Source: Ilumatobacteraceae bacterium (GTDB lineage: Bacteria > Actinomycetota > Acidimicrobiia > Acidimicrobiales > Ilumatobacteraceae). Taken from it: a DNA stretch of 64,000 nt. The stretch lies in the NCBI GenBank assembly GCA_021299715.1, contig JAJTEL010000001.1, positions 333,171 to 397,170 of the forward strand. Direction: 5' to 3'. Positions 1-64,000 of the stretch are shown here, in pieces. The notes under the pieces were generated by a model. The model ran no database searches. It saw only the letters and a program-made list of their open reading frames with translations, and had not been told where the DNA came from. Each line of letters opens with the position of its first letter. The stretch's first letter is position 1. A program made the translations under genes and the position numbers.

Positions 1-500
1 GCTTGTGGGTCAATCACTGCGACTTCGTAGCCAACAATTGCCTGTGCAACCGATGATTCGCGTCGTTCTTTCCACTTTTTTCCTGCCCATGGCCATTCGC
101 CGGGTAGGTCCGTTTGATCAATTGAAACAAGGGTTCCTGACGTGTCGCGCGGGTGCATGTGGTGACCACGAATTCCGGGAACGGAACCTTCCCACACAAA
201 TCGAACTCCGTTGTTCTTTGCATGAGCAACTAACTCGTCAACGTTGTCGGTGTCGTAAATGGCCATGTATCCACCGTCGCCACCACGTTTTTCTAGAAGT
301 CGTCCAGCGGTGGTGTTAGTGCGAATGGGGGAGACAATCTCGATGAACTGATCTCCAATGCAGAACAAGGCATTGTGAAGACCGAACTCGGCCACCCCTG
401 GGTCTTGGAAAATCACATCGGTATCAAGAGCCGTTGAGAGCTCGGAAATGGCGGCGTCAAGGTCGGCTGCCACGAGAGCAATTTGTCGAATTCTGATCAT
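1..500 (-). CDS. VOC/glyoxalase-like domain protein (C-terminus cut by window edge)
   Basis: Reading the minus strand from an ATG at 498-500 gives an open frame of 166 codons that runs off the left edge. The protein begins MIRIRQIALVAADLDAAI, the usual opening of a vicinal-oxygen-chelate (glyoxalase/bleomycin-resistance) fold, and continues with a beta-strand-rich segment containing FCIGDQFIEIVSPI and GGDGGYMAIYD, also typical of the family. Members bind a metal and act on small organic substrates, but the substrate cannot be told here. The gene points away from the plus-strand membrane protein at 630. The fold is fairly secure, the function is not. Confidence 0.7.
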   Translation of the reverse strand, partial: MIRIRQIALVAADLDAAISELSTALDTDVIFQDPGVAEFGLHNALFCIGDQFIEIVSPIRTNTTAGRLLEKRGGDGGYMAIYDTDNVDELVAHAKNNGVRFVWEGSVPGIRGHHMHPRDTSGTLVSIDQTDLPGEWPWAGKKWKERRESSVAQAIVGYEVAVIDPQ

Positions 501-629
501 TTCCACACCCTAGACCCTGGGAAACCCTTACAAATCAACGGGTTCAGAAAGCCTGTGGATATCCACCACTTCTGTGTGACATTCGTTACATTTCCTTTGG
601 GCGGGGGCTTACTCGAAAGAGGTATCCCT

Positions 630-950
630 ATGTACACACTTGGCTCACTCATCTTGTTGGCCATCCTCCTCGGCGCTGTCATGCCTGTGTTCCACAGCAT
701 CACCAGCACCGTCAAGTTGGATGCAATCATCAACCGCTTGCCCGTTATCAAGGATCACATCACTCTTGCAGTGAGCATTCTTCTTGTCTGGGCTCTTGAC
801 ATCAGCATCGTTTCCACAATGACCGGCTCCATGCGCGAATCATGGATGACCATCGTCGTTGACGGATGCATCGTGTACGGAATGGTTCCTGTGAAGGATG
901 CCATCGTGCAATTCATCAGCCGCGGTCTTACCAACCTTCGCGCTGCTTAA
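630..950 (+). CDS. Small three-helix membrane protein, unknown
   Basis: This 106-residue protein is almost entirely hydrophobic. A first membrane segment covers roughly residues 4-22 (LGSLILLAILLGAVMP), a second lies near 45-65 (HITLAVSILLVWALDISIV) and a third near 75-90. The ATG at 630 was chosen because a purine-rich AAAGAGG lies just upstream with normal spacing; the longer frame upstream has no such site. Size and helix pattern recall phage holins and other small actinobacterial membrane proteins, but I recognise no family. It is monocistronic and ends in a strong terminator at 977-1011. Confidence 0.6.
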   Translation: MYTLGSLILLAILLGAVMPVFHSITSTVKLDAIINRLPVIKDHITLAVSILLVWALDISIVSTMTGSMRESWMTIVVDGCIVYGMVPVKDAIVQFISRGLTNLRAA

Positions 951-976
951 CAGTTACTCAACAACCTCCAAAGTGG

Positions 977-1011
977 AAGAGCCACCGCGAAAGCGGTGGC
1001 TCTTCTTTTTT
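977..1011 (+). terminator. Rho-independent terminator
   Basis: A perfect 12-bp stem (AAGAGCCACCGC at 977-988 with GCGGTGGCTCTT at 993-1004) closes a GAAA tetraloop and is followed by C and six T. It ends the small membrane protein transcript on the plus strand. The opposite strand has no good U-run, so it may serve the converging acyl-CoA dehydrogenase gene only weakly. Confidence 0.92.
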
Positions 1012-1025
1012 CGTACTGGTACGCG

Positions 1026-2234
1026 TTAGCTACGTGGAACTTTGCTCCATGCAATGTCTTTGTCGACACGTGGTTCTCCGGGCAAACCAAGCACTTGTTC
1101 ACCAAGAATGTTGCGCATGATTTCGCTAGTGCCGCCTTCAATGGAGTTCGCACGCACTCGCAAGAATGCATGACGAACACCGCCTTCAGATCCGTCCACT
1201 GACAATGAATCGGGGCGACGGAACGAGAAGTCGTAACCGACCATGCCATCAGCACCCATGAGTTCAATACTGAATTCTGTGACTTTCTTGTTGAAGTCGG
1301 CCAACATCAATTTTGAAATAGAGCCTTCAGGTCCGGGGTTTCCGGCCTTCGCAGCTTGCGCAGCACGCATGTTGGTGAGGCGCAACGCTTCGCTCTTGCA
1401 GAACAAACGCATCAATTGGTCTTTGTGTCCCTCACTACGTGCCTCTGCTGGTTTGCTGTTCCAAATCTTGATGGCTTCGTCAATGGGGCCGCGGCGTTTT
1501 GCGTTTCCGCCACCACCGCCACCAATTGCGGTGCGCTCGTTCATCAATGTTGTCAATGCGGCGCGCCACCCTTCACCAACTTCGCCAATGCGATGAGCAT
1601 CTGGCACGCGAGCGTCGGTCATATAGACCTCGTTGAATTCTGCTTCGCCTGTGATTTGACGTAGTGGTCGAACTTCAACACCTGGTGCTTTCATGTCGAG
1701 TGCGAAGTAGGTCATGCCTTTGTGTTTTGGTGCATCGGGGTCTGTGCGCGTGACCAACATTCCCCAGTCGGCAAGGTGGGCGAGTGTGTTCCACACTTTT
1801 TGTCCGTTGATGATCCATTCATCACCGTCGCGTACCGCTTTCGTGCCGAGTCCCGCAAAGTCGCTGCCAGCACCGGGTTCTGAAAACAACTGGCACCACA
1901 ATTCTTCGCCAGTAAACATTGGGCGTAAGAAACGCTTCTTCACATCGTCGCTTCCGTGCGTGACGATGGTGGGGCCAGCAAGCGCCATGAAAAAACTGGC
2001 TGGGTCTTGCGCCTTTGCACCTGCTTGACGTACGCGTTCTTCAATGCGGCGGTTCAGTTCAGGGCGAAGTCCAAGGCCACCGTGACCCTTGGGGAAGTGC
2101 ACCCATGCAAGTCCTGCATCGAAGCGTGCACCACGGAAAGTGCGATCGTCCACTTTCTTCGGATCGAATTCGGCAAGCAATGCATCGAGTGCTTGTTCAA
2201 CAATTTCTATATCTGATGATGTGGCAGTGCTCAT
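1026..2234 (-). CDS. Acyl-CoA dehydrogenase family protein
   Basis: This is a 402-residue FAD-dependent acyl-CoA dehydrogenase, which oxidises an acyl-CoA thioester to the 2,3-enoyl form and passes electrons to ETF. The middle-domain signature CQLFSEPGAGSDFAGL lies near residue 115 and the C-terminal signature GGTSEIMRNILGEQVLGLP near 370, the latter typical of actinobacterial FadE proteins. I chose the ATG at 2234; the frame could extend to a TTG at 2270, but the added residues look non-family. The chain substrate is unknown. It stands alone, converging on the membrane-protein terminator. Confidence 0.88.
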   Translation of the reverse strand: MSTATSSDIEIVEQALDALLAEFDPKKVDDRTFRGARFDAGLAWVHFPKGHGGLGLRPELNRRIEERVRQAGAKAQDPASFFMALAGPTIVTHGSDDVKKRFLRPMFTGEELWCQLFSEPGAGSDFAGLGTKAVRDGDEWIINGQKVWNTLAHLADWGMLVTRTDPDAPKHKGMTYFALDMKAPGVEVRPLRQITGEAEFNEVYMTDARVPDAHRIGEVGEGWRAALTTLMNERTAIGGGGGGNAKRRGPIDEAIKIWNSKPAEARSEGHKDQLMRLFCKSEALRLTNMRAAQAAKAGNPGPEGSISKLMLADFNKKVTEFSIELMGADGMVGYDFSFRRPDSLSVDGSEGGVRHAFLRVRANSIEGGTSEIMRNILGEQVLGLPGEPRVDKDIAWSKVPRS

Positions 2235-2287
2235 GCCGTCAGTCTCGCCGTGTTTGGGTGCCTGAGGCAAATGGGAGCACAGATTTT

Positions 2288-2977
2288 TTAGCCGATTGCG
2301 GCGCCGAAGAGGTTGCCCACAAACATGGTGATTCCCATTGCAACGAGGCCACCAACAACAACACGAATAGTGGGCTTCAGAGTGCTGGACTTACCGAAAC
2401 GTGCACTGGACCAACCAAGCGCAGCCAATGCAAAAGTGACCACAATGAGAGTGGCCCAAATACGTGTTTGGTTGGAAGCCACTGCGGCAGTCAGAAGGGG
2501 AACAGCAGCACCAATAGTGAAAGATGCAGCAGAACCAATGGCAGCCTGAACAGGGCGCGCAGTAGTTGTGGTGGTAATTCCAAGTTCTTCGGCCAGGTGA
2601 ATTGCGAGTGCATCGTGTTTTGTAAGTTCTTCGGCAACTTCGCGAGCCAACGCTTGTGGCAGACCTTTTTCGGCGTAGATGGCGGTGAGTTCGTCTAGTT
2701 CGTGCTCGGGCATGGTCTCTAGTTCCCATGTCTCTTTTGCAATATCGGCTCGCTCGGCATCGCTCTGTGAACTAACAGAGACATACTCGCCAAGCGCCAT
2801 GCTGACCGCGCCTGCAACAAGTCCGGCCATACCAGCGGTCAAGATTTCGTTGCGTTCGGCGTTGGCTGCGGCTACACCAAGAATGAGGCATGCCGTAGAG
2901 ATAATGCCGTCGTTGGCACCCAACACCATGGCTCGCAGTAGTCCAATTCGGTGGGCAGCGTGACGTTCAAGATGCAT
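2288..2977 (-). CDS. VIT1/CCC1-family transporter
   Basis: This protein of about 229 residues belongs to the VIT1/CCC1 family, which moves Fe2+ or Mn2+ across membranes. The family start MHLERHAAHRIGLLRAMVLG and the ANDGIISTACLILGV segment (first helix) are clear, followed by a helix with AGAVSMALGEYVSVSSQ. A cytosolic, acid-rich metal-binding stretch of about residues 90-140 (ELETMPEHELDEL) leads to three C-terminal helices. The ATG at 2977 is preferred to the longer frame because it matches the family start and leaves a 51-bp divergent gap to the TetR gene. That arrangement suggests control by the regulator. Confidence 0.87.
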   Translation of the reverse strand: MHLERHAAHRIGLLRAMVLGANDGIISTACLILGVAAANAERNEILTAGMAGLVAGAVSMALGEYVSVSSQSDAERADIAKETWELETMPEHELDELTAIYAEKGLPQALAREVAEELTKHDALAIHLAEELGITTTTTARPVQAAIGSAASFTIGAAVPLLTAAVASNQTRIWATLIVVTFALAALGWSSARFGKSSTLKPTIRVVVGGLVAMGITMFVGNLFGAAIG

Positions 2978-3028
2978 AAGGACAGTCTGCCACTTATCTG
3001 GAGTGTCTCGGCGTGGTTGAATAGTGAC

Positions 3029-3622
3029 GTGCGTTCTGTTCACCCCACAAAGCAACTTCTCCTCGATACGGCCATCTCACTCATTGATGAATTTGGCCCA
3101 CAGGGGTTCACGGTTGACAATCTTCTCGATGCATCAAAGATCTCGAAGGGATCTTTGTACCACCACTTTGAAGACTTTAACGATGTTATTGAACAGGCCC
3201 AGGTAGCTCGCTTTGCACGTTATGTAGACGAAGACATTCGGCAGCTGACCGGACTTCTTACCTCGGCTTCATCTCGCGACGAACTCGGACAACGATTTGC
3301 TGAAGTCATCATGGCGTCAGCATCGTCGGGTCGCGCTGAAGCTCGTGCCGACAGAGCAACCATTGTTGGGCTATCACGTCACTCAAAGAAATTTGCTGAC
3401 TCGCTCGCGCTAGAACAACAACGACTCACCGATTCGCTAGCTGACGTAGCACGAGAAATGCAGCAACGTGGGTGGATAAACGAAAGTCTCGATGTCTATG
3501 CGCTTGCAACATTTGTGCAGGCGTATTCCCTTGGTCTGGTGCTGAACGACGTCACCGAAAAGCCATTGTCGGCAGAACAGTGGGCCAGCTTCGTGGCAAC
3601 AGTTCTTGGTAATTCGCTGTAG
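3029..3622 (+). CDS. TetR/AcrR-family transcriptional regulator
   Basis: This is a 197-residue repressor-like protein. Residues 6-55 form the TetR helix-turn-helix (LLDTAISLIDEFG, then FTVDNLLDASKISKGSLYHHF), and the remainder is the helical ligand-binding domain, which gives no clue to the effector. I chose the GTG at 3029 because it places about 15 residues before the HTH, as is usual, and avoids overlap with the VIT gene start at 2977. The divergent layout suggests it regulates itself and the VIT-family transporter; this is inference. Confidence 0.85.
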   Translation: MRSVHPTKQLLLDTAISLIDEFGPQGFTVDNLLDASKISKGSLYHHFEDFNDVIEQAQVARFARYVDEDIRQLTGLLTSASSRDELGQRFAEVIMASASSGRAEARADRATIVGLSRHSKKFADSLALEQQRLTDSLADVAREMQQRGWINESLDVYALATFVQAYSLGLVLNDVTEKPLSAEQWASFVATVLGNSL

Positions 3623-3630
3623 TTGAGCAG

Positions 3631-4059
3631 TTACAGAATGCGATAGACGTCGTACTGAACGACGCCTTGTCCCGGAGCACCAACTGCAATCGCCTGAATC
3701 GCATTCATCCACGCGTACTTTTCATCACCCGTTTCAAAGAGTGGCGCAGTGGTGATTCGTCGGTCGCCACTCTCGGTGGGGGCCATGATGCCCTTGTACG
3801 AGGTGTGAATTACAGCGCCGTCGTCTGTGCGAATGAGGGCACGAACATCTAGTTGTGCAGTTCCGTCGGCACGCATGGTGAGCCAATCGGCACCCAATGC
3901 ATCGATGGTTCCGTTAATACGTGGGCCCGTGACGGTTCCGCCCGTAATGGGGACAATGACGCGAGTCCCGTTGGGGCCGTTCGGCACCATAGACGGTGGG
4001 GCAAGGGTGGCTTCCATGCGGAAGAGAAACTCAACGGCAAGAGTGGTGGTATCAGACAT
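3631..4059 (-). CDS. DUF3237 family protein
   Basis: This 142-residue protein has the DUF3237 pattern: an N-terminal strand LAVEFLFRMEATLAPP, a central GGTVTGPRINGTIDALGADW, and RTDDGAVIHTSYKGI. These small beta-barrel proteins have no assigned reaction. Nine bases separate it from the end of the SsuD-like monooxygenase on the same strand, so it is probably the last gene of the minus-strand oxidoreductase cluster running from 7684. The family call is good; the role is unknown. Confidence 0.8.
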   Translation of the reverse strand: MSDTTTLAVEFLFRMEATLAPPSMVPNGPNGTRVIVPITGGTVTGPRINGTIDALGADWLTMRADGTAQLDVRALIRTDDGAVIHTSYKGIMAPTESGDRRITTAPLFETGDEKYAWMNAIQAIAVGAPGQGVVQYDVYRIL

Positions 4060-4068
4060 GTCTGAACC

Positions 4069-5136
4069 TTAGACCGAGAACGAGAGGAGTCCGTGTGGCA
4101 GAAGGGGAAGAACGGTCTCGGCAAATCGCCGCGCTTCGGTTTCGTGGGGATAGCCAGAGAAGATGAATGCTTCAATTCCCAGATCTCGATAGCGCAGAAT
4201 TTTTTTCGCTATTTGTTCGGGTGTACCCACCAATGCGGCGCCACATCCGGATCGAGCGCGCCCAATTCCTGTCCACAACAAAGGTTCAACAAAGCCGTCA
4301 TTCGTTGCCGATTCACGAAGCTCTGCTTGTCGTCGAACGCCGGTGCTTGTGCTGTCAAGTGATCGAGACCGAATGGCATTGCCGGTCTCTTCATCGACTG
4401 CAGCAATGAGATGTGCTGCTGCTGTGCGCGCTTCATCTTCTGTGGGTCGAACCACCACATGAACGCGGTAACCAAATCGCAAAGTTCTGCCGTATGACGC
4501 CGCACGTTTCTTCATGTCGTCCATTACGGAAATGATGTGTTCTTCGGTGTCTGGCCACATGAGGTAAACATCGGCATCTTTGGCTGCAGTGTCGCGTGCT
4601 TCATCGCTGAGCCCACCAAAGTAAAACGGCGGGGAAGATGCCATTTCTTTACAAATACGTGGTGCATCGACATGAAGCTGAAGAAATTCTCCTTCCATAT
4701 CGAGGCGTTGGCCGTTCAGTAGGGTGCGCAGTGCTTGCATGGTCTCGGTTGTTCGTCGATAGCGGGCAGGGCCATCGAGGGTTTCGCCAGGCATCTCTGA
4801 CGAGATGATGTTGATGGTGAGTGCACCATTTAGTACCTGATTGAGTGTTGCAAGTTGTCGAGCAAGTTGTGGAACCCACACTTCTCCGCACCGAATTGCA
4901 GTGAGGAGTCGCATATGAGTGATCTGTGGCGCGATAGATGATGCAAACGACAAAGTGTCTATGCCTAAGTCGTATCCGGACGGCAACAAGACGTTGTCAA
5001 AACCGACATCGTGAACGGCGCGCACAAGCGACGAACAATGTTTCCAACTGCTTAAGAGGTCGGGACGCACGACACCGAGTTGCTCGTAGTCGTCATCGCA
5101 CAATGCGCTGAACCATGACACTTCTATCGTGTTCAT
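4069..5136 (-). CDS. SsuD-like LLM-class flavin-dependent monooxygenase
   Basis: This is a 355-residue TIM-barrel flavoprotein of the luciferase-like monooxygenase class, in the alkanesulfonate monooxygenase branch. Diagnostic stretches are LLTAIRCGEVWVPQLARQLATL, GALTINIISSEMPGE and PPFYFGGLSDEARDTAAK. SsuD uses FMNH2 and O2 to cleave sulfonates, and related enzymes act on other small organics. No sulfonate transporter or FMN reductase lies beside it, so sulfonate use is only a possibility. Its ATG overlaps the stop of the aldo/keto reductase by 4 bp, indicating co-translation. Confidence 0.84.
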   Translation of the reverse strand: MNTIEVSWFSALCDDDYEQLGVVRPDLLSSWKHCSSLVRAVHDVGFDNVLLPSGYDLGIDTLSFASSIAPQITHMRLLTAIRCGEVWVPQLARQLATLNQVLNGALTINIISSEMPGETLDGPARYRRTTETMQALRTLLNGQRLDMEGEFLQLHVDAPRICKEMASSPPFYFGGLSDEARDTAAKDADVYLMWPDTEEHIISVMDDMKKRAASYGRTLRFGYRVHVVVRPTEDEARTAAAHLIAAVDEETGNAIRSRSLDSTSTGVRRQAELRESATNDGFVEPLLWTGIGRARSGCGAALVGTPEQIAKKILRYRDLGIEAFIFSGYPHETEARRFAETVLPLLPHGLLSFSV

Positions 5137-6062
5137 GGAAGCGGTTGGCCCTCGCTGGCCTGAACAATGGCGTACAGCTCGCTGCGCGTGAACTGCACCG
5201 AGACTGCGGTTGCAAGGTCGATAAGTCGATCGGGTTGTTGGGTTCCAAGAATGGCAATAGGTCGAGATGGATGGGCCAACACAAACGCCGTTGCAAGTGC
5301 TGCGCGAGACACCGACTTTGACGAGGCAAGATCATTCAGAACTGTGAGAAGTTCGGGGGAGATTCCTTCTCCGGTTGCAATACGACCACCAGCAAGCGGG
5401 CTCCATGCCAATGGAGTGAGGTTGTGTGTCATGCAGAAATCGAACATTCCATCGCGCATGGGTGCGAGATGTGCGACGGAAAACTCTGGTTGTGATGATG
5501 CAAGTCCGCCATCGAGATATGAATGAAGCGCCTCTGTTTGGCTTACCGTGAAGTTTGAAACGCCAAACTCGCTCACCAAACCACGCGCCCGCAAAGCAGA
5601 GAATGCTGTGGCAATTTCTTCTGGGTGTGTGTACATGTCGGGGCGATGAATTTGGTACACGTCAATGTGATCAACTCCGAGCCGGCGCAACGACGCTTCG
5701 CATGCAGCCGTGATGTATGCAGCTGACGAGTCGTAAGGAACACCGGGAATAATTCCGCCCTTAGTGGCGAGAACGATGTGGTCTCGTAGTCCGGGTGCTT
5801 GCGTAAGAACTTTTCCGAGGGCCTCTTCGCATTGACCGAAATGTGTTCCGCCCCAATCCAGGCCATATACATCGGCATTATCAATAAGAGTGATTCCGAG
5901 GTTCACTGCTTGTTCCACGATGGCGCAATTCGCGGCGTGGTCGCCTGTGAGCCGCCAGCATCCGAATGCCAACGGGCCAAGCGGACCAAGAGTGCCAAGT
6001 GTGCGCGGCAGATTGGCAACCAACGGCGCTGCATCTGATGTGGGGAAACGTTGGTCGGTCAT
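5133..6062 (-). CDS. Aldo/keto reductase
   Basis: This is a 309-residue NAD(P)H-dependent aldo/keto reductase of the YdhF/Tas-like branch. The catalytic tetrad region is visible as NADVYGLDWGGTHFGQCEE (Asp/Tyr), the Lys in VLATKGGI and the His in YQIHRPD. SEFGVSNF and the C-terminal AILGTQQPDRL fit the cofactor-binding end. It is in the middle of the minus-strand cluster, 21 bp after the TIGR03792 gene and overlapping the SsuD-like gene by 4 bp. The substrate is unknown. Confidence 0.88.
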   Translation of the reverse strand: MTDQRFPTSDAAPLVANLPRTLGTLGPLGPLAFGCWRLTGDHAANCAIVEQAVNLGITLIDNADVYGLDWGGTHFGQCEEALGKVLTQAPGLRDHIVLATKGGIIPGVPYDSSAAYITAACEASLRRLGVDHIDVYQIHRPDMYTHPEEIATAFSALRARGLVSEFGVSNFTVSQTEALHSYLDGGLASSQPEFSVAHLAPMRDGMFDFCMTHNLTPLAWSPLAGGRIATGEGISPELLTVLNDLASSKSVSRAALATAFVLAHPSRPIAILGTQQPDRLIDLATAVSVQFTRSELYAIVQASEGQPLP

Positions 6063-6083
6063 ATTGATGATGTTAGTGACGAG

Positions 6084-6464
6084 TTAGTCATCTCGTTCGA
6101 AACGTGACACACGGTGAATTCCGAACTGGGAATCTTCGTGCGGTGCACTGATGAGTTCAACAGGGTGGGGAAATTGAGAGTCAAAAATGCGTTGCAGTTC
6201 TTGTTGAAACGATGTTTCACCCACAATGTCCCATTGTTCTTGCGTATCCCACACAAACACCAATGTGACTTCGCCAGGGCGTGAATCGTCTAGCCACACT
6301 TCCTTTGACAGAAACGGAATGGTGTTCAGCCCCGGCATGAGTGCTTCACCAAGTGTCCACACGTGGTGGTCTACACGAATGAACTCATCTACTACGGCAG
6401 GGTCCATGCGAAAGACAAGAACCTCTACTGGTCGACGTTCGTTGTTGATGTAGGAATATGTCAT
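6084..6464 (-). CDS. TIGR03792 family protein
   Basis: This is a 126-residue protein whose sequence EVLVFRMDPAVVDEFIRVDH, then PFLSKEVWLDDSRPGEVTLV and a WDTQEQWDIV segment, matches the TIGR03792 family known mainly from cyanobacteria. The fold is probably a dimeric alpha/beta barrel, and no activity is established. Its start overlaps the stop of the FMN-dependent dehydrogenase by 4 bp, so the two are likely produced together. It could be an accessory or product-handling protein for that enzyme; this is inference. Confidence 0.75.
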   Translation of the reverse strand: MTYSYINNERRPVEVLVFRMDPAVVDEFIRVDHHVWTLGEALMPGLNTIPFLSKEVWLDDSRPGEVTLVFVWDTQEQWDIVGETSFQQELQRIFDSQFPHPVELISAPHEDSQFGIHRVSRFERDD

Positions 6465-7684
6465 CGGTGTTCCGTGATTTGTACAAGTTCGGACGAGATC
6501 TCCGCTACCGAGCGCACGCCAGTCAGTTGCATCGTTCGACGCATCTCACTGGTGAGCATGGTGAGCGCTTTTTCTACGCCTGCTTCGCCAGCTGCGCCTA
6601 GTCCGTATAGGTACGAGCGCCCCATGGTGCATACCGACGCACCGAGTGCGAGAGCTTTCACTATGTCGCTCCCGCGTCGGATGCCGCCATCGCAGAGCAG
6701 AGGCAAATGTCCATTCGTGGCATGAGCAACGGGTGCGAGAAGTTGCAGTGGTGTTGGTGCGCCATCTAGTTGGCGTCCGCCGTGGTTTGAAAGCGCCACA
6801 GCATCAATTCCAACCGTGTGTGCTTGCACTGCGTCGTCCACGCTTTGAACACCCTTCAAGATGATGTTGCCAATCCAGTTTTGTCGGAACCAATCAATTT
6901 CTGACCATGACAATGCGGGGTCGAATTGTTCGGAGATGAAGTCGGACAATGTCACCGCTGTTCCGGCTGAACGGCCAGCAGCACCGCTGATATTGGCAAA
7001 GGTAATGGGATCGTGTCGTACAAAATCCCACGTCCACGATGGGTGCGTGATTCCGTCTAGAAGAGTGCCTAGCCCCAAAGTGGGAGGCAAGGTGAAACCA
7101 CGTCGAACGTCGCGTTCGCGTCGTCCCAAAACCGCAGTGTCTACCGTGAGCATGATGGTGTCGTACCCGTTGCTTGCAGCGCGCGACAACATGTCTTTCA
7201 CTAACTCGCGGTCTTTCCATACGTAGACCTGGAACCACTTTGGCCCATCGCTAACGCGTGCAACCTCTTCAATTGACCGCGTGGACAAGGTGGAGAGGCA
7301 ATAGGGAAGTCCGTGACGCGCTGCGACACGTGCAACAGCCAATTCGCCATCGGAATGGGCAATGCGTGTGAAGCCTGTGGGCGAGAAAATAATGGGCGAA
7401 GACAAGTGGCGGCCCAAGAAGGTTGTCGTTGTGTCAATGTTCGACACGTCGCGCAGAATGCGTGGAACAAATTCGTAGCCAGCGAACGCTTCGCTATTGC
7501 GTCGCATGGTGATTTCATCTTCGGCGCCACCATCGATGTAGTCGAAAATGCCCCGTGGAAGGTGCGACTTGGCCATGTCTCGAAGATCGCCAATGTGTGC
7601 AGCGCGAGAGAGTTGACGTTGGCGGCGCGACAAAGTGGACGGCGAAAAGCGTGCCACTGAACGCACTGTTCGAAAAATGCCCAT
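6461..7684 (-). CDS. lldD: FMN-dependent alpha-hydroxy-acid dehydrogenase (L-lactate dehydrogenase type)
   Basis: This is a 407-residue FMN enzyme of the family that oxidises L-lactate, glycolate or mandelate. FMN- and substrate-binding landmarks are present: GIFDYIDGGAEDE near residue 45, FSPTGFTRIAHSDGE, WFQVYVWKDRE, the active-site ALSNHGGRQLDG carrying the catalytic His, and LLCDGGIRRGSDIVKALALGA. An excellent ribosome site (AGGGAGG, about 7691-7697) precedes the ATG at 7684. It is the first gene of the cluster that continues to DUF3237. L-lactate is the usual substrate of closest relatives, but a different 2-hydroxy acid is possible. Confidence 0.87.
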   Translation of the reverse strand: MGIFRTVRSVARFSPSTLSRRQRQLSRAAHIGDLRDMAKSHLPRGIFDYIDGGAEDEITMRRNSEAFAGYEFVPRILRDVSNIDTTTTFLGRHLSSPIIFSPTGFTRIAHSDGELAVARVAARHGLPYCLSTLSTRSIEEVARVSDGPKWFQVYVWKDRELVKDMLSRAASNGYDTIMLTVDTAVLGRRERDVRRGFTLPPTLGLGTLLDGITHPSWTWDFVRHDPITFANISGAAGRSAGTAVTLSDFISEQFDPALSWSEIDWFRQNWIGNIILKGVQSVDDAVQAHTVGIDAVALSNHGGRQLDGAPTPLQLLAPVAHATNGHLPLLCDGGIRRGSDIVKALALGASVCTMGRSYLYGLGAAGEAGVEKALTMLTSEMRRTMQLTGVRSVAEISSELVQITEHR

Positions 7685-7768
7685 GACGACCTCCCTTTGT
7701 CAACACTAGTAAGGGGTGTGTCGTGTGTTCGCTTTGGCATGAGGTAGTGCGGTGAACGAAACTGAGGT

Positions 7769-9466
7769 GTGCCTTTCCCAAGTGACCTTCACATCGCCCA
7801 AAGTGCGACTCTTGCGCCGTTGAGCGATATCGCTGCAAGCCTTGGTCTGCAAGCAGAACACCTTGAGCCCTACGGTCGCGACGTTGCCAAGATTGACCTT
7901 GATGCGCTAGGCGATGTGTCTGCCAGGCCGCGTGGAAAGTACGTGGTGGTCACTGCCATTACTCCCACACCTTTAGGTGAAGGCAAAACCACAACATCGG
8001 TGGGGCTTGCACAAGCAATGAAGCATGTGGGGAAACGCGGTCTCCTTGCTCTTCGCCAGCCCTCTATGGGGCCCACGTTTGGGATTAAAGGTGGCGCTGC
8101 AGGTGGTGGCTACAGCCAAGTAGTGCCGATGGAGAAATTGAATCTTCATCTCACGGGCGACTTTCATGCGGTTACGGCTGCACACAATTTGTTGGCGGCG
8201 ATGGTGGATAATCACTTGCATCAGGGAAATGCCCTGAAGTTGTCGCTTCAGAACATCACATGGCGACGTGTGCTCGACGTGAATGACCGCGCGCTTCGCA
8301 ACATTGTGATTGGTATGGGCGGAACGGAAGACGGAATTGTGCGTCGAAGTGGGTTCGACATCACTGCAGCGTCTGAAGTGATGGCGTTGCTTTCCCTAGC
8401 ATCATCGTTTGACGACCTTCGCGAGCGGCTTGGGCGAATTGTGGTGGGCTACACAACGGAGGGCACTGCGGTCACCGCAGAACAGATAGGTGCAGCCGGA
8501 GCGATGGCAGTCATCTTGCGTGACGCGGTAAAGCCGAATTTGTTGCAAACACTTGAAAACACTCCTGCACTTATTCACGCTGGGCCGTTCGGAAACATTG
8601 CCACCGGAAACTCCTCGGTCATCGCAGACAAAATGGGAATTCACTTGTGTGACTATCTCATCACGGAGGCTGGTTTCGGTGCCGACATGGGAGCGGAACG
8701 ATTCTTCAACATTAAGTGTCGTGTGTCGGGTATGACGCCAGACGCAGCAGTGCTTGTTGCAACTGTGCGAGCGTTGAAGGCTCACTCCGGTCGGTACAAG
8801 GTGGTGGCTGGAAAGCCTCTTCCAGCAGCAATGCTGGAGGAAAACCCCAGTGATGTTGTGGCGGGGTTACCCAATTTGTTGAAGCAAATCGAGAACGTGA
8901 AAGTGCATGGCGTCTCGCCCGTAGTGGCTATTAATGCTTTTCCCGGAGATTTCGCATCGGAGCATGCGGTCATTCGTGAAGCAGCCGAGGCCATAGGGGC
9001 ACGCGTTGCCGTGTGTACACATTTTGCAGACGGTGGTGCGGGCGCTGTGGATTTGGCTCGCGCAGTTATTGAAGCGTGTGACGAGCACACAGATTTTCGC
9101 TTTCTCTACAAAGACTCCGATTCTTTGAAAGACAAGATTCGTGCGGTGGCCACGAATATCTACGGAGCATCTGCGGTGGAATACTCAGATCGTGCAGAAC
9201 AACAACTTGCAACCTATGAAGCCAATGGGTTCGGTTCTCTTCCCGTATGCATTGCCAAGACGCACCTCAGTATTAGTGGTGATCCAACCTTGAAAGGGGC
9301 GCCCACTGGTCACACCTTGCGTGTGCGAGAAGTGCGTGCATCTGTGGGAGCGGGTTTTGTGTACCCAATTTGTGGTGCAATGCGCACTATGCCAGGCCTT
9401 GGTTCACAACCTGCAGCTATGTCTATAGACATTGGCCCCGATGGAAATGTCGTGGGGCTGTTTTAA
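7769..9466 (+). CDS. fhs: Formate--tetrahydrofolate ligase
   Basis: This is a 565-residue enzyme that makes 10-formyl-THF from formate, THF and ATP, feeding one-carbon units to purine and fMet synthesis. The N-terminus (DLHIAQSATLAPLSDIA) is family-typical, the P-loop TPTPLGEGKTTTS lies near residues 66-77, and RQPSMGPTFGIKGGAAGGGY and DGGAGAVDLARAVIE are strongly conserved. The GTG at 7769 gives the normal start, although GAGGT abuts it with almost no spacing, so leaderless or unusual initiation is possible. It is divergent from the hydroxy-acid dehydrogenase gene. The stop codon is directly adjacent to that of the converging LLM gene. Confidence 0.95.
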   Translation: MPFPSDLHIAQSATLAPLSDIAASLGLQAEHLEPYGRDVAKIDLDALGDVSARPRGKYVVVTAITPTPLGEGKTTTSVGLAQAMKHVGKRGLLALRQPSMGPTFGIKGGAAGGGYSQVVPMEKLNLHLTGDFHAVTAAHNLLAAMVDNHLHQGNALKLSLQNITWRRVLDVNDRALRNIVIGMGGTEDGIVRRSGFDITAASEVMALLSLASSFDDLRERLGRIVVGYTTEGTAVTAEQIGAAGAMAVILRDAVKPNLLQTLENTPALIHAGPFGNIATGNSSVIADKMGIHLCDYLITEAGFGADMGAERFFNIKCRVSGMTPDAAVLVATVRALKAHSGRYKVVAGKPLPAAMLEENPSDVVAGLPNLLKQIENVKVHGVSPVVAINAFPGDFASEHAVIREAAEAIGARVAVCTHFADGGAGAVDLARAVIEACDEHTDFRFLYKDSDSLKDKIRAVATNIYGASAVEYSDRAEQQLATYEANGFGSLPVCIAKTHLSISGDPTLKGAPTGHTLRVREVRASVGAGFVYPICGAMRTMPGLGSQPAAMSIDIGPDGNVVGLF

Positions 9467-10417
9467 TTATTTGCCGCGAAGCGCAGCAACAATGGGTGCG
9501 CATTCCTCGATGTTCTCTCCACCGACGATGGTGTAGCTAAAGCCCCACTTCTCACGGCGCTCGAGAAGTTGCTCAATGCATGACTCCACAGAGCCGATGA
9601 GCGCAAAGGGCGATGCATCAATGAGGTCGTGTGAGACGCCAAACATTTTGGAGATGCCGTCAACGGTGGCTTCGCGATCATTCGTTACCTTCACAAAAAA
9701 CGTGCGAATGTTCATCTCGATGTCGTTGATGCGGCCAGCTGCACGCGCAGCCTCGGCAACGATGTCTACTTTTTCATCTACCGATGCGGCCGTCATGGTG
9801 TCCAGCGCTTCGGGGCCAACAACTCCGGCGGTGAGTGTGCCGTTAATGCCGATGATGTCTGCTTCTCGCGCGGCAAGTGTGAGCACACGCTTTCCACCGC
9901 CGCCAATAAGAATTGGTGGTACAGGTTTCTGAACAGGTTTTGGGTAACCCTCGTAATTGGTCACGGTGTAGTGAGTGCCTGAGTGGGAGAACGGCCCTTC
10001 TTGCATGACGCCTTTGATGATGGCTAGTCCTTCAACGAATCGATCAATACGAACCTTCGGTGAGTCGTATGGGATACCCGCCTGTTCGTAGTCGCTGATC
10101 ATCCATCCCGCACCAAGACCAATTTCTGTTCGGCCGTTGCTGAGCACATCCATGGTGGCTAGTTCTTTTGCCAAGACAACGGGATGTTTGTAGTCGTTGT
10201 CGAACACAAGTGCACCAACACGCAAGGTTGTTGTTGCATCGGCGGCTGCCATCAGTGCTGGCACCGGTGCAAGTTGATCGGTGAAGTGGTCGGGCATGGT
10301 GAGAACGTCGTATCCGGCGCCTTCTGCACGTCGCGCCAATTCTGCCCAATCTGTTGCTGTAGATGCTTTAGATACTTGAATTCCGAATCGGAAACCACGG
10401 TGAGGGAACTGAGACAT
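9467..10417 (-). CDS. LLM-class (probable F420-dependent) oxidoreductase
   Basis: This is a 316-residue TIM-barrel protein resembling the TIGR03621 group of F420-dependent luciferase-like enzymes. Features include FRFGIQVSKASTATDWAELA at the N-terminus, YDVLTMPDHF, the nonprolyl cis-peptide region RVGALVFDNDYKHPVVLAKE, and NGRTEIGLGAGW. The ATG at 10417 is chosen because it starts MSQFPHRG just before the first barrel strand; a longer frame to 10465 adds unlikely residues. F420 use is inferred from the subfamily, and the substrate is unknown. Confidence 0.83.
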   Translation of the reverse strand: MSQFPHRGFRFGIQVSKASTATDWAELARRAEGAGYDVLTMPDHFTDQLAPVPALMAAADATTTLRVGALVFDNDYKHPVVLAKELATMDVLSNGRTEIGLGAGWMISDYEQAGIPYDSPKVRIDRFVEGLAIIKGVMQEGPFSHSGTHYTVTNYEGYPKPVQKPVPPILIGGGGKRVLTLAAREADIIGINGTLTAGVVGPEALDTMTAASVDEKVDIVAEAARAAGRINDIEMNIRTFFVKVTNDREATVDGISKMFGVSHDLIDASPFALIGSVESCIEQLLERREKWGFSYTIVGGENIEECAPIVAALRGK

Positions 10418-10452
10418 AACACCACCGTACCAATGAGGGTGACCGTGAGCCA

Positions 10453-12798
10453 TTGTGGTGGGCAAGTACGGTAGTTCGTGTTGTGAAACCCTCTGGTCTC
10501 TGGTTCGTGCGTCTTGCCGTCACCTTGTGTGCCGGGGCCTTGTTGTTGTCGGCTGTTGTCGTAGGTGCTGCTCCTCAAGTATGGGATGTGCTTCACGCTC
10601 ACGAGGAAGAGCCAGTCACATTGGTTGCCTACGGCGGTTTGGCATCACGCACACGCATTGTTGATGCAAAAGGTCAACAGATTGGTGTCTTCGAGTTTGA
10701 AAATAGCCAACCTATTTCTATCGACGCAATACCAGAGCATGTTGTTGCTGCACTGCTAGCGGTGGAAGATTCTGGCTTCTACAAACATAAAGGCGTGAAC
10801 CTACGTGCATTGGTGCGCGCCACGTTGGCCAACTTCCAGTACTCGTCAGGTCGACAAGGCGCATCCACCATTACGCAGCAAGTGGTGAAGAACGAGTATT
10901 TGTCGGGGCTTCCCCGCGATGGTCGTTACAAAATTCTGCAGGCGCGCTATGCAGCCATGTTGGAGAAAACAACACCAAAGAAACTTATTGTTGAGCGCTA
11001 TCTCAACACAGTTTTCTTTGGTAACAACGCCTATGGCATTCAAGCCGCAGCAGAGGTGTACTTCGGTAAGAAGGTGGCCGAATTATCTCTAGAGGAAGCC
11101 GCCTTCCTTGTTGGGTTAGTGCAAGCTCCTTCGTCGTACGACCCGTTCAACCGTCCTGCGGCGTCGAAACGTCGCTTTGTAGAAGTTGTTGACCGACTTG
11201 TCGAGACAGGGCTACTGACAAAAGAAGCAGCCGCTCTTCAGCAAGCAGAGACCGGCTTTCAGGTTCCAGAGAATCGTCGTGAAGTTCCACAGCAAAATAC
11301 CAACCGCACCTATTTCACAGAAATGGTTCGTGACTACCTTCTAAACAAATCAGACTTGCTGGGCGCAACATATTCCGAACGATTCACCAAGTTGTATCGC
11401 GGTGGTATCACTATTCACACAACTCTCGATTCCGACGCTCAGGCAAAGGCGGAGGAAGCGGCGAAGAAGAGCATGCCAACGAATAAGACTGGTGTGCAGT
11501 CATCATTGGTGTCCCTCGATACCGCAACTGGGGCAGTGCGCGCCGTTGTGGGTGGCCCAGGTTTTGTTGCTGGGCGTACGGAAGTAAATCTTGCACTGCG
11601 TCGTCGACAAACTGGGTCTGCCATCAAGATTTTTGTTCTCACTGCAGCACTTGAAGCAGGTGTGCAAGCAAGTGACCTCATTGACGGAACCTTGCCGTGT
11701 ACGTTGCCAAACCCAGGCAAGCCTGAAGAGCCGTTCAATATCACTCAAGGCGTGAGTCACCCCGTTGCACCACTCGATGAACAAACGTGGTTGTCCATTA
11801 ACTGTGCATATGCGCGATTAGCGCAAATAGTTGGGTTGAACAGAGTGGTGAATACCACCTACCGACTCACATCGTCTATGTATCTCACGCGCGACAATTA
11901 CAAAATTCAGCCGTACGCCAGTTTCTCTACTGGCGCAAATGAGTTGAGCCCAATGGACATGGCTGCAGGCGCACAAACCATTGCGAATGGCGGTCTACAT
12001 GCAGAGCCGTACTTCATTGAGCGCATTGAAATCCCAAATACGGCAGCCCCCAACGGAGTTGAAGTGCTGACGCCAGTTCGCCCGGCACCAATGCAAGTCA
12101 TTTCAAAAGAAGTTGCCGATCACCAAGTTGACATCTTGAAGAAAACCATGACGCGTGGAACTGCCAGACGATCACCACTTGCAAACAATCGACCATCGGC
12201 CGGAAAAACCGGAACGCAAGACGAAAACACCAATGCGTGGTTTGTCGGATTCACAAAACAGCTCACGACCGCAGTGTGGGTGGGGGATCCGAAGGCGTAC
12301 ACACCAATGGTTCGCATCCCTGAATTTGTGTCCGACGGCGTTGTACGAGTCACTGGCAATACGTATCCCGTTCGAATCTGGAAATCATTCATGGATGCCG
12401 CTCATGAAGGAGTTCCGAGTGTCGACTGGGACGCACCCGCTGCACCGACACGCAATCAGATGCGCTTGTATTTGCCAGGTGTCGATTGTGTGGCCAGGTT
12501 GGTCTCTGGTCGGTTGCCCCGCACGGCCACAGGACCTGTTGTTACCGTTGTTCCTACGACTACGTCGAGCACAGTTCCCGTACCTACAACACCACCAACC
12601 GCGTCGTCGAGCACGACTGTTCCACCGGGACCTACAACCACCGTGTATCGCGGCCCAGTCGTTCGTGTGATTGATCCAGGAACCACCATTGCGCCCACAG
12701 ATACGAATCCATTAACTCCTGTGGTGGGAGTAGACCCGCAACGAACATTTGTGTACAACTGCGCAAAGGGTCTTCCCGCATCTGTACGACCTGGCTGA
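10453..12798 (+). CDS. Class A penicillin-binding protein (bifunctional transglycosylase/transpeptidase)
   Basis: This is a 781-residue cell-wall synthase. One membrane anchor lies near residues 18-40. The GT51 transglycosylase shows EDSGFYKHKG, QGASTITQQVVKNEY and FFGNNAYGIQAAAEVYFG. The transpeptidase has the SxxK serine at about residue 389 (TGSAIK), SINCAYA as the SxN box, and AGKTGTQ with KTG at about 585. After residue 680 comes a tail rich in Thr, Pro and Ser typical of actinobacterial wall proteins. The start is uncertain: TTG at 10453 or GTG at 10483, neither with a strong ribosome site. It is divergent from the LLM gene. Confidence 0.93.
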   Translation: MWWASTVVRVVKPSGLWFVRLAVTLCAGALLLSAVVVGAAPQVWDVLHAHEEEPVTLVAYGGLASRTRIVDAKGQQIGVFEFENSQPISIDAIPEHVVAALLAVEDSGFYKHKGVNLRALVRATLANFQYSSGRQGASTITQQVVKNEYLSGLPRDGRYKILQARYAAMLEKTTPKKLIVERYLNTVFFGNNAYGIQAAAEVYFGKKVAELSLEEAAFLVGLVQAPSSYDPFNRPAASKRRFVEVVDRLVETGLLTKEAAALQQAETGFQVPENRREVPQQNTNRTYFTEMVRDYLLNKSDLLGATYSERFTKLYRGGITIHTTLDSDAQAKAEEAAKKSMPTNKTGVQSSLVSLDTATGAVRAVVGGPGFVAGRTEVNLALRRRQTGSAIKIFVLTAALEAGVQASDLIDGTLPCTLPNPGKPEEPFNITQGVSHPVAPLDEQTWLSINCAYARLAQIVGLNRVVNTTYRLTSSMYLTRDNYKIQPYASFSTGANELSPMDMAAGAQTIANGGLHAEPYFIERIEIPNTAAPNGVEVLTPVRPAPMQVISKEVADHQVDILKKTMTRGTARRSPLANNRPSAGKTGTQDENTNAWFVGFTKQLTTAVWVGDPKAYTPMVRIPEFVSDGVVRVTGNTYPVRIWKSFMDAAHEGVPSVDWDAPAAPTRNQMRLYLPGVDCVARLVSGRLPRTATGPVVTVVPTTTSSTVPVPTTPPTASSSTTVPPGPTTTVYRGPVVRVIDPGTTIAPTDTNPLTPVVGVDPQRTFVYNCAKGLPASVRPG

Positions 12799-12815
12799 CC
12801 CTTAGTCTGTTCGTA

Positions 12816-13316
12816 ATGCTTTTGTGGTTTATTGGAACTTCGTTCATTGCGGTGTGGTTTGTTTTTCGCGATGACAAATTTGATTATCGAGTGCTAGCGC
12901 TTGGCGCACTTGTGCCCGACATCGTCGATCTTCCAACAGGTGGAGCATGGATCATGCACTCTGTGGTGTCTAGTGTCGCTGCGCTTGTCATTGTTATGGC
13001 GGTGGCACGACGAGGGTCGGCGCGTCGGCGTCGATGGCTTGCGCTTCCCATCGGCATGATGATGCATTTGGTGTTTGACGGCGCATTCAACAACACCGAA
13101 GTTTTCTGGTGGCCATTCGCCGGCACATCGTTTAATGGTGCGTCAGTGCCAAGCTTCGACCGCATGCCGTTGAACATCGCGCTAGAAATTGCAGGTGCAG
13201 CGATGTTGATATGGGTGTGGCGTACCAACGAACTATCGCTTAAAGCGAATCGTGATCGTTTCATTTCGTCTGGGCGTCTGGTGGGTGCAACATCAAAGGA
13301 TGTAGGGCAGTGTTAG
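12816..13316 (+). CDS. Membrane-bound metal-dependent hydrolase-like protein (YdjM/DUF457-like)
   Basis: This is a 166-residue protein with membrane segments near residues 1-17, 45-65 and 115-130. The pattern GALVPDIVDLPTGG, a following HSV, and GMMMHLVFDGAF gives the Asp and His residues expected for the YdjM/LexA-binding type membrane hydrolase group. No substrate is known for the family. It follows the penicillin-binding protein by 17 bp, and its end overlaps the phosphatase start by 7 bp, so the three probably form one transcript. The family call rests on motif pattern only. Confidence 0.6.
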   Translation: MLLWFIGTSFIAVWFVFRDDKFDYRVLALGALVPDIVDLPTGGAWIMHSVVSSVAALVIVMAVARRGSARRRRWLALPIGMMMHLVFDGAFNNTEVFWWPFAGTSFNGASVPSFDRMPLNIALEIAGAAMLIWVWRTNELSLKANRDRFISSGRLVGATSKDVGQC

Positions 13317-13888
13317 TTCTTCTTCGACATGGGCAAACAACTGCGAATGCACAAGCGTTGTTACAAGGCCGAATTGATTTGCCCTTAGACGAAATTGGTC
13401 GTCAGCAAGCCGCGAAGTGTGGCGAATTCATTAGGCAGAATTTTCCAGGGGCCCATGTTGTGGCTAGCCCATTGTTACGTGCTCAGGAAACAGCGTCACA
13501 CATTCAGTCGCAGTTCCACACCGATGAACGGGTGATTGAACTTGATTATGGCCAGTGGGACGGAATGGCACTCACCGATGTTCCGCACGACCAATGGGCA
13601 CAGTGGCGACGTGACCCCTCATTTCGACCACCGGGTGGAGAAACTTTGGAAGAACTTGACGCTCGCGTTCGACCAGCGCTTGAAGACCTTGCCGATCGTG
13701 CGCGTGACGAGCATGTGGTCATCGTGAGTCATGTGTCGCCCATTAAGAGTGCAGTCACATGGGCTCTTGGGGTGGGGCCAGACGCAACGTGGCGATGTCA
13801 CTTAGACAGAGCATCAATATGTCGAATCGCTATTGGCCCACGTGGTCCGTCGCTGACATCGCTCAACGAGACCGCACACCTTTTGTAA
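13310..13888 (+). CDS. Histidine phosphatase family protein
   Basis: This is a 192-residue phosphohydrolase or mutase of the branch-1 histidine phosphatase superfamily. LRHGQTTANAQ at residues 5-15 carries the catalytic His and Arg, ASPLLRAQETA the second Arg, ELDYGQWDG the general-acid Glu region, and VSHVSPIKS the second His. Such proteins include broad phosphatases and cobalamin- or sugar-phosphate-specific members, and nothing here fixes the substrate. It starts at GTG 13310 inside the end of the preceding membrane gene and ends 11 bp before the rnpB gene, which runs the other way. Confidence 0.86.
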   Translation: MLVLLRHGQTTANAQALLQGRIDLPLDEIGRQQAAKCGEFIRQNFPGAHVVASPLLRAQETASHIQSQFHTDERVIELDYGQWDGMALTDVPHDQWAQWRRDPSFRPPGGETLEELDARVRPALEDLADRARDEHVVIVSHVSPIKSAVTWALGVGPDATWRCHLDRASICRIAIGPRGPSLTSLNETAHLL

Positions 13889-13899
13889 GGGTGGGGGGG

Positions 13900-14245
<346 letters not shown>

Positions 14246-14251
14246 TCTACG

Positions 14252-14257
14252 AGTGTA
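14252..14257 (-). promoter_or_regulatory. Candidate -10 element of rnpB
   Basis: TACACT on the minus strand lies six bases upstream of the inferred 5' end of rnpB, the right distance for a sigma-70-type -10 box. No convincing -35 match lies 17 bp further upstream. The rest of the 14246-14312 gap to the ferritin-like gene shows nothing else. Confidence 0.4.
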
Positions 14258-14312
14258 CGGACGTGCAGGAAGAAGAGCCAGAAGTATTAGTACTGCTACA
14301 GCGAGACGAATG

Positions 14313-15086
14313 TCAGTAGAGCATGCTGTTCAGGCTGGGCGTGTCCATCGAAATAGGAGAACGTGTTCCCACTTCGTTGACAGGTCCGAGAACTACCTGA
14401 ACGGCACTGAGAGTGCCAAAGGCGGAAGGAAGAGTGGCCGTGAGTTCTTCACCCTTTTCATTGATGGCTGGAGAGAAGCCAACTGTGCCACCGCGGATGA
14501 GTTGAGCTGCCACTGCTGCACGGCGAGACGATGCGGCACCAAGGCGCATCATGTCAGCTCGTAATGCTGCTTCGTTCGTGAGAGACACGAAGTATTGATA
14601 GGTGGCTGCAACGAGTGATTCGAGACCAAGGGTGAGGTTTAAGACGTCTCCTGCAGTCTTTCCTTCTTCAACCAAGTTCAATGCGTTCTCGCCGTATGCA
14701 GTCATGAGCTTTGCATTCGGTTCGTTCACTACTTGACCGCCGCGAGCGGTAACAAGCGGGGCAAGAACAGACATGTTTGTTTCATGTGCCGCTGCGTACT
14801 TCGCAAGGAATGGGGAAACGGATGACTCTGCGAGGCTGGTGACGCGAGAGTCTTTCATTATGGTTGCCACCATTTTTTCTACGGACATTGCTGTACGGAG
14901 AAGAACGACGTCAGACACGTGTTCGGTTTCAAGCTTGTCAATCTCTGGCACAGACCCAATTCGTGCAATTGAGCCTGAATGAGATGCGCCACCACAGGCT
15001 GCGAGGACGGCACCACTAGCAACAATTGCTCCGCCGGAGCGAAGAATGTTGCGGCGACTGAGTTGAGAAGGTGTGTTGTTGTTCAT
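14313..15086 (-). CDS. Tat-exported ferritin-like lipoprotein
   Basis: This is a 257-residue protein. The N-terminus has a twin-arginine motif (SRRNILRSGG), a hydrophobic stretch, and a lipobox-like VLAAC giving a lipidated Cys near residue 31, so it should be anchored outside the membrane. The rest is helical and ferritin-like: SVEKMVATI, AAHETNMSVLAPL and LGLESLVAATYQYF could supply helix 1-3 ligands. In helix 4, where ExxH is expected, the sequence reads GAASSRRAAVAAQL, so metal binding may be lost or different. It lies 21 bp downstream of a second ferritin-like gene. Function is unknown. Confidence 0.72.
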   Translation of the reverse strand: MNNNTPSQLSRRNILRSGGAIVASGAVLAACGGASHSGSIARIGSVPEIDKLETEHVSDVVLLRTAMSVEKMVATIMKDSRVTSLAESSVSPFLAKYAAAHETNMSVLAPLVTARGGQVVNEPNAKLMTAYGENALNLVEEGKTAGDVLNLTLGLESLVAATYQYFVSLTNEAALRADMMRLGAASSRRAAVAAQLIRGGTVGFSPAINEKGEELTATLPSAFGTLSAVQVVLGPVNEVGTRSPISMDTPSLNSMLY

Positions 15087-15107
15087 TGTTGTTCCTTCGC
15101 GTTTCTC

Positions 15108-15686
15108 TTATGCCGCAGCAATTGGGGAGGTTCCGGCGATGACATTGAGAGCGGCAACATGTCGTGCTTCCACGGTGATGATGGATGCCACAAGTGATGC
15201 AGCGTTAATTCCGCGCAACGTTGCAAGGTTGCTGGTGTGAATTGCCACGGTCTCTTCTTCGAGTGCGGCTAACTGGCGGGCCATTCCTGCAATTGATCCA
15301 GATGGGTTGGCCAATGGCTGGGTGGATGCGCTTGATGCATCGGTGGCTAAGTAGCCCTTTAATGCTTGTGCGTATGCAACATGGTGATCGTGAACAAGAA
15401 GAAGCGCAGCTTTGTCGTCACCCGATGCGGCGCCCACTGCAATGACATACGTTGCGGCCATGCGCGATTCGCGATCGAGTGCGGCATTCAGCGTTGCGTT
15501 GTCTGCTGAGTCGCGATGAGGTGGCGCGGTGGTACTGGGGCCAGATTCATCTGCAGCCGACGCAGTGCCCGCAAGGAACGGGGCAGTTGCAGCTACGGCG
15601 CCACCTGCGAGCAGAGAGGCAATCAGTGTGCGTCGCGACGGTGTCGCTTCGGGGAGGTCAACTTGGTGATTTACCACTTGGGTCAT
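15108..15686 (-). CDS. Exported ferritin-like domain protein
   Basis: This is a 192-residue protein with an export signal (SRRTLIASLLAGGAVAATAP, ending near TASAAD), probably Tat type. After a Ser/Thr linker come four helices with plausible di-metal ligands: ALDRESRMAATYV, LLLVHDHHVAYAQAL, AALEEETVAIH and TVEARHVAALNVI, the last an ExxH. The ATG at 15686 is preferred because the longer frame to 15755 overlaps the kinase gene. It precedes the ferritin-like lipoprotein on the same strand. A role in iron or peroxide handling outside the membrane is inference. Confidence 0.72.
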   Translation of the reverse strand: MTQVVNHQVDLPEATPSRRTLIASLLAGGAVAATAPFLAGTASAADESGPSTTAPPHRDSADNATLNAALDRESRMAATYVIAVGAASGDDKAALLLVHDHHVAYAQALKGYLATDASSASTQPLANPSGSIAGMARQLAALEEETVAIHTSNLATLRGINAASLVASIITVEARHVAALNVIAGTSPIAAA

Positions 15687-15721
15687 CCTTTGTCGTGTTG
15701 GCGAAATCTCGCCCCCCAACA

Positions 15722-17173
15722 CTAGAAGTCCAGCGAGGAGAGGTCGGGTATCCAAGAGCGGCTACGGGACACCGCCTCACTCCATTGTTGCCGTGACACC
15801 CCTGGTTCACCTAATGGATGCACAGTGGCGGCCCAATTCAACGTGGCGGAAGCCTGTTGAAGGTGTGACCACTGACCTACAACTGTTCCTGCCAGAAAGC
15901 CTGCGCCAAGCGTGGTGGCCTCGGTCATTTGCGACACCCGAACCGGGCGACCCGTAGCGTCGGCGAGGGCCTGTACGAACGTGGGGTTGCGGCTCATGCC
16001 GCCATCGATGCGCACTTCAGAGATGGTGACACCAGAATCGGCCTCGGCCGCGTCGACAAGGTCGGCTCCACGGTGCGCCACTCCTTCGAGCACTGCTCGG
16101 ACTATGTGCGCTCTCGTGGTGCCACGTGTAATTCCAAACAATGCGCCGCGTGCGCCGTAGTCCCAGTTCGGTGTGCCCAGTCCAAGAAGTGCAGGCACAT
16201 ACACAACTCCGTCAGTTGAAGCGCATGTTGCTGCAATGTCGTGAGATTCTTGCGGGCTGTCAATAAGTCCCATGTCGTCTCGAAGCCACTCAATGTTTGT
16301 GCCGGCCGACAACATGATTCCTTCTGTTCCATAAGCAATCTGTTCTGCATTGCTGAACGCAACGATGGGAAACGTTCCGTGTGTGTTGCGTCGCGCTTGG
16401 GTTGGTGTGTCGTACCCAGTGAACATGTCCAACATGCCGCCTGTACCGAACGTGATTTTTGCGAGACCGCTTTCAATGCAGCCCTGACCGACGAGCGATG
16501 CTTGTTGATCTCCGGCTAACGCGGTGATGGGTGGTGCGCCTGGAAGATCTGTTGCGTTTCCAATAAATCCAGCACTTGGAACAATTGCGGGGAGACACGA
16601 GTGCGGAATGTTGAAAGCAGACAAAACGGCGGAGTTCCATTCTGTGCCGGATGCAACGGTGAGTCCTGTAACGGCTGCATTGGTGTGATCGGTGACATGG
16701 TGGGCACCGTTGGTGAGTTTCCACACCAACCACGTTTCTACTGTGCCAAATTTGAGATTGGCAACGTTGTGTCCGCTCGCACCGTTTTTCAAAATCCATG
16801 ACAACTTTGTTGCCGACTGATTTGGTGCAAGCGCAAATCCATGTTCGATACGAGCCATGATGCAGTCGCCAACGGTACGCAGGTCTTGCCAACCAATAGC
16901 GGGAGAGACGGGAATGCCGTTTGTTGCATCCCACACGATTGTTGACGCGCGTTGATTGGTGATACCGACGGCGTCGACAGATTGGTTTGAAAGAGTCGCA
17001 GTACACACTCGTTGAACTGCGTCGTACAACGCGAGTGCGTCGAACTCAACCAAGCCGCCTGCAGGCGACGATGGCGAAAATTCCTCGTAGTGAAGATCTG
17101 ATACAGACCCGTCGTCGTGCACGATCGACGAGCGGAGACCGCTCGTTCCAACATCGATGACGAGAGTCTTCAC
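15722..17173 (-). CDS. FGGY-family carbohydrate kinase, glycerol-kinase-like
   Basis: This is a 483-residue ATP-dependent sugar or polyol kinase. The phosphate-binding VIDVGTSGLRSSIV opens the protein, then GITNQRASTIVWD, AIGWQDLRT, ALAGDQQASLVGQG, GTGGMLDMFTG and the FGGY signature end VRIDGGMSRNPTFVQALAD. Compared with true GlpK (NQRETVVAWD, WQDRRT), the substrate-binding segments differ, so glycerol is likely from context but not certain. The GTG at 17173 overlaps the stop of the FAD enzyme as GTGA, indicating translational coupling within the glpD operon. A longer frame to 17353 lies inside the neighbouring gene and is rejected. Confidence 0.85.
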   Translation of the reverse strand: MKTLVIDVGTSGLRSSIVHDDGSVSDLHYEEFSPSSPAGGLVEFDALALYDAVQRVCTATLSNQSVDAVGITNQRASTIVWDATNGIPVSPAIGWQDLRTVGDCIMARIEHGFALAPNQSATKLSWILKNGASGHNVANLKFGTVETWLVWKLTNGAHHVTDHTNAAVTGLTVASGTEWNSAVLSAFNIPHSCLPAIVPSAGFIGNATDLPGAPPITALAGDQQASLVGQGCIESGLAKITFGTGGMLDMFTGYDTPTQARRNTHGTFPIVAFSNAEQIAYGTEGIMLSAGTNIEWLRDDMGLIDSPQESHDIAATCASTDGVVYVPALLGLGTPNWDYGARGALFGITRGTTRAHIVRAVLEGVAHRGADLVDAAEADSGVTISEVRIDGGMSRNPTFVQALADATGRPVRVSQMTEATTLGAGFLAGTVVGQWSHLQQASATLNWAATVHPLGEPGVSRQQWSEAVSRSRSWIPDLSSLDF

Positions 17174-18648
17174 AATCCGAGTTTTCCTGGATTCAGAATG
17201 CTGTTCGGGTCGAGCGCTTTCTTCACTGTGCGCAGCACAGTCATTGCCGAACCCAACGCTTCTTCCATGTACTGCCCGCGGCTGTAGCCAATGCCGTGGT
17301 GATGAGACAAGTTGGCTCCAGAAGCAAGGGCAGCGCGTTGTCCGGCATCCCACATTGCAAGGTAGGTGCTCTCAAACTCTTCCGCAGGTGGTGTGGCGGC
17401 GAAAGTGAAGTACACACAGGCTCCTTCGATGTAGCTGTGCGACAAATGGCATGTAGATGATCGCGCATGTGGAACGGCCAACATTGCGCTTTCAATATTT
17501 TCAACAACGTTGTCAAGGTCTGCCCAGTTTGCTGCAACTTCCATGGTGTCCACCACGTAACCCTTGCGGGTAAGCGCTTGTAGTCCACTGGTGTCATTGC
17601 GGTGGTGAGTCCATTTTTCAACGAGGTCACTATCGCCCACTGTTGCGCCCATAGACATGCATGTGTCGTGAACAATTGCCATGGTTGCATCGACTAGTTG
17701 TTCGTTGCCTTCGTCCAAAACAAGAAGGGTTGCGTTTGTTCCGTCGCCACCGTGTGAACGCTTGCTCTCGGCCCCGTCGTACAAACGCAACACGGCAGGT
17801 GTTGCCCCAGCGCGAATGAGTCGACGACACGCTTCAAAGCCATCGGTGAGTGATGCAAACACATACGCACCGCGACGCTCCACTTCGGGCAGTGGGTGTG
17901 CGCGCAACCACACACGCGTGATCACGGCAAGGGTTCCTTCGCTGCCGAGTAGTAGTTGGCTGAGGTCGGGGCCAACAGCACCAGCTGGTGCACCACCGGT
18001 TCGAATGATTGTTCCATCGGCAAGCACGGCTTCAAGTGCGTGCACCATGTCTTCAATTTTTCCGTAACGAGTTGAGTACTGACCTGCACCACGGCAGGCC
18101 ACCCAGCCACCCACCGTTGCGAGAGCAAACGATTGCGGATAGTGACCAATGGTGAGACCATACGTGCGCACCGCATCTTCAAGATCTGGCCCGAATGTTC
18201 CGGCAAGTGTTTCCACAATTCCAGAAATCTCATCAACGGATTCAAGTCCTTGCATGCGCGTCATGTCTAACGAGACTCCTGCGCGCAGGGGAATTGCAGC
18301 ACCGCACACGCCGCTTCGTCCACCCGATGCAGTGACCGCGATCCCGTGTTGGTTGCAATAGGCGAGAAGGCGCGACACTTCGTCTGTTGATGTTGGTCGA
18401 CACACAACTCCTGGAAGTTGCGGTACTTCGTTCTTGAGTGACCAAGCCAAGGACAATGGCCACCAGTCGCGACCGTGTTCAGCACGTGTTGCAGCATCCG
18501 TCGTTGTGTCGCAAATGGCAGCGAGTTCTGCAACATTGTCGGCGGTGAGCGCGGCTGCATTTGTTGTTAGACGCGCGGTTGCCGTTGCGGCATCGCTTCC
18601 GAACTCAATGGGAGGAGTTGCCTCTGTGGAGAACTTCTTGATGCTCAT
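17170..18648 (-). CDS. FAD-linked oxidase, alkylglycerone-phosphate synthase-like
   Basis: This is a 492-residue flavoprotein with a PCMH-type FAD-binding domain (VCRPTSTDEVSRLLAYC, ASGGRSGVCGA, FALATVGGWVACRGAGQYS, LLLGSEGTLAVITRVWLR) and a C-terminal oxidase domain ending in LSHHHGIGYSRG and NPGKLGL. The His-rich motif and overall layout match alkyldihydroxyacetone-phosphate synthase and glycolate/D-lactate oxidase relatives. It is between glpD and the kinase in one operon, 2 bp after glpD, so it probably acts on a glycerol-phosphate or related 2-hydroxy acid. The exact reaction is unknown. Confidence 0.82.
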   Translation of the reverse strand: MSIKKFSTEATPPIEFGSDAATATARLTTNAAALTADNVAELAAICDTTTDAATRAEHGRDWWPLSLAWSLKNEVPQLPGVVCRPTSTDEVSRLLAYCNQHGIAVTASGGRSGVCGAAIPLRAGVSLDMTRMQGLESVDEISGIVETLAGTFGPDLEDAVRTYGLTIGHYPQSFALATVGGWVACRGAGQYSTRYGKIEDMVHALEAVLADGTIIRTGGAPAGAVGPDLSQLLLGSEGTLAVITRVWLRAHPLPEVERRGAYVFASLTDGFEACRRLIRAGATPAVLRLYDGAESKRSHGGDGTNATLLVLDEGNEQLVDATMAIVHDTCMSMGATVGDSDLVEKWTHHRNDTSGLQALTRKGYVVDTMEVAANWADLDNVVENIESAMLAVPHARSSTCHLSHSYIEGACVYFTFAATPPAEEFESTYLAMWDAGQRAALASGANLSHHHGIGYSRGQYMEEALGSAMTVLRTVKKALDPNSILNPGKLGL

Positions 18649-18650
18649 GA

Positions 18651-20336
18651 CTAGTGGGTTCCCTTGGTTGTAGAGGCAATGAATTCAGTTTCAGTGACAA
18701 GACCCGCTGCGTCTTCGCGTGCACATTCGTCGATGAAGTGAGCCAAGTTGTGGTCGCGAGTTGCACTGTCCCATTTGAGATACGGCGCAACAAGATCGGC
18801 GACTGCAGGGGCCACCGCTTTGCAGGCACGGCGGTCGAGCAATCGTGCACGTGTTCGGCGAGTAAGGATGTCGTCCAGAGTGGTGGCCATTTCGTGAGTC
18901 ACTGCATATACGGCTTCGCACTTCAAGTAGGGAAGACCGGGAACTAGTTCTTCTGCTAACGACGGATTCTCGGTCATGAGTTGACGAAGATGTGATGCAT
19001 CACTACCGAAGCGACCGTCAAGATGTTGATCGAGAACAGTGGATTGATTGCGCTTTCCATTTGCGCCACGCAACGCAAGTCGTTTTGTTTTGCACGAAGC
19101 CTTGCGCCCAAGAATGCTGCACGCTTCGTCTACTGCGTCTTCGGCCATCTCGCGGTAGGTCGTAAGTTTTCCGCCCGTCACTGTGATGACACCATTTTCG
19201 GACGTAAACACTTTGTGTCGACGACTGAGGTCTGCAGTACGTCCTGCTTTTGCCGACGAATCGTCGGTCTTTACAAGAGGTCGAAGACCAGACCACACCG
19301 CAGTGACATCGTCAACGGTGACATTTGTAGTCACACTGGCATTGAGAGCAGCAAGAACGTAGTCAATGTCGTCCTTTGTGCACTGCGGATCATCGACGGG
19401 ACCTTTGTAATCGGTGTCGGTAGTTCCGATGTAGGTGAACTTATAGGTGCCATCACCATTCGAGATCCAGGGCACAACAAACAAACTGCGTCGGTCGCGC
19501 GGTACCGGAATAACAACGGCGATGTCGTTGCGCACTTTTTCCCAGGGCACTGTGAGATGTACGCCTTTTGCGGGGCGAATGGTGTCGGGATGCGTGTTCT
19601 CGTCAAGCGATCGCACGTCGTCGGCCCATACTCCTGCGGCGCTAACAACACATTTGGCGCGTACGACAAAAGATGTTCCGGCCACCGTGTCGGTGACAGA
19701 CACTTCGTGAGAGGTGCGACTAGATGACTGAATTGAGTCAACTCGGCAACGGTTTGCAATGGCTGCACCGTTGTCGGCCGCTGTTTTTAGAACAGTGAGA
19801 CACAAGCGTGCATCATCGGCTTCGGCGTCGTAGTACAGATATGCCGAGGCGAGTTTCCGTTGTTCCATGGTGGGCAAGTGAGCGAATGCTTTCTTTGCCG
19901 ACAAACGACGATGCAATTTTCCAATACGCCATCCGCCGGTGAGGTCGTACATCCACATGGCTGAACCAAGTGCACGTGCAATTTTCTTCGACACCACACC
20001 GTCTTTTGTGAGGATGGGAATCATGAAGGGGAGTACGTGCACAAGATGTGGTGCGTTGCGACGCAGTCTCTTGCGTTCACGCAATGCTTCGTACACCAAA
20101 CGCACATCACCTTGTTGCAAGTAACGAAGACCACCATGAATAAGTTTCGATGACTTTGATGATGTACCAGATGCAAAGTCATCTCGCTCAAGTAGGGCTA
20201 CCGAAAGTCCACGAGACGCAGCATCGAGTGCAACGCCTGCACCGGTGATGCCACCACCCACCACCACCAGGTCGAACTCTTCGGAACTAAGGCGTTGGAG
20301 AGAGGTGGAACGGGAGAAGTCGGCCTGGTGTCGCAT
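18651..20336 (-). CDS. glpD: Aerobic glycerol-3-phosphate dehydrogenase
   Basis: This is a 561-residue FAD enzyme of the inner membrane face that oxidises sn-glycerol-3-phosphate to DHAP and reduces quinone. The dinucleotide fold FDLVVVGGGITGAGVALDAA lies at residues 21-40, followed by ERDDFASGTSSKSSKLIHGG and GLRYLQQGDVRLVYEALRER, both strongly GlpD-like. VTGGKLTTYREMAEDAVD and a helical C-terminal domain complete it. It leads the minus-strand operon with the FAD-linked oxidase and kinase. The 112-bp gap to the divergent Fur gene must hold both promoters. Confidence 0.94.
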   Translation of the reverse strand: MRHQADFSRSTSLQRLSSEEFDLVVVGGGITGAGVALDAASRGLSVALLERDDFASGTSSKSSKLIHGGLRYLQQGDVRLVYEALRERKRLRRNAPHLVHVLPFMIPILTKDGVVSKKIARALGSAMWMYDLTGGWRIGKLHRRLSAKKAFAHLPTMEQRKLASAYLYYDAEADDARLCLTVLKTAADNGAAIANRCRVDSIQSSSRTSHEVSVTDTVAGTSFVVRAKCVVSAAGVWADDVRSLDENTHPDTIRPAKGVHLTVPWEKVRNDIAVVIPVPRDRRSLFVVPWISNGDGTYKFTYIGTTDTDYKGPVDDPQCTKDDIDYVLAALNASVTTNVTVDDVTAVWSGLRPLVKTDDSSAKAGRTADLSRRHKVFTSENGVITVTGGKLTTYREMAEDAVDEACSILGRKASCKTKRLALRGANGKRNQSTVLDQHLDGRFGSDASHLRQLMTENPSLAEELVPGLPYLKCEAVYAVTHEMATTLDDILTRRTRARLLDRRACKAVAPAVADLVAPYLKWDSATRDHNLAHFIDECAREDAAGLVTETEFIASTTKGTH

Positions 20337-20420
20337 CGCTTGTGAGCCTAGGTGGCGACTGTGATTGCAAATAAGTCAGCCGTCTTAGAAAGCAGGCGAC
20401 ACATTTCTAATTTTCAATAG

Positions 20421-20434
20421 TTGCTAATTAGCAA
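20421..20434. promoter_or_regulatory. Palindromic operator candidate in the glpD/fur divergent gap
   Basis: TTGCTAATTAGCAA is a perfect 14-bp palindrome. It extends imperfectly to about 26 bp (CAATAG on the left, TTAATG on the right). AT-rich inverted repeats of this kind are the usual binding sites of Fur/PerR-type repressors. It lies 23 bp before the ATG at 20458, so it could overlap the fur promoter and give autoregulation. It could also affect the glpD operon. Confidence 0.6.
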
Positions 20435-20448
20435 TTAATGCAGTTAGA

Positions 20449-20880
20449 GTGGCATCCATGCGGTCACCCGAAGAACTCACCATCGCTTTTCGCGAAGCAG
20501 GTTTAAAGGTAACCCCACAGCGCCAATTGTTATTCCGCTTGCTTCACAACAATTGCGCCCATCCCACGGCCGACGCCTTGTATTCCGTCGCAACAGAGCA
20601 GATGCCTGGCATCTCATTGCGCACCGTGTACCAAACACTGAACGACCTCACGTCAATGGGTGAAATTCAATCCATCGACGTTGGTACGGGCTCATCTCGG
20701 TTCGATCCGAATGTGTCCGATCACCACCACGCTGTCTGCGACGAATGCGGCGCAGTCCACGATGTCTATGTCAACCAAGCGCCTGAAATGCGCGGCCTCA
20801 ACGGGTTTGCAGTTGCCGATGCTCGCATCGTCTACCGCGGCCTGTGTGCTACGTGTTCAGAGCTTGCTCAACATAGATAA
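20449..20880 (+). CDS. Fur-family transcriptional regulator (PerR-like)
   Basis: This is a 143-residue metal-dependent repressor. The winged-helix N-half shows AGLKVTPQRQLLFRLLH and HPTADALYSVATEQMPGISLRTVYQTLNDL, followed by the metal-site segment SDHHHAVCDECGAVHDV with HHH and CxxC. A second CxxC (GLCATCSEL) sits at the C-terminus, so a structural zinc site is expected. Start may be GTG 20449 or ATG 20458. Because rubrerythrin follows 30 bp downstream, peroxide or iron sensing (PerR/FurA type) is the likeliest role. Zur function is less likely but not excluded. Confidence 0.88.
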   Translation: MASMRSPEELTIAFREAGLKVTPQRQLLFRLLHNNCAHPTADALYSVATEQMPGISLRTVYQTLNDLTSMGEIQSIDVGTGSSRFDPNVSDHHHAVCDECGAVHDVYVNQAPEMRGLNGFAVADARIVYRGLCATCSELAQHR

Positions 20881-20910
20881 ACCCACCCAAACAACCGAAA
20901 GGACCCGGTC

Positions 20911-21327
20911 ATGCCAAGCCTGAAGGGCACCAAGACCCACGAGAACCTGTTGGAGGCGTTTGCTGGCGAGAGCCAGGCCAACCGTCGTTACCTCTGGTTC
21001 GCACAAAAAGCAGACGTCGAGGGTTACCCCGACGCAGCAGCACTGTTCCGCTCAGTCGCCGAAGGCGAAACCGGACACGCACACGGACACCTTGAATACA
21101 TCGCAGAAGTAGGCGACCCAGCAAGCGGCGAGCCCATCGGCGAAACCGAAGCAAACTTCAAGGCTTCCATTGCAGGCGAGACCTACGAGTACACCCAGAT
21201 GTACCCAGGTTTTGCAAAGACCGCACGCGAAGAAGGCTTCGATGAAATTGCCGACTGGTTCGAGACGCTTGCACGCGCCGAGAAGAGCCATGCCGGTCGT
21301 TTCGGCGAAGGTCTCGCAGCGCTCTAA
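20911..21327 (+). CDS. Rubrerythrin-like di-iron protein without rubredoxin domain
   Basis: This is a 138-residue ferritin-like protein. Di-iron ligands fit in [51 protein letters not shown] and [15 protein letters not shown], each supplying Glu or ExxH. The C-terminal rubredoxin domain of classical rubrerythrin is absent, so electrons must come from another protein, perhaps the Fe-S protein encoded next. GAAAGGA before the ATG is a good ribosome site. Such proteins reduce hydrogen peroxide. It is probably controlled by the Fur-family gene just upstream. Confidence 0.9.
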
Positions 21328-21365
21328 AGCGTTCGCTCCTTCGGGAGCACCTAACGTTCACAAAT

Positions 21366-21402
21366 AATGGGTGGCCGCTGACATGTTCGGTGGTCACCCA
21401 TT
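21366..21402 (+). other. Stem-loop between rubrerythrin and the Fe-S protein gene
   Basis: An 11-bp stem (bases 21366-21376 with 21392-21402, one G-U pair) encloses a 15-base loop. A smaller GCTCC-TTCG-GGAGC hairpin lies just upstream at 21335-21348. Neither has a real U-run, so partial termination, mRNA end protection or processing are possible roles. The element may set different levels for rubrerythrin and the two genes after it. Confidence 0.5.
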
Positions 21403-21445
21403 TGCGTGAACACACATTTATTTCTTTCCTACACAAAGCAGAACT

Positions 21446-22759
21446 ATGACAATCACGTACGACCCAAAGCATCCGAAGTATCTCGACGAGGCCGATGTTC
21501 GCGATGAACTCACGCGCGTCTACGACCTGTGCCACGGATGTCGTTTGTGCTTCAAGTTCTGCTCGTCATTTCCCACTCTCTTCAGCTATGTCGACCAGCA
21601 TGAAGATCAAGATGCAGGTCGACTCACTCCCGCACAGCAAGACCAAGTTGCCGACGAATGCTTCCAGTGCAAATTGTGTTATGTGAATTGCCCATACATT
21701 CCTGAACTACACGAATGGGCACTCGATTTCCCTCGCCTCATGTTGCGACACGATGCAATGCGTCGCGCAAACGGACAAGTCAGTGTGCGTAAGCGCGTCA
21801 CCACCCAAGCAATGGGTCATACCGATGCACTGGGCAAATTGGCCACATCGGTCTCCACCATCTCCAACCTTGTTATTGGCGCAAAGCCCGGATCGCTCGT
21901 TCGTAAGGCCGTAGAAAAGACCGCAGGCGTTTCGTCTGTTCGCCTTCTTCCTCCCTATGCAAAGCAACGGTTCAGCACGTGGTTCAAGAAGCGCGTCACG
22001 CCTGTTCTTGCGAAGAAACAAGGCTCTGTTGCTGTTTTCCCGACATGTTTGGTGGAATACCAGCAGCCCGGTATCGGTCACGATCTTGTGAAGGTGTACG
22101 AGCGCAACGGAGTTGAATGTTCGCTTGTGGATGGCGCTGGCTGTTGTGGCGCGCCGTACTTGCATAGTGGCGACATGGACAACTTCACCAAGGTTGCAGC
22201 AAAGCAAGTGAAAGTTCTTGCCGATGCAGTGCGCGAAGGAAAAGACATTGTTGTGCCGCAACCAACATGCGGTTACATCTTGAAGAAGGACTACGTCGAC
22301 TACGTCGGTGGCCCCGATGCCGAACTCGTTGCGAAGCACACCTTCGATTCATCTGAGTACCTCATGAATCTGCACAAGGCAGAGGGAACCGAACTTGACA
22401 CAGAATTCACCGGTGAAATCGCAGAGTCCATCTCGTACCACATTCCGTGTCACTTGAAGGCTCAAAACATCGGACTTCGTAGCCGCGACATCATGAAGTT
22501 AACCGGCGCAAAGATCAAACTTGTCGATCAGTGCTCCGGCATCGATGGCATGTGGGGTTTCAAGGCAGGAAATGAGCAGTACTCAGTTCCTGTAGCCAAG
22601 AAATTGGCAGACAAAGTGGAGGCAGCAGATAGTGCAGTAGTTGCAGGTGACTGTCACCTTGCAAACACAGCAATTATCGAACAAACCGGACGCACAGCAA
22701 TGCACCCATTACAGGTTGTTGCTCGCGCGTACGGAATTCCAGAAGAACCCACCAAGTAA
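21446..22759 (+). CDS. GlpC/heterodisulfide-reductase-like Fe-S protein
   Basis: This is a 437-residue protein with two [4Fe-4S] motifs: CHGCRLCFKFC at residues 29-39 and CFQCKLCYVNCP at 72-83. Two CCG-type domains follow (DGAGCCGAPY; DQCSGIDGMWG; also PTCGYILKKDY and YHIPCHLKAQ), as in the GlpC subunit of anaerobic glycerol-3-phosphate dehydrogenase and HdrD. There is no transmembrane segment. It stands between rubrerythrin and DUF3501, a trio found together in many bacteria, so it may deliver electrons to rubrerythrin. A link with glycerol-3-phosphate is less likely because glpD lies in a separate divergent operon. Confidence 0.86.
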   Translation: MTITYDPKHPKYLDEADVRDELTRVYDLCHGCRLCFKFCSSFPTLFSYVDQHEDQDAGRLTPAQQDQVADECFQCKLCYVNCPYIPELHEWALDFPRLMLRHDAMRRANGQVSVRKRVTTQAMGHTDALGKLATSVSTISNLVIGAKPGSLVRKAVEKTAGVSSVRLLPPYAKQRFSTWFKKRVTPVLAKKQGSVAVFPTCLVEYQQPGIGHDLVKVYERNGVECSLVDGAGCCGAPYLHSGDMDNFTKVAAKQVKVLADAVREGKDIVVPQPTCGYILKKDYVDYVGGPDAELVAKHTFDSSEYLMNLHKAEGTELDTEFTGEIAESISYHIPCHLKAQNIGLRSRDIMKLTGAKIKLVDQCSGIDGMWGFKAGNEQYSVPVAKKLADKVEAADSAVVAGDCHLANTAIIEQTGRTAMHPLQVVARAYGIPEEPTK

Positions 22760-22772
22760 CACACGAGGAAAT

Positions 22773-23378
22773 ATGACCACCATGGCCCCCACCCGCAAAC
22801 TCACCCTCGATGACATTGCAGACTTGCGCGCATACGAACGCGAGCGTGAAACATTCCGAGCACGAATGATTGAAGTGAAGCGTCGTCGACGAGTTGCACT
22901 TGGAACACTCATGACAATCATGTTTGAAAATCGCGACACCATGCGTTTGCAAATTCAAGAAATGGTCCGTGTTGAAAAGGTGCTCACAGACGAAGGTGTT
23001 CTTGAAGAGCTGAAGGCCTACAACCCGATGATTCCAGAACCTGGTCAGTTGTGTGCCACATTGTTCCTTGAACTCACGTCAGAAGATCAAGTTCGTGAAT
23101 GGTTGCCTAAGTTGGCAGGTTTAGAGAACAGCATCAGTTTGCTTCTTGCCGATGGTTCACGAGTTCGTGGCGAAATCGACGAACAACACGCCGCTGGTCT
23201 CACGCGCGACGACGTCACAGCAGCAGTGCACTACCTCACCTTCAACTTCACTCCCGAACAAGTGAATGTCTTCGAAGCAGGACCTGTCACTGTGGAATGC
23301 AGCCAGCCGAACTACCTAGAGGCATCGGCATTGTCCGATTCCACCAAGGCTGAACTGCTCACCGACCTTCTCCCGTAA
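22773..23378 (+). CDS. DUF3501 family protein
   Basis: This is a 201-residue soluble protein with the DUF3501 signature: LDDIADLRAYERERETFRAR, EVKRRRRVALGTLMTIMFEN, RDTMRLQIQEMVRVEKV, then an acidic C-terminal half with TRDDVTAAVHYLTFNF. No activity is known for the family. The ATG at 22773 follows GAGGAA and lies 13 bp after the Fe-S gene. Its constant company with rubrerythrin and GlpC-like proteins points to a shared redox complex; this is inference. Confidence 0.85.
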   Translation: MTTMAPTRKLTLDDIADLRAYERERETFRARMIEVKRRRRVALGTLMTIMFENRDTMRLQIQEMVRVEKVLTDEGVLEELKAYNPMIPEPGQLCATLFLELTSEDQVREWLPKLAGLENSISLLLADGSRVRGEIDEQHAAGLTRDDVTAAVHYLTFNFTPEQVNVFEAGPVTVECSQPNYLEASALSDSTKAELLTDLLP

Positions 23379-23474
23379 GGGATTTCAGCCGCCCGCAGGC
23401 GGATTGGACATCTGTGACACCCGACACATACGATGCGCGCATGGGGGAAACCCCGGCATCGAGGGGGGAAACCG

Positions 23475-23714
23475 GTGTCCGCAGTAGAAATCACATGGAG
23501 ACAGCGCGGGGCGTGCAATGGCCTCGACCCCGCCGTGTTTTTTCCAGATTCTGAAGAGAGCGCAGATGAAGCAAAGGCCATCTGCCACATTTGTCCCGTT
23601 CGCTTGTCGTGTTTAGAGCATGCGCTCGCCACACGAGAGCGTGATGGTGTCTGGGGTGGCACCACCGAGCGAGAAAGACGAAGAATCATTCGTCAACGAC
23701 GCCGCTCGGCGTAG
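23475..23714 (+). CDS. WhiB-family [4Fe-4S] transcription factor
   Basis: This is a 79-residue WhiB-like protein. Four Cys ligands are in place: RGACNG near residue 14, then CHICPVRLSC. GVWGGTT forms the turn before the basic tail ERERRRIIRQRRRS, which binds DNA. The GTG at 23475 follows GAGGGGG with good spacing; a longer frame to 23433 is less likely. WhiB proteins work with the primary sigma factor and sense O2, NO or redox state. A CCGCC/GGCGG hairpin (23389-23402) separates it from the DUF3501 gene. Confidence 0.92.
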   Translation: MSAVEITWRQRGACNGLDPAVFFPDSEESADEAKAICHICPVRLSCLEHALATRERDGVWGGTTERERRRIIRQRRRSA

Positions 23715-23725
23715 ATACTTGTTAC

Positions 23726-24796
23726 ATGGCTCATTCCGAAGAGTTCGTTGGCTGGCCAACGTTGCTTGCACAACTTCTTGAACAACGCGACCTCGGATCT
23801 GAGCAAGCAGAGGCTGCAATCACAGAAATTTTGAATGGCGTCGCCACTCCATCGCAGATGACTGCGTTCATTGTTGCTCTTCGCGCCAAGGGTGAAACTG
23901 CCGAAGAGCTAGAAGGAATGCTGCGAGCAGTTCGTGCTGCTGGCAACCGTGTCACGTTGCCCGTTGCGCTTGCATCACAGAGCATGGACATTGTGGGTAC
24001 GGGTGGAGACAAGAGCAATTCAGTGAACATCTCCACAATGTCGGCACTCGTTGTTGCGTCGGCCGGAATTCCTGTCTGTAAACACGGCAACCGCGCCGCA
24101 TCATCGAAGTGTGGTTCTGCTGACCTGTTGGAAATTGCGGGCGTTGCTGTCGAACTGGATCCCATCGGTGTACAGGCGTGTGTCGAAGAAGCGGGATTCG
24201 GTTTTTGCTTGGCTGCTCGCTTTCATCCGGCGTTTCGTTACACCGCACCATCACGACGTGAAATTGGAGTACCCACGGCATTTAATTTGCTAGGCCCAAT
24301 GGCAAACCCTGCGCCAATCGCAAACATGCTGGTTGGCGTTGCAATGCCCAACATGATGGACCGCATGGCAGAAGCGCTCTCCACGCGTGGCATTCGTAGT
24401 GCGTGGGTTGTGCATGGTCATGGCGGGCTGGACGAACTTGCTGTGAGTGGCCCAAACCGCGTGCATGAATTAAAAGATGGAAAGGTGCGCCAGTTTGAAA
24501 TCTCTGCTGCCGAGTACGGCATAGCAGTCTCCACATTGGAAGACATCCGAGGGGGCGAAGCGTCCGACAACTTGGCAATTCTTCAAAAAACATTTGCGGG
24601 TGAATCGGGTGCTGTGCGAGACATTGTGGTGTTCAACGCAGGGTGTGCATTGCATGTCGCGGGTGCAGCAGAGTCTGTTCAGGCCGGAATTGACCGCGCG
24701 CGCGAACTCATTGATTCGGGCGCTGCGTCTGCGAAACTGTCCGAGGTTGTTCGCGTGAGCCAACGCGAACGGGCTCGAATGGAGGCACAGCCGTGA
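23726..24796 (+). CDS. trpD: Anthranilate phosphoribosyltransferase
   Basis: This is a 356-residue enzyme of tryptophan synthesis that joins anthranilate to PRPP. DIVGTGGDKSNSVNIST near residue 88 is the PRPP-binding loop, KHGNRAASSKCGSADLLE and NLLGPMANPA are family hallmarks, and HGHGGLDELA is the conserved anthranilate-side motif. No other trp gene is present; it instead shares a 4-bp overlap with thrB. It follows whiB by 11 bp. Confidence 0.95.
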   Translation: MAHSEEFVGWPTLLAQLLEQRDLGSEQAEAAITEILNGVATPSQMTAFIVALRAKGETAEELEGMLRAVRAAGNRVTLPVALASQSMDIVGTGGDKSNSVNISTMSALVVASAGIPVCKHGNRAASSKCGSADLLEIAGVAVELDPIGVQACVEEAGFGFCLAARFHPAFRYTAPSRREIGVPTAFNLLGPMANPAPIANMLVGVAMPNMMDRMAEALSTRGIRSAWVVHGHGGLDELAVSGPNRVHELKDGKVRQFEISAAEYGIAVSTLEDIRGGEASDNLAILQKTFAGESGAVRDIVVFNAGCALHVAGAAESVQAGIDRARELIDSGAASAKLSEVVRVSQRERARMEAQP

Positions 24797-25617
24797 CCAT
24801 TCGGGTTCCAGCAACATCGGCCAATTTAGGTCCCGGATTCGATGTGATGGGTCTTGCGTTATCTCTGTATGCCGAAGTGGGCATTGTTGGCATAGACGCA
24901 CTTCCTGTCGATGCGCACGAAGCCGACGACACGCATCCGGCCCAGGTTGCATTCGTGCGGGCAGGTGGTTCTGGTCGGGTGTGGGTGAAGAACTCAATTC
25001 CAATGGGGCGTGGATTGGGATTCAGCGGCGCAGTTCGTGTGGGCGGAATCATCGCGGCCGAGGTGCAACGCGCCGGCGCGGCGTGGTCTCAGAACACGTC
25101 GAATGCATTGTCCATTGGAACTGAATTGGAAGGCCACGCCGACAATGTTGCGCCGTCCATTTACGGTGGCGTTGTTATTGCAACAGAATCACAAGTGGTG
25201 CGTGTACCCGTTGCGTTGGATCCCACATTCGTGATGTGGGTTCCGAACTTCACGACTTCTACCAACGAGTCACGCGGGAAAATTGGCCCATCCATTGCGC
25301 TCACCGATGCCGTGTTCAACATTGCACGCACAGCCATGTTCGTTACAGCGTTACAGACTGGCAACGTCGAACTTCTTCGCGAAGCAACACAAGACCGTAT
25401 TCACCAAAGCATTCGACTAGCGGCATCGCCACCATGTGCAGCTGCCCTAGACGCAGGTCTGGCAGCAGGGGCGTGGTGTGGTTGGTTGTCGGGGTCGGGG
25501 CCAACGGTGGCACTCATGTGCGACCCGTCGCAGGCTCAAGCGGTGGCCGATGCGCTTCCTACCGACGGACACACAAAGATTCTGAAACTCGATACCCAGG
25601 GCGCTGTCGTCGTTTGA
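24793..25617 (+). CDS. thrB: Homoserine kinase
   Basis: This is a 274-residue GHMP kinase that phosphorylates homoserine on the way to threonine. VPATSANLGPGFDVMGLAL opens the protein, the ATP loop PMGRGLGFSGA lies near residue 73, and the C-terminal GWLSGSGPTVALMCD completes the fold. It is somewhat shorter than the usual 300 or so residues. The GTG at 24793 overlaps the trpD stop (GTGA). The normal partners thrC and hom are not in the window. Confidence 0.92.
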   Translation: MTIRVPATSANLGPGFDVMGLALSLYAEVGIVGIDALPVDAHEADDTHPAQVAFVRAGGSGRVWVKNSIPMGRGLGFSGAVRVGGIIAAEVQRAGAAWSQNTSNALSIGTELEGHADNVAPSIYGGVVIATESQVVRVPVALDPTFVMWVPNFTTSTNESRGKIGPSIALTDAVFNIARTAMFVTALQTGNVELLREATQDRIHQSIRLAASPPCAAALDAGLAAGAWCGWLSGSGPTVALMCDPSQAQAVADALPTDGHTKILKLDTQGAVVV

Positions 25618-25653
25618 CGAAACCTTGTCACACCCGTTCGTGAAGGTGGGGGC

Positions 25654-25887
25654 ATGGAAGTATCACCGCACACCCCAGACCCCGAAGAGTCACGCCCGGT
25701 TCTCATGATCTCGTGCGATACCTGCATCATGCGCCAAACGGACGCGTGCAACGACTGCATGATGAGTGTTTTGTGTGACACCGAAGAGTCCGGAGCCGTT
25801 GTTTTGAACTTGCAAGAACTTCGTGACATCCGATTGCTCGCTCAGGCGGGTTTGGTGCCTACGCTTCGGCACCGTGCCGTCGGTTAG
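25654..25887 (+). CDS. Small Cys-rich protein, unknown
   Basis: This is a 77-residue protein with CDTCIMRQTDACNDC (two CxxC motifs) followed by a further Cys, which looks like a small metal or Fe-S site. The rest, LNLQELRDIRLLAQAGLVP, is helical. GGTGGGGG precedes the ATG. Its last 14 bp overlap the start of queG, suggesting coupled translation and a possible link to that Fe-S enzyme. I recognise no named family. Confidence 0.68.
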   Translation: MEVSPHTPDPEESRPVLMISCDTCIMRQTDACNDCMMSVLCDTEESGAVVLNLQELRDIRLLAQAGLVPTLRHRAVG

Positions 25888-27031
25888 CCCAGTCCCCAAG
25901 AATCCCAAGGTTGTCTCGCCCGACGCACCATCGGGGGCGCAGTATTTTTCTCAACTTCATCACGTTGGCCTGCAAGCGGGGCTTCATGAAATCGGCGTAG
26001 CCCCAGCAGGCGTTATGCATCGCGCCCTTCAGCAACTTCGTCATCGTGAAGAACGTGAACTCACGAACGGAATGAAGTTCACGTACCTGCGACCAGAGAG
26101 ATCTACCAATCCCTCGCTGTTGGTCGAGGGAGCACGTTCGGTCATTGTGGGCATGCGTTCGTATGCGTATGACGATCCCATTGTGGTCAACGACGGAACT
26201 GTGCGTGCGCGAATCGCGCGATATGCATGGGAAGACCACTACGGCATATTGAAAACTTCGCTCACCGCAGTGGCTGCACAACTGCGACGCGACGGACATC
26301 GCGCAACAGTCTTCGCAGACGACAATTCCATTGTCGATCGTGAAATAGCGTGGCTTGCTGGTCTTGGCTGGTACGGCCGAAACGCGAACTTGCTGGTTCC
26401 TGGTAAGGGCAGCATGTTCGTTATTGGATGTGTGGTTACGACGGCCGACTTACCATTTGCAGAAGAAGTTCCTGATGGCTGCGGTACGTGTTCTCGATGC
26501 ATTCCGGCATGCCCCACAAACGCAATTGTTGAATCGGGGGTCATTGACGCCAACAGATGTTTGTCGTGGTTGTTACAGAAGCCTGGAATTTTCAATGCTG
26601 AATATCGCGAAGCGTTAGGCGACCGCATCTATGGCTGCGATGAATGTCAAGTTGTGTGTCCGCCAACAAAAAAGTTCGGAACACAACCCGCGCCGGAAAC
26701 AGTGCAATCGCATGTCAATGTTTTGGCACTGCTGTCACTGTCAGACACTGAACTAGACGCAGCGTGTGATCGCTGGTACGTCCACGACCGCGATATGACA
26801 TGGGTGCGCCGCAATCTTCTCATTGTGTTGGGCAACGTCGGGCAACCGTCGCATTCGGACACTGTGGAAACGCTGCGTCGTTATTTGTCTCATGAACGCC
26901 CAGAGTTGCGGGCACATGCGGTGTGGGCTGCAGCTCGACTAGGGCTCTCGCATCTTCTTCACACGGACGATCCGCATCCCATGGTTGTGACAGAACTACA
27001 GAATCTGCCACCCTTACGGGGCACCTTATGA
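25874..27031 (+). CDS. queG: Epoxyqueuosine reductase
   Basis: This is a 385-residue cobalamin- and Fe-S-dependent enzyme that makes the last step of queuosine synthesis on tRNA. WLAGLGWYGRNANLLVPGKG and GCVVTTADLP form the catalytic core, and CGTCSRCIPACPTNAI with GCDECQVVCPP are the two cluster sites. A C-terminal HEAT-like stretch (VRRNLLIVLGNVGQ to AHAVWAAARLG) is also present, as in full-length QueG. The GTG at 25874 is inside the preceding gene. No other que gene is near. Confidence 0.9.
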   Translation: MPSVSPVPKNPKVVSPDAPSGAQYFSQLHHVGLQAGLHEIGVAPAGVMHRALQQLRHREERELTNGMKFTYLRPERSTNPSLLVEGARSVIVGMRSYAYDDPIVVNDGTVRARIARYAWEDHYGILKTSLTAVAAQLRRDGHRATVFADDNSIVDREIAWLAGLGWYGRNANLLVPGKGSMFVIGCVVTTADLPFAEEVPDGCGTCSRCIPACPTNAIVESGVIDANRCLSWLLQKPGIFNAEYREALGDRIYGCDECQVVCPPTKKFGTQPAPETVQSHVNVLALLSLSDTELDAACDRWYVHDRDMTWVRRNLLIVLGNVGQPSHSDTVETLRRYLSHERPELRAHAVWAAARLGLSHLLHTDDPHPMVVTELQNLPPLRGTL

Positions 27032-28149
27032 AGCATCTTCTTGTCACAAACGACTTCCCGCCGAAAATTGGCGGCATTCAGTCCCTGTTGTGGGAATGGT
27101 GGCGTCGACTTCCGTCCGAATCGTTTGCAGTTCTCACAAGTCCGCATGAAGGCGCACGCCAGTTTGACGCAGAACAGCCATTTCGAGTTGAACGAACTCG
27201 TGAACCGGTGTTGTTGCCACATCCGTGGATGGTGCAGCGCATCAATTCGCTCGCAAAAGATTTTGGCGCCGATTTTGTTGTGTTAGATCCGGCATTGCCA
27301 TTGGGTGTGGTGGGTCGCGCATTGTCATTGCCGTACATGGTGGTGTTACACGGTGCAGAAGTCACCGTTCCTGGTCGACTGCCACTGTCGAAACAAGTCT
27401 TGGGTCACGTCTTGCGTGGCGCCGAACATGTCATTGCTGCTGGCGGTTATCCCGCGCGTGAAGGTCATCATGCAGCGGGTACATCACTTCCCACAACAAT
27501 TGTTCCGCCTGGTGTCGACACCAATCGTTTCGTTCCGTTGTCGGCTGCCGACATTGTGAGTGCTCGAACGAAGTTTGGTTTTGCCGCCGACGATGAGATT
27601 GTTCTTGGCATAAGTCGTCTTGTGCCAAGAAAGGGATTCGACACCGTGATTCGTGCGGTGGCACAGTTGGCGCCCCACAGGCCACGGTTGAAGTTGGTCG
27701 TCGCAAGTACTGGCCGTGATGAAGATCGACTGAAAAAACTTGCGCAAGAACTTTCTGCACCAGTGGTGTTCTTAGGTCGCGTTCCCCACGACGACTTGCC
27801 TGCGCTGTATGGGTGTGCCGATGTGTTTTCCATGATGTGTCGTAACCGTTGGGGTGGTCTAGAACAAGAAGGATTCGGCATTGTCTTTGTGGAAGCAGCG
27901 GCATGTGGGGTGCCCCAAATCGCCGGAGACAGCGGTGGGGCAGCCGAAGCAGTGCAGGATGGTGTCACCGGATTCGTCATGTCCGACCCCACCGATGCGG
28001 CGGGTCTTGCAGCACGCATTGCTCGAATTCTTGATTCGCCCGACATGAAGAAGTCAATGGCAGCAGCGTCTCGACTGCGAGCAGTGACGGAATTCAATTA
28101 CGACGTGTTGGCACAACGTTTAGGTGGAGTACTGAAGGTGGAGCAATGA
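27028..28149 (+). CDS. GT4 glycosyltransferase, PimB-like
   Basis: This is a 373-residue GT-B fold transferase. LLVTNDFPPKIGGIQSLLWE at the N-terminus and VVLHGAEVTVPGRLP are strikingly like the phosphatidylinositol alpha-mannosyltransferase PimB' of mycobacteria. PPGVDTNRF, RLVPRKGFDTVI and the donor-binding EGFGIVFVEAAACGVPQIAG follow. It probably transfers mannose from GDP-mannose to a lipid-linked acceptor at the membrane. The ATG at 27028 overlaps the queG stop by 4 bp. Confidence 0.85.
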   Translation: MKHLLVTNDFPPKIGGIQSLLWEWWRRLPSESFAVLTSPHEGARQFDAEQPFRVERTREPVLLPHPWMVQRINSLAKDFGADFVVLDPALPLGVVGRALSLPYMVVLHGAEVTVPGRLPLSKQVLGHVLRGAEHVIAAGGYPAREGHHAAGTSLPTTIVPPGVDTNRFVPLSAADIVSARTKFGFAADDEIVLGISRLVPRKGFDTVIRAVAQLAPHRPRLKLVVASTGRDEDRLKKLAQELSAPVVFLGRVPHDDLPALYGCADVFSMMCRNRWGGLEQEGFGIVFVEAAACGVPQIAGDSGGAAEAVQDGVTGFVMSDPTDAAGLAARIARILDSPDMKKSMAAASRLRAVTEFNYDVLAQRLGGVLKVEQ

Positions 28150-28658
28150 TGGACAGCGTGAAAGGTTCCGCAATTCTCCGTGTGAACGAGGTGCTCACGG
28201 CAGTGTTCACGCTCACAGCATTTGTCTCGGTCGTTGTTTTTCAACAGCCATGGAAAGCAATTGCTGTTGTTGTAGCCATTGCGTGCTTCTCGGTTGGGGT
28301 TGTGGTGTTCTTGTGGGGGTATTGGGTGGCGGTGCAACGAAGCCGCACCGACAACATTGCCGTGGCGTCGTTGTACTTTCTCGCCGACAAATCGGCTCCG
28401 AAATCTGTCGCAGTGCGCATGAATAGCATTCTCGCGGCGCAGGTCGTCATTGGGATTGCAACTGCGCTCATGCGGTCAACAACCGATGGAAAAGCCGGCA
28501 GCACTCTTGCTTTTGGCATTTTGGTGCCCGTGCTTGGTTTGGGCATGAACGGGCTATGGGGCGCCCTGCACGGCGAATTTTCTCCCCGAAATGGGGGTGC
28601 GTCCACGGGGGTTCCCCCGCAGGACCCCGCGAGCGGGCAAGATGATGGTCATGACTGA
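28146..28658 (+). CDS. Membrane protein, unknown
   Basis: This is a 170-residue protein with about four membrane segments (residues 15-35, 38-60, 96-115 and 125-145) and a short Gly/Pro-rich cytoplasmic tail. No family is recognised. It overlaps the PimB-like gene by 4 bp and is itself overlapped by the SRPBCC gene. A similar order of PimB-like, membrane protein and SRPBCC protein occurs in mycobacteria, which supports a cell-envelope role. Confidence 0.72.
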   Translation: MMDSVKGSAILRVNEVLTAVFTLTAFVSVVVFQQPWKAIAVVVAIACFSVGVVVFLWGYWVAVQRSRTDNIAVASLYFLADKSAPKSVAVRMNSILAAQVVIGIATALMRSTTDGKAGSTLAFGILVPVLGLGMNGLWGALHGEFSPRNGGASTGVPPQDPASGQDDGHD

Positions 28659-29085
28659 TCGCGCTGCTCAGACCACACTCATCAATGCACCCCTGCAACG
28701 GTGCGTCGACATCGTCCTCGATTTCGAGCGGTATCCCGAGTGGGCCAAAGATGTGAAAGAGGCAGTGGTTCGTGGACGCGACGCAGACGGTCGCATCTCT
28801 CGCGTGGAATACCGCGCATCTGCATTAGGCCGAAGCACGCACTACACACTCGAATATGACTATTCCGAGGCACCAGCGCGCTTGTCGTGGCATTTGGTGG
28901 AAGGTGACATCATGCGCGCTTTGAACGGTGCATATTCCTTTGTTGAGGTAGATGGCGGAACACAAGTGTTCTACGAACTCGATATTGAACTTGTAGTGCC
29001 GCTTCCCGGATTTGTGAAGCGTCGAGCTGAAGCACGAATTCTTATCGAGGCCGTCAAGGAATTAAAGGCTCGCGCCGAGTCGTGA
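28642..29085 (+). CDS. SRPBCC / polyketide-cyclase-like protein
   Basis: This is a protein of about 147 residues with a START-like lipid-binding fold: TTLINAPLQRCVDIVLDFERY, PEWAKDVKEAVV, GRISRVEYRASALG, and a C-terminal helix RRAEARILIEAVKELKARA. Related mycobacterial proteins (TB16.3 type) lie near pimB'. Start may be ATG 28642 or ATG 28651, both near the end of the membrane gene. The ligand is unknown. The ROK gene start overlaps its stop by 4 bp. Confidence 0.82.
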   Translation: MMVMTDRAAQTTLINAPLQRCVDIVLDFERYPEWAKDVKEAVVRGRDADGRISRVEYRASALGRSTHYTLEYDYSEAPARLSWHLVEGDIMRALNGAYSFVEVDGGTQVFYELDIELVVPLPGFVKRRAEARILIEAVKELKARAES

Positions 29086-29945
29086 ACCACGTCGGAATCG
29101 ACGTTGGTGGCACAAAATGTCACGGCGTCCTCGTCGATGAATTGGGCGCCATTCTTGCGGAGGTGCGTTACCCCACGCCGCACGCATCTGAACTCGTTGC
29201 GTTGTTGGAATCGATGTTCCGAGAACTTGGCGGTCATGCAACATTGGGTATTGGGGTTCCTGGTCTCATCTCTCACGAAGGAATCGTGCGTGCATCACCA
29301 AACCTGAAAGGTGCGCACAACACTCCGGTTGGTCCAGCGCTGCGTAGTTCGCTTGGCATCTCTGTGCATGTAGAAAACGATGCAACGTCGGCAGCATTTG
29401 GCGAGTGGCAAGTTGGTGCGGCACGTGGTGCGCAGAACGCAGTCATGGTCACTCTGGGTACCGGTATTGGTGGTGGCATTGTGATGGGAAACGTGTTGCA
29501 TCGTGGTGCTCACGGATTCGCGGGCGAGATTGGCCACATGGTGGTTGAGCGCAACGGCATTCAGTGCCCGTGCGGTTTGCGCGGGTGTTGGGAACGATAT
29601 GCGTCGGGTTCAGCGTTGAAGCATCTGAGTGGTGGTCTCAGCGGAGAAGACGTCTTCAAAGCATTTCACGCAGGTGACGAAGCCGCTGGTGCTGTCATCG
29701 ACACGTATGCCGAATGGATTGCAATTGGCCTTGCCAGCCTTACAAACATCTGTGACCCGGAAATAATTGTGATTGGTGGCGGTGTTGTGGAGTCGTTTGC
29801 TGGCGACCTAACGGTGGTCACCAATCATTTAGCAAAAGAGTTGTATTCATCGGATGCGCGTCCGCATCCACGTGTTGTTGCCGCATCTCTTGGCGAGCGT
29901 GCGGGCGCAATAGGTGCTGCGTTGTTGGTGTCACACAACACTTAG
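29082..29945 (+). CDS. ROK-family sugar kinase (glucokinase-like)
   Basis: This is a 287-residue kinase with the N-terminal phosphate loop GIDVGGTKCHGVLVDE, the VENDATSAAFGEW catalytic region and the ROK zinc motif CPCGLRGCWERYASGSAL. Glucose is the commonest substrate, and polyphosphate-dependent relatives exist among actinobacteria. It ends the plus-strand run that starts at whiB, and its last 4 bp overlap the end of the converging glycerol kinase gene. Confidence 0.88.
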   Translation: MNHVGIDVGGTKCHGVLVDELGAILAEVRYPTPHASELVALLESMFRELGGHATLGIGVPGLISHEGIVRASPNLKGAHNTPVGPALRSSLGISVHVENDATSAAFGEWQVGAARGAQNAVMVTLGTGIGGGIVMGNVLHRGAHGFAGEIGHMVVERNGIQCPCGLRGCWERYASGSALKHLSGGLSGEDVFKAFHAGDEAAGAVIDTYAEWIAIGLASLTNICDPEIIVIGGGVVESFAGDLTVVTNHLAKELYSSDARPHPRVVAASLGERAGAIGAALLVSHNT

Positions 29946-31408
29946 TCAATGGTGGTATCGGCCCACCGCCGTGATCGTTCTACCGCACGCAACCATTGTT
30001 CATGATGTCCACTTGGTTCCTGTGGAGTGAACTTCTTGTCGAGTTGCCACATTTCTGCGATTTCGTTCGTTGACGACCACACGCCTTCTGCTAACCCTGC
30101 CAAATACGCAGCGCCAAGAGCGGTTGTTTCATGGTCGGTGGGTCGAAGTACAGGCACGCCTAGCTCATTTGATTGCCGTTGCAGCATGGCATCCATCACG
30201 GAGGCACCGCCGTCAACGCGCAATTCGTTCAAACGAACGCCACCCGCCAATGTCATTGCGTCGATTGCATCTCGTGTTTGGAAAACCATTGCGTCAACAA
30301 CTGCTCGCGCAATGTGAGCGCGCGTTGTTCCGCGTGTAATGCCAACAATGGTTCCCCGCGCATACGGGTCCCACCACGGACTACCAAGACCTGTGAAAGC
30401 AGGAACAACAAACACTCCACCTGAATCGGGAACTGACTCTGCCAATGCGCCAATGTCTGATGAAGTGGCGATAATTCCCAGTCCGTCTCGTAGCCATTGA
30501 ACTGCGGCACCAGTGACAAAGATGGCGCCTTCAAGTGCATAGACCGGAGCGCCATCGCCAAGATCCCACGCGACAGTGGTGAGCATTCCGTCCGTTGGTG
30601 CCGGACACGTAGTTCCCACATTCAGCAAAACAAAACTTCCTGTGCCGTAGGTGTTTTTTGCCATGCCAGGTGTTGTGCACACTTGACCAAACAATGCAGA
30701 TTGTTGATCTCCGGCAATTCCTGAAATGGGAATGTTGTTGGGAACACCGGGGACTTCGGCTGTGACTCCGTAACGCGAACTAGATGGTTGAACGTTTGCC
30801 AATGCTGAACGGGGCACGCCCAGAAGGTCGCACATCTCGTCGCTCCATTCCATGGAATGGATGTTGAACAACATGGTGCGACTTGCGTTGCTTGGGTCGG
30901 TCACAAACGAGGCACCGTTTGTCAGTTTCCACACCAACCACGTGTCAATTGTTCCGATTCGCAGATGTTGCGCTGGCGGTGGCGTTGAATTGCGCAGTAT
31001 CCACGCCGCCTTCGTGCCAGAAAAATATGGGTCAAGCACAAGTCCCGTGGTGTTGCGAACTGTAGTGAGGTGGGGGAGAAGGTCGTCACATGTGGAAGCA
31101 GTGCGTCGGTCTTGCCAGACGATGGCGGGTGCAATTGGTTCGCCCGTGCGGGCATCCCACGCAACAACAGTTTCTCGTTGGTTGGTAATGCCAATTGCTG
31201 CCACTGGTTGAGATAACTGTTGAACAACGTCGGCAATGGTGTGCGCCATTGCATTCCAAATTTCGTTCGCGTCGTGTTCGACCCAGCCCGGTTGAGGAAA
31301 GTATTGAGTGAATTCGCGGTACGACGAAAAAGATGGCGTTCCGTCGTCGAACACTGCACGGGTGCGCACTCCGGTGGTGCCAGCATCGAGAGCAAGAACA
31401 ACTGTCAT
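29942..31408 (-). CDS. glpK: Glycerol kinase
   Basis: This is a 488-residue FGGY kinase that makes glycerol-3-phosphate. The GlpK hallmarks are intact: ALDAGTTGVRTRAVFDD, GITNQRETVVAWDARTG, AIVWQDRRTA, YFSGTKAAWIL, GIAGDQQSALFGQ, NTYGTGSFVLLNVG and LRVDGGASVMDAMLQ. AGGAGGT lies just before the ATG at 31408, an optimal ribosome site. It is separate from the glpD operon, which has its own FGGY kinase. Confidence 0.92.
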   Translation of the reverse strand: MTVVLALDAGTTGVRTRAVFDDGTPSFSSYREFTQYFPQPGWVEHDANEIWNAMAHTIADVVQQLSQPVAAIGITNQRETVVAWDARTGEPIAPAIVWQDRRTASTCDDLLPHLTTVRNTTGLVLDPYFSGTKAAWILRNSTPPPAQHLRIGTIDTWLVWKLTNGASFVTDPSNASRTMLFNIHSMEWSDEMCDLLGVPRSALANVQPSSSRYGVTAEVPGVPNNIPISGIAGDQQSALFGQVCTTPGMAKNTYGTGSFVLLNVGTTCPAPTDGMLTTVAWDLGDGAPVYALEGAIFVTGAAVQWLRDGLGIIATSSDIGALAESVPDSGGVFVVPAFTGLGSPWWDPYARGTIVGITRGTTRAHIARAVVDAMVFQTRDAIDAMTLAGGVRLNELRVDGGASVMDAMLQRQSNELGVPVLRPTDHETTALGAAYLAGLAEGVWSSTNEIAEMWQLDKKFTPQEPSGHHEQWLRAVERSRRWADTTID

Positions 31409-31416
31409 GTGACCTC

Positions 31417-32199
31417 CTACGAAGTGTGTGCGATGAGCGAGATGAGTTGTTGTTGTATTCCGGGCTGTGCAGCCAAGACTTGGGCAGGGGTGACGCTGTG
31501 GCCCTCGTAGTTTGTCACCAGTGCCCCCGCCTCTGTTGCTATGACGTGACCTGCAACCAGATCCCACGAATGAAGATGCTCTTCAAAGTAGGCGTCGTAG
31601 CGTCCGCACGCAACGAAACATAAATCAATCGCCGCTGCACCAAATCTGCGTATGTCGCGAATGTGTGTGATCATGTGTGCAACACGTGCAGCATGTTCGC
31701 CGCGCTCATGCACGCGGTAACTAAATCCGGTGCACACGAGAGCGTCGGCGAGATTGTCGTTTTGGCGTACTCCAATGGGAGTTCCGTTGAGCCATGCTCC
31801 TTCACCGCGAATACCAGTAAACATTTCGCCAAGCGCTGGTGCGTACACCACCCCTACAAGTGGACCATGTTCGTCGACTGCGCCAATCGATACAGCCCAC
31901 ATGGGAATGTCAAAGTAGAAATTAGATGTTCCGTCGATGGGGTCTATGTGCCACGTAATTCCTGATGTGCCGTGGGTGTTCGAACCTTCTTCGCCGATGA
32001 TGGCGTCGTCAGGACGAAGTTGTGCAAGACCCTGAGTAATCATCTCTTCGCTGGCTTTGTCGTACTGAGTCACCATGTCGGTAGGTGAGGATTTCGTTGT
32101 GGCAGAAACATTGCCACTCTTGCGTCCGTGTAGCGCCATGTCGCCAGCACGACGCGCAAGTTGTTCTGCAACGTCAAGTAGTTCGCGGCGAGATGTCAT
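31417..32199 (-). CDS. Inositol monophosphatase family protein
   Basis: This is a 260-residue Mg-dependent phosphatase. GEEGSN, WHIDPIDGTSNFYFDIP and HSWDLVAGHVIATEAGA supply the metal- and substrate-binding residues. Relatives act on inositol-1-phosphate, histidinol phosphate or fructose-1,6-bisphosphate, and the PimB-like gene nearby makes an inositol-lipid role attractive but unproven. The ATG at 32199 overlaps the stop of the small membrane gene (ATGA), and glpK follows 8 bp downstream. The longer frame to 32709 runs into dinB and is rejected. Confidence 0.88.
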   Translation of the reverse strand: MTSRRELLDVAEQLARRAGDMALHGRKSGNVSATTKSSPTDMVTQYDKASEEMITQGLAQLRPDDAIIGEEGSNTHGTSGITWHIDPIDGTSNFYFDIPMWAVSIGAVDEHGPLVGVVYAPALGEMFTGIRGEGAWLNGTPIGVRQNDNLADALVCTGFSYRVHERGEHAARVAHMITHIRDIRRFGAAAIDLCFVACGRYDAYFEEHLHSWDLVAGHVIATEAGALVTNYEGHSVTPAQVLAAQPGIQQQLISLIAHTS

Positions 32200-32474
32200 C
32201 GCGAAGACCGGTCGGCCATCTCGCGCCATTCTCCAAGAGCGCGCAACACCAGCACCGACACAATTGCAGTGCCACCTGCGCTCAACACTGAGCCAGTCAA
32301 GATTCCGAGTCCGAGTGGAAGACCGCAGTCTCCGTCGCACTGCACATCGACAAGTGAATATCCGATGAGTCCGCCGGCAAGTCCCCCAATGAGAATGGAG
32401 ATGAACGCCATGACGCGAGCAGCGGTGGAGGGGAGAGCAGAAAGTGAATCGGTGGGGTCTGGCACGTTCCCCAT
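32196..32474 (-). CDS. Small two-helix membrane protein, unknown
   Basis: This is a 92-residue protein with two membrane segments (about residues 20-42 and 55-78) joined by a loop containing VQCDGDCG, whose two Cys may form a disulfide outside the membrane. No family is recognised. It is the first gene of the run with the inositol-monophosphatase and glpK genes, 39 bp divergent from dinB, and overlaps the next start by 4 bp. Confidence 0.65.
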   Translation of the reverse strand: MGNVPDPTDSLSALPSTAARVMAFISILIGGLAGGLIGYSLVDVQCDGDCGLPLGLGILTGSVLSAGGTAIVSVLVLRALGEWREMADRSSR

Positions 32475-32513
32475 CGTAGGCGTGGACTCTGCAACCTGAA
32501 CTAGCGTCCCTCA

Positions 32514-33794
32514 GTGATGGCCCCGAATCGTTCAATTCTGCACATAGATATGAATGCGTTCTACGTGTCGGTGGAACTACGGCGCCGCCCCGAATTGCGC
32601 GGGCTTCCTGTGGTGGTGGGTGGCACGGGTGGCCGAGGAGTGGTGTCGGCCGCATCGTATGAGGCGCGACAATTTGGTGTTCACTCGGCGCTGTCATCTG
32701 CGGTAGCAAAACGTCTCTGTCCTCAGGCGGTGTTTATTCATCCAGACATGGAGCACTATCTCGATGTCAGCCACCAATTGCGGGTTCTGTTTGAGGAATT
32801 CACCCCGCTTGTGGAGCAGATCTCTGTCGACGAAGCGTTCTTAGATGTGACGGGTGCAGGTGCGTTACTTGGTACGGCAGCCGAAGTGGCGCAGCAATTG
32901 CGTCAACGCGTCATTGATCACATGCAGTTGCCATGCACAGTGGGTATTGCGCCGAACAAGTTCATTTCAAAAATGGCGTCGGAACACGCGAAGCCTCGCG
33001 CATCGCAAAAGGGAATCGATCCGGGATTTGGAATCTTCGAAGTACGACCGGGAGAAGAACTCGATTTTCTTCATCCGCTTTCTGTGCAAAGTCTGTGGGG
33101 AGTTGGACCCAAAACTTTGGCACGGCTTGACACTTTGGGTATTCACACCATTGGTGATTTGGCGGCACTCAACGTGGAGGTGTTGTGTTCGGCCGTGGGT
33201 GATGCTCATGGCAGACATTTGCACGCTTTGTCGCAGGGTATAGATGAACGAACAGTTGAGCCCGAACGGCATGCAAAATCCATCGGACACGAAGAGACTT
33301 TCTCTCACGACATCTCTGACTACGACGACCTGCGGCACCATCTCGTCAGACTGTGTGACGCGGTTGCAAAACGCACTCGCGATTCCGGCGTTGCTGCCGG
33401 CACTGTCATGTTGAAAGTGAAATTCTCGTCATTCGACACCATTACGCGATCAACAACACCGTCGGTTCCGCTGACAACTGGCCCCTCTATGGTGGCCGCT
33501 CTCGAACCACTTTTGACTGCCATCGATATCAGCCAGGGTGTTCGACTTCTTGGTGTTCACGCTCAGAAGTTGTCTGAGGAGCGTCCGGGAGCACTCACCT
33601 TATTTGACATGAGTACAGAGGGAGAAGCCAGCTTGGCCGACATTGAAGAACAATGGGTTCCAGCGAGTCGGGCAATTGATTCCATTGTCGAGAAGTTTGG
33701 CGAAGGTGTCATTGGGCCAGCTAGTTCTCTCGATTCGCATCGTCCCGGCATGAATCGATTCGGGGTCCCTGACGAGCCTGCTGGTGATTCCTGA
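32514..33794 (+). CDS. dinB: DNA polymerase IV (Y family)
   Basis: This is a 426-residue lesion-bypass polymerase. ILHIDMNAFYVSVELRRRPE holds the first metal Asp, SYEARQFGVHSAL the nucleotide pocket, and EQISVDEAFLDVTGA the catalytic DE pair. VGIAPNKFISKMASEHAKP, the helix-hairpin-helix LWGVGPKTLARL and a little-finger domain follow. GTG 32514 and ATG 32517 are adjacent possible starts. No beta-clamp motif is obvious at the extreme C-terminus. I see no LexA box in the 39-bp upstream gap. Confidence 0.93.
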   Translation: MMAPNRSILHIDMNAFYVSVELRRRPELRGLPVVVGGTGGRGVVSAASYEARQFGVHSALSSAVAKRLCPQAVFIHPDMEHYLDVSHQLRVLFEEFTPLVEQISVDEAFLDVTGAGALLGTAAEVAQQLRQRVIDHMQLPCTVGIAPNKFISKMASEHAKPRASQKGIDPGFGIFEVRPGEELDFLHPLSVQSLWGVGPKTLARLDTLGIHTIGDLAALNVEVLCSAVGDAHGRHLHALSQGIDERTVEPERHAKSIGHEETFSHDISDYDDLRHHLVRLCDAVAKRTRDSGVAAGTVMLKVKFSSFDTITRSTTPSVPLTTGPSMVAALEPLLTAIDISQGVRLLGVHAQKLSEERPGALTLFDMSTEGEASLADIEEQWVPASRAIDSIVEKFGEGVIGPASSLDSHRPGMNRFGVPDEPAGDS

Positions 33795-33869
33795 AAATAT
33801 TCCCCGTTCGGGAGGAAAAACCTGACCTTCTGAATTGTGTTCCGTTGCGCGGGGTGCGAAAATTAAGAC

Positions 33870-34199
33870 GTGCCATTGTCAGATGATGAACAGCGAATTC
33901 TTAGAGAAATCGAAGACCAACTCAGTGCCGACGAGAAATTTGCGTCTGCAGTCTCGTCGTCTGGTCTGTACCGCCATTCAGCGCGGCGAGTCACATGGTC
34001 GTTGGTGGGAATGTTGGTGTGTCTTGTGGCGGTTGTCCTCACACTGCAAATTCACTACCTCGTTGCGTTCGTTGCGTTTGTCGGAATGCTTGGCTGTGCA
34101 CTGAATATTGAGCGACAACTTCGTCTTATTGGCCGTGCCGGTGTTCAAGACCTTGCACAGAAAATGCCAAAACCGCGGGTGCGGTTTCCACGCGACTAA
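33870..34199 (+). CDS. DUF3040 family membrane protein
   Basis: This is a 109-residue actinobacterial protein. MPLSDDEQRILREIEDQLSA at the start is the DUF3040 signature, followed by two adjacent membrane helices (about residues 42-60 and 63-80) and a basic C-terminus. In many actinobacteria it lies near dinB and the division cluster, as here. No function is known. It begins at GTG; the 75-bp gap from dinB shows no clear terminator. Confidence 0.85.
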   Translation: MPLSDDEQRILREIEDQLSADEKFASAVSSSGLYRHSARRVTWSLVGMLVCLVAVVLTLQIHYLVAFVAFVGMLGCALNIERQLRLIGRAGVQDLAQKMPKPRVRFPRD

Positions 34200-34201
34200 A
34201 T

Positions 34202-34483
34202 ATGTCGGCTTCGGGCGCACGCGCACTTCTTCGTCCGAACATCATCGGGGCCATCGTGGCCAGACCATCGTTGTGGTTCACTGCAGTACGCCAGGTGGCA
34301 CGCCTCGCTCCTCACGGGTGGTGGCGGCGGCGGCCTTTTCTTCCTGTTCCACGCCCCGATTACCTTGAGTTTCGCTTGGTCACCCAATATGGCGGCGGAC
34401 ACGGAGTCGCCCAGGGCGACATACGAGCTGTCGATGTGGTGGACTATCTGCAATGGTGCAAAGACTGGGATGCAGGGAAATGA
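34202..34483 (+). CDS. Small conserved-looking protein, unknown
   Basis: This is a 93-residue protein starting 2 bp after DUF3040. It is basic in the first half (GWWRRRPFLPVPRPDYLEFR) and contains TQYGGGHG and VVDYLQWCKDWD. No signal peptide or membrane helix is clear, and I recognise no family. Tight spacing, and a C-terminal half unlike random translation, support a real gene. Confidence 0.62.
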   Translation: MSASGARALLRPNIIGAIVARPSLWFTAVRQVARLAPHGWWRRRPFLPVPRPDYLEFRLVTQYGGGHGVAQGDIRAVDVVDYLQWCKDWDAGK

Positions 34484-34535
34484 GCAGGCGCGTGTCTCTC
34501 GTTGTGTCATTCCGTAGGACACGGGTCAGATAATC

Positions 34536-35033
34536 ATGAGGAGCGCGCTCGTACTCAATGCAACGTACGAACCGCTCAGTGTTGTGTCGGCTCGGCGAGC
34601 TATTTGCTTGGTGCTTCTCGACAAAGCAGACATTGTTGCCGACGATGGCACACAAATTCATTCCGAACGTATGTCAATGTCGTCGCCCATTGTGATTCGG
34701 CTGCGTTACGTAGTGAAGGTTCCGTATCACCGCAATACGGCCATGTCTCGTCGTGCAGTTTTTGCTCGCGACAATCACAAATGTGGCTATTGCGGAAATC
34801 ATGCCGACAGCATCGACCACGTTCTACCGCGTTCGCGGGGTGGGAAGAATGTCTGGGAGAACGTCATTGCGGCTTGTCGCGCTTGCAATTTGCGCAAACG
34901 CGATCGCACTCCGGAAGAAGCCGGCATGAAATTGTCGTCAGTTCCGCGTGCGCCACGTGAAATGTCATGGATTGTCTATGCGGTTCCGCGAGTTCCTGAG
35001 GAATGGAAGCCCTACTTGGCTGAGGCCAGCTGA
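34536..35033 (+). CDS. HNH endonuclease family protein
   Basis: This is a 165-residue protein. The N-terminus RSALVLNATYEPLSVVSARR is typical of a widespread group of HNH proteins, and the nuclease core is CGYCGNHADSIDHVLPRSRG then NVIAACRACNLRKRDRTPEE, with two CxxC pairs that bind zinc and the DH/N residues of the active site. These single-copy genes are not linked to mobile elements here. The role is unknown, perhaps DNA repair. Confidence 0.88.
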   Translation: MRSALVLNATYEPLSVVSARRAICLVLLDKADIVADDGTQIHSERMSMSSPIVIRLRYVVKVPYHRNTAMSRRAVFARDNHKCGYCGNHADSIDHVLPRSRGGKNVWENVIAACRACNLRKRDRTPEEAGMKLSSVPRAPREMSWIVYAVPRVPEEWKPYLAEAS

Positions 35034-35051
35034 ACCGACAAGAGTGTCGTT

Positions 35052-35708
35052 ATGACTTCTGCGGATCGCACGTGGCAGCGCCACGATTGGCAGGGAACTG
35101 CCGCAGATTTCCATTCGCTCGAACCATCTTCGGAGCGCGGATTGTGGTGGTGCAACGTAGACACTCCCGCACTCATTGTTGGCTCGTCTCAGGACGTATC
35201 TGCTGTGAATGCGGTGTGTGCCGCAGAAAAAGGAATAGACGTTGTGCGACGTCGAAGCGGGGGAGGCATTGTGTTTGTGCATCCCTCCGATTCGGTGTGG
35301 ATAGACATCACCATTCCACGTGACGATTCACTGTGGGTTGATGACGTTGCTGAATCAATGTTGTGGCTGGGTTCGGTATTCGTTCATGCATTGTCACCAT
35401 GGCTAAAAACTTCTGTGTATACGCACAAATTTTCAGCGGAAGACTTCGGGCGCGACATCTGCTTCGTCAGTCATTCTCCTGGCGAAGTATTCGCGGGCGA
35501 TGCGAAGGTCGTTGGCATTAGTCAACGACGCACTCGTGACGGCGCCCGTTTTCAGTGCGTGATGTATCGCCAGTGGAATCCACATGAGTGGGCATCATGT
35601 GTTCACGCACACGACGCGGCCCGTGCCGCTAACGATGTGGCTGTTGCCACCGTTGGGGCAACCGCGCACGACATCGTGACTGCTGTGCACAACGCGCTTC
35701 CGTTGTAA
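35052..35708 (+). CDS. Lipoate/biotin ligase-like protein (LplA family)
   Basis: This is a 218-residue protein of the BPL/LPL fold. DVVRRRSGGGIVFVHPSDSV is the lipoyl-AMP-binding motif, and FAGDAKVVGISQRRTRDGAR includes the catalytic-type Lys. It is shorter than full LplA and lacks the accessory C-terminal domain, as is common in actinobacterial paralogues. It could attach or transfer lipoate or octanoate to E2 or H proteins. It ends at 35708 just before the mraZ control region. Confidence 0.8.
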   Translation: MTSADRTWQRHDWQGTAADFHSLEPSSERGLWWCNVDTPALIVGSSQDVSAVNAVCAAEKGIDVVRRRSGGGIVFVHPSDSVWIDITIPRDDSLWVDDVAESMLWLGSVFVHALSPWLKTSVYTHKFSAEDFGRDICFVSHSPGEVFAGDAKVVGISQRRTRDGARFQCVMYRQWNPHEWASCVHAHDAARAANDVAVATVGATAHDIVTAVHNALPL

Positions 35709-35788
35709 TTCACCCCCCCCCGCTCCTTCCTGCACCGAAGATGCATCTGTCTTTTGCGGCGCCCGCGCCCACCCGTGCCCAGGTTCAT

Positions 35789-35864
35789 TGGGGTCCGTGG
35801 GGTCCGGTGGGGGGAGTGGTGGAGAAAAGTGGGGGGAAAAGGTTGACATAGGGGGAAAGTGGGG
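35789..35864 (+). promoter_or_regulatory. Putative MraZ operator array
   Basis: TGGGG cores start at 35789, 35798 and 35808, spaced 9-10 bp, about one helical turn. Two further AAAGTGGGG copies lie at 35827 and 35856. MraZ is known to bind direct repeats of TGGGN5 (Escherichia coli) or AAAGTG-type boxes (mollicutes) before its own gene. The array overlaps the promoter at 35843-35872, so self-repression of the division cluster is likely. Confidence 0.7.
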
Positions 35865-35872
35865 AATAAAGT
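35843..35872 (+). promoter_or_regulatory. Promoter of the mraZ/division cluster
   Basis: A consensus TTGACA at 35843-35848 is followed after 18 bp by TAAAGT at 35867-35872, and one AAAGTGGGG box lies inside the spacer. mraZ begins 44 bp after the -10 element. This is the best sigma-70-type promoter seen in the window. Confidence 0.65.
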
Positions 35873-35916
35873 AAAAACCGAGGTGGAGGCGGAGAACTCC
35901 CCCGGGAGGCGGAGAA

Positions 35917-36333
35917 GTGTTCGTAGGAGTGCATGAGCGACAGCTCGACCCAAAGGGTCGTCTTGCGCTGCCTGCTGCATTCCGTCCACGTCTTGAGCCA
36001 CGTTGTTATCTCTCGTTTGGTCGCGACAAGTGCATCGATGTGATGACCGCCGAGGCCTTCGAACGAGAAGCCGCAGACATCTTGGAAAAAGTTCGTCGTG
36101 GCGAATTGGGCCGAAGTGAATCTCGTGCGCTTGCTGTGAGCACTGTTGAAGCAACGATTGATGCACAGGGTCGCATCACCATTGACGAGAAGTTGCGTGA
36201 GTACGCAGGAATCTTGTTGGGCGCAAAAGTCACCGTTGCAGGTTCTTTTGACCGAGTTGAAATTTGGGAACCAGAGCGCCACGAACGCAACATCGGTGCT
36301 GGTACCGAAATGATCGCTGGAGCGGGCGCGTGA
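35917..36333 (+). CDS. mraZ: Transcriptional regulator MraZ
   Basis: This is a 138-residue protein with two SpoVT/AbrB-like repeats. The first has HERQLDPKGRLALPAAFRPR with the DxKGR motif, and the second has EATIDAQGRITIDEKLREYA with the matching DAQGR. MraZ forms a ring of subunits that binds direct repeats before the division cluster. The GTG at 35917 follows GGGAGG. It is the first gene of the cluster and likely controls its own promoter. Confidence 0.95.
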   Translation: MFVGVHERQLDPKGRLALPAAFRPRLEPRCYLSFGRDKCIDVMTAEAFEREAADILEKVRRGELGRSESRALAVSTVEATIDAQGRITIDEKLREYAGILLGAKVTVAGSFDRVEIWEPERHERNIGAGTEMIAGAGA

Positions 36334-36378
36334 TCGCCGATGCTTCGAATGTCCTATCAACACTCTGGAGGTCCACGA

Positions 36379-36492
36379 CCTCTGGCAGTCTCCCGGATGG
36401 CACGGTGGTTAGCTCCAACTCCGCCCGCTGCCATCGCGCACGTACCGGGGATAAATCCGGACGGCATTTGCTGTCCGGGAGGCTGCCAGGGG
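36379..36492 (+). ncRNA. Structured 5' leader of rsmH, candidate mraW RNA motif
   Basis: Bases 36379-36397 can pair with 36474-36492 over 19 bp, with two G-U pairs. A second hairpin of 10 bp (36456-36465 with 36470-36479, loop ATTT) competes with the inner part but leaves the outer 12 bp intact, so a junction with side arms is also possible. The only Shine-Dalgarno-like sequence before rsmH (AGGGG, 36488-36492) lies in the 3' arm. Position and lineage match the mraW motif described in actinobacteria. Confidence 0.72.
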
Positions 36493-36500
36493 CCGACGGA

Positions 36501-37463
36501 ATGTCTCGCATGAGCGACACCTTCATTCACGAACCAGTGATGCTGGACGAGATCTTGTCGGTCTTTGCCGACATGAACGATGGTGTCTATCTGGATGCAA
36601 CATTGGGTGGTGCTGGACACGCAAGCGCAGTCCTCTCAGCGCATCCCGGCGTGTCGCTATTGGGTATTGATCACGACGACGTTGCACTTGCAGCGGCGTC
36701 GTTAGTTCTCACCGATGCTGGTCTTGGTGGACGTGCGACCCTCCGGCGCGCCCGCTTTGATTCGGTGTCACGTGTCGTGGCCGAAGAGGGGATCGGTTCG
36801 TTGGCCGGCGCCCTCTTCGACCTCGGCGTGTCGTCTCCACAGTTCGACGTTGCCGAGCGAGGCTTCTCGTATCGATTTGATGCGCCACTCGACATGCGCA
36901 TGGATCGTTCGCAGTCGATTAGTGCAGATTCTGTGGTGAACGGATACGACGAATATGCGTTGGCAGACATGTTGCGCCGAAATGCAGATGAGAAGTTTGC
37001 GGGTCGTATCGCACGCGCAATAGTTACAGCTCGCCCAATTCGTTCAACAACTCACTTGTCAGAAGTTGTGGTGTCGGCAATACCTGCACCAGCTCGACGT
37101 CGGGGTGGTCATCCAGCAAAGCGCACATTTCAGGCAGTTCGCATAGAGGTCAATGCTGAATTAGACATTCTGCCTGGAGCACTTCGCGACACCATCGCAC
37201 TTCTTGCTCCTGGCGCATGTCTTGCAGTGCTGTCGTATCACTCTGGCGAAGATCGAATTGTGAAATCGGTAATGCGCGCCGCAGAAACCGGTAATTGCAC
37301 ATGTCCCTCGCATCTTCCGTGTGGTTGTGGCGCAGTGCGAACTGTTGAGCGCGTGCGTGTGTCTCGCGAGGCAACTCGTGAAGAACAAGTTCGCAATCCC
37401 CGAAGCACGTCGGCTCGTCTGCGTGTTGTGCGCAAACTGTCTGTTGTAAAGGCGACTAAGTAG
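36501..37463 (+). CDS. rsmH: 16S rRNA (cytosine(1402)-N4)-methyltransferase
   Basis: This is a 320-residue SAM-dependent enzyme (MraW) that methylates C1402 of 16S rRNA. HEPVMLDEILSVFADMNDGV and YLDATLGGAGHASAVL hold the SAM loop; FDLGVSSPQFDVAERGFSYR and MRMDRSQSISA are strictly family. HPAKRTFQAVRIEVNAEL and a Cys-rich CTCPSHLPCGC region follow. Start may be ATG 36501 or 36510. A frame extending to 36264 is rejected because it crosses the structured leader. Confidence 0.95.
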   Translation: MSRMSDTFIHEPVMLDEILSVFADMNDGVYLDATLGGAGHASAVLSAHPGVSLLGIDHDDVALAAASLVLTDAGLGGRATLRRARFDSVSRVVAEEGIGSLAGALFDLGVSSPQFDVAERGFSYRFDAPLDMRMDRSQSISADSVVNGYDEYALADMLRRNADEKFAGRIARAIVTARPIRSTTHLSEVVVSAIPAPARRRGGHPAKRTFQAVRIEVNAELDILPGALRDTIALLAPGACLAVLSYHSGEDRIVKSVMRAAETGNCTCPSHLPCGCGAVRTVERVRVSREATREEQVRNPRSTSARLRVVRKLSVVKATK

Positions 37464-37465
37464 TT

Positions 37466-37930
37466 ATGGCCGTCGCCTTTCGTTTTCCCTCTGTTCTCGC
37501 ACCACGTGAAACTGGCACGCGCACTCCGTTGTCTGTTGTTCCGCAGTCTGAACGACGTTACGTACGAGTCTTTACTACCATCGCTGTCATCGTGGTGGCC
37601 ATGGGTTTGGTTGTCGCACTGCGGGCTCACATGGCAAATCAGCAAATGAAGATTGACTCATTGAATTACGACATCTCGCGGGCTCGTCTGCATTTCGACA
37701 CCCTTCGTGCCGAACGTGCTGCCCTTCAGTCGCCAGAAAAGCTCATTGCAAATGCCCGCGACATGGGAATGGTGCCAAGTGTGACAACACGCATCATTGA
37801 TATTCCAGCGGCAGTGGCTGCAGAAGTTGCAGCAACAGTTGGGAAAGTCGACTCCGATGTGGCATCCGCTCAAGAATCTCAACTCGATGAGTTCGGTCGC
37901 CTCAAAGTTGCAGTTGTCGGTGCGCCGTGA
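37466..37930 (+). CDS. ftsL: FtsL-like cell division protein
   Basis: This is a 154-residue bitopic protein, with a basic cytoplasmic N-terminus, one helix at about residues 35-55 (VFTTIAVIVVAMGLVVALRA) and a coiled-coil stretch IDSLNYDISRARLHFDTLRA typical of FtsL/FtsB. Then comes LIANARDMGMVPS. FtsL links FtsQ/FtsB to FtsI and FtsW at the septum. Identification relies mainly on topology and position between rsmH and ftsI, overlapping ftsI by 4 bp. Confidence 0.82.
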   Translation: MAVAFRFPSVLAPRETGTRTPLSVVPQSERRYVRVFTTIAVIVVAMGLVVALRAHMANQQMKIDSLNYDISRARLHFDTLRAERAALQSPEKLIANARDMGMVPSVTTRIIDIPAAVAAEVAATVGKVDSDVASAQESQLDEFGRLKVAVVGAP

Positions 37931-40053
37931 GCAACGAATCTCGTCGCGGTACGCGTTCGCACGGATCGCCGTCACGTAGTTCGACACGTTCGCAGTCAAC
38001 ATCACGTTCCGCGTCGTCATCACGTTCGCAGTCAACTTCACGGTCCGCGTCGTCATCTCGTTCACAGTCTTCACCGCGTCACGATGATGCACCGCGGTCA
38101 TCATCTCGTACGCGTTCTGCACCACAATCGCGTCGCCCTGCGTCACAGCCTCGTCAACGTTCTACGGCACACAGTCGCCCACGATCCCAGGCGCCGTCGC
38201 CATTTGAATCAATGGTGAAGAGCGCTGTTGCCGGTTTTGCGCATGAAGTGAAAATGGCGTTTAACGGCGATGTTCCACCAGAACACAAGGCCAGCAGAAT
38301 TTCTTCTGCTCAAGCTCACAAATTGGTGAAAAAGAGATTGCGATTCTCTATTGCGTTCTTTGCGGTTCTTCTCATCGGTATTGCCGGACGAGTTGTGCTT
38401 CTCCAAACTGTGTGGCGCGATGGGTATTTCGAGGCCAGCGTCGACCAGCGCACCCGCGTGAACATCATTCGTGCAACTCGTGGAGTCATCTTTGACCGCA
38501 ATGGCAATGAACTTGCTTTGTCCGTTCCCAGCACAACGGTGTACGCCGATCCGCGTGAGATTTCAGATCCGGTGGGAACAGCGCGTTCACTTGCGGCAGT
38601 CTTGGGTTACATGCCAGACCAAGAGGCAAAACTTGCTGAAAAATTGGCGCAGCCAGGTTCGAAGTTTCACTACATTGCACGAGAACTCAGTAAGGATGAA
38701 GCCGCAATTCTCTTAAATTTGGGTCTTCCTGGTATCTATTCGTACACCGAACCGTCGCGACAAGTGGAAGGCGGAGTTGCCCAAGCGGTCATTGGAAAAA
38801 CTGACCCAGATGGCGTTGGAACGTCTGGACTTGAAAAGCAGTTCAACAATTTGCTCATTGGTGCCGACGGCAAATCAATTCGCGAAGTCGACAAGAACGG
38901 CCGTTCAATTGCCGGAGTGGGAAAAACCACGGTCACCCCGGTGCCTGGTGACGACTTAGTGCTCACCATTGACAAAACAGTTCAGTACCACACAGATGCC
39001 GCGTTGCTCGACCGAGTCGGTCAATTGGGTGCCAAAGGCGGAACAGCAATTGTGATGGATTCGGTAACAGGCGAAATCTATGCAATGTCAAACGTACGCC
39101 GTGATGAAAGCGGGGCAGCCATCATTGCGACTGGCAACTTTGCTGCAGTTGAGGCGTATGAACCGGGGTCGGTTGCAAAAGTTTTCAGTATTAGTGCAGC
39201 ACTGAACGAAGGAAAAATTACTGCAGACTCAGTGTTCTCTGTTCCTGGCGTTACCACCATTGACGGATTCCCCATTCGTGATGCGTGGCCGCACCCCACC
39301 ATGGACATGAATGTGCGAACCATCCTGAGTGAGAGCTCGAACATTGGCACCATGTTGGCTGCACACACAATCTCAAGTGAGAAGTTGCACGACTATTACG
39401 CAGCTTTTGGTTTTGGCCGCAAGACGGGTCTTGAGTATCCCGGCGAAAGCCGTGGCATTTTGCGCGATGCAAAGAAATGGCGTGGAACAGAGAAGTACAC
39501 CGTTACCTATGGTTACGGGCTTGCAACCACTGCTCTGCAGTTAGTTGCCGGAGTAAACACTGTGGCGAATAAAGGGGTTTTCGTAGAGCCTCGACTTGTG
39601 AAGGCCACCATCGATAAAAACGGAAATCGCAAAGACGTGGCCGCGTCTAAGACGCGCCCTGTGCTCACCGAAGCAACGTCGGCCACCATGATTGATTTGA
39701 TGAGCGAGGCCGTATGCACTGGTACGGGTGAACTGGCCAAAGTCAAAGGCATGGAGATTGCCGGCAAGACAGGGACCGGATACAAGGTGCAGTCAAACGG
39801 TACCTACGCAACCGACTCTGGTGCGCGGCGTTACTTTGCATCATTTGCAGGTTTTTTCCCTGCGCGTAATCCTCGCATCACAATGCTGATCAGCATTGAC
39901 GAACCAAGTGCAGATTCTCGAGATCGATTTGGCGGTACTGCAGCAGCGCCTGTGTTCGCTCGGTTGGTACCGACCATCATGCGTGAATTGGGAATTGAAT
40001 CGACTGGGCCGAGTACTGGTTGTAAGGCTGGCGCCACCAACGCAGGAAATTAA
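37927..40053 (+). CDS. ftsI: Septal class B penicillin-binding protein (FtsI/PBP3)
   Basis: This is a 708-residue septal transpeptidase. An unusual Arg/Ser-rich cytoplasmic N-terminus of about 95 residues comes first, then a linker and a membrane helix near 138-158. The pedestal domain begins RGVIFDRNGNELALS, and the active site has SVAK with Ser at about 415, SSN near 466 and KTG at about 614. The N-terminal region is encoded by 36-bp tandem repeats. It is longer than typical FtsI (about 600) because of this extension. It lies between ftsL and murE. Confidence 0.94.
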   Translation: MSNESRRGTRSHGSPSRSSTRSQSTSRSASSSRSQSTSRSASSSRSQSSPRHDDAPRSSSRTRSAPQSRRPASQPRQRSTAHSRPRSQAPSPFESMVKSAVAGFAHEVKMAFNGDVPPEHKASRISSAQAHKLVKKRLRFSIAFFAVLLIGIAGRVVLLQTVWRDGYFEASVDQRTRVNIIRATRGVIFDRNGNELALSVPSTTVYADPREISDPVGTARSLAAVLGYMPDQEAKLAEKLAQPGSKFHYIARELSKDEAAILLNLGLPGIYSYTEPSRQVEGGVAQAVIGKTDPDGVGTSGLEKQFNNLLIGADGKSIREVDKNGRSIAGVGKTTVTPVPGDDLVLTIDKTVQYHTDAALLDRVGQLGAKGGTAIVMDSVTGEIYAMSNVRRDESGAAIIATGNFAAVEAYEPGSVAKVFSISAALNEGKITADSVFSVPGVTTIDGFPIRDAWPHPTMDMNVRTILSESSNIGTMLAAHTISSEKLHDYYAAFGFGRKTGLEYPGESRGILRDAKKWRGTEKYTVTYGYGLATTALQLVAGVNTVANKGVFVEPRLVKATIDKNGNRKDVAASKTRPVLTEATSATMIDLMSEAVCTGTGELAKVKGMEIAGKTGTGYKVQSNGTYATDSGARRYFASFAGFFPARNPRITMLISIDEPSADSRDRFGGTAAAPVFARLVPTIMRELGIESTGPSTGCKAGATNAGN
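37987..38082 (+). repeat. 36-bp tandem repeat in ftsI
   Basis: Two near-identical 36-bp units (37987-38022 and 38023-38058) and a partial third encode RSQSTSRSASSS twice and then RSQSSPR. Three differences separate the first two copies at the DNA level and none at the protein level, suggesting selection for the peptide. Confidence 0.85.
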
Positions 40054-40062
40054 GGGCCAATC

Positions 40063-41502
40063 ATGAGCCGCTATTCGTGTCGCCCTGCGCAACTCAGCGA
40101 ACTGCTTGCCTCTGTGCGCAGCGAGTACACGGCAACAAATGATCACGTCATGGTGTCTGGCATCTCTCAAGATTCGCGGTCACTGACAACTGGAGATGTC
40201 TATTGCTGTGTTCGCGGCGAAACATTCAACGGAACAGAATTCATTGCCGACGCTCTTGCGGCGGGCGCAGTTGCAGTCGTGGTCGATACAGATGTGTCTG
40301 GTATCCCAGACCACATTGCCGTCGTCACGGTGCCGAATGTTCGTGAATTTCTTGGTCCATTTGCTTCGTCGTGCTTTGGCCATCCATCTCATTCATTACG
40401 AATGGTGGGTGTCACCGGCACAAATGGAAAAACGTCGACCACATCGATGATTGCGTCAATTCTTCAAGCAGATGGTATTGCAACGCAAACAGTTGGCACA
40501 TTGTCGGGGGAGCGAACCACTCCTGAAGCCATTGACCTTCACGCTGCTCTGCGTACGTGGGTAGATGACGGTGTCTCGGCAGTTGTCATGGAAGTGTCGT
40601 CTCATGCGCTGGTACAACATCGCGTTGACGGCATCATGTTTGAGGTTGCAGTTTTTACGAACATCGGTCGAGATCATCTGGACTTCCACAAGACCGAAGA
40701 AGCTTATTTCGCGGCAAAAGCTCGTTTGTTCTCTCCAGAACTTTCTCGACAAGGTGTGGTCAACATCGACGATCCGAAGGGGAGTTTGCTCAATGATGCG
40801 GCTCCAATTCAAATGATTGGTTTCTCGCGTAACGATGCACACAACATCTCACTTGCTGTTGATCACGTTGCATATGTATGGGACGGCATCTCGCTTCGTC
40901 TCCCCATGGGTGGAGAATTCACATTGATGAATTCTTTGGCGGCGGTGACGGCTGCGCATGTGTTGGGTGTGTCTCGTGAGTCGCTGGCAGAGGGGTTGCT
41001 GTCCATGACGCCAGTTCCAGGGCGCTTCGAACCAGTTGCTACGTCGCTGGGTTTTGGCGTCATTGTGGACTACGCGCATACGCCAGAAAGCCTGGAGTCC
41101 GTCTTGGCGTCTGCGCGCGAATTATGTGCTGGACGAATCATCGTTGTGTTTGGTTGCGGCGGACATCGCGATCACGGAAAGAGGCCGCTCATGGGTGCAA
41201 TTGCAGAAGCACGTGCAGATCGCGTCATTGTCACATCGGATAATCCTCGTGACGAAGACCCACATCGCATTATTGACGACATTTTCCAGGGTGTTACACC
41301 TACCGCAACGCATTGCTCGCGTGAAGTAGATCGTGAACGTGCAATCGCATCCGCCATTTCAGAGGCTGGGCGTGGTGACATAGTAGTAATCGCAGGCAAA
41401 GGGCACGAGTCCACACAAGACATCGCTGGCGTTCTTCATCCATTTCTCGATGCAGACGTTGCGCGCAAATACGTGACACAACGGGAGGAGACAAGACAAT
41501 GA
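40063..41502 (+). CDS. murE: UDP-MurNAc-L-Ala-D-Glu ligase MurE (meso-DAP type)
   Basis: This is a 479-residue Mur ligase that adds the third residue of the stem peptide. SGISQDSRSLTTGDVYCCVRG is the UDP-binding N-domain, GVTGTNGKTSTTS (residues 116-128) the ATP loop, and the DNPR motif at 393-396 selects meso-diaminopimelate, whereas Lys enzymes carry DDPN. FGCGGHRDHGKRP follows the family. The stop overlaps the mraY start by 4 bp (ATGA), leaving no room for murF. Confidence 0.95.
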   Translation: MSRYSCRPAQLSELLASVRSEYTATNDHVMVSGISQDSRSLTTGDVYCCVRGETFNGTEFIADALAAGAVAVVVDTDVSGIPDHIAVVTVPNVREFLGPFASSCFGHPSHSLRMVGVTGTNGKTSTTSMIASILQADGIATQTVGTLSGERTTPEAIDLHAALRTWVDDGVSAVVMEVSSHALVQHRVDGIMFEVAVFTNIGRDHLDFHKTEEAYFAAKARLFSPELSRQGVVNIDDPKGSLLNDAAPIQMIGFSRNDAHNISLAVDHVAYVWDGISLRLPMGGEFTLMNSLAAVTAAHVLGVSRESLAEGLLSMTPVPGRFEPVATSLGFGVIVDYAHTPESLESVLASARELCAGRIIVVFGCGGHRDHGKRPLMGAIAEARADRVIVTSDNPRDEDPHRIIDDIFQGVTPTATHCSREVDRERAIASAISEAGRGDIVVIAGKGHESTQDIAGVLHPFLDADVARKYVTQREETRQ

Positions 41503-42557
41503 TTGCTGTTCTCATCGCTGGTGCCGTGTCCATGATTTTGTCCCTGTTTGGAACTCGTCGCCTCATTGGCTTTTTCGACAACTTGGGTAAAGGCCAACCA
41601 ATTCTCGGATCCGAAGATCACGGACCGGTTCATCACATGAAGAAACAAGGCACTGCCACCATGGGTGGCATTGCGATTTTAATTTCTGCATTCGTGGGTT
41701 GGTTAGTGGCGCATACACGTGATGGCATTGCGTTGTCGGACCAGGCAATGATCATGTGGGCAGGCGTTGCAATCTTGGCCGCAATGGGCTTTCTTGATGA
41801 CTATTTGAAGGTTCGCAAATCGCACAACCGGGGCATCTTCTGGAAGAAGAAGGGTTGGATCACATTCGGCTTAGTGGTCATTGTGATGTATTGGTTGTCG
41901 GTCGGAACAGGTGTCAGCGAAACTTTGTCGTTTACTCGATTCGATCTGCCTGGCTGGGAACTGAATCAGGCCGTTTGGGTGGTGTGGACAGCCATCATGG
42001 TGTGGTCAACAACGAACGCAGTGAACGTCACCGATGGTCTTGATGGTCTCGCTGCAGGTTCTGCTCTTTTTGGATTCCTCGCATTTACGGTCATTGCGTA
42101 TTGGGCATTTCGTAATCCCGATGTGTATGAACTGGTGAACCCACTCGACCTTGCGGTGTTCTCTGCAGCCATGGCGGGTGCGTGTGGTGGTTTCCTGTGG
42201 TGGAATGCTGCGCCCGCCAGAATTTTCATGGGCGATGTGGGCGCACTGGGAATTGGTGCAGCGCTTGGTCTTCTGGCTGTTGCAACGAACACTCATTTGT
42301 TGCTTCCACTGATCTGTGCTCTGAATGTCATGGAATCAGGATCTGTGGCGCTGCAGATGGGTGTGTTTAAGGCGTCGGGCAGGAAAAGACGATTGTTCCG
42401 AATGTCTCCCATTCATCACCATTTTGAACTGTTGGGGTGGCCAGAGACAACGGTGATCATTCGCTTCTGGATTTTGTCCGGAATCTGTGTCGCTGTTGCT
42501 CTCGGCATTTTCATCGCCGACTTCACAAACATTGCTGATTCATTTGCGGGAAGGTGA
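41499..42557 (+). CDS. mraY: Phospho-MurNAc-pentapeptide translocase
   Basis: This is a 352-residue integral membrane enzyme with about ten helices that makes lipid I. The cytosolic motif KKQGTATMGGIAI, the Asp pair of FLDDYLKVRKSHNRG, NAVNVTDGLDGLAAGSALF and FMGDVGALGIGAALG carry the catalytic residues. SPIHHHFELLGWPET near the C-terminus is diagnostic. It overlaps murE upstream and ftsW downstream. Confidence 0.96.
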   Translation: MIAVLIAGAVSMILSLFGTRRLIGFFDNLGKGQPILGSEDHGPVHHMKKQGTATMGGIAILISAFVGWLVAHTRDGIALSDQAMIMWAGVAILAAMGFLDDYLKVRKSHNRGIFWKKKGWITFGLVVIVMYWLSVGTGVSETLSFTRFDLPGWELNQAVWVVWTAIMVWSTTNAVNVTDGLDGLAAGSALFGFLAFTVIAYWAFRNPDVYELVNPLDLAVFSAAMAGACGGFLWWNAAPARIFMGDVGALGIGAALGLLAVATNTHLLLPLICALNVMESGSVALQMGVFKASGRKRRLFRMSPIHHHFELLGWPETTVIIRFWILSGICVAVALGIFIADFTNIADSFAGR

Positions 42558-43759
42558 GCGACATGAGTTCCACAGAAACAACAAAACGCCCACAGTCACT
42601 TCGTGATCGACGCATCAGTGTTCTTCGTCGAACTGGCAGTGCTGAGAAATCTCGAATTGCAAACGAGAAACCAACGGCAGCTTTCTACTGGATTCTTGTC
42701 ATCGTGTCGTGCCTCATTCTGTTAGGTCTTGTCATGGTGCTGTCGTCGTCATCGGTGACGAATTTGCACACAGGATCGTCGGCGTGGGGCATGTTCTTTC
42801 GCCAGATGGCGTGGGTTGCACTTGGTGGTGCCGCAATGTGGTTCACCTACTCAATGCCCTACGACACCTGGAAATCAAACAGTGTGCTCGTCGCCATTGT
42901 GTCCGTCGTTTTGTTCGCGAACGTTGTGGTGTTGGCCAAAGGTCAGGTGATTGGTGGTGCAAAGGCGTGGCTCGACATTGGCCCGTTCCGTCTTCAGCCC
43001 TCCGAGTTCATGAAAGTTGCTGCAATCTTGTTTGCAGCAAACTTGTTGTCAAAGCGCCATCGTTCTGTGGGGATTCGCTCCATTGTGTTGTACCCCATGT
43101 TGTTTGTGGTGGCGGTCACGGCTGGTCTGTGCGCATTGCAGAAGGACTACGGAAGTGCGCTGATTTTTGCAGGCATGTTGTTGTTCATGATGGTGATGGT
43201 GGGCTTACCGTTCCGCCAACTTCTTGTAGTTCTTTCTTTGTACGGCGTTGGTGCGGTGTATGTCTTCACGTTCGAAAAGCGAGCCAGCGAGCGAATGATG
43301 GCTTTTATGAATCTTGAGGGAACCAAAGAAGACCTTGGATATCAGGTGTATCAAGCGCTTCTCAGCATTGCGAACGGCGGTTGGAGTGGTTCGGGGATTG
43401 GCGCTGGAACCAGCAAGTGGGGATACGTTCCATTGGCCTACAGCGACTTCATTTTTTCTGTTATTGCAGAAGAATTGGGAATCTTCGGAACCGTCATGGT
43501 GATTGGCGGTTTCGTGCTGCTTGTACTTCTGGCCATTCAAGTAGCACTCTCGGCTACCGATCTCTACGGAGCGTTTATTGCGGGTGGAATTGCTGCATGG
43601 TTCGGGTTCCAGGCAATTGTCAACATTGGTGGTGTCACAGGGTCGCTCCCCATGACCGGACTCACACTTCCATTCTTGTCGTACGGCGGCTCATCGATGA
43701 TTGCCTCAATGGCGGCCATTGGGCTGTTGTTGAACGTGGCACGATTCGCACGGAAGTAG
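42554..43759 (+). CDS. ftsW: Septal peptidoglycan glycosyltransferase FtsW
   Basis: This is a 401-residue SEDS-family polymerase with about ten helices. Diagnostic stretches are GQVIGGAKAWLDIGPFRLQPSEFMK, LQKDYGSALIF, WSGSGIGAGTSKWGYVPLAYSD in two parts, FSVIAEELGIFG and TGLTLPFLSYGGSSMI. Start is GTG 42554, overlapping the mraY stop, or ATG 42563. murD, which normally lies between mraY and ftsW, is absent. It works with FtsI. Confidence 0.95.
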   Translation: MSDMSSTETTKRPQSLRDRRISVLRRTGSAEKSRIANEKPTAAFYWILVIVSCLILLGLVMVLSSSSVTNLHTGSSAWGMFFRQMAWVALGGAAMWFTYSMPYDTWKSNSVLVAIVSVVLFANVVVLAKGQVIGGAKAWLDIGPFRLQPSEFMKVAAILFAANLLSKRHRSVGIRSIVLYPMLFVVAVTAGLCALQKDYGSALIFAGMLLFMMVMVGLPFRQLLVVLSLYGVGAVYVFTFEKRASERMMAFMNLEGTKEDLGYQVYQALLSIANGGWSGSGIGAGTSKWGYVPLAYSDFIFSVIAEELGIFGTVMVIGGFVLLVLLAIQVALSATDLYGAFIAGGIAAWFGFQAIVNIGGVTGSLPMTGLTLPFLSYGGSSMIASMAAIGLLLNVARFARK

Positions 43760-43764
43760 CTGCA

Positions 43765-44871
43765 ATGTTTGCGGTGGTGACGGGTGGTGGCACGAGTGGT
43801 CATGTCATGCCGGCACTTGCCATCATTGAAATCTTGCAAGAGGCAGGTCATAGCGCTTCAGAACTTGCATATGTTGGTGCACGTCGCGGAATTGAAACCC
43901 GCATCATGAATGACAGCGAAGTAGTTGCAAAGTTTTTACCAATCTCTGGACTGCAACGCTCGTTTTCTCCACGCGGCATTGCGTTAAACCTCGCTCTTCC
44001 ATTTCGACTCCTGCGCAGCAGAGTGATGGCGCGCCGGTTGCTGCGCCAATGGAATCCCCGTGTTGTGGTGTCGGTGGGGGGATACGCAAGTGAGCCAATG
44101 TCGGCTGCGGCCGTTGCTGCGGGCATTCCTCTGGTCTGCGTGAGTTACGACCGAATTCCCGGTCTCGCTACGCGCAAGCAGGCGCGACACGCAACCGCGT
44201 GCGCTGTCGCGTTCGCCGAAACACAATTACCTCGGTCCACTGTCACGGGTGCTCCCGTTCGTTCTGTGTTACGCCACATTGATGTTTCTCAGAATCAACG
44301 CGAAGCTCGTCGAATGCTTGGACTTCCCAGTGATGCAACGGTGGTGACTGTCATGGGCGGTTCGCTTGGGTCGGGGGTATTGAACTCAGTTGTTCCGTCG
44401 CTCTTGGAATCGTGTGCGTCGGTGGGCAACGTAGCGGTCTTTCATATTTGTGGCGAGCGGTTCGTGAACAGTGGAAACGATGTCAACGTTCCAGAAGGAA
44501 TCACGGCATACATTCGCACCGGGTACGACTCTCGCATGGCCGAAATTTATGCGGCCACCGACGTTCTTGTTGCGCGTGCCGGCGCGAGCACCATTGCCGA
44601 GATAGCAACAATTGGGATTGCATCGGTCATTGTTCCTTGGGCGGGCGCAGCCGACAATCATCAGCAACTGAATGCAGAATGGCTCGCAGCCGACGACGCA
44701 GCGATTCTTGTTTCAGAAAGCGGTTGTTCGTCAGGTGAGGTAGTGGCTCAGGTTCGCGCATTGTTGGAAAACCCCCAGAAACGCCACGATCTCGCCGCAA
44801 AATCTCGCGAGAAGGGCGCCCTGCACCGCAGTTCTGCTCTTCTTGGCGTCATTTCGAACGCCGCTCTGTGA
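43765..44871 (+). CDS. murG: UDP-GlcNAc:lipid I transferase MurG
   Basis: This is a 368-residue GT-B enzyme that makes lipid II at the inner membrane face. VVTGGGTSGHVMPALAIIE is the lipid-I-binding Gly-rich loop, VVVSVGGYASEPMSAAA the second, and VVTVMGGSLGSGVLN with LVARAGASTIAEIATIG the UDP-GlcNAc side. The ATG at 43765 comes 5 bp after ftsW; a longer frame to 43381 is inside ftsW and rejected. It overlaps murC by 4 bp. Confidence 0.95.
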   Translation: MFAVVTGGGTSGHVMPALAIIEILQEAGHSASELAYVGARRGIETRIMNDSEVVAKFLPISGLQRSFSPRGIALNLALPFRLLRSRVMARRLLRQWNPRVVVSVGGYASEPMSAAAVAAGIPLVCVSYDRIPGLATRKQARHATACAVAFAETQLPRSTVTGAPVRSVLRHIDVSQNQREARRMLGLPSDATVVTVMGGSLGSGVLNSVVPSLLESCASVGNVAVFHICGERFVNSGNDVNVPEGITAYIRTGYDSRMAEIYAATDVLVARAGASTIAEIATIGIASVIVPWAGAADNHQQLNAEWLAADDAAILVSESGCSSGEVVAQVRALLENPQKRHDLAAKSREKGALHRSSALLGVISNAAL

Positions 44872-46316
44872 CCCAGTCTGCGTGGAACAATGGGATTCCC
44901 ATGTCTTCTCGTGCACCCCGTCGACGCTCTGAAGGTCTTATCGACCTTTCTTCGCCACGTCACTGCCACGTAGTGGGGGTGGGTGGGCCTGGCATGAGTC
45001 CGTTAGCTCTACTGCTGAAAGGACTCGGTCATTCAGTGAGCGGCTCCGACATGAAGTCAAGCTCAGTTACCGAGCAACTCACGCAAGCCGGAGTTTCGGT
45101 CTCAATCGGTCACAGCGCCGCTGCGGTGAGCGATGCAGATGTGGTGGTGTATTCCACGGCAATTCCGCAAGAGAATGTGGAGCTAGTCGCTGGGCGACGT
45201 CACGGAATTGCTGTTCGCCATCGTTCGGACCTTCTGGCGTCGCTATGTGCGTCGTTCGAGTCGATTGGTGTTGCGGGTACGCATGGCAAGACAACAACGT
45301 CTGCATTGCTCACCCACATTTTGATCACCGCTGGCAAAGACCCATCTTGCGTTATTGGCGCCGATGTTCCCGGCATGGGAATTGGAGCGCGAGCCGGTCA
45401 GTCTCCGCTCTTTGTTCTTGAGTCCGATGAAAGTGATGGCACACTCGACATATTGCCGCTGTCGCATCTCATTGTCACCAACGTCGATGTCGATCACCTT
45501 GACTATTTCGGAACGTTTGAAGAAGTGCAGAAATGTTTTGTGGAGGCAGTTTCTCGTACAACAGGACATGTGGTGCTGAATATTGACGACACAGGATCTA
45601 GTCCGGTTGTGCACTCCGTTGCTCAACGCGGAAATGTCACCACCTTTGGCACAAGCCCGCATGCTGATGTCGTTGTCAGCAGAGTAGATCCCACCGTCTC
45701 AGGACTTCGTGTTGAATTGAAAGTTCACGACGTTCATCATGCTCTGTCGCTTCCGTTGCGCGGAGAACACAACGCGTTGAATGCGGCCGCTGCAATTGCG
45801 ATGGCTCTTCATCTCGGAGTGTCGCTTGGCGATGCCTGTAAAGCGGCTGAATCTTTTGCTGGTGTTGGCCGGCGGTTCACAGAACGCGGCGTGTTCAACG
45901 GTGCGACACTCATTGATGACTACGCGCATTTGCCGGCAGAGATTCAAGCGGCACTACTCGCGGCACGCTCTCATCCGTTACTCACAGGCCAACTCGTTGC
46001 CGTGTTTCAACCCAATCGTTTTCATCGCATTGCGGCAATGGCCGACACATATGCCGATTGTTTTACGGCGGCCGACGTGGTTGTCATTACCGATGTCTAT
46101 GCGTCTGGCACAGCAGTCATTGAAGGTGTCACGGGCGAACTGGTTGTGAACGCGGTCAGGGAAGCACACCCAAATGCGCACGTGGTGTGGGCTCCACAGC
46201 GACACGACATAGTTGAAAGTGTTGGTTCAATTCTTCAACCTGGCGATCTGTGCATCTCAATGGGGTGTGGAGACATTGAAACTTTCCCCGACGATCTGAT
46301 GGAGTCGGTGTCATGA
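44868..46316 (+). CDS. murC: UDP-MurNAc--L-alanine ligase
   Basis: This is a 482-residue Mur ligase that adds the first stem residue. CHVVGVGGPGMSPLALLL is the UDP-binding loop, VAGTHGKTTTSALL (residues 136-149) the ATP loop, and LESDESDGTLDILP, IDDYAHLPAEI and VFQPNRFHRI the remaining family motifs. The GTG at 44868 overlaps the murG stop, and its own end overlaps murB by 4 bp. Confidence 0.95.
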   Translation: MTQSAWNNGIPMSSRAPRRRSEGLIDLSSPRHCHVVGVGGPGMSPLALLLKGLGHSVSGSDMKSSSVTEQLTQAGVSVSIGHSAAAVSDADVVVYSTAIPQENVELVAGRRHGIAVRHRSDLLASLCASFESIGVAGTHGKTTTSALLTHILITAGKDPSCVIGADVPGMGIGARAGQSPLFVLESDESDGTLDILPLSHLIVTNVDVDHLDYFGTFEEVQKCFVEAVSRTTGHVVLNIDDTGSSPVVHSVAQRGNVTTFGTSPHADVVVSRVDPTVSGLRVELKVHDVHHALSLPLRGEHNALNAAAAIAMALHLGVSLGDACKAAESFAGVGRRFTERGVFNGATLIDDYAHLPAEIQAALLAARSHPLLTGQLVAVFQPNRFHRIAAMADTYADCFTAADVVVITDVYASGTAVIEGVTGELVVNAVREAHPNAHVVWAPQRHDIVESVGSILQPGDLCISMGCGDIETFPDDLMESVS

Positions 46317-47335
46317 CAACGTGGGATCCAGAACAAGTTCGCGAAGCGTGTCGGGCTCACGGTGTTCAGTGGGAAGACAACAAGCCAATGGCACTGCTGA
46401 CGACCTATGCAGTGGGTGGAACTGCACGTCTCGCGGTCACCGTTCGAACTAGCGATGACATGCAGAGATTGGCAACTGCGCTTTCTGCATGTGGAGACAT
46501 CCCACTTGTAGTTCTTGGGCGTGGAAGTAACACCTTGTTTGCCGATGCGGGGTTTGACGGAGTCGTAGTCATTGTTGGATCATCTGAAGAATCAAAATCA
46601 ATTACCTGCGTAGGCGATGTCGTTAGCGCTGCTGGTGCAATGTTGATGCCAGTGTTAGCCCGTCGGTCAGTGCAAGCTGGCCGTGGTGGCTTGGAATGGT
46701 GTGTAGGAATTCCGGGCACCGTTGGCGGCGCAGTGCGAATGAACGCTGGCGGTCATGGCGCGGAAATGGATGACTCGTTGCTCAGCGCTCGCGTGTTGTC
46801 TTTGCGTTCGGGCGCAACACATGTGGTGCCAAAGTCTGCTTTGGGGTTGCATTTTCGCGGCTCTGCACTGAGCGCGCATCACATTGTGATGTCAGCCGAG
46901 TTCAGTACGTCAGCACAAGATGTTCAGAAGGGGACTGCGGAACTTGACAACATTGTTGCCTGGCGTCGTGAACATCAGCCGGGTGGTCGCAATGCCGGGT
47001 CCGTTTTTGTGAATCCTGCGCCCGGGAGTGGAAGTGCGGGTGCTCTAATTGATGCTGCAGGTCTGCGCGGATTCACGAGTGGAGGCGCGCACGTTTCAGA
47101 AAAGCATGCGAACTTTATTCAGGCGACCGAAACCGCCACGGCAAGTGACATTATTGCTGTGATGGATCATGTGCAGAACGTTGTTCGTGAACAAACGGGC
47201 ACCGTCTTGCGCAGCGAAGTTCGACTTGTGGGGTTCAGCGACAACATCGCGCAACAGTTTGCCGATGCTCAGCATGATGCGCCCCAGTTTGTTGCGGCAC
47301 GTCAATCTCTGTGTTCTCTCTTGGGGGAGATGTAA
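46313..47335 (+). CDS. murB: UDP-N-acetylenolpyruvoylglucosamine reductase
   Basis: This is a 340-residue FAD enzyme that makes UDP-MurNAc. LLTTYAVGGTARLAV opens the FAD domain, VLGRGSNTLFADAGFDG and GLEWCVGIPGTVGGAVRMNA bind FAD, NAGSVFVNP carries the proton-donating Ser, and GGAHVSEKHANFIQ the C-terminal Glu-adjacent motif. The last base of the stop codon overlaps the ftsQ start (TAATG). Confidence 0.94.
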   Translation: MTTWDPEQVREACRAHGVQWEDNKPMALLTTYAVGGTARLAVTVRTSDDMQRLATALSACGDIPLVVLGRGSNTLFADAGFDGVVVIVGSSEESKSITCVGDVVSAAGAMLMPVLARRSVQAGRGGLEWCVGIPGTVGGAVRMNAGGHGAEMDDSLLSARVLSLRSGATHVVPKSALGLHFRGSALSAHHIVMSAEFSTSAQDVQKGTAELDNIVAWRREHQPGGRNAGSVFVNPAPGSGSAGALIDAAGLRGFTSGGAHVSEKHANFIQATETATASDIIAVMDHVQNVVREQTGTVLRSEVRLVGFSDNIAQQFADAQHDAPQFVAARQSLCSLLGEM

Positions 47336-48483
47336 TGGCCGGCAGAGATGACACGCCAATTGGAGAGCCTGACGACGTCGCCGTCACCGATGTCAGCAAA
47401 GAAGTGTTGGAAGAGTTGTCTGTTCTCTTCGGAGACACCCCTCCAACGGCGAAGGAAACGGACTCGCCGCTTAATTCCGAAGATGGGTCCACCACAAACG
47501 TTGTTCCGTTCGCGACGAAGGATCCATCTACTCGCGACATCAGCGACCCCATTCCCGACAATGTCATTGTCATCGGAGACAGCGACGAGTCCGATCGCAC
47601 TCCGGCACCATCGGACCCACTTCTTGGTTCGTTGGCTCGGTCGGGTGACGATGTCGTAGAGACCATTGACGATGGTGGAACGGTCGTCATTGATGCCGAC
47701 ACCATGGATCGAGTGGTCATCGTGGACGATGACCGACCCGATCCCACATTTGAAGAACGTCAACGTCGTCATAAACGACGCGAACGTTTGCGTCGAGTGA
47801 AGTGGGTAAAACTTGCTGGAGTAGTTGTCGCTGCCATTGTGGTCATAGCCGGTGTCTTGGCCTCTCCGTTGTTTGCAATTCGACGCGTTGCGTTTGAAGG
47901 TGTTGTGTACACCAGCAAGGAAACAGTCGAAAAGGTCACTGAGTCCATCAAGGGCTCGTCAATTTTTACAGTCGACACTGCACAGGCGCGTGAACAACTG
48001 TTAGATGACCCGTGGGTGGCTGAAGTTCGTATTACCACCGACTTCCCAGGTAAAGCACTCGTTGAAGTTGCTGAGCGAGTTCCCGTTGTGTGGTACGTGG
48101 GCGAGGACCAGAAAGCACGAGTTGTGGACGATCGCGGTCATGTGGTGGCGGTGTTGACGGGATGGCCCACGAAATATTTACGCGTCATCGGAACTGGCCC
48201 GGCGCTCGATGCGGGAGCAATTGCCGACGACGTGTATCGAGCTGCAGCTCAATTGGTCTTGGCATTGCCCGACGAGATTCGCACCAAGGTGAAAGCGTTG
48301 GAACTCACGGGCGGGGGAGAGCTCTCCATGATCTTGAAAAGTGGCACCATCGTTCGCTTTGGGCCTCCTACCAATCTGCAGAACAAGCTGGTTGCTGTGG
48401 TGGTGTTGTTCCGCCGACAGGACCCAGCAACGCTGGCAGTGGTGGATGTTTCCACGGGCGATCCCACGGTGCAGTTGCGATAA
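47335..48483 (+). CDS. ftsQ: Cell division protein FtsQ
   Basis: This is a 382-residue bitopic protein. An acidic, low-complexity cytoplasmic part of about 140 residues, rich in Asp, Thr and Ser, precedes a basic patch (RRHKRRERLRR) and a helix at 159-180. The POTRA domain follows (FAIRRVAFEGVVYTSKETV; FPGKALVEVAERVPVVWYV) and then the FtsQ beta domain. The long acidic N-terminus is unusual. The ATG at 47335 follows GGGGGAGA. It starts at the murB stop. Confidence 0.9.
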   Translation: MAGRDDTPIGEPDDVAVTDVSKEVLEELSVLFGDTPPTAKETDSPLNSEDGSTTNVVPFATKDPSTRDISDPIPDNVIVIGDSDESDRTPAPSDPLLGSLARSGDDVVETIDDGGTVVIDADTMDRVVIVDDDRPDPTFEERQRRHKRRERLRRVKWVKLAGVVVAAIVVIAGVLASPLFAIRRVAFEGVVYTSKETVEKVTESIKGSSIFTVDTAQAREQLLDDPWVAEVRITTDFPGKALVEVAERVPVVWYVGEDQKARVVDDRGHVVAVLTGWPTKYLRVIGTGPALDAGAIADDVYRAAAQLVLALPDEIRTKVKALELTGGGELSMILKSGTIVRFGPPTNLQNKLVAVVVLFRRQDPATLAVVDVSTGDPTVQLR

Positions 48484-48593
48484 ATCGCCGAAAAACGGCA
48501 TCTGTGGAGCTGTATTGCACCAATTTGGCTCCATTGTGTGGAAACATTGAGGAACACAGTCCGTAACGGACGTTTCTTCGGAGGAAATGGCTC

Positions 48594-49700
48594 ATGGCCG
48601 GAGCACCACAGAACTATCTCGCAGTCATCAAAGTAATTGGCGTCGGTGGAGGCGGAGTCAACGCCGTCAACCGAATGATCGATGCCGGACTGCGCGGCGT
48701 TGAGTTCGTTGCAATCAACACCGATGCTCAAGCGCTTCTGATGAGTGATGCCGATGTGAAGCTCGACATTGGTCGCGAACTCACTCGCGGTCTTGGTGCT
48801 GGGTCTGATCCAGAAGTGGGCAAGGCTGCTGCAGAGGCGCACCGAGCAGAAATTGAAGAACTTATTAACGGTTCCGACATGGTGTTCATTACGGCAGGAG
48901 AGGGTGGCGGTACTGGTACAGGCGCAGCACCAGTCGTTGCTGAAATTTCAAAGTCTTTAGGCGCACTCACCATTGGTGTTGTCACTCGTCCGTTCCAGTT
49001 TGAAGGTCGTCGTCGCTCGGTTCAAGCCGACAATGGCATTCAGCGCTTGAAGGAAAAAGTAGACACACTCATCGTTATTCCAAACGACCGTTTGTTGTCG
49101 GTGGCCAACGACAAGACCTCGCTGATTAACGCATTCAAGATGGCCGATGAAATCTTGTTGCAAGGTGTTGCCGGTATTACCAACCTCATCACCACACCTG
49201 GCCTCATCAACACCGACTTTGCCGACGTGAAGATGATCCTTACCAATGCGGGCTCAGCATTAATGGGAATCGGTGTTGCCAGTGGAGACAATCGCGCGGT
49301 CACTGCAGCCAAAGATGCAATTTCCAGCCCAATGCTGGAAGCCGCCATCGATGGAGCCCGCGGTGTTCTGCTGAACATCACGGGTCCGTCCAGCATGGGG
49401 CTCTTCGAAGTCAACGCTGCTGCAGACGAAGTTCATGCAGTTGCCCACCAAGACGCCAACATCATCTTCGGTACCGTCATCGACGACGAAATGGGTGACG
49501 AAATTAAGGTCACTGTTATTGCTGCTGGTTTCGAACGTTGGGACACCGGCGCGTCAAACTCTGCCTCGTTTGCAACTCGCTCAAGTTCGCGTCCAGCCGA
49601 TTCGCGTCCGAGCACCAGCAATGTGCGCGACATCTTCTCCGATAGTGATCCACTGTCCGACGATGATGACGACTTCGACGTTCCTTCGTTCCTGAAATAG
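48594..49700 (+). CDS. ftsZ: Cell division GTPase FtsZ
   Basis: This is a 368-residue tubulin-like GTPase that forms the Z ring. [16 protein letters not shown] binds [22 protein letters not shown] (residues 99-117) holds the tubulin signature, and [20 protein letters not shown] the T7 loop. A Ser/Asp-rich linker leads to the C-terminal peptide [12 protein letters not shown], which binds SepF and others. GGAGGAA precedes the ATG. The 110-bp gap after ftsQ has short hairpins (48487-48499 and a TCCGT/ACGGA pair) and may contain a promoter. Confidence 0.97.
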
Positions 49701-49712
49701 GTCATCTCGAAA

Positions 49713-50366
49713 GTGATCGACCCAGCAGAGGTCGCATCGCGTGTCGCCGATATTCGCAACGACATCGCGAGACTTGCCAGCCACCATGTCTCTCTTGTGG
49801 CGGTCACCAAAACTTTTCCGGTTCAGGCCTGGCAAGTTGCACAGAGTGCTGGGTGTGATGCAGTAGGCGAGAACTACGCACAAGAACAGTTGGAAAAGGT
49901 ACGTCAACGCCCCGCAGGTCTTCCCATTCATTTCGTCGGAGCGGTGCAGTCAAACAAGGTGAAGTCGCTTGCGTCCCACGTCGATCTATGGCACAGCGTC
50001 GACCGGGCCTCTGTAGTTGACGAAATTGGCCGCCGAGATGCAGGAGCCGCTGTGTTATTGCAGGTAAACACCACCGGCGAAGACTCAAAATCCGGTGTGT
50101 CACCAGCACAACTCGACGCCTTGCGTACGCGCGCGGTCGACGCGGGGCTACAGGTGCGTGGGCTGATGACACTTGGCCCTACCCAGGGAACCGAGGCCGA
50201 TATTCGGGCATCTTTTGCCCAGTTGCGGTCCCTTGCGGACCAACATCACCTGGTGGAGTGCTCGATGGGAATGTCGGGGGACTATCGCATTGCGCTGGAG
50301 TGTGGCTCCACCATCATTCGCATCGGAAGCATGCTGTTCGGGCCACGTTCGTCGGTACGGCCGTAA
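49713..50366 (+). CDS. YggS-family PLP homeostasis protein
   Basis: This is a 217-residue fold-type III PLP-binding protein (YggS/PROSC). VSLVAVTKTFPVQAWQVAQ has the PLP-binding Lys, and VGENYAQEQLEK, HFVGAVQSNKVKSLA, LQVNTTGEDSKSGVSP and ECSMGMSGDYRIALECGS are all standard. It keeps free PLP balanced rather than catalysing a reaction. The usual neighbour ylmD is missing between ftsZ and this gene. Confidence 0.92.
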   Translation: MIDPAEVASRVADIRNDIARLASHHVSLVAVTKTFPVQAWQVAQSAGCDAVGENYAQEQLEKVRQRPAGLPIHFVGAVQSNKVKSLASHVDLWHSVDRASVVDEIGRRDAGAAVLLQVNTTGEDSKSGVSPAQLDALRTRAVDAGLQVRGLMTLGPTQGTEADIRASFAQLRSLADQHHLVECSMGMSGDYRIALECGSTIIRIGSMLFGPRSSVRP

Positions 50367-50405
50367 CTCCCACATCTGTTAGGGAAAACGGATTAGCCTA
50401 AAGGC

Positions 50406-50945
50406 ATGTCGTTTTTCCGTCGCGCAATGGATTATCTGGGTCTCAGCAATGAAGAGGCGTACGACGATTACGACATGTCCATGGAATACGAGCGCCCCGC
50501 ACGCACGCAGAGGCCTGCTCCAAACACCGAACCGCTCACTCGACGTGGCTACGAGCCCGAGTATTCATCAGAAACGCAGCGCCCTGCTGCGCGCCCACAG
50601 CGCATTGACGACACGGGTGCTGCACGTCGCCCCGATGACTCCGGCCTTCAAGTGCGTCCCGTTGGTGCACCACGAACCGCTCCTACCGTTCGTGCAGTTC
50701 CCGCAGCCGGAGACACCGTCACCATTCGTCCTCGTAGTTTCAACGAAGCGCAAGCAATTGCCGATCACTTCAAGGATGGCGTTCCTGTCATTGTGAATCT
50801 TGAAGGTGCCGATCGTGAAATGGCACGACGTGTCATCGACTTTGCAAGCGGCATGTGTTACGCGCTCAGCGGAACAATGGAAAAAGTTGGTAGCGGCGTT
50901 TATCTGTTGAAGCCTGCTGTCAGCTTCGACCAACCGATGTACTAA
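50406..50945 (+). CDS. sepF: Cell division protein SepF
   Basis: This is a 179-residue membrane-tethering partner of FtsZ. The N-terminus MSFFRRAMDYLGLSNEE is the amphipathic membrane helix, an Arg/Pro-rich linker follows, and the C-terminal domain (about residues 100-179) contains IRPRSFNEAQAIADHFKDG, NLEGADREMARRVIDFASG and the final MEKVGSGVYLLKP. In actinobacteria SepF anchors the Z ring in place of FtsA. Confidence 0.94.
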   Translation: MSFFRRAMDYLGLSNEEAYDDYDMSMEYERPARTQRPAPNTEPLTRRGYEPEYSSETQRPAARPQRIDDTGAARRPDDSGLQVRPVGAPRTAPTVRAVPAAGDTVTIRPRSFNEAQAIADHFKDGVPVIVNLEGADREMARRVIDFASGMCYALSGTMEKVGSGVYLLKPAVSFDQPMY

Positions 50946-50951
50946 TTCGAC

Positions 50952-51191
50952 ATGGCTCTCGTTGCTCAACTTCTCTACCTGTTCACGCTTGCAATTTTCG
51001 CGCGTGCAATTCTTTCGTTTTTCCCTATTCGTCCAGGTTCGCCTATTGCTCCTGTGTCTCAATTTCTGTATCGAATTACAGAACCTGTCCTTGCACCGGT
51101 TCGTCGAGTACTGCCACCCATGGGCGGGCTCGACCTGTCGCCCCTTGTTGTCATCCTGGGCATTCAGATTCTCACCAGCATTCTGTTGTAA
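50952..51191 (+). CDS. YggT family membrane protein
   Basis: This is a 79-residue two-helix protein. LLYLFTLAIFARAILSFFP, then LYRITEPVLAPVRRVLPP and a second helix LSPLVVILGIQILTSILL match the YggT family, found beside sepF in most actinobacteria. Its function is unclear, perhaps in osmotic or division processes. It starts 6 bp after sepF. divIVA, expected next, is missing. Confidence 0.9.
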   Translation: MALVAQLLYLFTLAIFARAILSFFPIRPGSPIAPVSQFLYRITEPVLAPVRRVLPPMGGLDLSPLVVILGIQILTSILL

Positions 51192-51239
51192 GCCATGTAG
51201 TCACGTGTCCAGCGTGGCCGTTGCCTCTAGCCTTACTGC

Positions 51240-54200
51240 GTGACATACCCGCAGGTTGACCCCCAGCCGAATTTTCCCCGCCTGGAAGAAGGTGTTCTTG
51301 CGCGTTGGGAACGCGACAACACCTTTGCTGCCAGCATTGCGGCGCGGGACGCCGGCACACAGGGGGGCAACGAATTCATTTTCTACGACGGTCCACCATT
51401 TGCCAACGGATTGCCGCACTACGGCCACCTTCTCACTGGTTTCGTGAAAGACGCTGTTCCGCGTTATCAAACAATGCGCGGTCGCCGTGTGGAACGTCGA
51501 TTCGGATGGGATTGTCACGGATTGCCGGCAGAAGTTGAAGCAGAAAAAGAACTCGGCATCGCTGGCCATCCTGCAATCGCTGCTTTCGGAATTGACAAGT
51601 TCAACGACGCATGTCGCACCAGTGTGTTGCGCTACACCGACGAGTGGCAACGCTATGTCACTCGTCAGGCACGTTGGGTGGACTTCGGTAACGATTACAA
51701 GACTCTCGATACGCCGTACATGGAAAGCGTTATGTGGGCGTTCCGCACGCTGTGGGACAAGGGACTCATTTATGAAGGGTTCCGCGTTCTTGCTTATTGC
51801 TGGCGTTGCGAGACTCCGTTGTCCAACACAGAAACACGTATGGACGACGTGTACCGAGATCGTCAAGATCCGGCTCTTACCGTTGCGTTTGCGTTGGAGA
51901 CCGGGGAACGCATTCTTGCGTGGACAACAACGCCGTGGACGTTGCCATCAAACTTGGCTTTAGCCGTTGGTCCAGATGTGGATTATGTGGCAGTGAAACA
52001 CGCCGACGGACACACCTACATTCTCGCCGAGGCCCGACTAGGCGCCTACGAAAAAGAACTCGATGGTGCTGAAGTCGTGCGCACAGTGAAGGGCTCTGAA
52101 CTTGCGGGACTTCGCTACACACCATTGTTCCCGTTCTTCGCAGACACCGAAAATGCATTCGTTGTATTAGGCGCGGATTTTGTGACCACAGAAGACGGCA
52201 CGGGCGTGGTGCACATGGCGCCTGGTTTCGGTGAAGATGACCAAAACGAGTGCAATGCCGCAGGCATTCCCACCATTTGTCCCATGGACGAACATGGCCA
52301 GTACACCGCGGAAGTCACCCCATGGGCTGGCCGCCACGTGTTTGATGCCAACACAGATGTCATCAAGATGTTGAAGGAAATGGGTGTTGTTCTTCGACAC
52401 GATTCTTACAACCACAGCTATCCACATTGCTGGCGATGTGCAGAACCATTGGTGTATCGCGCGGTGTCTTCGTGGTTTGTTCAGGTCACCAAGTTCCGTG
52501 ACCGCATGGTGGAACTTAACCAAAGCATCAACTGGACACCTGAACACATTAAAGATGGAACGTTTGGTAAGTGGTTGGCCAATGCGCGCGACTGGGCAAT
52601 TAGCCGAAATCGTTTTTGGGGTTCGCCAATTCCTGTGTGGAAGAGTGACGACCCGCGTTACCCACGTATCGATGTGTATGGCTCGCTAGAAGAACTTGAA
52701 CGGGATTTCGGCGTAGCCGTGACCGACCTGCATCGCCCCGGAATAGACAATTTGGTGCGACCTAATCCCGATGACCCCACAGGTCAATCAATGATGCGCC
52801 GAGTTCCAGAGGTTCTTGACTGTTGGTTTGAAAGTGGCTCCATGCCATTTGCGCAAGTTCATTATCCGTTCGAGAATCGCGAGTGGTTTGAGAATCACTA
52901 TCCCGGTGACTTCATTGTTGAATACATCGGTCAAACCCGCGGCTGGTTCTACACGCTGCATGTGTTGGCAACAGCCTTGTTTGACCGTCCGTCATTTGCA
53001 TCATGCGTCAGCCACGGAATTGTTCTGGGCGATGACGGCGCAAAGATGTCGAAGAGTTTGCGCAACTACCCAGATCCCATGGCGGTGTTCGACTCGCACG
53101 GCGCCGACGCCATGCGTTGGTATCTGTTGTCATCACCCATTTTGCGAGGCGGTGACTTCTCGGTAACAGACGTGGGAATGCGTGACACAGTGCGGCAAGT
53201 GTTGTTGCCCATGTGGAACTCGTGGTACTTCTTGTCGTTGTACGCAAACGCCGAGAACAAGTCGGGTTTCGTGAGAACCGACTCCACCAATGTTCTTGAC
53301 CGTTATGTTTTGGCGAAGCTGGCCGACACTATTGACAGCGTCACTGTGTCTATGGATTCGTACGATTTGTTTGCGGCATGCCACACCATTCGCACCTTCC
53401 TTGATGTGCTCACCAATTGGTATATCCGCCGTAGTCGTGATCGGTTCTGGGCGGGCGATCAAGAAGCAATCAACACATTGCACACAGTGCTCGACTACGT
53501 CACAAAAATCTCGGCGCCTTTATTGCCATTGCTCAGCGATGAAATCAGTAGAGGACTTTCTAACGGTGGCCCAAGCGTTCATCTGGCAGATTGGCCCACA
53601 TCCGAAGCGCTCCCACGTGATCCTGAATTGGTGTCTTCTATGGACATGGTGCGAGATGTGTGTTCGTCGGCATTGTCTGTGCGCAAAGCACATGGTCGTC
53701 GAGTTCGTCTTCCATTGCAATCGGTCACTGTGGCGTCACCTACCGCCGACTCGCTTGGTCGTTTCCTTGACATCGTTCGCGACGAAGTCAATGTTCGTGA
53801 CGTAATCCTCACCGATGATGTTGCAGCAGTTGCATCGCACGAGTTGCAAGTAGTGCCTGCAGTGGTAGGACCCCGTCTTGGTAAGAACACGCAAAAAGTC
53901 ATTGGTGCAGTGAAGAAGGGCGAGTGGGAACAACGCGGCGATGTCATTGTTGTTGCCGGTGAAGAATTGCAGCCCGGAGAGTACGCACTAAAACTGGTCA
54001 CCAAAGAGGGAACTGCCAGTGCACCGTTGCCAGGTGGAGCAGGTGTTGTGGTGTTAGACACCGATGTCACACCAGAACTAGAAGCCGAGGGTCTTGCCCG
54101 CGATGTGGTGCGTGCTGTGCAGCAGGCTCGTCGCGACGCGCAACTGAACGTGTCAGACCGAATCACTCTCACGTTGAGTGCCGATTCCCAGTTGGCTACC

Positions 54201-54332
54201 CAGCTAGCCCCACATGAGGCGCTCATTGCGGGCGAAACATTGGCTACTTCGGTGGTCTGGGACCCATCTTTGGAGCGATCTGTCTCCATTGAAGGGACAT
54301 CCATCGGCGTGTCAGTTTCGCCGAATCGTTGA
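51240..54332 (+). CDS. ileS: Isoleucyl-tRNA synthetase, eukaryote-like type
   Basis: This is a 1030-residue class I synthetase. The HIGH box reads [27 protein letters not shown] and the CP1 editing domain follow, and the second box is [12 protein letters not shown]. Length, HYGH and the RNYPDP context mark the eukaryote-like type 2 enzyme, which is generally less sensitive to mupirocin than the HIGHA/SLGN type. Start is GTG 51240. The 48-bp gap after yggT leaves no room for a T-box. Confidence 0.95.
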
Positions 54333-54400
54333 GTTAGGCCCTTTCGGGTCGTAGCCTCTCGGTGCAACACGGGCATCCCCGTTGAAAGAGAGTGTTCACC

Positions 54401-55336
54401 ATGGCAAGCAAGAAGAAGCCAGTGGCCAAGAAGCCCGCAGCAAAGAAGCCGGTAGCAAAAAAGCCGGCGCCTGCCAAGAAGAAGCCAGCGGCTAAGAAGG
54501 CAGCTCCCGCAAAGAAGAAGCCAGCGGCCAAGAAGCCTGTAGCGAAGAAGGCTGCTCCTGCCAAGAAGAAGGCTGCGCCTGCGAAAAAGGTTGCTGCAAA
54601 GAAGCCGGTTGCAAAGAAAGTAGTGGCCAAGAAGCCGGTAGCAAAGAAGGCAGCGCCTGCCAAGAAGAAGGCTGCGCCTGCGAAAAAGGTTGTGGCAAAG
54701 AAGCCGGTTGCGAAGAAGCCCGTTGCAAAAAAGGAAGTACCCGCAAAAAAGGCGGCGCCTGCGAAGAAAGTAGCGCCACCAAAGGCAGAGGCAAAGAAAG
54801 TTGACACCAAGAAGGCTGCTGCGGCGCCAGTAAAGGCTGCACCCGTCGCGCCTGCTGGTCCGCCACCGATGCCTCCGCGTAAGCCAATTAAGAGGCCAGA
54901 ACCACCAAAGCGTCCAGTCATTGTGAAGGGTGCATCGCAAGATGGTGTCACGTCTACAAAAGAATTCGATCTGAAGTTTCTGTTTGCACAACGCGAACTT
55001 TTGCTGGACGAGCGGGCGAAACTCACTGGTCAAGCAAACCGTCTCGAGAGCGAAGCAAATGCCCTCATCGCAGATGCAGAGATGGGTGATGTTCAATTCG
55101 ATGATGAAGGCGGCGAAGGCGACACCATGGTGGTGGAGCGAGACCAAGACTTGGTCTTAATGGCCGCTGCTCGCCAAGTAGTAGAAGAAATTGATGCTGC
55201 ATTGGATCGAATGAAGAAGGGCGAATACGGATACTCGCAAGTTTCTGGGTTGCCCATTCCGAAAGAACGATTGAAGGCTCTTCCATGGGCCACCGAGCTC
55301 GTCACAGAACGCGCCGGCGGGCTGGGACGCCGCTAG
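54401..55336 (+). CDS. Lys/Ala-rich protein with DksA/TraR-like domain
   Basis: This is a 311-residue protein. About 150 residues of KKPVAKK / KKAAPAKK repeats resemble histone H1 tails. From about residue 185 a DksA/TraR-type coiled coil appears (LFAQRELLLDERAKL, EGGEGDTMVVERDQDL, VEEIDAALDRMKKGEYGY). In the finger, the first two zinc Cys are replaced by Ser (YSQVSG) and the last pair is lost too. The ATG at 54401 follows GAAAGAGAG. Position between ileS and lspA is that of the Streptomyces DksA-like gene. A DNA- or RNA-polymerase-binding role is likely. Confidence 0.88.
   Translation: MASKKKPVAKKPAAKKPVAKKPAPAKKKPAAKKAAPAKKKPAAKKPVAKKAAPAKKKAAPAKKVAAKKPVAKKVVAKKPVAKKAAPAKKKAAPAKKVVAKKPVAKKPVAKKEVPAKKAAPAKKVAPPKAEAKKVDTKKAAAAPVKAAPVAPAGPPPMPPRKPIKRPEPPKRPVIVKGASQDGVTSTKEFDLKFLFAQRELLLDERAKLTGQANRLESEANALIADAEMGDVQFDDEGGEGDTMVVERDQDLVLMAAARQVVEEIDAALDRMKKGEYGYSQVSGLPIPKERLKALPWATELVTERAGGLGRR
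54410..54780 (+). repeat. Degenerate Lys-rich coding repeats
   Basis: Repeated units of about 12-24 bp encode KKPVAK, KKPAAK and KKAAPAK blocks. The region also creates long misleading open frames on the opposite strand that are rich in Leu and Phe. Confidence 0.8.
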
Positions 55337-55348
55337 GCGTTCAGGTTC

Positions 55349-55831
55349 GTGCCTTCCGTGCGCCGTTTGGCGCTCATCATCAGTGTGTGCGTCGCACTTG
55401 ACCAGATAACAAAGTCGTGGGCTGTCTCTGCACTTGACGACGGCCGCACCATCGACATTGTGTGGACCTTGCGTTTTGCATTGGGATTCAATAGCGGCAT
55501 CGCATTCTCACAAGCACAAGGATTAGGTCAGTGGGTTGGGGTTATTGCCATCGTTGCTGTCATCTTCCTTATTCGCAACATGATGACTGCTCATCATCCG
55601 TTGATGTCCTACGGATTGGCTGGCATTGTGGCGGGAGCAATTGGCAACCTCGCCGATCGCGTGTTCCGCGGAGACGGATGGCTACGCGGCAAAGTTGTCG
55701 ACTTCATTGATTTTCAGTGGTTTCCTGTTTTCAATGTTGCAGATTCATGCATCACACTCGGAGCCATTGCTGTCATCGTCGGATTATTTGTTGAACAGAG
55801 CTCTGCTCGAAAGGATGCTCAAGCATCATGA
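55349..55831 (+). CDS. lspA: Lipoprotein signal peptidase
   Basis: This is a 160-residue four-helix protease that cleaves prolipoprotein signal peptides. The two catalytic Asp lie in GAIGNLADRVFRG and FPVFNVADSCITLG, and NSGIAFSQAQG is a further family motif. It starts at GTG 55349, 12 bp after the Lys-rich gene, and its stop overlaps rluD (ATGA). It should process the ferritin-like lipoprotein among others. Confidence 0.94.
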   Translation: MPSVRRLALIISVCVALDQITKSWAVSALDDGRTIDIVWTLRFALGFNSGIAFSQAQGLGQWVGVIAIVAVIFLIRNMMTAHHPLMSYGLAGIVAGAIGNLADRVFRGDGWLRGKVVDFIDFQWFPVFNVADSCITLGAIAVIVGLFVEQSSARKDAQAS

Positions 55832-56766
55832 AAGTTGAAGAAACTGTTCCTAGCGCACTCGACGGTGAACGCATCGACCGAATCGTGTCAATCATTGCCG
55901 ACATCTCGCGGTCCGATGCAACCAAGTTGATTGCCGACGGGGGAGCCGAAGTCGACGGAGTTGTTGTTTCGTCGGGCAAGCCGCGCTTGAAGGAGGGGCA
56001 AACCGTTGTCGTTGATCTCGACAAGATTCCCGTTGAAGAACTTCCCGGCCCCGATGCATCAGTTGCGCTCGATGTTGTGTATTCAGACGATGACATCATC
56101 GTCATCAACAAAGGTGCCGGAATGGTGGTTCATCCTGCATCCAGTCACGGAACAGGCACTGTGGTGAATGGCATTCTTGCCCTCTATCCCGAAGTTGCAT
56201 CGGTGGGTCAACCTGCACGTCCAGGAATTGTGCATCGTCTCGATGCAGGCACCACAGGAATGATGGTGGTTGCGCGTTCGCAACGTGCATACGACTCGCT
56301 GGTGGAAGCTTTGTCCGAACACGAAGTCGGCCGCGAGTACGTGGCCTTGTCGTGGGGACACTTCGATTCACCAACAGCAACAGTTGATGCGGCAATTGGT
56401 CGACATCCGCGAGACCCAATGAAGATGGCAGTTGTTAATAGTGGCAAGTGGGCTCGCACACATCTTCAGGTTCTCGAAACCTTTAATGAACCTGCAGATC
56501 TCAGTCTTGTGCAGTGCACATTAGAAACTGGTCGCACACATCAAATTCGAGTTCACCTCGCCGCCGTCGGCCATTCAGTAGTGGGCGATTCCATGTACGG
56601 AGGAGCAAAGTCGGCACTGAAAGCTGATCGACCCATGCTTCATGCTCGACGTCTCACGTTGATGCATCCGGGCACACATGAAGAGATGACATGGGAAGCA
56701 CCTATCCCGAGCGACATGCAAATAATTCTCGCGAAGTGCTCGACGCACAATCCCGACGCTGTTTAG
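55828..56766 (+). CDS. rluD: 23S rRNA pseudouridine synthase RluD-like
   Basis: This is a 312-residue enzyme. An S4 RNA-binding domain (residues 10-70, SRSDATKLIADGGAEVDG) precedes the catalytic domain with the Asp in HRLDAGTTGMMVVARS, and GRTHQIRVHLAAVGHSVVGD near the end. It overlaps lspA by 4 bp, and its stop overlaps that of the Rrf2 gene on the other strand by 4 bp. Confidence 0.93.
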   Translation: MKVEETVPSALDGERIDRIVSIIADISRSDATKLIADGGAEVDGVVVSSGKPRLKEGQTVVVDLDKIPVEELPGPDASVALDVVYSDDDIIVINKGAGMVVHPASSHGTGTVVNGILALYPEVASVGQPARPGIVHRLDAGTTGMMVVARSQRAYDSLVEALSEHEVGREYVALSWGHFDSPTATVDAAIGRHPRDPMKMAVVNSGKWARTHLQVLETFNEPADLSLVQCTLETGRTHQIRVHLAAVGHSVVGDSMYGGAKSALKADRPMLHARRLTLMHPGTHEEMTWEAPIPSDMQIILAKCSTHNPDAV

Positions 56767-57221
56767 TGGTGATGGTGCGGGTCGGCTTTTGGCCACGCAC
56801 CTGTACCAGTTGCTGCTGCTGCAATTGATTCAAGTGTGTATGCGTCGAGATGCTCGCGCATGTGTTGACCTGCTACATCCCAGATAGCCAACAACACGCA
56901 TTGTCCTTCGTGGTCGCAGGAGCCATCTTGGTGAGGTTGACCAAAGTCGCCCAAGGTAATAGGGCCATCGACTGCCGAAATGATTTCAGACAGGCGAATG
57001 TCCTTTGGTTGTTTAGCCAACACGTAACCGCCGCCAACACCACGCTTTGAACGAACGAGTCCCGCGCCTTTCAGGGCCAGCAGAATCTGTTCTAGGTAAG
57101 GCTGGGGTAATCCGGTGCGGTCAGCGATGTCGCGCACCGAGGTGGGGCCAGCATCGTCGGCGTGCAGGGCCAACGACAAAAGGGCCCGACAGGCATAATC
57201 ACCTCGCGTAGAAACTCGCAC
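56763..57221 (-). CDS. Rrf2-family transcriptional regulator
   Basis: This is a 152-residue regulator. MRVSTRGDYACRALLSLALH is the canonical start, and the winged helix (SVRDIADRTGLPQPYLEQIL; KGAGLVRSKRGVGGGYVLAK) follows. The cluster region has only CDHEGQC, a C-x5-C pair, so the third Cys of IscR/NsrR is missing. The protein ends DPHHHH, which could bind metal. Fe-S-based redox or NO sensing is plausible. It is divergent from the phosphodiesterase gene by 29 bp. Confidence 0.87.
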   Translation of the reverse strand: MRVSTRGDYACRALLSLALHADDAGPTSVRDIADRTGLPQPYLEQILLALKGAGLVRSKRGVGGGYVLAKQPKDIRLSEIISAVDGPITLGDFGQPHQDGSCDHEGQCVLLAIWDVAGQHMREHLDAYTLESIAAAATGTGAWPKADPHHHH

Positions 57222-57250
57222 AGAGACATCGTAGGTGCTGAACTAGTGGG

Positions 57251-58357
57251 GTGAGTGCTCCTACCCCTGTCCTTCCCCAATATTCGGGTGGTTGCCTCTC
57301 GAACATCATCCCCACGCTGTGCGCCCCAGGCGGACCACGAACAGTTCCATCGTGGATGCCACAGGTGGTGGCTGGGGCTCCACGCATTGTCGTCTTGCTC
57401 GTTGATGGATTGGGATGGAATCAGTTACAGGCCCACTCCACCCACATGCCAACGTTGTCGTCGTTTACGGGGGGTCACATCACATCAATTGCCCCGTCCA
57501 CCACTGCGACCGCTCTCACCTCACTTGTAACAGGACTTGCACCGGGAGAGCACGGACTCATCGGATATCGCGTTGACATGGGAAACACAGTCATGAACGT
57601 TTTGCGATGGGGTGATGAATCGGACGATCTGCGTCGAACGTTTCCGCCAGAAACCACGCAACCATGTCCACCGTTTCTGGGGCTTAGCGTTCCGGTCCTG
57701 AGCAAAGCAGAGCTTGAAGGCACTGGTTTTACGCGCGCACATTTGAACGGTGTGAAACATATGGGATGGCGCGCATCTAGCAGTATTCCTGTTCTTGTTC
57801 GCGCAGCACTTGACGCAGGCGAACAGTTTGTCTATGCCTATTACGACGGTGTCGACAAGATTGCACACGAACGCGGCTTTGGCGAGTTTTACAACGCAGA
57901 ACTTCGCGCAACCGATGCGTTAATTGCCAACATTGTGTCGGTGCTTCCCGCCGATACTGTTCTGCTTGTTACAGCAGACCATGGTCAAGTGCATGTCGGG
58001 GAGAACACCATCATTCCCACAGCAGATGTGACCACACATGTCAGTCATCAATCGGGCGAAGGTCGATTCCGCTGGCTACACGCAAAGCGTGGTCGCGAAG
58101 GCGCGTTGTTCGATGCCGCCAAGCAGTACGACGATGTTGCGTGGGTGGTCACCAAGACCCAAGTTCTCGATGAATGTTGGTTTGGGCCCCGTGTCCCTGA
58201 ACCGGTAGCGCGCCGAATGGGTGACGTAGCGCTGGTGGCGCACGGACCTGTCAGCTTTGACGAACCTCTCGACAGCGGCGCATTCGACCTTGTGTGCCGC
58301 CACGGATCACTCACAGAAGACGAGATGCTGGTGCCGCTTCTTGCCTATAAGTCCTGA
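57251..58357 (+). CDS. Type I phosphodiesterase / nucleotide pyrophosphatase-like protein
   Basis: This is a 368-residue alkaline-phosphatase superfamily protein. IVVLLVDGLGWNQLQAH has the first metal Asp, SIAPSTTATALTSLVTG the nucleophile Thr, GEHGLIGY a family stretch, YYDGVDKIAHERG the next Asp and His, and VTADHGQVHVG the DH pair. No signal peptide is seen, so it is probably cytosolic. The substrate is unknown. It starts at GTG 57251. Confidence 0.85.
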   Translation: MSAPTPVLPQYSGGCLSNIIPTLCAPGGPRTVPSWMPQVVAGAPRIVVLLVDGLGWNQLQAHSTHMPTLSSFTGGHITSIAPSTTATALTSLVTGLAPGEHGLIGYRVDMGNTVMNVLRWGDESDDLRRTFPPETTQPCPPFLGLSVPVLSKAELEGTGFTRAHLNGVKHMGWRASSSIPVLVRAALDAGEQFVYAYYDGVDKIAHERGFGEFYNAELRATDALIANIVSVLPADTVLLVTADHGQVHVGENTIIPTADVTTHVSHQSGEGRFRWLHAKRGREGALFDAAKQYDDVAWVVTKTQVLDECWFGPRVPEPVARRMGDVALVAHGPVSFDEPLDSGAFDLVCRHGSLTEDEMLVPLLAYKS

Positions 58358-58388
58358 TGGTGATGTCTGTAATCGACTGGTGGTTGGC

Positions 58389-58394
58389 AGAATA
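58389..58394 (+). promoter_or_regulatory. Candidate -10 element of bpa
   Basis: AGAATA ends six bases before the GTG of bpa at 58400, so the transcript may begin at the start codon (leaderless). The surrounding ten bases GGCAGAATAG recur at 62580-62589 before the unknown gene at 62642. The -35 region is weak. Confidence 0.35.
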
Positions 58395-58399
58395 GGAGA

Positions 58400-58885
58400 G
58401 TGACACAAAATGGTGAAACTCCCCAGGTTGTAACAGGTGCAGAAATTGTTACGTCAGTGCCCTCTGCAGACGGTGACATTTCTGTCTCAGAAAGCGTGAC
58501 CGAACCAGCCAAAGTGATGCGCATTGGTTCCATGGTTCGACAACTACTTGAAGAAGTTCGCGGCACACAACTCGATGAAGCCAGCCGCGAGCGTCTTGCC
58601 GAAATTTACGAACGATCAATAGTTGAAATCTCTACTGCCTTGTCTCCCGACCTTGCCGAAGAACTTCATATTCTTGCGCTTCCGTTTAAGGACGGTGAGG
58701 TGCCAAGCGACGGTGAATTACGAGTGGCAAAGGCGCAACTTGTGGGATGGCTCGAAGGCCTGTTTCACGGAATTCAAGCCACTTTGTTTGCACAGCAACT
58801 CGCCGCGCGTCAGCAAATTGAGCAGATGCGTCAAATTCCTCCCTCCGGTCCCACCTCTGGCGGGCCTGGCGGAACGTATCTGTAA
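58400..58885 (+). CDS. bpa: Bacterial proteasome activator Bpa (PafE)
   Basis: This is a 161-residue protein of the DUF2587/Bpa family. A variable N-terminus is followed by a helical core (RIGSMVRQLLEEVRGTQLDE; RERLAEIYERSIVEI; LAKAQLVGWLEGLFHGIQ-type helix near 110-130) and AARQQIEQMRQ. The tail GGPGGTYL resembles the GQYL-type C-terminus that docks on the 20S proteasome and opens its gate without ATP. Proteasome genes themselves are outside the window. It starts at GTG 58400. Confidence 0.88.
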   Translation: MTQNGETPQVVTGAEIVTSVPSADGDISVSESVTEPAKVMRIGSMVRQLLEEVRGTQLDEASRERLAEIYERSIVEISTALSPDLAEELHILALPFKDGEVPSDGELRVAKAQLVGWLEGLFHGIQATLFAQQLAARQQIEQMRQIPPSGPTSGGPGGTYL

Positions 58886-59014
58886 TCCTGCGTCGAAGGC
58901 CAAGGTGCCCGACGCACCCGACTGCTACTTTTAACACTCTCGCCTGTTGGTGTGCGGTCACGCGCCCGCTCACTTACGTGCGGCATTGGTTAAGGATTTT
59001 GGAAGGAGTGGGGA

Positions 59015-62000
59015 GTGTCGTCGTCGTTTACACATCTCCATGTCCACACCGAATTCTCCATGTTGGATGGTGCCGCTCGCCTCGACGAACTGGTGTCAAA
59101 AGCCGTTGAAGATGGTCAACCCGCGCTGGGAATTACCGACCACGGCAATATGTATGGCGTTATCGATTTCTATAAAGAGTGTCGAAAGCAGGGCATTAAG
59201 CCAATCATTGGCACCGAGGCCTACATGGCGCACGACCATCGCACAGAACGAATTGCGCGTCGGGGTCGCTTAGACGACAACGGGGGCTCCGATGAAGGTG
59301 GCCGAAAGCAGTACTACCACCTCACATTGCTGGCCGAAAATAACGAGGGGTATGCCAACCTCATCAAGTTGTCCAGTTATGCCTTTCTCGAGGGGTACCA
59401 CTACAAGCCTCGTGTCGACTGGGAACTGTTAGAACGCCATTCGTCGGGTCTTATTGCAACCACCGGCTGTTTGGGTGGTCACGTCTTGCAGTCGTTGTTA
59501 AATGGCGACGAAAAAGGTGCACTACAAAAAGCAGGTCGCCTGCAAGAAATTTTTGGCAAAGACAACCTGTTTGTCGAACTGCAAAACCACGGCCTTGCCG
59601 ATCAATTGCGCACCAACCCCAAGTTGGTCGAAATTGCGCAGAAGATTGGCGCGCCGCTCCTTGCCACGAACGACTCTCACTACGTGAACCAAGCCGATCA
59701 CGAAGCACACGATGCATTGTTGTGTGTGCAAACCGGCGCCTTTATGCGAGACCAAGATCGTTTCAAATTCGAGGGAACCGAACACTATTTAAAGTCGGCC
59801 GAAGAAATGCGTTACTTGTGGCGCGAACTTCCCACTAGCTGTGACAACACCTTGTGGATTGCCGAGCGAGCCAATGTCGACATCGAGTTGGGTACGTATC
59901 GGTTGCCAGTATTCGAAGTTCCACCAGAATTTGCCAATGACGAGAAGTATCTAGAACATCTCACATGGCAGGGTGCACAAATGCGCTGGGGCACAGATCT
60001 TCCGGCCGATGTGGTGGAACGTGTCTCTTTCGAACTTGGTGTCATCAAGCAGATGGGATTCAGTTCGTATTTCCTCATTGTGTGGGATCTCATCAAGCAT
60101 GCAAAAGACTCAGGAATTCGCGTAGGTCCTGGTCGTGGGTCAGCGGCGGGGTGTGCAGTGGCGTATTGCTTACGCATTACCGAACTAGATCCGTTGAAGT
60201 ACGACTTGCTGTTCGAACGTTTCCTTAATCCATCGCGCGTCAGCATGCCCGACATCGATATGGACTTCGACTCTCGCTACCGCGATCACATGATCCGGTA
60301 CGCCGCAGAAAAGTACGGTCGTGACCACGTGGCTCAAATCATCACGTTTGCCACCATTAAGGCTCGTAACGCAGTGCGCGATGCCGCGCGAGTGCTGGGT
60401 CACGAATACGCAGTGGGCGACAGCATTGCAAAACTCATGCCGCCACTCATTCAGGGCCGCGATACCCCTTTGGCAGCCTGTCTTGAGTTCGACGAAAAAT
60501 ATGCCGATGGTTTCCGCGAAGCGCAGGCACTTCGCGAACTTGTGGGTCGCGATGAAGTGGCAGCAAAAGTCGTGGAAGTTGCGCGAGGTCTAGAAGGGCT
60601 AAAACGCTCCGACGGTATTCATGCTGCTGCAGTGGTGATTACACCCGAGCCACTCATGGAGTATTTGCCAATTCAGCGTAAGCCCGTCGGAGACTTTAAG
60701 GCCGATGAAGCACCCATTGTGACGCAGTATGAAATGCACGCAGTGGAAGAACTTGGGCTTCTCAAGATGGACTTCCTTGGTCTTCGCAACCTCGACGTCA
60801 TTACCGACACTGTTGAAATGATTCGTCGTCAACGTGACCCGAACTTTGACATCGACACAGTTCCACTAGACGACCAAGCAACGTTCGAATTGTTGGGCAG
60901 GGGAGACACCATCGGAATCTTCCAGCTGGAGTCAGCCCCTATGCGTGCTCTCTTGAAGTCCATGCGCCCAACGTCATTTGAAGACGTCAGCGCAGTGTTG
61001 GCTCTGTATCGACCAGGGCCCATGAGCGCCAACATGCACAACGATTACGCCGACTACAAGAACAACCGAAAGACTCCGGAGTATTTCCACCCCGAGGCTC
61101 GCGAACTTCTTCACGACACTTTCGGACTCATGGTGTACCAAGAAAGCATGATGCGCGTTGCGCAACGTTTCGCGGGTTACTCACTGGCACAGGCAGACAA
61201 CTTGCGCAAAGCGTGCGGTAAAAAAGACCCCGTTGCCATGGAAAAAGAAGAGTCTGTTTTTGTCGACGGATGCGAAAAGACGGGGTATGGGCGCGATCTT
61301 GGTGAATCATTGTTCGCCGTTATTCGAAAGTTTGCCGACTACGCATTCAATAAGAGCCACACCTTTGGATACGGACTCATCTCGTATCAAACGGCGTACC
61401 TCAAGGCCCACTTTCCAGTCGAATATTCGGCATGTTTGCTGTCGTCAGTAAAAGGCAATTACGAGAAAGCTGCAATTCACTTGGCCGATTGTCGCGCCAT
61501 GGGAATCACAGTCTCGAATCCAGATGTCAATGCCGGACGTTCCGAATTCGAAGCAATTAGCACCGAAACAGAGCGGCGCATCGTTTTCGCTTTGTCAGCT
61601 GTGCGAAATGTTGGTGAAGGATTGGTGGCACTCATTACGCAGGAACGAGATGCCAATGGGCCGTTCGAGTCATTCCACGACTTCGCTCGTCGTGTCCCCG
61701 AACAAGCACTTAATAAGAGAGCAGTTGAATCGCTTATTAAGGCTGGCGCATTCGATTCTTTCGGACACCCCCGCCGCGGTTTACTCATGGCGTACGAATC
61801 CATTATCGACGACGCCATTGCTAAACGACGCGAAGAAGAAAAAGGTGTCATGTCGCTCTTTGGTGAACTCGAAGAGTCGTCATCGGGTGGTTGGTCGTCT
61901 GAAATTGCAATTCCAGACCTGCAGTTCTCAAAGCCAGACCAACTTCGCCACGAAAAAGACATGTTGGGTCTCTACATTTCTGATCATCCTCTCAAAGGTG

Positions 62001-62542
62001 TCGAACTAGCCCTCCGTCGACTAACGACAAGTTCAATTCGCGATCTCGAAACGAGAGAAGCAGGCATGGTCACCATTGGTGGTGTTGTGTCGTCGTTAAA
62101 TCGCCGTTTCACAAAGCGTGGCGATCAAATGGCAACGTTTGTTTTAGAAGACATGGATGCAAGCATCGAAGTGACGGTGTTCGCAAAAGTCCTCGCCGAA
62201 TTTGGCCACCTTCTCGCGAACGACATCGTTGTAACGGTGACAGGTCGACTCAACAAGCGAGACGACAATCCAGCCAGCTTTAGTGCGCAGCGAATCGTGG
62301 TTCCTCAGAACCTCGACCAGCGAATTCCAGAAATTGTGTTAACGCTGCCTGCGGGGTTCACTGCGGAAAAATTAGACACGTTAAAGACCATCATTTCTGA
62401 GTTCCCCGGAATGTCGCCCATTCGAATTCAGTTGCCTAGTGGCAAAATGTTCGAGCTTGGGGGTAGCGCGTTGGTCGACATTGAGAAGGCTGTTGCCCCA
62501 TTGCGCCTTACTTTCGGCTCTGGTTCGGTCAAAATCGTCTGA
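59015..62542 (+). CDS. dnaE: DNA polymerase III alpha subunit
   Basis: This is the 1175-residue replicative polymerase. The N-terminal PHP domain keeps its metal motifs (HLHVHTEFSMLDGA, GITDHGNMYG, NDSHY), so it may have proofreading activity as in mycobacterial DnaE1. The catalytic Asp pair lies in PDIDMDF (residues 412-418), and the third Asp in LLKMDFLGLRNLD. Helix-hairpin-helix (ALNKRAVESLIKAGAFDS), a clamp-binding stretch near MSLFGEL and an OB domain (VTIGGVVSSLNRRFTKRGDQ) follow. GTG start with GGAAGGAG upstream. Confidence 0.97.
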   Translation: MSSSFTHLHVHTEFSMLDGAARLDELVSKAVEDGQPALGITDHGNMYGVIDFYKECRKQGIKPIIGTEAYMAHDHRTERIARRGRLDDNGGSDEGGRKQYYHLTLLAENNEGYANLIKLSSYAFLEGYHYKPRVDWELLERHSSGLIATTGCLGGHVLQSLLNGDEKGALQKAGRLQEIFGKDNLFVELQNHGLADQLRTNPKLVEIAQKIGAPLLATNDSHYVNQADHEAHDALLCVQTGAFMRDQDRFKFEGTEHYLKSAEEMRYLWRELPTSCDNTLWIAERANVDIELGTYRLPVFEVPPEFANDEKYLEHLTWQGAQMRWGTDLPADVVERVSFELGVIKQMGFSSYFLIVWDLIKHAKDSGIRVGPGRGSAAGCAVAYCLRITELDPLKYDLLFERFLNPSRVSMPDIDMDFDSRYRDHMIRYAAEKYGRDHVAQIITFATIKARNAVRDAARVLGHEYAVGDSIAKLMPPLIQGRDTPLAACLEFDEKYADGFREAQALRELVGRDEVAAKVVEVARGLEGLKRSDGIHAAAVVITPEPLMEYLPIQRKPVGDFKADEAPIVTQYEMHAVEELGLLKMDFLGLRNLDVITDTVEMIRRQRDPNFDIDTVPLDDQATFELLGRGDTIGIFQLESAPMRALLKSMRPTSFEDVSAVLALYRPGPMSANMHNDYADYKNNRKTPEYFHPEARELLHDTFGLMVYQESMMRVAQRFAGYSLAQADNLRKACGKKDPVAMEKEESVFVDGCEKTGYGRDLGESLFAVIRKFADYAFNKSHTFGYGLISYQTAYLKAHFPVEYSACLLSSVKGNYEKAAIHLADCRAMGITVSNPDVNAGRSEFEAISTETERRIVFALSAVRNVGEGLVALITQERDANGPFESFHDFARRVPEQALNKRAVESLIKAGAFDSFGHPRRGLLMAYESIIDDAIAKRREEEKGVMSLFGELEESSSGGWSSEIAIPDLQFSKPDQLRHEKDMLGLYISDHPLKGVELALRRLTTSSIRDLETREAGMVTIGGVVSSLNRRFTKRGDQMATFVLEDMDASIEVTVFAKVLAEFGHLLANDIVVTVTGRLNKRDDNPASFSAQRIVVPQNLDQRIPEIVLTLPAGFTAEKLDTLKTIISEFPGMSPIRIQLPSGKMFELGGSALVDIEKAVAPLRLTFGSGSVKIV

Positions 62543-62641
62543 TTTCATCTCTTTGTTTCGGGGTTCTTGCCCTCGAAATGGCAGAATAGAGGGGTTGTCT
62601 CTGGCAGACCCGCCAGTAACCCTAGGGAGCCGTTCCGTTCA

Positions 62642-63301
62642 ATGTCGTTGGAAGTAGCCACACAGGACTGCAGTGCCCTCACCGAGGCACAGATCGAAGA
62701 AATGCTCACCATTGAAGGTGGGTTCGGTCTTGCGGAGTTTCAGAAGGCTCAAGCCGACTGGGTGCTGTGCACATTGGCGCGAATCGACGGAAAACTTCAT
62801 GGCGTCACTTTCTCCACTCTTGAGCGAATTGGCGGAACACCATGTGTCCTTATTGGCCTCATGACCATCAAGCGCACCGGAAAGCGTGATGCAGTATTGA
62901 AGGGCCTCATGGGCGAGGCGTATCACCGCGCCCTCATGGCGTTCCCCGATGAAGACGTTGTTGTCGGCAGTCGTTTCGTGTCTCCCGATGGAGTTGAGGC
63001 CTTCAAGTCTCTTACCGACATCATTCCGCGCACCGGCCACCGTGCAGACGGTGAGCAGCGTGCGTGGGGCAAGCGCTTGGCTCGTCGATTCGGAGTCGAC
63101 AGCAAGTACGACGGACAAACTTTTGTTGTGGCATCCGACGGACAAAGCGGATATCTCGATTTCGAATCGTCAAAGCCAGAGAAGATCTCTGAAAACATCA
63201 CCGCTTTGTTCTCCACAGTGAATGCGAAAAAAGGTGGCGTCATCATTATTCACGGCTGGACCATGGCCGAAAGCTTGGTCAAGCTCGGCGCTCGTTCGTA
63301 G
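62642..63301 (+). CDS. Conserved-looking protein, unknown
   Basis: This is a 219-residue protein with no signal peptide or membrane helix. It has an alpha/beta look: WVLCTLARIDGKLHGVTFST, CVLIGLMTIKRTGKRDAVLK, GEAYHRALMAFPDEDVVVGSR in two parts, and a C-terminal GGVIIIHGWTMAESLVKLG. The middle resembles a GNAT-like or nucleotide-handling fold only loosely. The ATG at 62642 was chosen because upstream codons lie in the dnaE spacer. I recognise no family. Confidence 0.7.
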   Translation: MSLEVATQDCSALTEAQIEEMLTIEGGFGLAEFQKAQADWVLCTLARIDGKLHGVTFSTLERIGGTPCVLIGLMTIKRTGKRDAVLKGLMGEAYHRALMAFPDEDVVVGSRFVSPDGVEAFKSLTDIIPRTGHRADGEQRAWGKRLARRFGVDSKYDGQTFVVASDGQSGYLDFESSKPEKISENITALFSTVNAKKGGVIIIHGWTMAESLVKLGARS

Positions 63302-63305
63302 CACC

Positions 63306-63905
63306 GTGGAGTTCGTCGAGCTCGTTCGCACTCGGCGAATGACTCGCTCCTTCACTACAACCCCTGTTCCGTACGATCTGCTTGAACATTGCGTCGACCT
63401 TGGTATTCGAGCGCCTAGTGCGGGTAAGTCACAAGGATGGCATCTGCTTATTCTCACCGGTTCTGAAACTTCTCGTTACTGGAACATTGCATTTCCCGCA
63501 GAGCGACGAGAAGGTTTTGCCTATCCGGGACTTTTTGCTGCACCGGTCATTGCGCTTGTACTAGCCGACGAACAGGCCTATCTCGACCGATATTCCGAAT
63601 CAGACAAGCAACACACCGGGTTAGGTGAATCGCCAACTGCATGGGTGGCGCCGTATTGGACTATCGATGCGTCGTTTTCCACCATGACGTTCTTATTGGC
63701 GCTGCACGATGTAGGCATTGGTGCATTGTTCTTTGCACACGCAGAAGAAAAGTCGCTTCGCCATGAGTTTCACATTCCGCCGTCGGTTCATATTTTGGGA
63801 ACTATCGCGCTTGGTTATGAATCGGGAGACACGGTGCAAGAAGGTCGAAGTGCCAAGCGACCGTTTCGAAGTGCGTCGTCAGTTATTCATCGCGGCCGTT
63901 GGTAG
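63306..63905 (+). CDS. Nitroreductase family protein
   Basis: This is a 199-residue FMN-binding protein. ELVRTRRMTRSFTTTPVP holds the phosphate-binding Arg set, LGIRAPSAGKSQGWHLLIL the FMN loop, and the C-terminal half has ASFSTMTFLLALHDVGIGALFF. The GTG at 63306 begins 4 bp after the preceding gene. Members reduce nitro groups, quinones or F420-type substrates; specificity is unknown. Its end overlaps the converging YyaL-like gene by 23 bp. Confidence 0.86.
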   Translation: MEFVELVRTRRMTRSFTTTPVPYDLLEHCVDLGIRAPSAGKSQGWHLLILTGSETSRYWNIAFPAERREGFAYPGLFAAPVIALVLADEQAYLDRYSESDKQHTGLGESPTAWVAPYWTIDASFSTMTFLLALHDVGIGALFFAHAEEKSLRHEFHIPPSVHILGTIALGYESGDTVQEGRSAKRPFRSASSVIHRGRW

Positions 63906-64000
63906 CCAGACTTTGTCGCAACTGGTCAATGGTGGTTGCGGGCAACATGCACTGGTGATCTCTGCACACGTACGCCGAACCAGGCAGTCTGTTGGTCCAC
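63883..64000 (-). CDS. C-terminal end of YyaL/DUF255-type thioredoxin-domain protein (cut by window edge)
   Basis: The last 38 codons on the minus strand read as LPGSAYVCRDHQCMLPATTI, then DQLRQSL and a stop at 63883-63885. AYVCRDxxCxLPxT with a following DxLRxxL is the usual C-terminus of the thioredoxin-domain YyaL/SSP411-like proteins. The rest lies outside the window. The assignment rests on a short piece. Confidence 0.6.
   Translation of the reverse strand, partial: WTNRLPGSAYVCRDHQCMLPATTIDQLRQSLATNGRDE

Follow-up and report, generated by a model that had tools for sequence, protein, structure and literature searches.

Does the gap between mraZ and rsmH in this Ilumatobacteraceae genome hold an RNA that controls rsmH, and if so, what might that RNA respond to? 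In many bacteria, mraZ and rsmH are the first genes of the division and cell wall cluster, and in the window (the whole 64,000-nucleotide stretch of DNA that was analysed) both genes lie on the + strand: mraZ, with a GTG start, at 35917 to 36333 (NCBIfam TIGR00242, E 2.4e-16, 60 bits, under the model cut-off of 98), followed by rsmH at 36501 to 37463, with its ATG at 36501 or 36510 (TIGR00006 equivalog, E 7.9e-82; frame open from 36264). Downstream of rsmH, we found FtsL-, PBP/FtsI-, MurE-, and MraY-like proteins, the FtsL- and PBP/FtsI-like ones under their model cut-offs. A preliminary description had read the gap as an rsmH leader in which a 19-bp stem hides the ribosome binding site and competes with a 10-bp hairpin, and had tied this leader to the mraW RNA.

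We found that the + strand of the gap is predicted to fold into an RNA of three helices, P1, P2, and P3, with an energy of -77.8 kcal/mol, compared to -53.8 (SD 4.1) for 200 dinucleotide shuffles (z = -5.9), none of which equalled it. The 19-bp stem is indeed present (36379 to 36397, CCTCTGGCAGTCTCCCGGA, paired with 36474 to 36492, TCCGGGAGGCTGCCAGGGG) and runs on unbroken to 36402/36469 in the predicted fold, so that P1 comprises 24 bp with arms at 36379 to 36402 and 36469 to 36492; the minimum free energy helix reaches out to 36372 with mismatches. Within P1, the fold displays two elements that were absent from the preliminary description: a P2 hairpin (36403 to 36436) with an invariant loop, and P3 (36438 to 36465). 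P2 consists of 10 pairs with one bulge (36403 to 36413 with 36427 to 36436) and carries a 13-nt apical loop, UCCAACUCCGCCC, at 36414 to 36426, which contains the near-invariant core CUCCRCCC (CUCCGCCC in the window) at 36419 to 36426. P3 likewise has 10 pairs (36438 to 36449 with 36456 to 36465) enclosing a GAUAAA loop at 36450 to 36455; the class consensus surrounding this loop reads GGGGAGAMAUCC. Both arms of P1 and P2 and the 5' arm of P3 were placed by fold and covariation, the 3' arm of P3 by the fold, the P2 loop by fold and alignment, its core by an alignment of 77 leaders, and the P3 loop by folds and alignment. The 10-bp hairpin exists as well, at 36456 to 36465 with 36470 to 36479 (loop ATTT): its 5' arm is the 3' arm of P3, and it has bases 36474 to 36479 in common with the stem. 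No U run, as would mark an intrinsic terminator, directly follows P1 on its 3' side, where the sequence past 36492, read by eye, is CCGACGGAATGTCTCGC.

Comparison with relatives showed that the pairing is kept while its letters change. Leaders were supplied by rsmH homologues at 80 loci from named contigs and 30 loci of the same family. In alignment A1, which holds 21 leaders and was aligned without structure (MAFFT) but from which the counted structure itself came, 94.4% of 945 cells were paired and 93 two-sided changes occurred, versus a mean of 30.6 in shuffled alignments (0 of 500 as high). The larger alignment A3 (79 leaders, no second row for any locus) had 92.2% of 3478 cells paired, with two-sided changes at 42 of 45 pairs; these amounted to 568 cells versus 154.1 in shuffles, none of the 500 shuffles was as high on any of five measures, and slid controls paired at most 48.4% of cells. 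A separate count was made on alignment A2, where 14 opposite-strand rows had been dropped beforehand and 100 loci were kept, 77 of them nonredundant after an 85% identity filter. Here, 91.7% of 3320 cells were paired (shuffle maximum 74.9%, 200 shuffles), and 599 two-sided changes were counted (maximum 198 in 200 shuffles). Both A2 and A3 were fitted to the covariance model R1, built on A1, and thus lean towards the R1 structure. The sequence of P1 varies across A3 with its pairing intact, and its length, at a median of 25 enclosing pairs, stayed between 21 and 28 in 102 folded leaders. The covariation asked of both stems in the preliminary description was accordingly seen for P1 in all three counts, whereas the competing hairpin showed a single two-sided change.

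Strand asymmetry indicated that the conserved object is an RNA and not a DNA palindrome, since G-U pairs are numerous in A3 when the + strand is read, and the window reaches 125 bits on that strand versus 34.8 bits on the opposite one. Opposite-strand matches arise, at far lower scores, because the stem is nearly palindromic. We regard a conserved RNA element in the rsmH leader as almost certain. That the conserved stretch is instead coding, as a leader peptide or as extra N-terminal residues of RsmH, is suggested by the rsmH frame of the window, which is open upstream to 36264, yet we consider it barely conceivable and rejected it: relative to rsmH, the loop core occupies each of the three frames (52/35/28 in 115 rows, which include the nonmember L067), a stop interrupts the rsmH frame between P1 and rsmH in 31 of the 115 rows, the P2 loop has no third-position freedom in 77 leaders, and the massive pair covariation in A3 argues against a coding reading.

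How widely is the element distributed, and does it stay with rsmH? A match to the rsmH homologue was found in 139 of 150 genomes of the same family, and the core CTCCGCC[CT]GC occurred within 230 nt upstream of rsmH in 49 of 111 loci, some genomes being represented twice. Of the 62 loci without the core, 50 (L032 to L081) are named as Clostridia and kin, Coriobacteriia, or Actinomycetes and 12 are nearer, among them L030, which carries the element further upstream. Model R1, seeded with the 21 leaders of A1 and given a structure from RNAalifold and single folds, recovered all five of the distant leaders that had been kept out of its seed (L019, L021, L028, L031, and L110), while 21 of the 32 sources in that held-out search gave no match. 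At E 1e-3, R1 matched 168 of 296 genomes of the class, which is Acidimicrobiia by the titles of near relatives' records; in the phylum sample it matched 15 of 396, all within the class. Model R2, built on 79 class-wide leaders with the window itself left out, matched 206 of 296 class genomes at E 1e-4 (among those of good quality, 159 of 210; by genus, 122 of 148); the other 90 of 296 had no R2 match at this threshold, where the stricter filtering misses weak matches. R2 gave 24 matches among the 396 genomes of the phylum sample, 23 of them within the class. The single match outside, L231, lies in a 2.6 kb stretch that contains neither rsmH nor mraZ and was taken as chance.

Within the class, the element was accompanied by rsmH in the loci that we read. 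Among the 168 R1-positive class genomes, 92 were read (30 loci, 60 by place, and 2 more), and rsmH was in the stretch in all of them; it was likewise present in every locus up to L210 taken by R1 or by place, in 7 class loci from the R2 phylum matches, and in another 6 of 6 loci. The mraZ stop lies 3 to 222 nt upstream of P1 (median 50), and translational coupling via an overlap with mraZ was rejected, as none of 101 leaders overlaps that gene. In seven loci of the same family, counted among the 12 nearer ones, where the element is absent (L094, L101, L104, L106, L107, L109, and L111), rsmH directly follows or overlaps mraZ, an arrangement that suggests loss of the whole leader there. Three loci labelled Bifidobacterium breve (L008, L013, and L015) have an rsmH and a leader of the kind seen in Ilumatobacteraceae, and these metagenome bins look mislabelled. 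The open-licence literature searched, as far as its text was available, contained no description of this element. Apparently, we are dealing with an undescribed family of cis-acting rsmH leaders that spans the class, and the element very probably acts as a cis-regulator of rsmH.

The obvious known counterpart is the mraW RNA (RF01746, Rfam 15), which likewise occupies the leader of the same gene (mraW is rsmH) in Actinomycetota, with a long G+C-rich stem and a C-rich apical loop. The proposed tie to it did not survive a search with the RF01746 model: there was no match in the window, none up to E 10 in a permissive scan of 35700 to 36700, none genome-wide, where C. glutamicum served as the positive control, and none up to E 5 in 12 class relatives. 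Membership is set at a covariance-model score of at least 50 bits, which the element did not reach. In a phylum sample of 198 genomes, RF01746 matched 10, 8 of them over the cut-off, and all ten lie outside Acidimicrobiia. Conversely, R1 had no match up to E 10 in 15 loci that belong to other parts of the phylum (L219 to L228, L067, L060, L074, L076, and L078), of which L219 to L228 had been chosen by their RF01746 match (L227 and L228 under the cut-off) and L067 also matches that model. When R2 was run over 31 loci, comprising those 15 and 16 more, it gave three weak matches (E 0.1 to 8.1), one of which is an mraW locus (E 8.1, 21 positions covered). The loops differ too, with ACUUCCCC in the mraW RNA versus ACUCCRCCC here, and align no better than shuffles (p 0.24 to 0.66); unlike the mraW RNA, the element here carries two hairpins on P1. 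Membership was therefore rejected, RF01746 being unmatched and R1 and R2 finding no credible mraW locus, and the two RNAs may be analogous or very distantly related. Permissive Rfam matches at or near the site (H19_3, DUF3800-IV, MIR8622, and MIR918) fell far under their gathering scores and were taken as chance. In the available text of PMC2864571, the structured mraW leader has been listed for Actinomycetales since 2010, whereas the element here belongs to the class Acidimicrobiia; the literature searched, to the extent of its available text, contained no tested function for the mraW leader. Another structured RNA is known from the leader of the same gene cluster, namely UpsM of Rhodobacteraceae, which, according to the available part of its report, sits before mraZ, has an intrinsic terminator, and yields an sRNA (PMC5089854); the element here, unlike UpsM, lies between mraZ and rsmH and has no U run after P1.

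We then asked what the fold does to the start of rsmH. In the window, the ribosome binding site is predicted to be hidden, as had been claimed: the SD-like AGGGG (36488 to 36492) lies within the 3' arm of P1, 8 nt upstream of the ATG at 36501, with a probability of being unpaired of 0.00 to 0.01 per base, and the AUG abuts P1. A pattern scan of 36334 to 36515 returned two other SD-like words, GGGAGG at 36477 in the same 3' arm and GGAGG at 36367. As a shared design, the claim found no support. Across 76 nonredundant leaders, the nearest in-frame rsmH start lies inside P1 in 17, within 12 nt past its end in 7, and more than 12 nt downstream in 52, counts that are rough, as translation need not begin at the nearest start. 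An SD-like word with an ATG or GTG is found in the P1 3' arm in 39 of the 76, in the rsmH frame in 25. On these alignments, predicted occlusion of the ribosome binding site is one arrangement among members of the family and not a shared principle. An AUG about 10 nt inside the P1 3' end, in the context ATGAGCG, recurs in L125, L128, L135, L138, L139, and L151; in all of these except L128 it is outside the set of open in-frame rsmH starts, and it may mark a relic start or a short ORF.

The same evidence bears on a sensor of ribosome methylation, in which a stem at or near the start would make rsmH translation need ribosomes methylated at C1402, so that RsmH output would follow the state of its own product, with the loop serving some other role. 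The fully paired SD of the window and the 17 of 76 leaders whose nearest start lies inside P1 fit such a sensor, as does a 2026 B. subtilis preprint reporting that normal output from transcripts whose start region is covered by a stem-loop requires MraW/RsmH (PMC13317604, available text). The 52 of 76 leaders with a start more than 12 nt past P1 speak against it, it leaves a near-invariant unpaired loop unexplained, and the available text of the preprint (PMC13317604) does not treat rsmH itself. For the family as a whole, we consider this sensor quite unlikely, while for members with a start in P1 it is a serious rival.

The switch itself, in which P1 and the competing hairpin at 36456 to 36479 would gate access to the SD, fared worse. 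Both structures are present in the window, and the competing hairpin is predicted to form in partial transcripts, although only in those ending near 36475 to 36482. Forcing it upon the whole leader costs 4.4 kcal/mol (-82.9 versus -87.3 kcal/mol). In the alignment, 76.7% of its 189 cells were paired, a value equalled by 499 of 500 shuffles, and relatives conserve P3, which covariation favours, and not the competing hairpin. With no excess pairing or covariation, we rejected the competing hairpin as a conserved element, and the switch is very unlikely.

P1 alone would also suit RNase III, which processes duplexes of about 20 bp or more and needs no invariant apical loop. Cleavage would part mraZ from the rsmH transcript and would free the SD where it lies in P1. 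The length of P1 in the 102 folded leaders agrees with this, as does the drift of its sequence under constant pairing, but an RNase III site gives no reason for the invariant loop on P2, and we judge it an improbable explanation of the element.

It is the P2 loop that forms the most conserved part of the element, far above the stems. Among 77 nonredundant leaders, the positions of CUCCRCCC were kept as C in 76 of 76, U in 77 of 77, C in 77 of 77, C in 77 of 77, G in 73 of 77 (A in the other 4), C in 77 of 77, C in 77 of 77, and C in 75 of 77. The loop stayed intact even in four loci of 30 to 31% GC (L240, L241, L243, and L244), where CUCCGCCC is kept on a more A+U-rich stem; these four genomes are close kin of one genus and count as one case. 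They are about 1 Mb in size, and their rsmH is only 30.5 to 32.4% identical to the query. Deviations were UCCUCC[GA]CCC in family f4 and an extra C in L242. P3 was more variable: its paired core has letters in 63 to 67 of the 77 leaders, and in several families it is replaced by a short joint, as in the P3-less members L181, L185 to L187, and L189 to L199, where the joint is GCCAGCGC or another short one.

On comparative grounds, the combination of a covarying stem with an unpaired loop that hardly changes suggests a ligand. We searched for one among nucleic acid partners. Within -800 to +600 of 75 loci, the loop had 36 pairing sites versus 29.3 for shuffled probes, with no clear excess; its complementarity to 16S rRNA was no better than that of shuffles; and its likeness to the C strand of the mraZ promoter, assessed for the window loop, was not significant (p 0.08 to 0.58), so that a copy of that strand was rejected. 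One 50-nt bin upstream of mraZ, about 550 to 600 nt before the loop core, held 6 fully complementary sites (G-U allowed) versus 1.3 shuffled in the same 75 loci. The view that the loop is recognized by some ligand other than RsmH (a metabolite, a small RNA, or another protein), through which rsmH is controlled, has points on both sides. The conservation of the loop, far above that of the stems, is what a binding site would show, and no finding here singles out a ligand; little sign was seen of a pairing partner within the region searched, and the 16S complementarity and promoter likeness stayed at the levels given above. We hold such a ligand to be rather doubtful.

A likeness to 16S rRNA itself, rather than to its complement, was noticed once the loop was known and is to that extent post hoc. 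Using the 16S genes of two relatives for the comparison, we observed that ACUCCGCCCGCU matches 16S best at ACACCGCCCGUC, the segment containing C1402, with 9 of 12 positions identical; we take ACACCGCCCGUC to be E. coli 16S 1396 to 1407. In the genome of the window itself, the 16S gene (L211) runs into a contig end at precisely GTACACACC, immediately ahead of the C1402 segment. Shuffled cores reached 9 of 12 over C1402 in 5.5% of cases (10974 of 200000), the string CCGCCCG was kept by 2317 of 300000 shuffles (0.8%), and AC.CCGCCCG by 119 of 300000 (0.04%). Local alignment of loop and 16S gave p 0.01 to 0.07 with three loop versions tried, and 19-base versions of the loop match other 16S places equally or better. 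The invariant U of the loop differs from 16S A1398, and the G that matches position 1405 is A in the 30 to 31% GC loci and U in some f4 members. The mraW loop ACUUCCCC has no such likeness to the C1402 site. For the P3 loop, a copy of the 16S 690 loop was considered and dropped: 9 of 12 positions agree, but 605 of 1000 shuffles reach 9 of 12 somewhere in 16S; at the site itself, 384 of 20000 were as good. C1402 is the 16S site methylated by RsmH, and, in the available text of the same report, recombinant RsmH and RsmI act on 30S subunits and not on protein-free 16S (PMC5053481). The likeness of the P2 loop to the target of RsmH around C1402 is, as far as these comparisons go, statistically weak and only suggestive.

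We tentatively propose that the leader is autogenous, that is, a member of an undescribed Acidimicrobiia family in which CUCCRCCC is the recognition site and RsmH binds the loop and represses rsmH, a possibility that we nonetheless rate below even. Our preference for autogenous control comes from the tie between the element and rsmH in the loci read; the identification of RsmH as the ligand is speculative and held with similarly limited confidence. In this proposal, the roughly 25-bp P1 would present P2 with its CUCCRCCC loop as the recognition site, P3 would be an accessory hairpin that some lineages lack, and the leader RNA would control translation or processing of rsmH. Surplus RsmH, free of maturing 30S subunits, would bind the P2 loop, which would imitate the 16S segment around the target C1402. 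In leaders with the start inside or next to P1, bound RsmH could then repress rsmH by locking that stem; in the others, it could do so through altered decay or initiation. A stronger version, in which RsmH controls itself by binding and perhaps methylating the C1402-like loop, so that the enzyme and perhaps the division genes would be tied to the supply of unmethylated 30S subunits, seems to us unlikely.

Autogenous control of ribosomal proteins relies on the protein product binding, in the leader of its own transcript, to a replica of the site that it occupies on rRNA, and the proposed control by RsmH would, by analogy, work alike. The product here differs in being an rRNA methyltransferase, with a 16S-site likeness that is only suggestive and a binding that is putative. 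The cmpA and isp genes of B. subtilis resemble the element in that stem-loops in their start regions are linked to RsmH activity, but they are other genes, and no conserved loop is mentioned for them in the available text (PMC13317604). If the autogenous reading is true, an rRNA methyltransferase would here be regulated by way of a mimic of its target that its own mRNA carries, and if RsmH or ribosome methylation is what is sensed, 30S maturation would be linked to the division and cell wall cluster. As a second rsmH leader family, the element differs from the mraW RNA in class and in fold, and its nearly invariant loop and more than 200 natural variants make it a precise target for tests.

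Two further features of the window lie outside the leader. The mraZ promoter region at 35825 to 35880 contains TTGACA amid GTGGGG-type repeats, as in many relatives, an arrangement that fits MraZ operator boxes. A bacterial class A RNase P RNA was found on the - strand at 13902 to 14239 (RF00010, 239 bits).
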